Shown: positions 1 to 33,136 of the stretch, piece by piece | Numbering within the stretch: position 1 is the first letter of the stretch | How the letters are laid out: each line of letters begins with the position of its first letter | Assembly: GCA_013696105.1 (NCBI GenBank) | Contig: JACCZE010000227.1 | Location: 1-33,136, forward strand | Direction: 5' to 3' | DNA length: 33,136 nucleotides | Source: Planctomycetota bacterium | GTDB taxonomy: Bacteria > Planctomycetota > UBA11346 | Position numbers and translations under genes: made by a program | The notes under the pieces: model-generated | Told to the model about the DNA's origin: nothing | Databases searched by the model: none | What the model saw: the letters and a program-made list of their open reading frames with translations, nothing else

Positions 1-212
1 CGCCACAGCCGCCGGCTCGGAGGTCCGATGACCGGAGCCGCGCCGATGCGTTCGGCGATGCGGCCCAGGCGAAGGCCCGTGCTGTGCAGGTGCTCCGTCC
101 GGCGTGACCACTGACGCGCGATCGCACGGCCTGGCCGTGAACCGGCGGCGGCCAGGGCGAGGTCGGCGCAACGTCCGGCGAGGCGGTCGACGAGGGAGGA
201 GACGCTGCGCAT
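1..212 (-). CDS. N-terminal part of an unrecognised protein, cut by the window edge
   Basis: An open frame starts at an ATG at 212 on the minus strand and stays open to the left edge (about 70 codons). It is Arg/Ala/Leu-rich, with mostly G or C at third codon positions, as in the genes further right, whereas the competing frames look less natural. It begins MRSVSSLVDRLAGRC and contains a basic stretch. I see no good Shine-Dalgarno sequence ahead of the ATG and recognise no family. It is divergent from the secreted protein at 423, so 213-422 would hold two promoters. The frame could be chance in such GC-rich DNA. Confidence 0.4.
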   Translation of the reverse strand, partial: MRSVSSLVDRLAGRCADLALAAAGSRPGRAIARQWSRRTEHLHSTGLRLGRIAERIGAAPVIGPPSRRLW

Positions 213-285
213 GGACGAGGCAGCATGGTCGGCCCGCGCAAGTGTTAAGGGTAATCCGCTCGCGCCTTACCTGGTTTCGGCCGAT

Positions 286-345
286 CAACTAAAGCCATGC
301 TGTATATATTCTTATGACTTTTTACGAGATGTTTCGGAACAGCCG
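286..345 (+). promoter_or_regulatory. AT-rich probable promoter region for the YHS-like protein
   Basis: This is a sharply AT-rich island in GC-rich surroundings, with a TATATT hexamer at 305-310 that would serve as a -10 box. No convincing -35 hexamer is visible at the right distance. It lies about 110 bases ahead of the start codon at 423. Confidence 0.3.
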
Positions 346-422
346 CGCCCAACGCGACCTTAGTCCTGCGATGGAGGGCTCCGCTCTCCGGCCCGCCTCC
401 AAACCAACCAGGATTCCCACCC

Positions 423-731
423 ATGCGTTACGCACTCATCGCCGCCCTCGCCCTCATGACCGGAGCCGGCGCCATGGCCGCCGACACCGACAAGGATGTC
501 AAGGCTGCCGAGCACAAGGCCGTCGACGGCAAGGCCATCAACACCATCGATCCGGTCAACGGCGAGAAGGTCGACGTCAAGATCGCGCCGATCGAAGCCA
601 AGACCAAGGACGGCAAGATCATCCTGATCGGCGTCTCGACCCAGGCGACCGGCGACACGGTCAAGAAGGACCCCGAGAAGTTCATCGACGCCGCGCTGGC
701 GAACAAGAAGACGGAAGAGAAGACGAAATAA
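423..731 (+). CDS. Small secreted YHS-like domain protein lacking the metal-binding cysteines
   Basis: 102 aa. Residues 1-20 form a signal peptide ending in an A-M-A-A type cleavage site, so the product is exported. Residues about 39-95 follow the layout of a YHS domain: a D-P-V-N-G motif (43-47) sits where YHS proteins have C-P-V-[ST]-G, then a strand-rich segment, then a K-K-D-P-E-K-F motif (81-87) matching the usual x-x-x-D-P-x-K-[YF] end. The cysteines expected in the first motif and in the central F-C-C-x-x-C motif are absent, and there is no cysteine anywhere. YHS domains usually bind metals or accompany copper/heavy-metal transporters; this copy probably cannot do so through Cys. The tail is Lys/Glu-rich. 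An AGGA at 410-413 is a possible ribosome site. It is followed by its own terminator, so it is monocistronic. The family call is by motif layout only. Confidence 0.75.
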   Translation: MRYALIAALALMTGAGAMAADTDKDVKAAEHKAVDGKAINTIDPVNGEKVDVKIAPIEAKTKDGKIILIGVSTQATGDTVKKDPEKFIDAALANKKTEEKTK

Positions 732-755
732 TCGTCAGCTTCCCGGATTCACTGG

Positions 756-790
756 GCCTCCCTCGACGACGAGGGAGGCTTTTCCGTTTT
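756..790 (+). terminator. Rho-independent terminator after the YHS-like gene
   Basis: A perfect 9-bp stem, GCCTCCCTC (756-764) with GAGGGAGGC (771-779), a 6-base loop, then a T-rich tract (TTTTCCGTTTT). It starts 24 bases after the stop codon. Confidence 0.9.
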
Positions 791-802
791 CCGGGCGCAT
801 CC

Positions 803-826
803 ATCGGCATCGGCATCGGCATCGGC
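803..826. repeat. Four tandem ATCGGC hexamers
   Basis: ATCGGC is repeated four times without interruption between the terminator and the DUF350 gene. It lies outside the likely coding region, where copy number could change without frame consequences. Confidence 0.8.
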
Positions 827-911
827 GCCGTGGGCCCGGCGCCTCGTGGCGGTCTTCCATTCAGGCGCGCGCGTGGATCATCCGCGCACCGCACTGCGGC
901 TGGGAGTCGAC

Positions 912-1730
912 ATGTCCGCGATCGCTACGTCGGATGCCATCCTCGCCGGAAGCACGTCGGAACCCGCCGCCGCGGCGTACCGCATGTTCTACGCCCTCGC
1001 GGGATTGGCGCTCCTTGCCACGGTCTGCGGCGTCGGCCGTCATCTCGCCGAATCGCTCGCCGCGCTCATGCCCGGCCACGGGACGACCGCCGTGCGGCTG
1101 GCGGCGGTGCCGGCCTCGGCGTGGCTGTTCGCTGTCGCCCATCTGGTCGCCGCGGTCGCGTCGCTGGCGGTCGGGTACCTCGTCATCTCGCTGGCGTATC
1201 CCCGCCGCTTCCTCGAGCGCGAGGCGCGCGCGAATCCCGCCGCCGCGATCCAGGCCAGCGCGCACCTGCTCGGCGCCGCGGTCATCGCCATCGTCAGCTG
1301 GGGCGGATGTGATGCGCCGTCGCTGGTGGTGTCGCTGGTCTTCTGCGTCCTGGGCTGGGTCGCGGTGATCGTCATCGGCGCCGCCCATCGCCTGGTGACC
1401 CGCTACCGCGACCACGAGGAGATCGCCGCCGGGAATACCGCGGCCGCGCTCGCCGCCGCCGGTCTGCACCTGGCCGTCGCGCTGGTCGTCGGCCACGCCA
1501 TCCAAGGGCAGTTCGCCGGCTGGGGCCAGGCGTTCAGCGGCTTCGCCGCGGCGCTGGTGGTGGTCTTCGGCTTGTATCCGCTGCGCCAGGTGGTGCTCGC
1601 GCGCCTGATCCTGCGCATGAGTCCGTCAGCGATGGATGCGGCCGTCGCCGGGCAGCGCGACCATTACCTCGGAGCTGCCGAAGCCGCGTGCTATGTCCTC
1701 ACCGCGCTGTGCCTGACGGCGGGATGGTGA
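912..1730 (+). CDS. Multi-pass membrane protein, DUF350 family (YjfL-like, duplicated)
   Basis: 272 aa from the ATG at 912, preceded by GGGAG about five bases upstream; an in-frame GTG at 846 would add 22 unconserved-looking residues. The protein is almost entirely hydrophobic helices separated by short Arg/Glu/His loops. The central loop with H-E-E-I-A-A-G-N-T-A-A-A-L-A-A-A-G is typical of DUF350 proteins such as E. coli YjfL, which are about 130 aa; the double length suggests two DUF350 units. It sits 4 bases before the ATP-grasp ligase gene, the same pairing as yjfL and yjfC in E. coli. Its function is unknown; an inner-membrane partner for the ligase or its product is inference. Confidence 0.75.
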   Translation: MSAIATSDAILAGSTSEPAAAAYRMFYALAGLALLATVCGVGRHLAESLAALMPGHGTTAVRLAAVPASAWLFAVAHLVAAVASLAVGYLVISLAYPRRFLEREARANPAAAIQASAHLLGAAVIAIVSWGGCDAPSLVVSLVFCVLGWVAVIVIGAAHRLVTRYRDHEEIAAGNTAAALAAAGLHLAVALVVGHAIQGQFAGWGQAFSGFAAALVVVFGLYPLRQVVLARLILRMSPSAMDAAVAGQRDHYLGAAEAACYVLTALCLTAGW

Positions 1731-1734
1731 CGCC

Positions 1735-3000
1735 GTGAATGCTCCAGCGCCCGGGCTGGCTTGCGACGATCGCGTCGCGCAGCGGTACGCCGCGCTCTAT
1801 GCCAATGGGATCATCGATGATCCGTGGCTCGACGGCTCCGACCGACTGTGCTTCGAGCCCGAGATCCTCGATCGCCCGCATGTGGGCGCCTTGGCCGAGG
1901 CCGCCGCGACGGTGGCGATGATGCTCGACGAGGCCATGCGCGCGATCACGGGCGACGCGGATCTGCAGCGTCTGGTCGGCATCGACGACAGCCTCGCCGC
2001 CATCGCCTCCTTGGATGCGCCACGCTGGCTCGCTCTCGCCCGCGCCGACGTGTTCGACGTCGAAGGAGGCGGACCCCCGCAGGTATGCGAGATCAACTGC
2101 GACACTCCAACCGGCCTGGCCGAATGCACCGAACTCGCTCGCATCGCAGCGATGGCGCATCCGCGCGTGGCCGATCCGTCGGCCCAGCTGCGCGAACGCT
2201 GGGTTGCGATGGTGCGTTCCTGCTTCGATCCGGAGCAGGCGGCGCCGGTGGTGGGCATCGTCGACGCGACGGAGATCACCGAGGACCTGTGCCATGTCCG
2301 CCTGATGACGCGCTGGTTGCAGGAGGCTGGCATCGCCGTGGTGCGGGGTTCTCCGTTCAACCTCCACGCCTGCGACCGTGGCCGGGTCGGCTTCTTCGGC
2401 ACGCCGTGCGATGTGCTGGTGCGCCACTACAAGACCGACTGGTGGGCGCGTCGCGCGAGCGTGTGGACGGACGAGCCGCCACCGCCGCACGATGCCATGC
2501 TCCACCGCGAGTTGGAATTGATCTCCGCGGCCATGGCGGCGGGCACGCTCGCGGTGGTGAATCCGTGGGGTTCCGCGATCGCCCAGAACAAACGCATGCT
2601 GGCGCTGCCGTGGGAACGACCGCAACTCTTTCGTGCAGACACCGCCAATGCGGTGCGCCGGTTCCTGCCCCAAACAAGATTCCTCGAATCGCTGGCGATT
2701 CCCCAACTGATCGCCGAGCGAGCAGACTGGGTGCTCAAGAGCGATTACGGCTGCGAGGGCGACGAGGTGCTGGTCGGCAGCGTGACCGAGCCGCAGGCCT
2801 GGGCCGAGGCGCTGCGCCTGGCCGCCCCTGGCCGCTGGATCGTGCAGCGCGCGTTCACGCCGAGGCGCGACGCCTTCGGTACGGTCGCCAATCGCGGGGT
2901 TTTCCTGATCGGAGGCCTGCCCAGCGGCATCTACACCCGCCGCTCGAGCGGCCCGACGGATACGCGCGCCTGTTCGTGCCCGACGCTGGTGCGACGGTGA
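1735..3000 (+). CDS. Glutathionylspermidine-synthase-family ATP-grasp ligase (YjfC-like)
   Basis: 421 aa from a GTG start 4 bases after the upstream stop. Family enzymes join a carboxylate to an amine using ATP. Visible marks are E-I-N-C-D-T-P-T-G (119-127), matching the E-x-N-x-D-T-P-T/S segment of the family, N-P-W-G-S-A-I-A-Q-N-K (277-287), and the ATP-binding K-S-D-Y-G-C-E-G-D-E (335-344). The C-terminal G-I-Y-T-R ... G-P-T-D (about 398-409) is also family-like. The N-terminal amidase domain of bifunctional E. coli Gss is missing, as in YjfC, so true glutathionylspermidine synthesis is doubtful; the substrate may be a peptide, polyamine or lipid amine. The last codons overlap the next gene by GTGA. 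The final 20 residues also read well in another frame, so a sequencing indel near 2940 cannot be excluded. Confidence 0.85.
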   Translation: MNAPAPGLACDDRVAQRYAALYANGIIDDPWLDGSDRLCFEPEILDRPHVGALAEAAATVAMMLDEAMRAITGDADLQRLVGIDDSLAAIASLDAPRWLALARADVFDVEGGGPPQVCEINCDTPTGLAECTELARIAAMAHPRVADPSAQLRERWVAMVRSCFDPEQAAPVVGIVDATEITEDLCHVRLMTRWLQEAGIAVVRGSPFNLHACDRGRVGFFGTPCDVLVRHYKTDWWARRASVWTDEPPPPHDAMLHRELELISAAMAAGTLAVVNPWGSAIAQNKRMLALPWERPQLFRADTANAVRRFLPQTRFLESLAIPQLIAERADWVLKSDYGCEGDEVLVGSVTEPQAWAEALRLAAPGRWIVQRAFTPRRDAFGTVANRGVFLIGGLPSGIYTRRSSGPTDTRACSCPTLVRR

Positions 3001-4352
3001 GCGACCAGACCGCGACGGTGCTGGTGGCCGCATTCTTCGACGGTCCGGGATTGTTGGCGGTGCGCTTCACGCGTGCGGGCGATCTGTCTCCGGTCGCTCG
3101 CTTCGCGACCATGCGCCCACCCGACGCGAGTCCGATCGGCTGCGTCGGCGTCGCCGGCATCGTCGGCATCGGCTTGGGGATCGCGCTGATCGCGGTTCCG
3201 GTCGTGCGCAGCTTCCAGAAGTCCAGCCAGGAGAGCCAGGCAGGAAGGATCGCGAGCGAGAGCGCCCAATCCCTGGATCGTCCGGTGATCGACGGACGCA
3301 CGGCCACGGATTGCCGACAGGGGACCGCGTGGGCCGGGACGCTGGGCACGCTCGCCGACGACCTCGCGCCCAAGCGCGAGGATCTGCATCGCTACGCGGT
3401 GCGCACGCTGCTCGACGTGCCGCGTGAGATCGCGGCATCCAGCGATCCCACCGGCGGCTGGCTCGCACCGCGCTGCGCACCGAGCGATCAGACCGCGTAC
3501 GAGCATGCGACGCGTCTCTCGGCGATGCTCACCGAGATCGGCTGCGGGCCGGAGGTGGCGGTGATCCTGGATCTCGCGGGGCCGAACGCGGTCGCCGCCG
3601 CTGCCGCCATGTCGGCGAACTTCGACCCGGTCTTCACCATGGACAACCTGCCGCATCCCGCGGCGGCGGTGCCGTCCGCGCAGACGCTCGCCGCCGCGGT
3701 GTATTGGCGGCCCGAGTTCGTCGCCGCGCAGGCCAAGCGTACGCGGAGCGCCCCGGCGCTGTTCGTGCTGGATGGGAACCGCCTCGCCCCGTACGCAAAC
3801 GAGGCCGGTCGCTTCGACAACCGCTCGGTCGCGAGATTGCCCGATGCCGCCGGATTCCAGGCGCTGGGGATCACGCGGGTGCTGTACGTGCGCGCACGCA
3901 GCGGCGAGGTGGCGGAGTCCGACGATCTGCACGAGCTGTTCCTCGCGCTCGGCGCCGCCGGCGTCGAGGTGCGGCACCTGGCGCTGGAATCGGCGGTCAG
4001 CGGTCCGGCCACGCTGGCTGCCGAGGCGGCGCAGAACCCGCAGGATAAGGGGCGTCCGGGATCGTCGTTTCCCGCCCTGTGGTTCTGGTACCTGTACGGG
4101 TGGAACCGCCCCGCGGGGATCGGCTCGTCAGGTATCCGGGACGGCGACGCGAACTACCGCGCGACGCCGCGGACGACGATGTTCTCCGGAAGGCCCGGAC
4201 CGTCCGGACTCGACGGCGGGCAGCGCGCACACGGGACCGTGATCCAGGGTCTGGCAGCACCGCGGGTGCTGCCGGCCCCATCACCTCCGTCGAAGACATC
4301 CGGCGGCTCGTGGTTCCGCTCCACCGGTTCGCGCGGATATCACAGCTCATGA
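2997..4352 (+). CDS. Uncharacterised membrane-anchored protein of the DUF350/ATP-grasp operon
   Basis: 451 aa from a GTG that overlaps the ligase stop (GTGA); an alternative ATG at 3111 would begin just before the membrane segment. A Gly/Val/Ile-rich transmembrane helix (about residues 46-66) is followed by a long region on one side of the membrane. The body contains recognisable but unnamed blocks such as D-P-V-F-T-M-D-N-L-P-H-P, F-V-L-D-G-N-R-L, D-D-L-H-E-L-F-L-A-L and W-F-W-Y-L-Y-G-W-N, then Y-R-A-T-P-R-T-T-M-F-S-G. I know no function. Third-codon GC is high right from 2997, supporting the early start. The last about 45 residues are Gly/Pro/Ser-rich and may be disordered. Tight coupling to the ligase suggests a shared pathway. 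Confidence 0.7.
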   Translation: MSDQTATVLVAAFFDGPGLLAVRFTRAGDLSPVARFATMRPPDASPIGCVGVAGIVGIGLGIALIAVPVVRSFQKSSQESQAGRIASESAQSLDRPVIDGRTATDCRQGTAWAGTLGTLADDLAPKREDLHRYAVRTLLDVPREIAASSDPTGGWLAPRCAPSDQTAYEHATRLSAMLTEIGCGPEVAVILDLAGPNAVAAAAAMSANFDPVFTMDNLPHPAAAVPSAQTLAAAVYWRPEFVAAQAKRTRSAPALFVLDGNRLAPYANEAGRFDNRSVARLPDAAGFQALGITRVLYVRARSGEVAESDDLHELFLALGAAGVEVRHLALESAVSGPATLAAEAAQNPQDKGRPGSSFPALWFWYLYGWNRPAGIGSSGIRDGDANYRATPRTTMFSGRPGPSGLDGGQRAHGTVIQGLAAPRVLPAPSPPSKTSGGSWFRSTGSRGYHSS

Positions 4353-4359
4353 CATCGGA

Positions 4360-4917
4360 ATGCCCATGACCAGCGCGTTCTTCGGTCTGCAGATGGCGTT
4401 GGAGCTCCCGCGCGGCGATCAGCTGCGCGACCGACTGTCGGAGGTGGTGCGCGAGCTGCGCGGATCGACCTCGGTCCCGACCCAGCGGACGAGCTGGACC
4501 CGCGCCTCCGCTCTGCTCGTAGAGGCGATCCCGACCGCGCGCCTGGCCACCTGGGATCTCATCCGCGAGGCGGCCGAGGCCGAGTACGAGGACTGGGCGA
4601 GCGGCCTGGAGGCGATGGCGCTGTGGCCGCTCGCCGACTTCGGAGCCGACGGCCGCTACGTGCTGGTCAGCGTCATCATGTTGGTGACCGCCGACTCGAC
4701 CGCCGATCAGACCCTGGGCGACGTGTGCGACATTCCCGAGCGCGATTGGCTGCGTCGTTCGACCTATCAGAAGCTGGCGAGCGCGCCTCCGATGCTCAAC
4801 TTCACCCACGTGCTCTGCAGCGGCATGTATCTCGCGCCGCGTCCCGACCTGGTCGGGTTCTCGCACGCGGCGCTGACCGGCGAGGGTTTCGAATACCTCG
4901 ATCCGGTCCAGGATTAG
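4360..4917 (+). CDS. Uncharacterised cytoplasmic protein, last gene of the DUF350/ATP-grasp operon
   Basis: 185 aa. The start at ATG 4360 lies 7 bases after the preceding stop; ATG 4366 is possible. There is no signal peptide or membrane helix. A basic N-terminal half precedes a C-terminal core with Y-V-L-V-S-V-I-M-L-V-T-A, then M-L-N-F-T-H-V-L and Y-L-A-P-R-P-D. The hydrophobic V-S-V-I-M-L-V-T strand followed by a short acidic segment and a late segment ending in F-S-H resembles DUF1517-type C-termini, but only weakly, and I would not name it so. The gene ends shortly before a strong bidirectional terminator, marking the operon end. Confidence 0.75.
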   Translation: MPMTSAFFGLQMALELPRGDQLRDRLSEVVRELRGSTSVPTQRTSWTRASALLVEAIPTARLATWDLIREAAEAEYEDWASGLEAMALWPLADFGADGRYVLVSVIMLVTADSTADQTLGDVCDIPERDWLRRSTYQKLASAPPMLNFTHVLCSGMYLAPRPDLVGFSHAALTGEGFEYLDPVQD

Positions 4918-4950
4918 GGAGACGTGCCTGTCGCTCCGGACGCCAGGCGT

Positions 4951-4981
4951 CCACCACCACCCACCACCCACCACCCACCAA
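4951..4981. repeat. CCACCAC/CCCACCA tandem tract
   Basis: A strand-asymmetric stretch of A and C only, built from 7-base CCCACCA units, between the operon stop and the terminator. The plus-strand transcript would be unstructured C/A-rich RNA, which resembles a Rho-utilisation-type segment just before an intrinsic terminator; that role is inference. Confidence 0.6.
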
Positions 4982-4982
4982 C

Positions 4983-5026
4983 AAAAAAGATCGACACCGG
5001 CCACCGCCGGGGTCGATCTTTTTTTT
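4983..5026. terminator. Bidirectional terminator between the operon and tRNA-Cys
   Basis: Stem GATCGAC (4989-4995) with GTCGATC (5012-5018), an inner CCGG/CCGG stem after one A-G mismatch, and loop CCACCG. It is flanked by six A on the left and eight T on the right, so it works for the plus-strand operon and, read backwards, for the minus-strand tRNA gene. Confidence 0.9.
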
Positions 5027-5099
5027 GGAGGCGCCACCACGATTCGAACGTGGGTGAGGGGAGTTGCAATCCCCCGCGTGACCGCTCCGCCATAGCGCC
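5026..5099 (-). tRNA. tRNA-Cys (anticodon GCA), CCA encoded
   Basis: 74 nt on the minus strand. Acceptor GGCGCTA pairs with TGGCGCC including one G-U pair. It has a 3-bp D stem GCG/CGC, anticodon stem GGGGA/TCCCC around TTGCAAC, a 4-base variable loop, and T stem CCACG/CGTGG around TTCGAAT. The discriminator is U73, the known identity base of tRNA-Cys, followed by encoded CCA. The 3' end runs straight into the A/T-tract terminator. A CATAAT at 5106-5111 (minus strand) is a possible -10 box. Confidence 0.95.
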
Positions 5100-5213
5100 G
5101 GGCTCATTATGAGGTGATCGGGTTCGACGGCGCTACCCTTGTCCAGAAACCTTGATCAGCATCGGTCGCCGACGGCTGCGTGCAGATGTCCAGCAATGAC
5201 GTGCATTGCCACA

Positions 5214-5241
5214 TTGGTGTAGAAGCACCGCGGCATACGTT
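5214..5241 (+). promoter_or_regulatory. Candidate promoter of the response-regulator gene
   Basis: TTGGTG (5214-5219), 16-base spacer, TACGTT (5236-5241). The start codon is at 5259 with GAGGTG between, so this mRNA would have a short leader. Confidence 0.4.
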
Positions 5242-5258
5242 GGGTGGCGAGGTGAACC

Positions 5259-5690
5259 ATGGCCAAGAGCCTGCGGATCTTCCACATCGACGACAATCGC
5301 GGGGACCTGCAACTGATGCGCGAAGCATTGGCCCCGCACAAGAACGTGGCGCACGAGAGCGTCGACGAGCCGGTCACGGCGATCGGACGGATGGCGCAGC
5401 ATGCGATCGCGGGGACTCCGCCCGCGCTCATCGTCCTCGACCTGAATCTGCCCGGGATCGACGGGCAAGACATGCTGCAGCTGCTCGCCTCCAACAGCGA
5501 ATTGCGCAAGATTCCCGTGGTGGTCCTGACCTCATCGGACCGTGAGAACGAACGCGACGCCTGCCTGCGTCTCGGCGCCGTGGCGTTCATCACCAAGCCG
5601 GGGACCTTCGAGGAGCTCTGCGCCACCGCGTCAACCCTGGTCGGCATCGCTGGCGGAGTCCGGCTCCAGGCGAAGGCGGCCAAGGCATGA
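5259..5690 (+). CDS. Stand-alone response regulator receiver protein (CheY/Rcp1-like)
   Basis: 143 aa, a single receiver domain without an output domain. Visible residues are the acidic pair D11-D12, phospho-acceptor D61 in V-L-D-L-N-L-P-G, switch T91 in V-L-T-S-S-D, and K113 in the K-P-G motif. The extended loop after the acceptor and the S-S-D-R-E-N-E-R-D motif resemble the Rcp1 type that serves hybrid or phytochrome-like kinases. The start follows GAGGTG at 5249-5254. No cognate kinase lies next to it; only the fragment near 9.2 kb resembles one. The gene is translationally coupled to the next by ATGA. Confidence 0.93.
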   Translation: MAKSLRIFHIDDNRGDLQLMREALAPHKNVAHESVDEPVTAIGRMAQHAIAGTPPALIVLDLNLPGIDGQDMLQLLASNSELRKIPVVVLTSSDRENERDACLRLGAVAFITKPGTFEELCATASTLVGIAGGVRLQAKAAKA

Positions 5691-5938
5691 GCAGCAACCG
5701 CACGCCACGCATACAGTCCAGCGGGCGGGACTGCCGCCGTCCTGCGGGCCACACATCGTCGACGCACCGCAGCGACGCGGCGGCCCAGCAGGTCCTCGCC
5801 GATCTCGCCGCGCTGAAGTCCCGCCTGGCTCGCGGCAGGCACCTGTCCCCAAGCGATACCGAGTGGCTGCAGGACCGCATCGGACGCCTGCAGGCCGAGC
5901 TCGCGGCGCCCCCTCAGAAGGAACTGGCGAGCGGCTAA
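5687..5938 (+). CDS. Small helical protein coupled to the response regulator
   Basis: 83 aa. Its ATG overlaps the TGA of the response regulator (ATGA), a standard translational-coupling arrangement. A basic, low-complexity N-terminal 30 residues precede a helix-forming Ala/Leu/Glu segment (about 31-74, heptad-like) that could form a coiled coil. I recognise no family. Partnership with the receiver protein is inferred from the overlap. Confidence 0.55.
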   Translation: MSSNRTPRIQSSGRDCRRPAGHTSSTHRSDAAAQQVLADLAALKSRLARGRHLSPSDTEWLQDRIGRLQAELAAPPQKELASG

Positions 5939-6092
5939 GCCGCGGCCTGCGCGTCTGATACCTGCGCGTCGGATAACAGCAGAGCGGCCGAAGCCGAAGG
6001 GTTAGCCCGTTTTCGCGGTGAGCACCTGCGCGAGAACGTTGCTGCAGCACCCGTACGTTCTGACTCGTGGTCTCAGGACCCGAAACGACGCA

Positions 6093-6120
6093 GCTGCGGC
6101 GATCCGAGGATCGCCGCAGC
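6093..6120. terminator. Long perfect hairpin between convergent genes
   Basis: GCTGCGGCGATCC (6093-6105) pairs with GGATCGCCGCAGC (6108-6120): 13 bp with only GA between. There is no real T tract on either side, so it is a likely but atypical terminator shared by the response-regulator operon and the minus-strand MerR gene. Confidence 0.6.
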
Positions 6121-6146
6121 CGATTCACGGTGCCGAATGTCTGCGG

Positions 6147-6989
6147 TCAGGCGGTCGGGACGGTCACCTGCCACGGCAGCGGCTTGGAGCGGTCCAGCAG
6201 CTGCGTGATGGTCAGGCCTCCATCCGTGCCCAAGGTCGATACATGGCCGACCTGGTGGGTGCGTTTGGTAGGCAGCATCTCGCCATCGGTCACCACCAGG
6301 CATGCGCTCGAGGGTTCACGCAGCTCGTGCCAGGGCTTGGCCGGCACACCGCGATAGCACAGGACCACGGCGGTGAGCGCCGCCAGGGCTTCATCGCCCG
6401 CGCGGGCGGGAACGATGACCAGGGCGTCCGACGAGCTGCGCTGCATCCGCAGCAGCTGTTCGCAGCGCTCCTTGATCTGGGCGGTGATGTCCGTGGCCTC
6501 GGGCAGCGGCCGATTGCGTGAGCGGAGTTCGGCGATCGCAACCAGGGTGGGTACGAGGGCGGTCTGGGCTTCGTCGCTGGGACGCACGGTCCACACGATG
6601 CGCTGCAGGAGCTGACGCACCATCGGCGTGCGGTGCGTCTCGAGCGCGTTCAGCAGTTCATGGTAGAGTCCGGCTTCGACCGCGTCGACCGGAGGCGTAC
6701 CGGAGCGCGCCTGGACGAGCGCGCGCTTGGCCGGAGCCGCGGTTTCGGCGCTCGGCCATTTGGGCAGCCCGTCCACGATCAGCGCGCTGATCGGCGTACC
6801 GTTCTTCACGATCTCGGCGACGCGCTTCAACTCGTCGACCTGGTGCTGCTGATAGGTGCGGTAGCCGTTCGATTTGCGCTTGGGATTGGGCCACCCGTAT
6901 CGCAGCTCCCAGATGCGCAGGACGCTCGGGCTCAGCCCGGTGAGCTTGCTCGTGTCCTTGATGTTCCAGTTGGTCGCGGTGATGGTCAT
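6147..6989 (-). CDS. MerR-family regulator with a degenerate cobalamin-binding-type C-terminal region
   Basis: 280 aa. Residues 8-70 form a MerR winged helix (W-N-I-K-D-T-S-K-L-T-G, then I-W-E-L-R-Y-G-W-P-N-P, then N-G-Y-R-T-Y), closest to the CarH/LitR group, which reads light through B12. Residues about 100-280 have the helical bundle plus alpha/beta layout of that group (D-A-L-V-I-V-P-A-R-A-G-D-E, V-V-L-C-Y-R-G-V-P-A-K-P-W), but the B12-ligating D-x-H-x-x-G motif is missing. It probably binds DNA as an oligomer without B12 or with another ligand. The start at 6989 follows GGGGGT. A 13-bp palindrome lies just upstream and may be its own operator. Confidence 0.85.
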   Translation of the reverse strand: MTITATNWNIKDTSKLTGLSPSVLRIWELRYGWPNPKRKSNGYRTYQQHQVDELKRVAEIVKNGTPISALIVDGLPKWPSAETAAPAKRALVQARSGTPPVDAVEAGLYHELLNALETHRTPMVRQLLQRIVWTVRPSDEAQTALVPTLVAIAELRSRNRPLPEATDITAQIKERCEQLLRMQRSSSDALVIVPARAGDEALAALTAVVLCYRGVPAKPWHELREPSSACLVVTDGEMLPTKRTHQVGHVSTLGTDGGLTITQLLDRSKPLPWQVTVPTA

Positions 6990-6999
6990 CGATACCCCC

Positions 7000-7012
7000 G
7001 TTGAGGCTCAAC
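7000..7012. promoter_or_regulatory. Palindrome upstream of the MerR-type gene, candidate operator
   Basis: GTTGAG-G-CTCAAC, a perfect inverted repeat 11 bases ahead of the MerR start codon. A related GGTTCAACGAGG lies at 7084-7095. MerR proteins often control their own promoter; binding here is inference. Confidence 0.35.
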
Positions 7013-7206
7013 CAAAGCCACGGACGTGCCAGACCTGGGCAACGCGCCATAAATATTACGCAGCGAGCCTTGCAGTGCAGCTTGGTTCAACGAGGTAGAC
7101 AGGACCAACGCGTCGGGCCCTGCAATCGGCAGGGAAGGGGGAGTCCACGCCTGCCGAACGCATTCCGAATCGCTCATCTTATCAATGCGCACGTTGCCTG
7201 CCCAAA

Positions 7207-7476
7207 TCAATCAGGGAGATCTTCTGCAGGGCGGTCAACGTCCGGGTCGTCCTCGGGTTGCGAAGGATCGTAGAGCGCAACCCCGGCGATCTCGGCGGCG
7301 GCGATCTCTCGCCGCGCCCCGTGCTCATCGAGGTAGGAGAAGGTGCGCGATCCCAGCAGCCAATGCTCGAGGTCCTGCTTCATCTGCACGGCTATCGCCA
7401 CGGGCAGATCGGCCTGCTGCAGGTAATGGCCATCGCGCAGCAGCACCACGACCGAGATCACGCCGGGTCCACTCAT
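7207..7476 (-). CDS. Uncharacterised 89-aa protein
   Basis: 89 aa beginning M-S-G-P-G-V-I-S-V-V-V-L-L-R-D-G, with GAGGCG ahead of the ATG. A compact alpha/beta pattern is followed by an acidic tail rich in Asp, Glu and Pro. The sequence D-G-H-Y-L-Q-Q-A-D-L-P-V-A-I-A-V-Q-M-K-Q-D-L-E-H-W looks like a strand-helix unit that could be a small adaptor fold. No family is recognised. It lies upstream of and on the same strand as the MerR gene, separated by about 217 bases in which I see no convincing gene. Confidence 0.65.
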   Translation of the reverse strand: MSGPGVISVVVLLRDGHYLQQADLPVAIAVQMKQDLEHWLLGSRTFSYLDEHGARREIAAAEIAGVALYDPSQPEDDPDVDRPAEDLPD

Positions 7477-7646
7477 GGTCGCCTCACGCGCGCCGGTGGG
7501 AGGCGGTCAGCTCTGCGAAATTCTCGACCAGTCCGACGCATCATGTCAGCGACTCCCAGCGATCCCTCAGGATATCCAGCCACCACGTGCACGCGCAGAC
7601 CAACCGCGGAACACTAGTACACCGAGATTCCCGAGCCGCAGGTGGA

Positions 7647-8798
7647 TCAGGGCTCGATGACCGTGGCGATGCTCTTGAGGGAATCGATGCGCGAGCAGAA
7701 TTCCTTGACCATCACCAGCATGGGCACCGCGATCAGCGCGCCGGCCGCTCCCCACATCCAGCCCCAGAACGCCATCCACACGAAGATGGCGATCGGGCTC
7801 ATCGCCAGGCGCTTACCCATCACGTAGGGAGTTATGAAATTGCCCTCGATGAAGGCGATCGAGGCGTAGATCAGCGGCGGAGCCAGGGCCATGCCCAGCG
7901 ACGGGAACGAGGCGAGCGAGACGATGGCGACCAGGGGTATGCCGATCAGCGGTCCGATGTATGGCAGGAAATTCAATGCTCCCGCCAGCACACCCCACAA
8001 CAGGGGGTTCGGCAGGCCGACCATCCAAAAGGCGAGGGTCAGCACGGCTGCGAGGGAAGCGTTGATGAGCGTGGTGATGGCGAGAAACAGTCCGACGCGC
8101 CGTTCGGTATCCTGGATGACCATCATCGAGTCGCCGTCGTGCGGACTGCCCATGAGCAGCTTCGACGGGTCGATGTCCGCTCGCAGGCTGGGCACCATGC
8201 GCACCAGTCTGCCCAGGATGCTGTTCCCGGACGCGAGCAGGAAGAACAGGGTGATGACCACGATCGCGAGGCCGGCGAGAAGCTCTCCGCCCGTCGTCAT
8301 GACGTGGGACGCGAAGGTCGACGGCGCGCTCAGGGTGACCACCTGCTTGCCGGATTCGTGGTTGGTGGTCATCGCCTCCATCTGGTGGGCGGCGGCATTG
8401 ACCTGGTCCACCGGCTTGCGCAGCGAGCGGAACCGCTCCTCCAGATGCCGAAGATCATCGGGAAGGCGCTGCATCCACACCTGCGCCGGCGCTGCCAGCA
8501 GGTAGATGCCACCGGCGAGCGTGCCGATGGTCAGGATCAGGATGAGCATGGCACACAGTGCGCGCGGAATGCGCAGGAAGGACAGCCAGCGGACCGCGGG
8601 CGCGAGCAGAAAGCTGAGGAGGATCGCTGCGACCACCGGTACCAGCAGGGCTTTCCCGATGTACATCACCGCGAGCAGCATCAACAGGAAGATCCCGCGG
8701 ATCGACGTCGAGTTATGGCCTTTTGCGGGCCTGGGTGAAACGACCTCGGGAAGGGCGCCGGGTGCGGGTGTCGGGCTGAACAGGTCGTTCATCGGCAT
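7647..8798 (-). CDS. AI-2E family (PerM/YhhT-like) membrane transporter
   Basis: 383 aa from ATG 8798 (alternative ATG 8792). The family layout is complete: a short cytosolic N-terminus, two hairpins of hydrophobic helices (about 34-95), a long extracytoplasmic helical region (about 100-175), then the helical C-terminal half with the conserved P-N-P-L-L-W-G-V-L-A-G-A-L-N-F-L-P-Y-I-G-P segment and the P-Y-V-M-G-K-R-L motif, which corresponds to the family's N-P-x-V-M-G-x-R. Members export varied solutes; the AI-2 role is shown for few, so the substrate is unknown. There is no obvious Shine-Dalgarno sequence. A 19-bp palindrome lies about 150 bases upstream. Confidence 0.93.
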   Translation of the reverse strand: MPMNDLFSPTPAPGALPEVVSPRPAKGHNSTSIRGIFLLMLLAVMYIGKALLVPVVAAILLSFLLAPAVRWLSFLRIPRALCAMLILILTIGTLAGGIYLLAAPAQVWMQRLPDDLRHLEERFRSLRKPVDQVNAAAHQMEAMTTNHESGKQVVTLSAPSTFASHVMTTGGELLAGLAIVVITLFFLLASGNSILGRLVRMVPSLRADIDPSKLLMGSPHDGDSMMVIQDTERRVGLFLAITTLINASLAAVLTLAFWMVGLPNPLLWGVLAGALNFLPYIGPLIGIPLVAIVSLASFPSLGMALAPPLIYASIAFIEGNFITPYVMGKRLAMSPIAIFVWMAFWGWMWGAAGALIAVPMLVMVKEFCSRIDSLKSIATVIEP

Positions 8799-8945
8799 GG
8801 GTTGTCCAGAGCAGTCGGTATCGGGGATGACCACGCTCGGCTTCGAGCAGCATCGGCGGCTGTCGGGACGACCGCTTGTCCGCACGGCAGGGTGGCGTCG
8901 GTGGCCGCAGCGAGTCTGTGTCCGCCCGGGTCGACGGGGCCACCA

Positions 8946-8964
8946 ATGTCCCAACCTGGGACAT
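8946..8964. promoter_or_regulatory. Perfect 19-bp palindrome, candidate operator
   Basis: ATGTCCCA-ACC-TGGGACAT: two exact 8-base arms around three bases. It lies about 150 bases upstream of the AI-2E family gene, a plausible dimeric repressor site. The regulator is unknown. Confidence 0.45.
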
Positions 8965-9137
8965 CGGCGATGCGCCATGTTGCCAGGAAAGCGGTGGGAT
9001 CATCCACGCTCGCGGATAGACATTCGCTGCGACGGACAGGCACCCGGCATGTCCGACGGGTTGGCGTCTGCAGCCCAGGCCGATGGAGCGGCTCGCGGGC
9101 CGACCCATGACCACGTCGATGCGCATCGCTGCTGGGC

Positions 9138-9250
9138 TATGCCGTTTTCCCGGTCGATCCGCGCGGGACGATCGTCGGATGGAATGCTGGACTCCAAGCC
9201 CGGGAACGGATCGACCTTCCATGTCACCCTGCGGCACGACGCGAGGCCGC
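9138..9250 (+). pseudogene. Remnant of a PAS-domain sensor histidine kinase, internally deleted
   Basis: In one frame, 9138-9191 reads Y-A-V-F-P-V-D-P-R-G-T-I-V-G-W-N-A-G, the start of a PAS domain. Immediately after, in a neighbouring frame from 9187, comes L-D-S-K-P-G-N-G-S-T-F-H-V-T-L-R, the typical last motif (G2 box and final strand) of a histidine-kinase ATPase domain. Everything that should lie between (rest of PAS, H box, N box) is missing, and stop codons precede the PAS part. The simplest reading is a decayed kinase gene collapsed by a deletion at about 9187. The similarity is motif-level only. Confidence 0.45.
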
Positions 9251-9360
9251 GTACAGCAGCCAGCCCAGGGCCCTCGATGCCTCATGCGGAATCGATCGGA
9301 CGTCCTGCGCCCGAGCGTCGACCCGACCCGGCGGACTCCAGCCAGGCCTGAACCACAACG

Positions 9361-9858
9361 TCAGCGCGCCGCGGACAGGGCCTTGGCGTAGTCCGGTTCG
9401 TTCGCCACCTCGGGCACCAACTCGGTGTGGCGGACGACGCCATCCGCGCCCACCACCACCACGGCGCGCGCCAGCAGCCCCTGCAGCGGGCCATCGGCGA
9501 TGGCCACGCCGAAGTCGCGGCCGAAGCTGGAGCGGAAGGCCGAAGCGGCGACCACGCCCGTGATGCCTTCGGCGCCGCAGAAGCGCCCGAGCGCGAACGG
9601 CAGGTCCATCGACACGCAGATCACCACGGTTCCGGCGGCTTCCGCCGCGCGCTTGTTGAAGGTGCGCACGGAGGTCGCGCAGGTCGGCGTATCGATGCTG
9701 GGGAAGATGTTCAGGACCACGCGCTTGCCGGCGAACTCGGTGGAGACCAATGGACTGAGGTCGGCTTTCGCGAGCGTGAACGCCGGCGTTGTCGCGCCCG
9801 GCTTCGGCAGCTCTCCGGTAGTAGAGAACGGCGTGCCTTTGAGGGTGAATCGCGCCAT
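9361..9858 (-). CDS. tpx: Thiol peroxidase Tpx (atypical 2-Cys peroxiredoxin)
   Basis: 165 aa, the normal length for Tpx. It reduces H2O2 and organic, especially alkyl, hydroperoxides with electrons from thioredoxin. Peroxidatic C60 lies in D-T-P-T-C-A-T-S and resolving C94 in G-R-F-C-G-A-E-G, matching C61 and C95 of the E. coli enzyme. T57 and R65 of the active site are also present. AGGAG lies ahead of the ATG at 9858. It appears monocistronic; the SRAP gene starts upstream on the same strand with a gap of about 115 bases. Confidence 0.97.
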   Translation of the reverse strand: MARFTLKGTPFSTTGELPKPGATTPAFTLAKADLSPLVSTEFAGKRVVLNIFPSIDTPTCATSVRTFNKRAAEAAGTVVICVSMDLPFALGRFCGAEGITGVVAASAFRSSFGRDFGVAIADGPLQGLLARAVVVVGADGVVRHTELVPEVANEPDYAKALSAAR

Positions 9859-9973
9859 GGAATGCTCCTGGAGGCGCGGATCACAGCAGCCGACGATCCT
9901 GCCGCAAGCGGCAACGGCGCCACCGTTCAGCAGGCAGTGGAGGACCGTTGACTGGATACGCGCCTGCGCGCGT

Positions 9974-10648
9974 TCACGGCATGAACAGGGATTGCTGGCG
10001 ACCGGTCGTGTCCGGTACCGGGGTCAGCAGCCCGGGGGCATCGTTCGCCACCGCATTCACCCGCGTCGAGACCCGCCACGCTTCCATCGGCGCCTCGGGA
10101 TACGGGGCGAGCAGCGTACGCACCTCGGGCATCGGCGTGGCTGGATCGAGCCACGCGTCGGTGTGGGCAGAGGGAACGATGCAGGCCATGCGGTGGTGGA
10201 CCGGGGAGACGACCGCATTCGCCGGCACCGTCAGCAGGAGGAATGAGCGTTGGCCGCCCGCGTCTTCCCACAGTCCGGCGATCGCGAACGGCGCGCGGTC
10301 GCGCAGGGCGAACGCCCAGGGGACGCGACCGTGCGCAGGCTCGGTCCATTCGTAGAATGCCGTCGCCGGTACCACGCAGCGCCGGTGCGAGAGCGCGTCG
10401 CGGAAGGTCGACTTCGCGTGGGTCTCCTCCCCGCGCGCATTCACCAGCAGCGTGCTTCCCGAGAAATCGCGGACCCACCCCCAGGTCGCGAGCTCGAGCG
10501 TGCGCCCGACTCGGTCCTGGACGACGATGGGGTGGTTTTGGGTGGGCGCCGCGTTGTGCGTCGGCCTCCAAGCGGCAACGCGCGCGATGGCGCGCCAACG
10601 CTCGGCCTGGACATCGATCGCGACGTTGTTGACGAAACGCCCGCACAT
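9974..10648 (-). CDS. yedK: SRAP-domain protein (YedK/HMCES-like), abasic-site DNA-protein crosslinker
   Basis: 224 aa from ATG 10648. Family members crosslink through Cys2 to abasic sites in single-stranded DNA, protecting them. The start M-C-G-R-F puts the catalytic Cys at position 2 after Met removal, which fixes the start codon. Other family residues are N70 in V-N-A-R-G-E, E100 in F-Y-E-W and H151 in H-H-R-M. The last motif is H-H-R-M-A rather than the common H-x-R-M-P, a mild deviation. No SOS box was identified upstream. A small divergent gene starts at 10760. Confidence 0.95.
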   Translation of the reverse strand: MCGRFVNNVAIDVQAERWRAIARVAAWRPTHNAAPTQNHPIVVQDRVGRTLELATWGWVRDFSGSTLLVNARGEETHAKSTFRDALSHRRCVVPATAFYEWTEPAHGRVPWAFALRDRAPFAIAGLWEDAGGQRSFLLLTVPANAVVSPVHHRMACIVPSAHTDAWLDPATPMPEVRTLLAPYPEAPMEAWRVSTRVNAVANDAPGLLTPVPDTTGRQQSLFMP

Positions 10649-10759
10649 GATGCCATCGTCGCAGAAATGGCGATTATGCCAGCGTGCGGAGGCGGAAACA
10701 CGGCGGGAATCGCGAATCCCCGCTCGCATGCACCCGGCCCGAGCGTTAGGCATGTCACC

Positions 10760-11059
10760 ATGCTGACCTTGGCGTCCATCATGAGCGATGAGGGGAAGCG
10801 TACCGCGTTGGTCAGCGACCTCGTACGGCCGCTGTGCGGGGGAGCCAAGACCTGGGAAGGATCGCAGATCGTCCTCCAGAGCCGATACAGCGTCACGGCG
10901 GACGAGGCTCACGCGGTCCTCGTCGAGCTGGAACGCATGGGCCTGATCGATCAGCACCAATCGCGATCCTGGAATTTCACCTCGCCCTGGCGGTGGTGGA
11001 GCCGCAGCACGTTGCACTCATCGCGGCCGATCAGCGCAGGGCCACAGCTGCGCGCCTAG
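10760..11059 (+). CDS. Small protein, possibly a winged-helix type
   Basis: 99 aa from ATG 10760 (ATG 10781 also possible). The first 70 residues have the length and helix pattern of a small winged-helix protein: L-V-S-D-L-V-R-P-L-C, then S-V-T-A-D-E-A-H-A-V-L-V-E-L-E-R-M-G-L-I, typical of a recognition-helix region. The last 30 residues (Trp/Arg/Ser-rich) look less like protein. It is divergent from the SRAP gene. Not recognised as a family; a DNA-binding role is inference. Confidence 0.5.
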   Translation: MLTLASIMSDEGKRTALVSDLVRPLCGGAKTWEGSQIVLQSRYSVTADEAHAVLVELERMGLIDQHQSRSWNFTSPWRWWSRSTLHSSRPISAGPQLRA

Positions 11060-11347
11060 TCGGCTGCTGAAAAACAGCAGCCGGCTCACCATGACGACGA
11101 CTGCACCGGGGGAGCCGGAACGGCCCCCCCCCCCGGACCCCGCAGGGTGATTTTCAGCGCCCTGCAAAATTCGGAACCCGCACGCCGTAGACCCTCAGCG
11201 GGAGACCAATGGGGACCTGCGACGGTCGCCGCACCACCCTGTCATAGCCTGCGCCGATGGCCGTTCACCGCTGCGTCCGCGTGCGCCCTGGTGGCGGCGC
11301 CGGATGCGCTACGCTGCCGCCGCACCGCTGCATCCCTGGAGCCCTCC
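11060..11347. other. Intergenic stretch with hairpin and poly-C tract
   Basis: Contains a 9-bp hairpin (11061-11083), a run of 11 C (11124-11134) and the sequence ahead of the esterase. The open frame that spans it reads through in the esterase frame but looks unlike protein before 11348. A TACGCT at 11310-11315 is a possible -10 box. Confidence 0.5.
11061..11083 (+). terminator. Hairpin directly after the small gene
   Basis: CGGCTGCTG-AAAAA-CAGCAGCCG, a perfect 9-bp stem starting 2 bases after the stop codon. No T tract follows, so termination would be weak. Similar GCTGCTGAAAAA sequences also occur at ends of some insertion sequences, so it could be a relic end. Confidence 0.5.
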
Positions 11348-12745
11348 ATGACCGTGCGCCTCATCATCCTCATCATCATCGTCGCCATCCTGATGTCGGC
11401 GTCGCTTGCCGCGCATGCCGTTGATGCGATCGCCAAGCTCGAGATGACGCCGGTCGAGGAGCGCGCGGGCGACAACGGCCGCATCATCCGCGTCGTCAAG
11501 CACAAGGCGGTCGCGGGCATGGATTCACCCGGCTACGTCGCCGCGGGGCAGGAGTACCACGTCTCGGTCGGCATCCCCGCGACCTACAAGGCTGGCGATA
11601 CGAAGAAGATCCCGGCGATCCTCGTGCTGCATGGCTTCGGCGACACCTGGCAGGCGATCGTCTCGTTCGCGAACTTCTATCCCGAGCTGTTCGTGATCGT
11701 CCCGAACGATCCGCTCGGCACCTGGTATTACGGCTACTCGGACCAACTGCCCGGAGGCGATCCCAACAAGGGCATGGTCGTCAACTACACCGAGCGGCGG
11801 CTGCTCGCCTATCTCGACCATTTCCAGAAGGAGTATCCGATCGACGCCAATCGCATCTACGTCGCCGGCGGATCGATGGGTGGAACCGGCGCGACCTCGC
11901 TCGCGCTGCGCTACCCCAAGATCTTCGCCGGCGCCGACGCCAAGAAGGGCGCGACCAATCGCATCCACTGCAAGTGGCTGAATCAATGTTCAACGATCTG
12001 GGGCAACGTCGACGCCAAGGTCACAAACAACGACGGCGAGAACGTCTGGGATTGGCAGAACATGGCGTGGTTCGCGTCGAAGCACCACCAGGACGCCACC
12101 TGGCTGCGCACCGCGCACGGGCGCGAGGACGTGTCCATCCCCTACCGGCAGGTCGCGGGGCCACCCGGCGTCCAACCGATGAGCTTCTATGACGCGCTCG
12201 AGACCTTCAAGATCGGCCATCAGTGCCTGTGGGACCAGTCCTCGCACTCGAAACGTCCGCCAACTCCGTTCACCCACGACGACTGGTGGGATGCCTTCAC
12301 CGATGCGACGTGCTACCTGGCCTTGGACAAATCGTTTCCGGCGTTCACCAAGTTCTCCGCCAACGGGAATCCGGGAACGGGCGCTGGCGACGCGGTCGGC
12401 ACCGACAACGATCTCGGCGACAACACCTACGACGGCGACAAGGACGGCGGCTTCAACCGCTTCCTGCGTTGGAACACCACCACCATCGTCGACGAACCCG
12501 CTACCTATGCGATCGACCTCAAGCTGTCGTCCGGCGCGAACGGGTACAAGGGCGCGGGCGAGAGAGTCGACGTGACTCCGCGGCGGCTGCAGAAATTCGC
12601 GATCAAGCCCGGCTCGAGCTTCGCGTGGAAGACCTCGACCGGACAGACCGGCGAAGCCAAGGCCGATGCGGAATCCCTGCTCACCCTTCCGGCGGTCAAG
12701 GTCACCGCAGCATGGACGACGCTCACGGTGACGCCCAAGAAGTGA
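11348..12745 (+). CDS. Secreted alpha/beta-hydrolase esterase (PHB-depolymerase/feruloyl-esterase type)
   Basis: 465 aa from ATG 11348, preceded by TGGAG; the longer open frame upstream lacks a signal peptide. Residues 1-24 are a signal peptide (Ile-rich core, A-A-H-A site). The core is an alpha/beta hydrolase: L-V-L-H-G-F-G-D (oxyanion region, 93-99), then nucleophile S176 in A-G-G-S-M-G-G-T. This is the type found in secreted esterases of the PHB depolymerase/LpqC group. Late segments contain an acid-rich D-N-D-L-G-D-N-T-Y-D-G-D-K-D-G (calcium-binding-like) and a beta-rich C-terminal domain (about 380-465). The substrate, probably a polymer ester, is unknown. The acid and His of the triad were not assigned. 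Confidence 0.85.
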   Translation: MTVRLIILIIIVAILMSASLAAHAVDAIAKLEMTPVEERAGDNGRIIRVVKHKAVAGMDSPGYVAAGQEYHVSVGIPATYKAGDTKKIPAILVLHGFGDTWQAIVSFANFYPELFVIVPNDPLGTWYYGYSDQLPGGDPNKGMVVNYTERRLLAYLDHFQKEYPIDANRIYVAGGSMGGTGATSLALRYPKIFAGADAKKGATNRIHCKWLNQCSTIWGNVDAKVTNNDGENVWDWQNMAWFASKHHQDATWLRTAHGREDVSIPYRQVAGPPGVQPMSFYDALETFKIGHQCLWDQSSHSKRPPTPFTHDDWWDAFTDATCYLALDKSFPAFTKFSANGNPGTGAGDAVGTDNDLGDNTYDGDKDGGFNRFLRWNTTTIVDEPATYAIDLKLSSGANGYKGAGERVDVTPRRLQKFAIKPGSSFAWKTSTGQTGEAKADAESLLTLPAVKVTAAWTTLTVTPKK

Positions 12746-12825
12746 GAAAGTCAGGGAGTGACCGTGCTGGTCGCAGCGCTTTCCCAAGTACTTAGGCCCG
12801 AGCGGAAGGAGTCGCCCCACTCATG

Positions 12826-12852
12826 TTGATCGGGTCGTTCCCATGCTACGCT
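12826..12852 (+). promoter_or_regulatory. Promoter of the GYF-like gene, leaderless arrangement
   Basis: TTGATC (12826-12831), 15-base spacer, TACGCT (12847-12852). Only 8 bases separate the -10 box from ATG 12861 and there is no Shine-Dalgarno sequence, so transcription should start at or next to the start codon. Confidence 0.45.
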
Positions 12853-12860
12853 GACGCCCC

Positions 12861-13886
12861 ATGACCACCGCCACCACCACCGATCGTTACGTCATCCGCA
12901 CCGCTTCGGGCGACAAGGGCCCGTTCACGCGCGCCCAGATCGCGCAGTTCGTCGCGGCGGGCAAGCTGTCAGCATCGGCGAAGATCCTAGACGTCGACGC
13001 GCAGCGCGCGGTGAGCGCCGGCGAAGTGGTTGCTTCCGCATCCGGCCCCGCACCGGTCCTGACCGAGGCGGACGCTTCCGACCCGACTCCTGACGCGGGC
13101 ATGCGCATCGATCCCAACTCGGTGACGCCGTCGGCGCCGGGTACGCGCATCCCCGGCACCACCAGCCGCGTCACCAAAGGTGCCGCGAAGACCGGCACGG
13201 CGCGTCGGACACGCGGCAACACCGAGGCCGCCACCGGAAAACGCACCAAGCGCCGCGCCAAAGGCCGGCCGGTGGTGCTCATCGCTGTGCTCGCCATCGT
13301 CGCCGTCGGACTGGTGATCGGCGCCGTCATCGTGCTCGGCCGCATGCGCACCGATCATTCGCCCCAACTCGTCGCGACCCTGCAGGCCGACGCGCTGGCG
13401 CATCCGGAGACGCTGGTCACCTCTGGTCCTGCTGCGGACCCCGCGTATCTGCGCGTGCTGGCGCAGCGATTCCATGCCCAGGCCTTGGCCGATGCCAAAG
13501 TCGAACGCGGTTCGCTCTCGCAGTACAAGCCGGGATACGACGCCGCGCGCTACCGCGGTTCGCTCGCCGCTGCGATCGGCAAGCAGCTGGCCACCCCCGA
13601 TGCGACCGTGGTGGACGCGTGCGCTCGCGACCTGGTCACGCGCGAGAAGGCGACGCCCGCCGAGATCGCCGCGGGCAAGGCGCTCGCGCAGCAGGCGGTG
13701 ACGCTCGACGGCGAGAAGAACCACCGCAGCCTGATCACCCTCGCCTGGGCCACGTTCAGGTCGGGCGACGCCAAGCGCGCGGGATTGATCGCCGAGCAGG
13801 CGATGGAGATCGCGCCCGACGCCGCGGCGAAGTCGGAGTGCGGCGATGCGATCGGCGCGTTCCGCACGGGCAACGCCGAGCGCTGA
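12861..13886 (+). CDS. GYF-like domain membrane protein with a helical extracytoplasmic region
   Basis: 341 aa. Residues 9-55 match the bacterial GYF_2-type domain (Y-V-I-R, then G-P-F-T-R-A-Q-I-A-Q-F-V-A-A-G-K-L), a small peptide-binding module in the cytosol. A low-complexity Ala/Pro/Thr and then Lys/Arg-rich linker (60-136) leads to one transmembrane helix (137-160). The remainder (about 165-341) is helical, Ala-rich and TPR-like, with repeated A-L-A-Q-Q-A type segments, outside the membrane. Such proteins probably scaffold other proteins. No enzyme motif is seen. The promoter implies a leaderless mRNA. Confidence 0.8.
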   Translation: MTTATTTDRYVIRTASGDKGPFTRAQIAQFVAAGKLSASAKILDVDAQRAVSAGEVVASASGPAPVLTEADASDPTPDAGMRIDPNSVTPSAPGTRIPGTTSRVTKGAAKTGTARRTRGNTEAATGKRTKRRAKGRPVVLIAVLAIVAVGLVIGAVIVLGRMRTDHSPQLVATLQADALAHPETLVTSGPAADPAYLRVLAQRFHAQALADAKVERGSLSQYKPGYDAARYRGSLAAAIGKQLATPDATVVDACARDLVTREKATPAEIAAGKALAQQAVTLDGEKNHRSLITLAWATFRSGDAKRAGLIAEQAMEIAPDAAAKSECGDAIGAFRTGNAER

Positions 13887-13996
13887 ACGCCATCTCCGTT
13901 CTGCGCCGCTGTCGCGCCACTTGCGGTTCGACGCACCAGACGATCGCGGTAGCCTGCGCGCCGCGCGGCCGTCGCCGCAGCGACGAGGTACGACCG

Positions 13997-15772
13997 ATGG
14001 CCCGCTCCGCCGCCCCCACGACACTGACTCCGAACCAGGTGATCGATCGCCTGATGGAGGTCATCGACGCCCTGCCCGAGGTGGTCGCGGACCTGCCCGA
14101 GAAGCTGCGCGCGCGCGCGCATTGGGAACGGCTGCTCGCTCCCCGCAATCCGCGCGGCGCGCGGGTGATGGAGGTGCTGCGCGAACTGCCGGCGTTCACC
14201 AACCACGCGCCCAAGGGCAAGCGCACGAAAGCCGCGTGGGCCCGCGTCTTCCGCCGCCACATGGGTCTCGAGCAGGTGCGCGGCATGCTGCTCGAGTGGC
14301 ACGCCATCGCCAGCGTGACCGACGCCGTGCGGCCACGCATCCGCAGATGGCGCGATGAATTCGGTCCGCAGGAGATCGTGCAGCGCGTCCGGCCGATCGA
14401 GCACGACGACTACATCCACAATCCGCATCGCGGCACCACCACCTTCCAGCGTTTCCAGGGCGAGGACACCTACCCGGCGACCATCACCGCGGACACCTAT
14501 GGTCCGACGGCCTTCCCCCCAGCGGGCCGCATCCGCGACAATGTGAAATATATTCCGCGCACCACGCTCACGTACTGCCGCTGGCCGTGGAAATGGCTCG
14601 AGCCCGCCAAGGGCCGCTTCGCTTGGGACATCATCGACGGCTCGTTGAAGGCCGCGCGCGCCTCGGGACAGACTGCCCAGCTGCGTTTCCAGCCGTACAC
14701 CCTGCGCTGGGATACCGTCGCGAATCCACCGAAGGCCAAGCGCTTCCCGCCTGGTTCGAGCGTGAACGTCCCCGACTGGTACTGGGACACCGGCGCCAAG
14801 TGGCAGGCCGGAGGCACCTACGCCAAGCACGAACCCGACAGCAACGATCCGCTGTACCTGAAGCATTTCGGCAACTTCATCCGCGCCTTCGCCGCTCGGT
14901 ACGACGGGCATCCCGACCTCGAGAGCATCGACATGGCCTATGCAGGATTCTGGGGAGAGTCCGGCGGCAACTCTTCAACGGCGACCGCGCACAAGCTGAC
15001 CGACATCTACCTGTCCAGCTTCCGTAAGACCAAACTGCTGGCGATGCTCGGTATGCCCTCCTGCGCACACGCCATGAAGCGCGGCTTCGACATCGGCTGG
15101 CGCGCCGATTGCTTCGGCGACCTGATCAGGCCCGAGGTCAAGGAGGTGCCGGTCGACCGCTGCTTCAATCATACCTACGACGCCTACGTCCAGTCGATCC
15201 ACCGCGGTGGCATGAAGGACGCATGGAAGACCTCGCCGGTCACCATGGAAACCTGCGGCAATGTCGCGTACTGGGCGATGGCCGGATACGACCTCGACGA
15301 GATCATCGAGCACGGCTACAAATACCACATGTCGGTGTTCATGCCGAAGAACGCATTCTTCCCCGAGCGCTCGCTCGAGAAGCTGACCGCATTCGATCGC
15401 CGCATCGGCTACCGCTTCGCGCTGCGGCAGATGCTCCTGCCGCTCGAGGTCCGGCGCGGCGATCATCTCACGGTCGAGTGCTTCACCGACAACGTCGGCA
15501 TCGCGCCGATCTACCGCCCGTACCGGCTCGCCCTACGCTTCAGCCAGGGTCGAACCTCCGAGGTCGTCCCGTTCCGGGTCGACATCCGCACCTGGCTGCC
15601 GGGTCACAATTTCTTCGAGGAGCGCATCGTCCTGCCCAAGCGCTTCCAGCGCGGCGAGGTGAAAGTCGCCCTGGGCGTCATCGATGACGACGATGTCCCC
15701 CGCGTGTGGTTCGCGATCACCGGCAAGACCGATGCCGGGTGGCATCCGCTCACCAGCATCGACGCGATCTGA
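13997..15772 (+). CDS. Glycoside-hydrolase-like protein with DUF4832 C-terminal domain
   Basis: 591 aa from ATG 13997, with GAGG upstream. After a helical N-terminal 125 residues comes the marker I-H-N-P-H-R-G-T-T-T-F of DUF4874/DUF4832 proteins. A TIM-barrel-like region follows, with a beta-galactosidase-type M-A-Y-A-G-F-W-G-E-S-G-G (candidate catalytic Glu). A later segment reads D-I-G-W-R-A-D-C-F-G-D. The C-terminal beta domain has Y-R-F-A-L-R ... V-G-I-A-P-I-Y-R-P-Y. This family is thought to act on polysaccharides, but substrates are not known. There is no signal peptide, which is unusual for the family. The N-terminal helical segment has no match I know. Confidence 0.8.
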   Translation: MARSAAPTTLTPNQVIDRLMEVIDALPEVVADLPEKLRARAHWERLLAPRNPRGARVMEVLRELPAFTNHAPKGKRTKAAWARVFRRHMGLEQVRGMLLEWHAIASVTDAVRPRIRRWRDEFGPQEIVQRVRPIEHDDYIHNPHRGTTTFQRFQGEDTYPATITADTYGPTAFPPAGRIRDNVKYIPRTTLTYCRWPWKWLEPAKGRFAWDIIDGSLKAARASGQTAQLRFQPYTLRWDTVANPPKAKRFPPGSSVNVPDWYWDTGAKWQAGGTYAKHEPDSNDPLYLKHFGNFIRAFAARYDGHPDLESIDMAYAGFWGESGGNSSTATAHKLTDIYLSSFRKTKLLAMLGMPSCAHAMKRGFDIGWRADCFGDLIRPEVKEVPVDRCFNHTYDAYVQSIHRGGMKDAWKTSPVTMETCGNVAYWAMAGYDLDEIIEHGYKYHMSVFMPKNAFFPERSLEKLTAFDRRIGYRFALRQMLLPLEVRRGDHLTVECFTDNVGIAPIYRPYRLALRFSQGRTSEVVPFRVDIRTWLPGHNFFEERIVLPKRFQRGEVKVALGVIDDDDVPRVWFAITGKTDAGWHPLTSIDAI

Positions 15773-15836
15773 GGCCATCCCGGTTGCGCTCGACGGGTCC
15801 GATGGACAGCAGTCTCGGCGGGCCCATCCTGCAGAG

Positions 15837-17717
15837 GTGAAACTTCCCGATCCGACCACCGGATTCCCGCGAGCGACGCCGTGGGCGATCGCCTGGTTCT
15901 GGGCGATCTATTGGCTGCGCTTTTTCATTTTCCTGCCCTTCATGCTCGCGCGCCAGGTCCTCTTCTCGCTATCCGATGCATTCGGCGGGTGGTGGACGGG
16001 CAATCGCACCTATCGGTTCTTCGAGAATGACCTCTCGCTGACCTTCCTGAGCTCCTGGCAGGTTCTGCCCACGACGGCCATCTTCGGCGAGCGGTTCACC
16101 AGCATCACGTATCGCGGACTCGTGATCGATCCGGGACCGGTGTTCGCTCGCGATGCGGTGATCCGCTCCGCCGTTGCGAACGCCGTCCAACCAGGGGCGA
16201 TAGCGTTGACGCACTTCCATGAAGAGCACATCGGCAACGCGGCCCATCTCGCACGCCAGCTTGGAATCCCCGTCTACGGAACTGCGGTGACGCTGGCGGA
16301 GGTGGCTCATCCTCAGGAGTTATCCGTCGGTCGAAGCATGCTCATGGGACAGCCTGGCAGCGGAGAGGGGATCGATGCGCGGATATTGGATGAGGAGCTC
16401 GTCGTGCTCGGGACCAGGCTCACGGTGATTCCCGCGCCCGGTCACTGCGACGGGCACGTCGCCTTCTACGATGCCGAGCGCAAGCTGCTGATAGCGGGCG
16501 ATTCCTTCCTCCATCAGATCTTCACTGCCCCCAATCAGGATGCGACGAACTCCGCCTGGATCGAGACGTTGCGGCGGTTCTCCGGATTGGAGGTCCTCAC
16601 CATGGTCGGGGCGCATGGCTGCGTGTATTCGCTCGATCCGACGATCGAACGCCGCGCTTTCGTCGTGCGCCGCGAGGATCCGAACCGCCTCATCCGCGAC
16701 AAGCTCGCCTTCCTGGAATGGGCGGCAGCGACCGTTGCCGAAGGCGAGCGCCGAGGCCTTCCCTATAGCGTGATCGAAGCCTGCCTCTTCCCCTGGGAGC
16801 GGTCCTGGTCGTGGATGACCTGGTTCCATGACGAATCGTTCCGCTTGCTGACCTGCGGTGAATTTTCGCGTACGCACTTCGTCCGCAGCCTGTCCGCCAG
16901 CCCCGAGCGCGTGCCGCCGCGATTTTCCCTGCTCACGGCGATCGCCGAGCGCGCTCCTCGCCATTGGGCTGCGCTGATGCGCATCCACGTGTTGGCCGCG
17001 CACCCATTCAAGGTCTTGGTCATCGCCATGTCGATTGCGGCGAGCCTCGCAGTGCTGCTCGGCGCCGCGGAATCGGCAGGCATCGATGCATACGATGGCA
17101 TCGATCATGCCGTCGAGGCGGTGCCCACGCTCGTGCGCTCTGGTGCTGTGCTGCCTCTGGCAATCGCAATGGCGGTGCTCACTGCCTGGTGGGCGGTCGT
17201 TGGTGGAGCCATAACCCGGCGTATGGCATTGGACATCCTCGGACAGCCGCAGGAAACCTTCGCGACGTCGATGCGCCAATGCTGCCGCTGGCCGCTCGCG
17301 GTGCCCAGCCTGCTCGCGACGGGTTGTTTCCTCCTGATCCTGTCCGCGCGTGCGTGGCCGTGGCTGCTGATTCCGGTACTGCCAATCTGGCTCTACGCCG
17401 GATTCCTCTACGGTGCCATGACCATCGAATCCCATGGTCTGCGTCGGGCCTTCGCGGAAACCAACCGCCGGCTGCGCCAGTGGCGTCGCCTATTGAGCCT
17501 ACAGGCATTTTTCCTGGTCGGATTCGCAGTTTCCACCGGAATGGTGTACGCCCTCGCGGCCACCTGGATCGGCATCGCGTGGCTGGCGCTGCGCGATATT
17601 CCGACCGCAGCGGCAGCGGTGGCACTACCTGCAGCCGTATTCGCATTGGGTTATACCACGGCGAATTTGAAATCACTGCAGCTTCACCTCTACGCCTCGG
17701 CATTGGACGAGGCGTGA
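15837..17717 (+). CDS. Metallo-beta-lactamase-fold hydrolase fused to a membrane domain
   Basis: 626 aa from the GTG at 15837, the first plausible in-frame start after the preceding stop; the true start could differ. An N-terminal hydrophobic helix (about 15-45) precedes an MBL domain (about 55-300) with H-F-H-E-E-H (126-131, the HxHxxH metal motif with E in place of the usual D), G-H-C-D-G-H-V (the next metal ligand) and A-G-D-S-F (the bridging Asp). Residues about 380-620 contain at least six hydrophobic helices, including a Trp/Leu-rich pair. MBL proteins hydrolyse esters, thioesters, phosphodiesters or lactones; the fusion suggests a lipid-like or membrane-exported substrate. It overlaps the next gene by GTGA, implying joint function. 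Confidence 0.85.
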   Translation: MKLPDPTTGFPRATPWAIAWFWAIYWLRFFIFLPFMLARQVLFSLSDAFGGWWTGNRTYRFFENDLSLTFLSSWQVLPTTAIFGERFTSITYRGLVIDPGPVFARDAVIRSAVANAVQPGAIALTHFHEEHIGNAAHLARQLGIPVYGTAVTLAEVAHPQELSVGRSMLMGQPGSGEGIDARILDEELVVLGTRLTVIPAPGHCDGHVAFYDAERKLLIAGDSFLHQIFTAPNQDATNSAWIETLRRFSGLEVLTMVGAHGCVYSLDPTIERRAFVVRREDPNRLIRDKLAFLEWAAATVAEGERRGLPYSVIEACLFPWERSWSWMTWFHDESFRLLTCGEFSRTHFVRSLSASPERVPPRFSLLTAIAERAPRHWAALMRIHVLAAHPFKVLVIAMSIAASLAVLLGAAESAGIDAYDGIDHAVEAVPTLVRSGAVLPLAIAMAVLTAWWAVVGGAITRRMALDILGQPQETFATSMRQCCRWPLAVPSLLATGCFLLILSARAWPWLLIPVLPIWLYAGFLYGAMTIESHGLRRAFAETNRRLRQWRRLLSLQAFFLVGFAVSTGMVYALAATWIGIAWLALRDIPTAAAAVALPAAVFALGYTTANLKSLQLHLYASALDEA

Positions 17718-18367
17718 TCCGGGCGAGGATCGGCACCGACGTGTTCGTGATCTGGAGCCTGCCGCACAGGCAGGCGCAGCGGCTGATCGGCGCATCTGGC
17801 TCCGCGACCAGAGCCGAGGGCCGTGGGTGGATCTCCTTCGCGGCGGTCGAGCTGAGTCGGGTACGGGTGTTCGGCCTCTTGCTGCCCGGAACCTGGTCGA
17901 TCGCGGCATGGATGCTGCTCGTCGATCTCCCCGGTGGCCGTCGCGGCAATCGTTTCCTGCGCATGTACTGCACGTCCCGCCTGATCCGGATCGCAGCGTG
18001 GATGTTGTCGTCGAAAGGCCTCGTGCAGCGGCGATCTGTGTCGTTGCGGCGGGATATCGAGCGCATCGCTATCGAGGTGCCTGGCGAGGCCTCTCTCATC
18101 GTGGACCGTGCCACCCATGGCTCCATCGATGCGCGGTGTCGGCTCGACGAATTGTTCTCTCAGAACCGCAGTGGGGTGGCGGGGTGCGGTGGCGGAACCC
18201 TGGAAATGAGCCTGACCAAGCAGCATTGGGACATGCGTCTGCACGATGCTCGCGTCGCGGAGGCCCGATTCCTGGAAGGCCTCGAGTCGCGCTTGGAATT
18301 CGCCTTCGACACTTCGGACAACCGGGCCACCTGGAATCGTCCCCGTCGTCTGCCCAGAGCCACCTAG
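17714..18367 (+). CDS. Uncharacterised protein coupled to the MBL-membrane protein, possibly DUF2071-like
   Basis: 217 aa from a GTG overlapping the upstream TGA. The segment G-R-G-W-I-S-F-A-A-V-E-L-S-R-V-R-V-F-G and the basic Leu/Val-rich pieces recall DUF2071 (acetoacetate-decarboxylase-like fold), whose members carry short conserved strands ending in a hydrophobic cleft, but key residues cannot be confirmed by eye. There is no signal peptide or membrane helix. The 4-base overlap argues for a shared pathway with the MBL protein. Confidence 0.7.
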   Translation: MIRARIGTDVFVIWSLPHRQAQRLIGASGSATRAEGRGWISFAAVELSRVRVFGLLLPGTWSIAAWMLLVDLPGGRRGNRFLRMYCTSRLIRIAAWMLSSKGLVQRRSVSLRRDIERIAIEVPGEASLIVDRATHGSIDARCRLDELFSQNRSGVAGCGGGTLEMSLTKQHWDMRLHDARVAEARFLEGLESRLEFAFDTSDNRATWNRPRRLPRAT

Positions 18368-18448
18368 GACGTGGAGGCTCGACCGATTTCCCCCTACGTT
18401 GTTCGGCGTGGGTCGCCAAGGTGGGACCTACCTCACAAGGAGTTTCAC

Positions 18449-18730
18449 ATGGCCTCCAGCAACACCGCCTCCCCCCGTACCACGAAGTCGCGCTCGACCA
18501 AGAATCGCGAAGAGATGGTCGCCGACCACGCCTCCGCTTTCGGCGCGGCGTACCTGAAGAAAGCCGCGGCCAAGGTCGGCGAAGCGTCCACCGAACTCGT
18601 CGAGTGGAGCAAGGACCATCCGGTCAAGGCCGCCGCCGCCGGCGCCGCCCTGATCGCGGTCACCGCCACCATCTACGCCACCATGCGTTCGCTGAAGAAG
18701 CCCAAGGGCGGCGCGCGCAGCAAGAAGTAG
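18449..18730 (+). CDS. Small YqjD/ElaB-like membrane-anchored protein
   Basis: 93 aa from ATG 18449 with a strong AAGGAG (18437-18442). A basic, Ser/Thr/Lys-rich N-terminus precedes a helix with A-A-Y-L-K-K-A-A-A-K-V-G-E-A-S-T-E-L-V-E-W-S. Then D-H-P-V-K-A-A-A-A-G-A-A-L-I-A-V-T-A leads into one transmembrane helix and a Lys-rich tail. The helix-linker-W-x-x-D-H-P-x-x-A-A layout resembles YqjD/ElaB (DUF883), ribosome- or membrane-associated stress proteins; the match is by layout. Strong ribosome site and Lys-rich composition suggest high expression. A 17-bp palindrome follows the stop. Confidence 0.75.
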   Translation: MASSNTASPRTTKSRSTKNREEMVADHASAFGAAYLKKAAAKVGEASTELVEWSKDHPVKAAAAGAALIAVTATIYATMRSLKKPKGGARSKK

Positions 18731-18736
18731 CGCACA

Positions 18737-18753
18737 TCCGGAGCAGCTCCGGA
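18737..18753. terminator. Palindrome after the small membrane protein gene
   Basis: TCCGGAGC-A-GCTCCGGA, a perfect inverted repeat 6 bases after the stop codon, without a T tract. Probably an RNA-end-stabilising hairpin or weak terminator. Confidence 0.4.
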
Positions 18754-18828
18754 GCACGTCGACGCCGGCCGCGTGGAGATGATCGCCCGAACGGGTAGGC
18801 ATCATCGCGCGGCCGGACGTCGCTCGGC

Positions 18829-18855
18829 TTGTCCTGGCCGCCGACACGGTACGCT
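18829..18855 (+). promoter_or_regulatory. Promoter of lhr, leaderless arrangement
   Basis: TTGTCC (18829-18834), 15-base spacer, TACGCT (18850-18855), then 6 bases to ATG 18862. Spacing and -10 box match the promoter at 12826-12852. There is no Shine-Dalgarno sequence between. Confidence 0.45.
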
Positions 18856-18861
18856 CATTGG

Positions 18862-21800
18862 ATGCCGTTGAGCGGTTTCCATCCGGCGGTGCGAGCCTGG
18901 TTCGCCGCGACCTTGGGCGAACCCACGGCGCCGCAGCTGCGCGGCTGGCCGGTCATCCGCAGCGGCGGCAATGCCCTCATTGCCGCACCCACCGGCACGG
19001 GCAAGACCCTCGCCGCATTCCTCATCGCCATCGACCAGCTCGTCCAGCACGGTCCGCTCCTGCCTCAGGGGACGCAGGTCCTCTACGTCTCGCCGCTCAA
19101 GGCGCTGGGCAACGATATCGAGAAGAACCTGCAGGTTCCGCTCGCCGGGATCCGCGCGCTCGATGCGTCGGTGCCCGAGATCCGCGTGCTGGTGCGCACC
19201 GGAGATACGCCGGCGTCGCAGCGCGCGAAAATGGTGCGCTCGCCGCCGCACATCCTGGTCACGACGCCCGAATCGCTCTACATCCTGCTGACCAGCGAGG
19301 GTGGGCGCGGCATCCTCGGCAGCGTGCGCACGGTGATCGTCGACGAGATCCACGCGCTCGCGGGCGACAAGCGCGGCGCGCACCTGGCCTTGTCCCTGGA
19401 ACGGTTGGAGGCGCTGGTCGCGGCGACAGGCCACGCACCGCTGCAGCGCATCGGGCTGTCCGCCACCCAGAAGCCGCTCGAGGACATCGCGCGTTTCCTG
19501 GTCGGCACCGAGCGCGCGTGCGAGGTCGTCGACGCCGGTCATCTGCGGCGCCTCGACCTGGGCGTCGAGCTGCCGTCGTCGCCCCTGGAGGCGGTGTGCT
19601 CGAACGAGGTGTGGGCCGAGCTGTACGAGCGCATGGCGGTGCTGATCGCGGAGCACCGCACCACCCTGGTGTTCGTCAATACGCGCAAGCTGGCCGAGCG
19701 CGTGGCCGCGCGGCTGAGCGAACGCCTCGGTCCGGAACGCGTCGCCTGCCACCACGGCAGCCTGTCGAAGGAGCGCCGCTTCGACGCCGAGCAGCGCCTG
19801 AAGGCGGGATCGCTGGCGGTGCTGGTCGCGACCGCCTCGCTCGAGCTCGGCATCGATATCGGCGATGTCGACTTGGTGCTGCAGGTCGGTTCGTGCCGGG
19901 CGATCGCCACCTTCCTGCAACGCGTCGGCCGCGCGGGCCACGGCGTCGCGCGCACGCCCAAGGGGCGACTGTTCCCGCTGACCATCGATGAACTTGCCGA
20001 AGGCGCGGCCCTCCTGCGCGCGGTCGCCGCCGGCGAGCTGGACCGCATTCCGCAGCCGGTCGCCCCGCGGGACATCCTCGCCCAGCAGGTGGTCGCCGCC
20101 TGCGTCGCGGAATCCTGGGATGAGGATGGGCTCTTCGCGCTGGTCACGCGGGCGTGGCCATACCGTGCGCTGCCGCGCGATGCCTTCGATCGCGTGCTGG
20201 CGCTCCACGCCACCGGCCGCGGGCTCGTCCACCGTGACGGCGTCAACCGCCGGGTGCGTGGAACCCGCCGCACGCGTCTGGTCGCGGTGACCTCGGGCGG
20301 CGCCATCCCCGACACCGCCCAGTACCAGGTGCGCGAGGAGCCCTCGGGCAACGTCATCGGCAGTCTGGACGAGGATTTCTCGATCGAGTCCTCGGCCGGC
20401 GACATCATCCAACTCGGCAATACCTCGTGGCGCATCCTGCGCATCGAATCGCGCGAGGGCATCGTCCGCGTCGCGGATGCGCGCGGAGCGCTGCCCACCA
20501 TCCCGTTCTGGTTCGGCGAGGCGCCCAGCCGAACGCGCGAGCTCAGCGCAGCGGTCGCGGCGCTGCGCGAAGACTGCACCGGCATGGATTGGCTGGAGCG
20601 GTCCTGCGGACTTCCGCCCGCGGGTGCGCAGCAGGTGTGGGACCTGTTCGAGTCCGGGCGGAAAGCGCTGGGATCGCTGCCCACGCAGCGGTCGGTGATC
20701 GCCGAACGTTTCTTCGACGACAGCGGCGGCCAGCAGCTGGTGATCCACGCCCCGTTCGGGGGCCGCATCAACCGCGCCTGGGGTCTCGCGCTGCGCAAGC
20801 GCATCTGCGGCGGATTCGGCTTCGAGCTCGAAGCCGCGGCGACCGAGGATGCGATCATCATCTCGCTCGCGCCGACCACCAGCTTTCCGCTCGACGACAT
20901 CTTCTCGTTCCTGTCGCCGGTGAGCGTGCGCGCCCTGCTCATCCAGGCCTGCATCACCGGTGGCCAGTTCGAGACGCGCTGGCGTTGGAACGCCACGCGC
21001 GCCTTGGTGGTCGCGCGCTTCAGCGGCGGCAAGAAGGTGCCCGCGTACCTGTCGCGCATCCGCGCCAACGATGCGCTCGCCGCCGCATTCCCGGGCGTGC
21101 TCGCCTGTCCTGAGACGCTTCCCGGCGGTCCAATCGAGCTGCCCGAGGGCCATCCGCTGGTCGACCAGACCATCGAAGACTGCCTGACCGAACTGATGGA
21201 TGTCGATGGTCTGATCGAGGTGCTGGAAGGGATCCGCTCGGGTGCCATCGCCACCCGCGCAGTCGAGGTCGCCGAACCCAGCCCGTTCGCCGCCGCCATC
21301 CTCGCCGCGAAGCCGTACGCGTTCCTCGACGACACCCCCTTAGAAGAGCGCCGCACGCGCGCGGTGTCGGCGCGTGCTCGGCCCGGCGAGGCTGCTCCCG
21401 CCATCGTCGAGCTCGATCCCGAGGTGGTGGCTGGACTCGCCCGCGACGTCTGGCCGGATCCACGCGATCTCGAGGAGGTGCACGAGGCCCTGCTGTGGAT
21501 GGGCTTCGTCGCCGACGACGAAGCGCGGGAGTGGAATCCCTGGCTCGATCAGCTCGCCGAAGCGGGGCGCGTCATGCGCTCATCGGGCCGTTGGTACGCC
21601 GTCGAAGCCTCGGGCGACCCGATCGAGGTCATGCGCGGCCGCCTGGAGGCGCTCGGACCGATCCGCTCCGATGATCCCGTGCTGCTCGCCCTGGAGCAGG
21701 AGGGGATCGCGGTCCGCACGCGGCTGGGGGGCGAGCCGGCGTGGTGCCACCGGCGTCTGCTCGCGCGCATCCACCGCGCGATGCGCGACCGCGCGCGTGC

Positions 21801-22836
21801 GCGGGTGGAACCGGCCACGGCGGCCGAATTCCTGCGCTTCCTCGCTGCCTGGCAGGGGGTCGATCCCGATCGTCGGCGCGAGGGGCCGCGTGGACTCGCA
21901 GCGGTGATCGATCAGCTCGCCGGATTCGAGGCGACGGCTCCGGCCTGGAGCGCGCGCATTTTACCCGAGCGCGTGCGCGAGTTCCGCCACGAGTGGCTCG
22001 ACCAGCTGTGCCTGGCGGGGGAGTTCGCGTGGGGTCGGTTGTGGAGCACGCCGTCGCAGGCCACGCCAGCGAGTCCACTGGCTGACCCGGACGGTCCCGC
22101 CGACGCTGCGCCGCTCAGACCTGCGACCCTGCATGGCACGCCGATCTGCTGGGTGCGACGCGAGCACCTGGATCAGTGGTTGGCCATCGCCCCGACCGTC
22201 GCATCGGCGCAACTCAGCGACGAGGCGCGCCGCGTGCTCGATGCGCTGAGTGGTGGCGCACTGTTCCACCACGAACTGTCGAGGAAATGCGCTCTGGAGT
22301 CCGAGCGCGTCGAGGTGGCGCAGGTCGAACTCATCGCCCGGGGATTGATCACCTGCGACGCCTTCGGCGCGCTGCGGCACCTGATGTTGTCGTCCGAGCG
22401 GCGTGCGCGTGCGCAGCAGCCGGGTGGTCGCTGGAGCCTGTTGCGTCCGCACCAGGCGCGCACGGCGATGGATATGCGCACCCCTGCCTACGAGGACGCC
22501 GCGTTGTTCGTCGCGCGGCAGCTGCTGCGCCGCACCGGCGTGGTCTTCCGGCAGACCATCGCGCGCGAACGCCAGCCCATCGCCTGGCGCGACCTGCTGC
22601 GCGCGCTGCGCATCCTCGAATTGCGCGGCGAGGTCCAGGGCGGCCGTTTCGTCTCTGGTTTCAGCGGCGAGCAGTACGCCCTGCCCGAGGCGGCCGAGCA
22701 GCTCAGGCGCGTGCGCCGCAGCGGCGAAGCGGCGGCCCGCGACGTGTCAGCCGCGGATCCCCTGAATTTTCGCGGCATCCTCACGCCCGACGAGCGCGTG
22801 CGCCCGGTGATCGGGCGACGGGTGCTGGTGGGATGA
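18862..22836 (+). CDS. lhr: Lhr-family ATP-dependent helicase, full length
   Basis: 1324 aa from ATG 18862. Superfamily 2 motifs are all visible: A-P-T-G-T-G-K-T (42-49, Walker A), D-E-I-H (161-164), S-A-T (200-202), A-S-L-E-L-G-I-D-I (325-333) and Q-R-V-G-R-A-G-H (353-360). The Lhr core (about 1-850) is followed by an about 450-aa C-terminal region, Arg/Ala-rich with helical repeats, as in long Lhr proteins (Lhr-CTD). The family are 3'-to-5' single-stranded DNA translocases and DNA-RNA hybrid unwinders linked to DNA repair. It stands alone with its own promoter. No nuclease partner lies beside it; the next gene is convergent. Confidence 0.96.
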   Translation: MPLSGFHPAVRAWFAATLGEPTAPQLRGWPVIRSGGNALIAAPTGTGKTLAAFLIAIDQLVQHGPLLPQGTQVLYVSPLKALGNDIEKNLQVPLAGIRALDASVPEIRVLVRTGDTPASQRAKMVRSPPHILVTTPESLYILLTSEGGRGILGSVRTVIVDEIHALAGDKRGAHLALSLERLEALVAATGHAPLQRIGLSATQKPLEDIARFLVGTERACEVVDAGHLRRLDLGVELPSSPLEAVCSNEVWAELYERMAVLIAEHRTTLVFVNTRKLAERVAARLSERLGPERVACHHGSLSKERRFDAEQRLKAGSLAVLVATASLELGIDIGDVDLVLQVGSCRAIATFLQRVGRAGHGVARTPKGRLFPLTIDELAEGAALLRAVAAGELDRIPQPVAPRDILAQQVVAACVAESWDEDGLFALVTRAWPYRALPRDAFDRVLALHATGRGLVHRDGVNRRVRGTRRTRLVAVTSGGAIPDTAQYQVREEPSGNVIGSLDEDFSIESSAGDIIQLGNTSWRILRIESREGIVRVADARGALPTIPFWFGEAPSRTRELSAAVAALREDCTGMDWLERSCGLPPAGAQQVWDLFESGRKALGSLPTQRSVIAERFFDDSGGQQLVIHAPFGGRINRAWGLALRKRICGGFGFELEAAATEDAIIISLAPTTSFPLDDIFSFLSPVSVRALLIQACITGGQFETRWRWNATRALVVARFSGGKKVPAYLSRIRANDALAAAFPGVLACPETLPGGPIELPEGHPLVDQTIEDCLTELMDVDGLIEVLEGIRSGAIATRAVEVAEPSPFAAAILAAKPYAFLDDTPLEERRTRAVSARARPGEAAPAIVELDPEVVAGLARDVWPDPRDLEEVHEALLWMGFVADDEAREWNPWLDQLAEAGRVMRSSGRWYAVEASGDPIEVMRGRLEALGPIRSDDPVLLALEQEGIAVRTRLGGEPAWCHRRLLARIHRAMRDRARARVEPATAAEFLRFLAAWQGVDPDRRREGPRGLAAVIDQLAGFEATAPAWSARILPERVREFRHEWLDQLCLAGEFAWGRLWSTPSQATPASPLADPDGPADAAPLRPATLHGTPICWVRREHLDQWLAIAPTVASAQLSDEARRVLDALSGGALFHHELSRKCALESERVEVAQVELIARGLITCDAFGALRHLMLSSERRARAQQPGGRWSLLRPHQARTAMDMRTPAYEDAALFVARQLLRRTGVVFRQTIARERQPIAWRDLLRALRILELRGEVQGGRFVSGFSGEQYALPEAAEQLRRVRRSGEAAARDVSAADPLNFRGILTPDERVRPVIGRRVLVG

Positions 22837-22894
22837 GAGAGGGGCGGGACCGTTATCGGTGCAGCGTTGGACAGGGATGTCGAATGTGCCGGGC

Positions 22895-25800
22895 CTACTG
22901 CGCGATCTCCACGAAGCAGATCTTCGTGTTGTACGATCCGCCATCGTTGCTCAGCGTCAGGCGGCCGTCGCCGACGGTGACGGTGACGGTACCTTCGCGG
23001 AAGGGCACGGTCGACGTGGCGCGACCGGTGACCGCGAGCGCACCTTCGACGCGCAGCGCGAAATTTCCGTCAAAGTAGCTGGGGTCGCCGCACACGACGT
23101 GGACGCGGTAGGTGCCGTTGGGAACGGCGATCTCCCAGCGCGCGCCGGGGTTCGCCCCGCCCTGCATCAGCACCAGCGTGTCGCGCAGCTGATCGGCGGT
23201 GGCATTGCGTTCGCGGCTCTCGCAGGGCGCGTTCCAGCCGTAGGACAGCGAGCCGTGCAGAGCGTAGCTGCCACCCGCGTCGATGGCGTAGCCGCTCACG
23301 AGCGCAGCCGCGGCCGGCTGGAAGTTGATCTTCGCCGAGAACGTGCTCGGCGGCGGCGGCGGTGGGGGCGGCGGATTCGTCGCCGAGAAGTCCAGGTAGT
23401 CGAGGTTGAATCCGCCCACGTCGATCGCCAGTCGCAGGACATGCGTGCCGGCGGCGAGACGTACGCGCCCGAGGGCGACGATCTGCCAATTCTGGTAGCC
23501 GCCGGTGTTGGGAACGGCGACCGCATTGGTCACGTAGGCCGTGCCGCTCTCGAGGTGCAGCACGCCTCCGCCGGTGGGCGCGGCGACACGCGCGGACATC
23601 ACGTAATCTCCCGTCGCCGGTACGGTGACGGTGTATTTCAGCCATTCGCCGGTCGCGGTCGCCGCCAGGTAGACGCTGCCCGCGGCGGCCGAGGTCGAGA
23701 GGTCGACGCCCTCGCTCGGACGGTACTGGCCGCCGTGGTTTACCGCGTCTTGATCGTGGTAGGCCCAGCCCTCGCCGCCGGCATCGTAGTCGCGCGCATA
23801 CAGGCGACCGCCGAGGGTGCGCGCCCTGCCGCCGAAGGGCTGGTTGATCGCCGACGCTGCAAGCAGGACGCGTTCGCTGAGGAAGTCGCCGTTGGACGAT
23901 CCGCTGATGAGCACGGTGCCGTTGGGTGCCTGAGCCGATCCGTAACCGAGGCTCACGAACTGGTCGGGCTGCACCTTCACGCCATTCGTGCCGAAACCGG
24001 CATCGCGCGCGCCGTTCGCCAGCACCCGCACCAGCGCCACCCGTTGCATGCGTCCGACGCCGGTGAGGTCGGTGACGAGCCCGGTCGCGAGGATGCGGCC
24101 ATCGGGCAGGAGGATCAGCGAGTACGTCTCGAAATCGCCGGAGCCAGAGGGGATGTCGACCTGTCCGGATCCACCGAAGGCGCTGTCGAGCGATCCGCTC
24201 GGAGTGAAGCGTGCGAGCAGGCTGTGGCGGTACGGCTGCTGACGGTCGTCCTGGAGGCTCCAGCCGACGACCACCGGCTTGCCGTCGCCCTGGATCGCGA
24301 TGTCCGTGGGCATGGCTCCGAACGGGAAGGCGGTGGACGCGAGCCCATTGACGCCGAACGACCCATCGACGGTGCCGTTGCGGTTGAGCCGCGCGACCCG
24401 TATCTGCAGCGAATCGTTCGCGCTGGTCGGGCCGCCCTGGACGGCGGCGAGGATCTTCCCATCGCTGGCGAAGGCGATGGCTTTGACGTGGGCGTATTGG
24501 CCGGTCAGTCCGGGATAGCTGATCCCACCCGATCCGAACCCCGTATCGAGAGCGCCATCGGCGAGGTACCGCAGCACGATCGCCTGGCCGACGCTCGTGG
24601 CCTGGTCGCGGTATTGGCCGCCACCGACGACGATCCGTCCGTCGGCCTGGAGTTCCATCGAGGCGATCGACAGGTACGAATCGAGGCGTGTGATCGCGAT
24701 GCCGTTGGCGCCGAACGCCGGATCCAGCGCGCCGTCCGGCATAAGGCGGACGAGCAGCACGTGCCCGAGACCGTTCGGCACATCGGTCTGCTGGCCGCCG
24801 ACGACGATCTTGCCGTCGGGTCTCAGCGCCAGCCCGCAGACGTACATGGCGTCTCCAGGCGTGGGAATGGCGACCCAGCCGCCGCTGCCGAAGGTCCGAT
24901 CGAGCGCCCCGTCTGCGGTCTGCCGGGTGACGATGGTGATGTTGCGGCGCTGGGCATCGCGCGACCACAGGGCGGACAGGATGCGACCATCGGGAGCCGC
25001 GATCACGTAGCGGCCGGAATCCTCCGCGTTCCCCATCGGCACTACTGCCCGTCCACCAGCGAACGTCCCGTCGAGACCGCCGTTCGCGACCGCGGCGAAC
25101 ACCGTCGCCACGAAGTCGAGGGGGACCGAACTACGGGATTCTCCGGCCAGCAGCAGGCGTCCGTCGCTGCGCGCAGCGAGCCCGTGCGCGAGCGAAGCCC
25201 CGGCGAACACCGTCGATCCGTCGAGCGCGCCGTCGGAACGGAAGCGGCAGAGCGCGGCCTGGCTGTCCTGGTAGGCCTCGCCGACCCATCCGGCGACCAC
25301 GACGTGGCCATCGGGCTGGATGGCCACCGCCAAGCCGCTGTCGGTGCGCGCTCCGAACACCGTCGATGCGCGCGAGGTGGCGATGCCGCCGCCGGCGAAC
25401 GAGGCATCTCGGTCGCCGCTGGAGAGCAGGCGCGCGACGACCATGTCGCTCTGGGGGGCTGACGTGAATTGGAGCGAGCTGCCGCCGAGGACGATCTTGC
25501 CGTCGGGCTGCAACGCCACGCCATCCGCTCGGTCGCTGCCGCCCGCCACATCGACGTAGACGATGCCGGACGTCCCGAACGTGGCGTCGACGCGACCGTC
25601 GCCGAGCAGCCGCACGGCGGTCATGTCTCCGCCGCTGGTGCGGTTGGTGAAGCCGGCGAGGACGATGCGTCCATCGCTCTGGACGGCGACGCCTTGCGCG
25701 GAGGCGGCGCGGTCGCTCGGCGCGTACGGGCTGATGTCGAGCGGCACCTCGGCGTACCCGCCGACGCCGAAACCACCGTCGAGCACGCCCGCGCTGGTGA

Positions 25801-26356
25801 CGCGCGCCACGAGGAAGCTCGATCCGCCACCGACGACCACCACCGCGCCGTCGCTCTGCTGTGCGAGCGCTTGTGGAGTAAAGCGGGTGACGGTGACGAT
25901 GCCGCCGGACCCGAACGTGGCGTCGAACGTGCCGTCGGCCCGCAGGCGTGCGACGAATCCTCCGTAGCCTCCGTTTCCGGCGTATCCGCAGATCAGCACG
26001 CGACCGTCCGCCAGCACCACCAGGCCGGTCGCGGCGTCGTCGCCTGCGCTCAGCGGCAGCAGCAGCCGACCCGTGCCATGGAAGGTCGGATCGAGCGATC
26101 CGTCGCTGCGAAAACGCGCGACCGCGACGTCGTCGGTCGCTCCCGTCCACGCTCGGCCTGCGACCACCACGCGACCATCGGACATGGCCGCGACCGCGTT
26201 CAATTGATCCGGGCCCTGATCGATGAACGACCGCACGAGCCGCCCGCCCGTCGCGAAGGTCGGATCGAGGTCGCCGTCGGCGGCGTGTGATCGCGGAGAG
26301 GGAATCGCCATGAGCAGGACGCAGGACCACGACCACCACCACGGGCTTCGTACCAT
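22895..26356 (-). CDS. Large secreted delta-60 repeat protein with CBM6-like and malectin-like C-terminal domains
   Basis: 1153 aa from ATG 26356, preceded by GAGGGGG; an ATG 18 codons upstream lacks a ribosome site. A signal peptide (about residues 1-26, ending S-H-A-A) is followed by about 14 delta-60 repeats of about 55-65 residues, each ending in an L-D-x-x-F-G-x-x-G-like motif (first L-D-P-T-F-A-T-G-G), a beta-propeller-like array. Then comes a CBM6-type region (Y-D-A-G-G-E-G-W ... G-E-W-L-K-Y-T-V-T-V-P) ending N-L-D-Y-L-D-F. A Pro linker leads to a malectin-like domain (I-N-F-Q-P, Y-R-V-H-V-V-C-G-D-P). This is a surface carbohydrate-binding protein; no catalytic domain is seen. The gene is convergent with lhr, 58 bases apart. 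Confidence 0.93.
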   Translation of the reverse strand: MVRSPWWWSWSCVLLMAIPSPRSHAADGDLDPTFATGGRLVRSFIDQGPDQLNAVAAMSDGRVVVAGRAWTGATDDVAVARFRSDGSLDPTFHGTGRLLLPLSAGDDAATGLVVLADGRVLICGYAGNGGYGGFVARLRADGTFDATFGSGGIVTVTRFTPQALAQQSDGAVVVVGGGSSFLVARVTSAGVLDGGFGVGGYAEVPLDISPYAPSDRAASAQGVAVQSDGRIVLAGFTNRTSGGDMTAVRLLGDGRVDATFGTSGIVYVDVAGGSDRADGVALQPDGKIVLGGSSLQFTSAPQSDMVVARLLSSGDRDASFAGGGIATSRASTVFGARTDSGLAVAIQPDGHVVVAGWVGEAYQDSQAALCRFRSDGALDGSTVFAGASLAHGLAARSDGRLLLAGESRSSVPLDFVATVFAAVANGGLDGTFAGGRAVVPMGNAEDSGRYVIAAPDGRILSALWSRDAQRRNITIVTRQTADGALDRTFGSGGWVAIPTPGDAMYVCGLALRPDGKIVVGGQQTDVPNGLGHVLLVRLMPDGALDPAFGANGIAITRLDSYLSIASMELQADGRIVVGGGQYRDQATSVGQAIVLRYLADGALDTGFGSGGISYPGLTGQYAHVKAIAFASDGKILAAVQGGPTSANDSLQIRVARLNRNGTVDGSFGVNGLASTAFPFGAMPTDIAIQGDGKPVVVGWSLQDDRQQPYRHSLLARFTPSGSLDSAFGGSGQVDIPSGSGDFETYSLILLPDGRILATGLVTDLTGVGRMQRVALVRVLANGARDAGFGTNGVKVQPDQFVSLGYGSAQAPNGTVLISGSSNGDFLSERVLLAASAINQPFGGRARTLGGRLYARDYDAGGEGWAYHDQDAVNHGGQYRPSEGVDLSTSAAAGSVYLAATATGEWLKYTVTVPATGDYVMSARVAAPTGGGVLHLESGTAYVTNAVAVPNTGGYQNWQIVALGRVRLAAGTHVLRLAIDVGGFNLDYLDFSATNPPPPPPPPPSTFSAKINFQPAAAALVSGYAIDAGGSYALHGSLSYGWNAPCESRERNATADQLRDTLVLMQGGANPGARWEIAVPNGTYRVHVVCGDPSYFDGNFALRVEGALAVTGRATSTVPFREGTVTVTVGDGRLTLSNDGGSYNTKICFVEIAQ

Positions 26357-26451
26357 ACATCCCCCTCGCCCGGTCCGGTTCCACGGGCGCTGCATGCTAC
26401 CAGCACGCACCTTGCACCCGTTGGACGACTGGCCTCAGGCTTCCACGCCGA

Positions 26452-27303
26452 TCAGCCGCGCGTGCGTCTGCCGCCCAGATCGGGTTGGCCGCGCCGATAG
26501 GCGGCCGGAGGGACGCCCATGCGGCGCGTGAAGACGCGGGTGAAGTAGAATCGGTCGGGGAAGCCGCAGCGCTCGGCGATGTCCTCGATGGATTCGTCGC
26601 TCAGCAGCAGGCGCTGGGCGGCGAGCGCGACGCGGCGCTCGAGCAGGTATTGCCCGGGCGACTGGCCGAGTTCGGCGCGGAAGCGCCGTGCGAAGTGCGC
26701 TTCGGCGAATCCGCAGTCCCTGGCCAGCGCGGAGACGCGCAGGGGCAGCGCGACATCGGCCTCGATGCGCTGCAGCGCCGGCGCGAGCCGCGAGTCGGGA
26801 TGCAGGGCCGAGGAGATGCGGGCGGACCGCTCGGGATCGAGCCGAGACATCAGCATCGCCAGCGCGGCGTAGATCGCCGCCTTCGCGGCGAACTGCGCTT
26901 GCGGCCGACGCGCGGCATCGGCGCCAGCGATGGCGGCGCGCATCGCCTCGGCGGTGGCGCGCAGCGGGGCATCGAATGGCAAGGACACCGGTCGTGCGAA
27001 GACCTCGCGCACCAGGGTTCCGGGGAGCCCGACGATGTCGAAATGCGCGTAGAGGTGCTGCACCACGTTCGCAGGCGGCATCAGGTCGAAGCGCACCCAT
27101 GCCGGCACGAGGTGGACCATGCGCGGCGGCAGGTCGAAGACCGAGCCGTCCGCATGCAGCCGGATCGATGCGCCAGCGCGGGAATTGACATAGTAGCGCC
27201 AATAGGTGCTGCAGACGTCACGGTCCTTCCACCACGCGTGGATCGGGACTTCGTGGCTTATGAAGGTACGGACATGGAACCAGTCCTGGTCGATGATGCC
27301 CAT
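26452..27303 (-). CDS. AraC-family transcriptional regulator
   Basis: 283 aa from ATG 27303. An N-terminal cupin-like sensing region (about 1-170, with R-L-H-A-D-G-S-V-F-D-L-P-P-R) is followed by a standard double HTH (about 190-283): R-V-S-A-L-A-R-D-C-G-F-A-E-A-H-F-A-R-R-F, then I-E-D-I-A-E-R-C-G-F-P-D-R-F-Y-F-T-R-V-F. The ligand is probably a sugar or related small molecule. It is divergent from the 107-aa gene and the dioxygenase at 27716, which it probably controls through the shared 27304-27399 region. Confidence 0.93.
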   Translation of the reverse strand: MGIIDQDWFHVRTFISHEVPIHAWWKDRDVCSTYWRYYVNSRAGASIRLHADGSVFDLPPRMVHLVPAWVRFDLMPPANVVQHLYAHFDIVGLPGTLVREVFARPVSLPFDAPLRATAEAMRAAIAGADAARRPQAQFAAKAAIYAALAMLMSRLDPERSARISSALHPDSRLAPALQRIEADVALPLRVSALARDCGFAEAHFARRFRAELGQSPGQYLLERRVALAAQRLLLSDESIEDIAERCGFPDRFYFTRVFTRRMGVPPAAYRRGQPDLGGRRTRG

Positions 27304-27399
27304 GCCCGCCCAACATGTCAGGATCAGATACAAGAGCCATCGGCTTCGGCCATGGTCCGGCAGCGCCCCGCCGCATACCATCGCGACCAGGAGCCCGTC

Positions 27400-27723
27400 A
27401 TGATCACCACTGCCGAGCGAACGCGTCCGACCCGGAAGAAGCAGCACCTGCGGCAGCAGCTGCTGTTCCTGTACCTGAGTCATCCCAGCCCGGCTGCGGA
27501 CACCATCGCCTGGAGCCGCTTCGACGGCGCGAGCACCGAGGAGCATGGCAGCGGCGACGGCGAGCAGCCTCCATATCCCTCTGTCCTGGCGGCCATGCGT
27601 GATGGCTGGCGCGTCATCCAGGTCGCGCAGCAGGCACCGCCTGCGCTGGGACTCGAGCATCGCACCGCCTATCTCGCCTATGAATTCGTCCTCGAACGCT
27701 TGGTGGAGACCACCCATGCATGA
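27400..27723 (+). CDS. Uncharacterised 107-aa protein between araC and the dioxygenase
   Basis: 107 aa from ATG 27400, with AGGAG seven bases upstream. The N-terminus is basic (R-P-T-R-K-K-Q) and helical, followed by a central low-complexity stretch (S-T-E-E-H-G-S-G-D-G-E) and a helical end (Y-L-A-Y-E-F-V-L-E-R-L-V-E-T-T). No signal peptide, membrane segment or family is recognised. The last codons overlap the dioxygenase start by 8 bases, so both are translated together. It is unlike the flanking regulator and enzyme. Confidence 0.75.
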   Translation: MITTAERTRPTRKKQHLRQQLLFLYLSHPSPAADTIAWSRFDGASTEEHGSGDGEQPPYPSVLAAMRDGWRVIQVAQQAPPALGLEHRTAYLAYEFVLERLVETTHA

Positions 27724-28546
27724 CCGCATCGATTCCCGTCAGGCCGCGCGCTTCGTCGCCGATGGGCTGCTGCGCTTCGATGCGCTGGTGCCCGACCAGC
27801 TGAATCGGGACGTGCTCGCCGAGCTGCGCTCCGAGCGGCTGACCGCCTGCCGTTACAACGACGCCCGCGTCGGCTTCGACGAGTACTTCGCGGATTCGCC
27901 GGCCTACTTGGCGGTCCTGCGTCTGCCGCAGGTGCAGGCGGCGATCGCTGGGCTGGTCGGGCCCGAGCCGGAGATCGACCACTGCGCGGTGCACACCGTT
28001 CCCGCCGGATCGCGGCACGCCCAGGTGTGGCACGCCGATGCGACCATCGATCCACGCACCGAGGCCTTCGACATCCAGATCTTCTACTTCCCGCACGACA
28101 CGCCGCGGGAAGCGGGAGGAACGCTGTTCCTGCCGTCGAGCCATTTCCGGCGCGTGCACGAATTCTCGATCGGTCGCTACCACAACATCGTCGGCCAGAC
28201 GCCCACCGTCTGTCCCGCCGGAACGATCATCATCGGCCACCACGGCCTCTGGCATTGCGGCCAGCCGAATCTGACCGCGAGCACCCGCTACATGGTGAAG
28301 CTGCGACTGAACCCCACCGTCCGCCAGTGCGGCCTGTTCGACCGCTCCGATATCGACCACCCCGATGTCATGTCCGCGCTGCAGAGCCACCACCGCTGGC
28401 ACGGAGTCGAGGCCCGCCTCGAGATCCTACAACGCCTGCGCCTCTGGCGATCCCTGACCGGTACCAATGCCGATGTCGACCTCTGGCTGACCCGCCTCGA
28501 GAACGAGCCGACCCGCAGCCTGAGCATGGCGCACGCAGCGGGATGA
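27716..28546 (+). CDS. Phytanoyl-CoA dioxygenase family (PhyH) Fe(II)/2-oxoglutarate oxygenase
   Basis: 276 aa from ATG 27716 (GGTGGAG upstream). PhyH enzymes hydroxylate small molecules using Fe(II), O2 and 2-oxoglutarate. The metal triad is visible: H106-x-D108 in V-W-H-A-D, and distal H180 in L-W-H-C-G-Q-P-N, with the 2-oxoglutarate-binding R191 in T-R-Y. The helix-rich C-terminus (about 205-276) is extra. The substrate is unknown. It shares an operon with the 107-aa protein. Confidence 0.93.
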   Translation: MHDRIDSRQAARFVADGLLRFDALVPDQLNRDVLAELRSERLTACRYNDARVGFDEYFADSPAYLAVLRLPQVQAAIAGLVGPEPEIDHCAVHTVPAGSRHAQVWHADATIDPRTEAFDIQIFYFPHDTPREAGGTLFLPSSHFRRVHEFSIGRYHNIVGQTPTVCPAGTIIIGHHGLWHCGQPNLTASTRYMVKLRLNPTVRQCGLFDRSDIDHPDVMSALQSHHRWHGVEARLEILQRLRLWRSLTGTNADVDLWLTRLENEPTRSLSMAHAAG

Positions 28547-28580
28547 TCGGCGCTGTGTCGGCAGGATTAGAGAGGCTCCT

Positions 28581-28711
28581 CGGGCGCCGAGCGGCGCTGG
28601 CGGCATACAATCGGCGCAGCCGATGCCGCCACGATGTCGGAGGTTCCCGACGACATCGAGCCGCGACAAAGCCCGGGGGTAGGCCGAAGGCCGTAGGGGC
28701 GCCAGCCCCTG
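28581..28711 (+). repeat. Structured repeat, copy 1
   Basis: 131 bases folding into four hairpins: TGGCGGCAT/ATGCCGCCA with an inner CGGC/GCCG (28598-28631), CGATGTCG/CGACATCG (28632-28658), GGCC-GAA-GGCC (28682-28692) and AGGGGC-GCCA-GCCCCT (28695-28710). It is near-identical to copy 2, one base differing (G at 28614, C at 28754). The last 50 bases also occur inverted at 32.7 kb. Confidence 0.9.
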
Positions 28712-28720
28712 CACAAACAG

Positions 28721-28851
28721 CGGGCGCCGAGCGGCGCTGGCGGCATACAATCGCCGCAGCCGATGCCGCCACGATGTCGGAGGTTCCCGACGACATCGAG
28801 CCGCGACAAAGCCCGGGGGTAGGCCGAAGGCCGTAGGGGCGCCAGCCCCTG
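28721..28851 (+). repeat. Structured repeat, copy 2
   Basis: The same 131-base unit, repeated with a period of 140. The single difference lies in the inner stem of the first hairpin (C at 28754) and removes one pair. A spacer of 9 bases separates the copies. It ends 12 bases before the msrA stop codon (28864), so it lies just downstream of msrA. Confidence 0.9.
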
Positions 28852-28863
28852 AGCAAAAAGCAT

Positions 28864-29535
28864 TCAGTGACCAGCCTCGTTGCCCCACACCGCTTTCAGG
28901 CGCTGGTCGCGGCCGCAACCGGTGCGGTAGGCTCGGTAGCGGTCGGGGTTCTTCTTGGCGAAATCCTGGTGGTACGCTTCGGCGGGGTAGAAATCCGCGG
29001 CCTTGACGATCTCGGTGGCGATCGGCCGATCGAATCGCCGGGTGGCCTCGAGTTCGCGCTTGGACGCCTCGGCTGCCTGCAGCTGCGCGTCGTCGACCGC
29101 GAAGATCGTCGAGCGGTATTGCGTGCCGCGATCGCAGAACTGCCCGCCGGCCGAGACCGGATCTATGTTGCGCCAGAAGATCCGCAGCAGCTCGGCATAG
29201 GAGATGACCGCGGGATCGAAGCGCACGAGCACCGCTTCGGCGTGTCCGGTGCGACCGGCCGAAACCAACTCGTAGGTCGGGTCCTTGGAGGGTCCGCCGG
29301 TATAGCCCGAGAGGACCTCGGTCACGCCGGGCAGGCCCTCGAAGGCGGTCTCGACGCACCAGAAACATCCGCCGGCGAAGATCGCCATGCCCTGGGCGGG
29401 GGTCTGGATGGGAACGATCGCGGGGAGGGGGCGCTCGGCCGGCGTCTCCGCTGATGTGCCGGTTCTGCAGCCCATCACCGCGGACAGCAGGAGGACGACG
29501 ACGGAGATGGACAGGATGTGGTACGGTCGGGTCAC
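28864..29535 (-). CDS. msrA: Peptide methionine sulfoxide reductase MsrA, lipoprotein form
   Basis: 223 aa from GTG 29535, with a perfect AGGAGG at 29540-29545. The N-terminal hydrophobic segment ends in a lipobox-like V-M-G-C (C23), so the enzyme is probably lipid-anchored outside the inner membrane. Residues about 50-210 are MsrA, with the catalytic G-G-C-F-W-C-V-E (C57, C60), Y-T-G-G, G-H-A-E-A-V and Q-Y-R-S motifs, and a further Cys near the end (T-G-C-G). It repairs methionine-S-sulfoxide using a thiol donor. Export is found in some bacteria as an envelope repair route. The structured repeats follow directly. Confidence 0.95.
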   Translation of the reverse strand: MTRPYHILSISVVVLLLSAVMGCRTGTSAETPAERPLPAIVPIQTPAQGMAIFAGGCFWCVETAFEGLPGVTEVLSGYTGGPSKDPTYELVSAGRTGHAEAVLVRFDPAVISYAELLRIFWRNIDPVSAGGQFCDRGTQYRSTIFAVDDAQLQAAEASKRELEATRRFDRPIATEIVKAADFYPAEAYHQDFAKKNPDRYRAYRTGCGRDQRLKAVWGNEAGH

Positions 29536-29795
29536 AGTGCCTCCTGGATCGCTGCGCTGGGTCGGTCCGCACCAGGGTACCGCCGTCCGTGCGCAGGGCA
29601 CAAGGAGTACGGCCCCGCCCGTCCGCTGGATGCGATCTGCGCTGATGCTCGCCTGTGGACCTGGTGATGTGTGGCTATTCGCGCAGCCGCCCACGGCGGT
29701 GCACCCACCGACAGCCCCTGAAGCGCATTCGAAATGCGGTAACGCACTGTCAAGACAATGGCTAAGGAAAAACCAAAGAACGGGGACCAATGAAT

Positions 29796-29812
29796 GTTTC
29801 CTTACAGGAAAC
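29796..29812. promoter_or_regulatory. Palindrome directly upstream of the PHP promoter
   Basis: GTTTCC-TTACA-GGAAAC, a perfect 6-bp inverted repeat ending 4 bases before the -35 box. The position suits an activator or repressor dimer. Confidence 0.5.
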
Positions 29813-29816
29813 TACG

Positions 29817-29844
29817 TTGAAACCATGCTGCGCAACGGTATTTT
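29817..29844 (+). promoter_or_regulatory. Promoter of the PHP metallohydrolase gene, leaderless arrangement
   Basis: TTGAAA (29817-29822), 16-base spacer, TATTTT (29839-29844), then 6 bases to ATG 29851. There is no Shine-Dalgarno sequence. Confidence 0.55.
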
Positions 29845-29850
29845 GAGCGC

Positions 29851-30975
29851 ATGAATCACCATCTGCTCCTCCTGCTCGTGTTCTCCAGCCTCGGTGTGGG
29901 CTCAACGGCGACGGCCCAGGACCACTGGTGGAGGGGCAACACCCACGTGCATACCGAGCTCTGCGGCCATGCCGACAGCACACCCGAGGCGGTGGCGAGG
30001 TGGTATCTGGATCATGGCTACCACTTCCTGGTGCTGAGCGAGCACGACCGCTTCATCGACCCGGCGAACGTCGTGTTGCCCAAGCCGCGCCGTCCGGATT
30101 TCATCCTCATACCCGGCGAAGAGATCAGCCGCACCTCCGTCCACATGACCGCGTTGAACATCCGCGAACTGGTGGATGGACAGGCGAAGGGGACGCCGAC
30201 GGAGATCATCCAGGCCCAGAGTGATGACACCCGCAAGGTCGGCGGAATCCCGATCATCAACCATCCGAACTGGCAGTGGGCCTTGAAGGACAGCGACATC
30301 CGGCCGGTGAAGCGCTGCTACCTGTTCGAGCTCTACAATGGCCATCCGGGCGTGAAGAATGCCGGCGACAGCAGCCACCCCTCGACCGAGTCCCTGTGGG
30401 ATTCGCTGCTGAACGACGGCATGGTCATCTACGGGGTCTCGTCCGACGACGCGCACCATTTCAAGACCATCGACCACCAGCATTCCAATCCCGGTCGAGG
30501 CTGGGTGATGGTACGGGCGCCGGAATTGTCGCCCAACGCGATCGAGGCGGCGCTCGAGCGCGGCGATTTCTACGCTTCCAGCGGGGTGTTCCTCTCGGAG
30601 GTCTCCGCCGATCCGAAAGAGTACCGCCTGGCGGTGGACCGTCCCCGCACCGAAGCGGAGCTCGCCGCGGGCGCCATCGTTCCTCGCATCGTCCCGGCTT
30701 CCGAGGCGGCTAGCACTGCGGTCGGCTGGCGCATCGACTTCATCGGTCCCGGCGGTGTCGTGGTGCGGTCGCTCGCGAAGGAGAGCGCCTCGTGCCCGCG
30801 CGATGCATCGCGCTCCTACCTGCGCGCCCGCGTGACCTTCACCAGGCAGGCCGCTGAACACCTCGAACAGGTATCGGCCTGGACCCAGCCGGTGTTCGAG
30901 GATGACAGGCTGAAGAAAGTCGAGATCGAAGCCGTCCGTCCTGGCTGGGCGCGCGGAAAGCCCTCCGCGAGATAG
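29851..30975 (+). CDS. Secreted PHP-domain metallohydrolase (CehA/McbA-like)
   Basis: 374 aa. Residues 1-22 are a signal peptide (L-L-L-L-L-V core, A-T-A-Q cleavage). The PHP fold begins G-N-T-H-V-H-T-E (H32, H34), then S-E-H-D (64-66), then I-P-G-E-E-I-S and N-H-P-N-W. The late S-S-D-D-A-H-H supplies further metal ligands. The domain binds two or three metals and hydrolyses phosphoesters or esters; CehA/McbA members act as secreted carbaryl-type hydrolases, but the natural substrate is unknown. The C-terminal about 110 residues are a beta-rich extension. It is convergent with the second dioxygenase, only 2 bases apart. Confidence 0.88.
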   Translation: MNHHLLLLLVFSSLGVGSTATAQDHWWRGNTHVHTELCGHADSTPEAVARWYLDHGYHFLVLSEHDRFIDPANVVLPKPRRPDFILIPGEEISRTSVHMTALNIRELVDGQAKGTPTEIIQAQSDDTRKVGGIPIINHPNWQWALKDSDIRPVKRCYLFELYNGHPGVKNAGDSSHPSTESLWDSLLNDGMVIYGVSSDDAHHFKTIDHQHSNPGRGWVMVRAPELSPNAIEAALERGDFYASSGVFLSEVSADPKEYRLAVDRPRTEAELAAGAIVPRIVPASEAASTAVGWRIDFIGPGGVVVRSLAKESASCPRDASRSYLRARVTFTRQAAEHLEQVSAWTQPVFEDDRLKKVEIEAVRPGWARGKPSAR

Positions 30976-30977
30976 GC

Positions 30978-31775
30978 TCAGGAGCAATCGGCCGCGCTGC
31001 GCGTCATGTGGTGGTTCCAGCCGCGCAGCACGAGGTTGCTTGCCGGATGGCCTCCGGACTCGATGCGGTCCTGGCCGCTGTGCAGCTGCACCAGCACATG
31101 CTTGCGCTGACGATCGCTGCGGTTGGGGAGCGAAGCGTGGACGGTGAGGTAGCTGAAGAACAGGAGGTCACCGGGTTCGCATTCCATCGCGATGGAGCCC
31201 TCCATCGGGAAGCGCGCGGCGAACTCGTCGTGCGCTCCCATCGAACGCTCGATGCGCCCGAGCTTGTGGCTGCCGGGCCAGATCCGCAGGCAGCCATTGG
31301 AATCATCCGCGTGCGTGAGCATGACGTTCATCGCCAACATCGTGTTCTGCACGGTCGGGAAGTAACCGACGTCCTGGTGCGGAGGGAACGCGGCACCGCG
31401 TCCTGCAGGCTTGAGGAACAACTTGGTGTGGTGCATGACGATGTCCGGGCCGAGCATCGCCTGGGCCACATCGAGCACGCGGTCATCGAACAGCATGCGC
31501 GCCCACGCCGCCGAATATTTCTGGATCTGGTGGGTGTGGATGACCTCGGTCCCGCCCCCGTCGATGGCGGTGGTGGTGTCGTTGCCCCAACGCGCGTTGA
31601 TCGCTTCGCCCGAGCTCACGAGCTGGTCCACCACGCGATCGAAATCGCCTTCGAGCGTCGCGACATCCGTCCGGTCGAGGACTCCGCGCGCATGGTAGAA
31701 TCCGTGCTCGGCGAAGAAGGCCGCAACGGCGGCGCGGTCGGTGTGGGCGGGGCTGGACGGGAGGGTGGCTTGCAT
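30978..31775 (-). CDS. Phytanoyl-CoA dioxygenase family (PhyH) oxygenase, second copy
   Basis: 265 aa from ATG 31775, preceded by GGGGAAA; ATG 31802 is an alternative. The Fe(II) triad is H133-x-D135 in P-P-H-Q-D-V-G-Y-F and distal H213 in T-V-H-A-S, with an Arg after it (R-S-D-R-Q-R). G-C-L-R-I-W-P-G-S-H (161-170) is the typical PhyH strand pair. It is only distantly similar to the copy at 27716. It shares a divergent promoter region with the AraC gene. Confidence 0.94.
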   Translation of the reverse strand: MQATLPSSPAHTDRAAVAAFFAEHGFYHARGVLDRTDVATLEGDFDRVVDQLVSSGEAINARWGNDTTTAIDGGGTEVIHTHQIQKYSAAWARMLFDDRVLDVAQAMLGPDIVMHHTKLFLKPAGRGAAFPPHQDVGYFPTVQNTMLAMNVMLTHADDSNGCLRIWPGSHKLGRIERSMGAHDEFAARFPMEGSIAMECEPGDLLFFSYLTVHASLPNRSDRQRKHVLVQLHSGQDRIESGGHPASNLVLRGWNHHMTRSAADCS

Positions 31776-31800
31776 GGTTTCCCCGGGGGTTGTCGCGCAC

Positions 31801-31830
31801 ATCATAGCGGAAAGGCCTCCCGTCTGGCAA
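31801..31830 (-). promoter_or_regulatory. Promoter of the second dioxygenase gene
   Basis: On the minus strand, TTGCCA (31825-31830), 18-base spacer, TATGAT (31801-31806). The leader to ATG 31775 is about 20 bases and contains GGGGAAA. Confidence 0.65.
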
Positions 31831-31860
31831 TTGGACGCGACCATCGGTTCGTGGTATGAT
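31831..31860 (+). promoter_or_regulatory. Promoter of the second araC gene, leaderless arrangement
   Basis: TTGGAC (31831-31836), 18-base spacer, TATGAT (31855-31860), 9 bases before ATG 31870. Its -35 box abuts the -35 box of the opposite promoter. A GTGG-N7-CCAC inverted repeat (31851-31865) covers the -10 box. Confidence 0.65.
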
Positions 31861-31869
31861 TCCACCACT

Positions 31870-32691
31870 ATGGACGCATTGCCCGCGGTATCATGGCCCT
31901 TGCAGGCCCTCCCCGGCATCCTGCGCTCCGGTCGCTTCCCTCTGGATGATCGCGGGTTCGATACCAGCTACCGGAGCCCGACCCACGCGCTCCACCTGTA
32001 CGAATACCACGGAGCCATGCAGCTGTGCGGACGCACCATCGCCATCAGTCCGGGCGACCTGACGTGGTCACCGGCTGGCGGGGAAACGCGTTACGACCTC
32101 TCGCGCCGAGGCCATCACTGGTGCGTCCATTTCCAGCCTGCAGCGATCCTCGGAGCGACCTGCCGATTGCCGGTATTCATCGCAGCGAGCACGCTCGGCG
32201 TGTTGAAGTCGCGGGTGATCGAGGGCATCCAGCGCATGTCGGGCCTGCTCGCGGCGCCACCGGACACCGCCGCCCTCGCCAGCGCAGCGGCTTGCGCGGT
32301 GATGCAGGAGGTGATCCTGACCATCGCCGCGCACATCGCGCATGCGCCCAGCCACGAGCGCGCACCCAAGGCGCGCGACGCCGTGGCGCGTGCAGCTGGG
32401 CTGATCGACGACCATCTCGACGCTCCGCTGAGCGCGCGCGCGATCGCCGCTCGCGTCGACCTCTCGCCGAACTGGCTCGCGCGCGCGTTCCGCGAGCGCT
32501 TCGGCACCACCATGTCGCGGTACCTGACGACGCGGCGCATCGCCCTCGCGCAGGAGCTGCTGGTGTCCACCGATCTGCCGATGCGGCGCATCGCCGATCG
32601 CGTCGGCTTCCACGATGCGCAGCACTTCAACAAGCAGTTCCACCGCGTCGCGGGCTGCAGCCCCACCGCCTTCCGTCTGCGCGGACAGTGA
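31870..32691 (+). CDS. AraC-family transcriptional regulator, second copy
   Basis: 273 aa from ATG 31870. A cupin-like N-terminal region (about 1-150, with H-L-Y-E-Y-H-G and I-S-P-G-D-L-T-W) is followed by a double HTH (about 175-273): A-I-A-A-R-V-D-L-S-P-N-W-L-A-R-A-F-R-E-R-F, then M-R-R-I-A-D-R-V-G-F-H-D-A-Q-H-F-N-K-Q-F. It likely regulates the divergent dioxygenase and itself. The structured repeats begin 9 bases after the stop. Confidence 0.94.
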   Translation: MDALPAVSWPLQALPGILRSGRFPLDDRGFDTSYRSPTHALHLYEYHGAMQLCGRTIAISPGDLTWSPAGGETRYDLSRRGHHWCVHFQPAAILGATCRLPVFIAASTLGVLKSRVIEGIQRMSGLLAAPPDTAALASAAACAVMQEVILTIAAHIAHAPSHERAPKARDAVARAAGLIDDHLDAPLSARAIAARVDLSPNWLARAFRERFGTTMSRYLTTRRIALAQELLVSTDLPMRRIADRVGFHDAQHFNKQFHRVAGCSPTAFRLRGQ

Positions 32692-32700
32692 CTGTTTGCT

Positions 32701-32752
32701 CAGGGGCTAGCGCCCCTACGGCCTTCGGCCTACCGCCGGGCTTTGTCGCGGG
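32701..32752 (-). repeat. Structured repeat, copy 3 (short, inverted)
   Basis: Carries the hairpins AGGGGC/GCCCCT-type and GGCC-TTC-GGCC plus the CGGGCTTTGTCGCGG block, i.e. the last 50 bases of copies 1 and 2 in reverse orientation. The 80-base front part of the long copies is missing. Confidence 0.85.
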
Positions 32753-32761
32753 CTGTTTGTG

Positions 32762-32800
32762 CAGGGGCTGACGCCCCTACGGCCCTTCGGGCCTACCCCC
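32762..32800 (-). repeat. Structured repeat, copy 4 (inverted, broken by the IS)
   Basis: Matches the same module up to CCTACCCCC, then changes abruptly to AT-rich sequence at 32801. The expected GGGCTTTGTCGCGG does not follow. The G-C stem has one extra C-G pair (CCCTTCGGG). Confidence 0.85.
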
Positions 32801-33136
32801 AATGCTGTTCACTTTAAAATCGCACCAAACCATTCCATAGAAAGAACTTGACTCGCTCCTGAAATATTTTTTCGGACCTCATGAGCAAATTTCATGAGCC
32901 GTTCCGGATCATCCGCACCTTCCTCACCTTCTCCGATCACCTGCCCGACCGCTTCACGCGGAAGCGAGTATGGAGCCCGCAGAGTATCATGGTGTGGCTG
33001 CTCTTGCTAACGTTTCCCGAGCGAAAGACCTCGTATCGACACAGCCTCCCCGTACTCATGCGCTTCGCCCAAGGCGCTTTTGGCTGGGTGAAGTTGCCAA
33101 GTCTTGGTTCGGTAACCCGAGCGAGAGCAAAGATGA
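32801..33136 (+). mobile_element. Left end of an IS4-like insertion sequence, cut by the window
   Basis: Begins with TGCTGTTCACTTTAAAATCG-like AT-rich DNA, clearly lower in GC than everything to the left, inside a structured repeat. It contains the start of the transposase gene. The right end lies outside the window, so terminal repeat and target duplication cannot be checked. Confidence 0.7.
32881..33136 (+). CDS. Transposase N-terminus, IS4-like family, partial
   Basis: The frame is open from ATG 32881 to the right edge (85 codons, start M-S-K-F-H-E-P-F-R-I-I-R-T-F). The blocks F-S-D-H-L-P-D, F-T-R-K-R-V-W-S-P-Q-S-I-M-V-W-L-L, and P-S-L-G-S-V-T-R-A-R-A-K are typical of the N-terminal part of IS4-family transposases, before the DDE domain. 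Codon use is less GC-rich than in the neighbours, as expected for transferred DNA. The catalytic residues are off the window. Confidence 0.8.
   Translation, partial: MSKFHEPFRIIRTFLTFSDHLPDRFTRKRVWSPQSIMVWLLLLTFPERKTSYRHSLPVLMRFAQGAFGWVKLPSLGSVTRARAKM

Follow-up and report, generated by a model that had tools for sequence, protein, structure and literature searches.

What does a YgiC/YjfC-type ATP-grasp ligase act on when it is encoded together with a DUF350 membrane protein and two further proteins, here called P3 and P4? We met this question in a 33,136-nucleotide stretch of a Planctomycetota bacterium (the window), one contig of a 4.33 Mb, 79%-complete genome, in which four packed open reading frames on the forward strand (912-4917) encode these proteins. 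The features of this cassette are as follows.

912-1730, forward strand: P0001, a duplicated DUF350 membrane protein of 272 aa with many hydrophobic segments (Pfam PF03994, 3.6e-17, two stretches)
1735-3000, forward strand: P0002, a YjfC/YgiC-type ATP-grasp ligase of 421 aa with a GTG start (Pfam PF03738, 2.4e-16)
2997-4352, forward strand: P3 (P0003), 451 aa with a GTG start, made of an anchor, a globular alpha/beta core and a disordered C-terminal tail
3132-3206, forward strand: transmembrane anchor of P3, about residues 46-70 (Kyte-Doolittle 19-residue peak of 2.57 at residue 52)
3231-4034, forward strand: globular core of P3, about residues 79-346 (alignment and AF2 model)
4282-4349, forward strand: Ser/Gly/Arg tail of P3, the proposed acceptor of the ligase (motif conservation against within-tail shuffles)
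4302-4319, forward strand: tail motif GGSWFR, 16 residues ahead of the P3 C terminus (motif search)
4360-4917, forward strand: P4 (P0004), a soluble alpha/beta protein of 185 aa (AF2 pLDDT 94.8, pTM 0.90)
4987-5026, forward strand: terminator-like, bidirectional stem-loop (4998-5015) and T-run, from the sequence

The initial annotation had described a four-gene operon ending in a terminator, and the reading frame coordinates and the sequence bear this out in every detail: a gap of 4 bases (1731-1734), a GTGA overlap (2997-3000) and a gap of 7 bases (4353-4359) lie between successive genes. The 3′ stem-loop has the form of a terminator on both strands and thus also serves the convergent tRNA-Cys gene (5026-5099). 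On the other flank lies a 102-aa reading frame (423-731) with no Pfam match, separated from the operon by a strong terminator-like hairpin at its 3′ side (754-781). Farther along the window, on the reverse strand, are a gene for a 1171-aa protein that combines nine DUF5122 beta-propeller stretches with a CBM6/CBM35-type domain (22895-26410) and, upstream of it, a gene for an AraC-type regulator (26452-27729).

Pfam confirmed both the duplication of DUF350 in the first gene product and the proposal that the ligase lacks an amidase domain: GSP_synth (PF03738, residues 50-407) was the only domain above cut-off in the 421 residues of P0002. P0003 and P0004 were equally devoid of Pfam and NCBIfam matches, as had been supposed; no member of the enlarged P3 and P4 alignments gave a convincing match, and the third protein carries the expected hydrophobic anchor. 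Structure prediction, which had been recommended for both, produced confident models of the P3 core (blocks mostly with pLDDT >90, against <50 in the tail) and of P4. In Foldseek searches of the PDB, neither P3 (E <= 0.05) nor P4 (E <= 0.1) had a fold match. The P3 core is invariant at D192, G195, H220, R262, N275, R276, E307, D309 and D310 across a 24-member alignment, a pattern that looks enzymatic. The only suggestive family match among P3 and P4 members was a weak one to DUF4178 (PF13785, E 0.03), in an extra N-terminal region of a single P3 (L039:2000-3628); in that protein a zinc ribbon and the DUF4178-like domain precede the anchor, and a 94-aa DUF350 protein is encoded upstream. A relationship of P4 to DUF1517 was rejected, with PF07466 unmatched in 20 P4 members and the family absent from 59 Planctomycetota genomes.

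Gss, the characterized relative of the ligase, joins the glycine carboxylate of glutathione to spermidine; its substrate is free glutathione and it is annotated as a fused amidase/synthetase. In a 12-member ligase alignment that included E. coli YgiC, YjfC and Gss, eleven columns were invariant. R103, D105, E119, N121, K286, K335 and R402 of P0002 correspond to R316, D318, E330, N332, K498, K533 and R598 of Gss, which we take to be its Mg-ATP/catalytic residues, and all seven are identical in P0002, YgiC, YjfC and Gss. Judged from this alignment, the active site of P0002 is intact. P0002 thus shares with Gss the synthetase fold and the active-site residues, whereas it has no amidase domain and there is no reason to expect glutathione as its substrate. 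YgiC and YjfC are of the same Pfam family as P0002, with the same seven residues and a synthetase only; identity to them is 16-19%. A single-sequence search returned no solved-structure match for P0002. The odd C-terminal residues of the gene 2 product raised the possibility of a frameshift near the end of the gene, which was rejected because orthologues stop at the same position and the 4-base overlap is seen again.

Both YjfC and YgiC bear the RefSeq name peptide--spermidine ligase. PMC12568646 and PMC12270671 cite Pederick et al. 2023 (PMID 36745518) for peptide-spermidine ligase activity, and the titles cited there describe the E. coli activity as acting on peptides. Family membership would predict that P0002, too, ligates spermidine to a peptide. 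The host genome carries an ornithine/arginine-decarboxylase-family gene flanked by two spermidine synthase genes (L160:5258-8315), which makes polyamines plausible as donors; this cluster is possibly their source.

The association of P3 and P4 with the ligase extends well beyond the window. Two other genomes of the family, which belong to another genus, have all four genes in the same order, with identities of about 40-45% for P3, 41-57% for P4 and 57-62% for the ligase; at such divergence (40-62%), recurrence of the order in the same family is more than chance. Four more Planctomycetota genomes (L021, L022, L023 and L069) share the order, the ligase/P3 overlap in four-gene loci is usually 4 bases, and DUF350 orthologues immediately precede the ligase in L019-L023 and L069. 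When 84,980 species genomes were scanned with the P3 alignment, we retrieved 22 loci, from Planctomycetota, Myxococcota and Ignavibacteria/Kapabacteria. In 17 of these the ligase is within the retrieved locus, and the other five genomes encode it elsewhere. P3 without a nearby ligase is seen in the Myxococcota loci L026, L030 and L031 and in L033, each in a genome with a ligase elsewhere. P4 is present in 7/392 Planctomycetota genomes and follows P3 directly in all seven. The neighbourhood search proposed in the initial annotation therefore did not find homologues of the last two genes mostly away from the ligase.

The ligase-P3-P4 set also occurs, rearranged, in Myxococcota and Ignavibacteria. 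Myxococcota loci often have the ligase-DUF350 pair and P3-P4 in divergent orientation, with a gene for an extra protein of about 270 aa in between. Proteins of about 270-320 aa encoded upstream of P3 in this phylum (L031:2576-3394, L026:4825-5625 and L036:4730-5683) had no Pfam match; their conserved HxDG...DHF and DYHGVxxDPxxRYSxRVDG motifs are reminiscent of 2-oxoglutarate/Fe(II) oxygenases. Thirteen further Planctomycetota loci hold a shorter trio, in which a DUF350-like protein precedes the ligase and a P3-like protein of about 200-330 aa is encoded at most 200 bp after it; Pfam recognized DUF350 in three of the upstream proteins, at or just under cut-off. Seen from the other side, a ligase profile run over the 392 Planctomycetota genomes gave 24 strong loci (E <= 6e-67), 21 of which adjoin P3. 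Weak P3 matches in G110, G378 and G165 (E 1e-7 to 3e-4) were left out of the P3 loci, a weak match to a methyl-accepting-type protein in G040 (L018) proved spurious, and no relatives were found in viral_contigs.

The tail of P3 is of low complexity, yet it retains a motif: 18 of 24 P3 members had [SG]G[ST][WF]xR among their last 30 residues, against a mean of 0.3 and a maximum of 3 in within-tail shuffles. The motif sits 11-16 residues from the C terminus (about 13), and 22 of the 23 members with an intact end terminate in G or S. Among the 13 short P3-like proteins, every one has GGFG (shuffles: mean 0.18, maximum 3), in most cases at a distance of 14-22 residues from the end. Overall, a Gly-aromatic motif was found in the last 35 residues of 30/35 P3-type proteins versus 0/256 other genes of the same loci, which were predicted in this analysis by codon usage; these motif counts are inflated by the relatedness of the homologues, which are not independent, and the same P3 proteins had partly served to define the motif. 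Tails are degenerate or variant in L019, L035, L037 and L039. Some Myxococcota genomes carry a second P3 of the shorter type beside a second ligase, with GGFGGSRGGGG-like tails (G393:C372 and G430:C309; L114 and L115).

The three strong ligase loci that have no P3 (G281, G014 and G020) were inspected after the motif had been defined and were not used to find it. Each adjoins a gene for a small Ser-rich protein with an SRGGFGSS-type ending (VTSRGGFGSSSHGSVSS, VTRGGFGSSGHRFSSHS or VSRGGFGSSSHSFGAGHSSGG); a lipobox-like sequence (LPGC or LVAC) occurs in two of these proteins and a hydrophobic segment in one. The feature shared with the P3 loci is therefore the tail and not the core. Such minimal proteins, made of a membrane segment or lipobox, a Ser-rich linker and an SRGGFGSS tail, lie beside YgiC-like ligases in Planctomycetota (L148, L149 and L150). 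Six distant ligases (E ~1e-30) had no tail-type neighbour that we could find. In an Ignavibacteriae contig (L038), the parts of P3 come apart: a single frame without a tail encodes the P3 core together with the C-terminal part of the ligase (3-1205; the rest of the ligase lies past the contig end). A small protein follows with a 4-base overlap (1202-1666), carries a hydrophobic segment and ends in RGSWGRSGGFSS (RQDCNNGNTGRGSWGRSGGFSS); its N-terminal part has no assigned family, and P4 is next. This split argues that the tail is an element apart from the core, and it places the P3 core with the ligase. These ligases have in common a membrane-anchored neighbour whose C-terminal tail is conserved and whose other parts are replaceable.

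The same arrangement is seen in E. coli, where the ligase genes lie by DUF350 (yjfL) and by a tail protein (yjfM, ygiB), as P0002 lies by DUF350 and P3. The adjacency of DUF350 and ligase is common to the yjfIJKLMC operon and to the window cassette, beside which there is no yjfI, yjfJ (PspA) or yjfK gene; P0002 differs in having P3 and not a DUF1190 protein as its partner, with P4 next. YjfM and YgiB (DUF1190) share with P3 an anchor or lipobox, a Ser/Gly tail and a ligase-adjacent gene; their RGGFG-like motif lies at a position similar to that of the Gly-aromatic motif of P3, and the endings of the small proteins from G281, G014 and G020 resemble their tails. All six DUF1190 proteins that we compared (YjfM, YgiB and four alphaproteobacterial ones) contain R[GQ]G[FY]G; five have it 14-16 residues from the end, whereas in YgiB the distance is 28, and the four alphaproteobacterial genes are annotated beside a 'glutathionylspermidine synthase family' gene. 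P3, however, has an unrelated alpha/beta core; PF06693 (DUF1190) was unmatched by P0003, by the other 23 P3 members and across the host genome. A profile of full-type P3 tails did not score DUF1190 tails above shuffled tails (five of six not significant), so the likeness holds at the level of the motif only and we do not claim common ancestry of the tails. The initial view that the last two genes differ from YjfI, J, K and M thus stands by family, but gene 3 is the positional and anatomical counterpart of YjfM and YgiB (anchor, Ser/Gly tail and motif about 13-18 residues from the end).

Taken together, these results lead us to favor, with moderate confidence, the view that the operon is a dedicated protein-modification cassette in which the ligase amidates the P3 tail with a polyamine. 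Given an anchored tail shared by otherwise different partners, and the Gss chemistry of glycine carboxylate plus spermidine, the simplest reading would make the tail carboxylate the acceptor; the near-fixed distance of the motif from the C terminus fits the use of a terminal carboxylate. The ligase would use ATP to convert the C-terminal carboxylate of the tail to an acyl-phosphate, and a polyamine, most likely spermidine, would then form an amide bond with it, in analogy to the reaction of Gss at the glutathione glycine, leaving a positively charged tail tethered to the membrane. DUF350 may be the membrane partner, the P3 core would, through its invariant charged residues, probably assist or reverse the reaction, and P4 may be an obligate accessory. 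Topology imposes a constraint: if the ligase is cytoplasmic, it must encounter the tail ahead of export, unless the tail faces the cytoplasm. Many Myxococcota P3 members, but not that of the window, have a second hydrophobic stretch ahead of the tail, which would return it to the cytoplasm. The P3 loci without a nearby ligase, the variant tails and the motif-level likeness to DUF1190 count against the tail as acceptor. Of the earlier idea of an amide-bond-forming pathway with new components, the DUF350/YjfC-type amide-bond cassette is retained, but the tail evidence points more to protein modification than to a metabolite route.

Such a route, with a small peptide- or amino-acid-polyamine metabolite as the ligase product, the P3 core and P4 as further enzymes and the tail as only a membrane-surface or protein-contact element, is nevertheless the best of the alternatives, and we judge it unlikely. 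The enzyme-like invariant residues of the P3 core (all those listed above except G195) would suit it, as would the use of free glutathione by the homologue Gss and the description, in the titles mentioned above, of the E. coli activity as acting on peptides. Against it, three ligase loci retain an anchor-plus-tail partner without the P3 core, and a motif held so close to a fixed distance from the C terminus suits terminal carboxylate use.

It is less likely still that the tail is an unmodified recognition or sorting motif, which recruits the ligase or PspA-like membrane-stress machinery while the ligase has its target elsewhere. Conservation of a motif by itself fits binding as well as modification, and the wider family has a link to membrane stress: PMC11237479 (Ravi et al. 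2024), in its accessible parts, describes operons of DUF350, a Gss-related ATP-grasp ligase, a DUF1190 lipoprotein and DUF2491, often with PspA, and proposes for them a role in polyamine-linked membrane dynamics. A Rhizobium operon likewise ties DUF350/ligase/DUF1190 to PspA and polyamine genes. The window cassette resembles the operons described in those parts in its DUF350, its ligase and its anchored partner, but it has different partners and no adjacent PspA or CesT/Tir-like gene; P3 and P4 are not named there, and the paper also has a 'Ctha_1186' lipoprotein. Two observations speak against pure recognition: nothing else that could be a substrate is found next to every one of the ligases, and the motif lies close to a terminus whose last residue is G or S. 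Finally, that the P3 core is a hydrolase removing the polyamine in place of the Gss amidase domain, making the cassette a reversible switch, is very unlikely: the amidase/synthetase fusion annotated for Gss, the invariant acidic, His and Arg residues of the core and its fusion to the ligase in L038 are in its favor, but the core matched no hydrolase or other PDB fold at E <= 0.05, and the three anchor-plus-tail loci lack it, so that polyamine removal would not be universal.

Amidation of the P3 tail may be one instance of something broader. We tentatively propose, at somewhat less than even chances, that C-terminal polyamine amidation of anchored proteins proceeds through a portable tail, with its Gly-aromatic motif some 13-18 residues from the end, common to the otherwise unrelated P3, DUF1190 and minimal lipoproteins. 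Each of these would lie beside its own ligase, and the system would span at least Planctomycetota, Myxococcota, Ignavibacteria/Kapabacteria and Proteobacteria. In a literature search that did not take in the primary activity study, we found no natural protein substrates reported for YgiC/YjfC-type ligases. The conserved tail offers a concrete acceptor candidate for each of these ligases, which in E. coli would be YgiB and YjfM. If the proposal is correct, it would establish a new class of C-terminal protein modification, linked to membrane and polyamine status, and would provide a functional frame for two uncharacterized families, the P3 core and P4.
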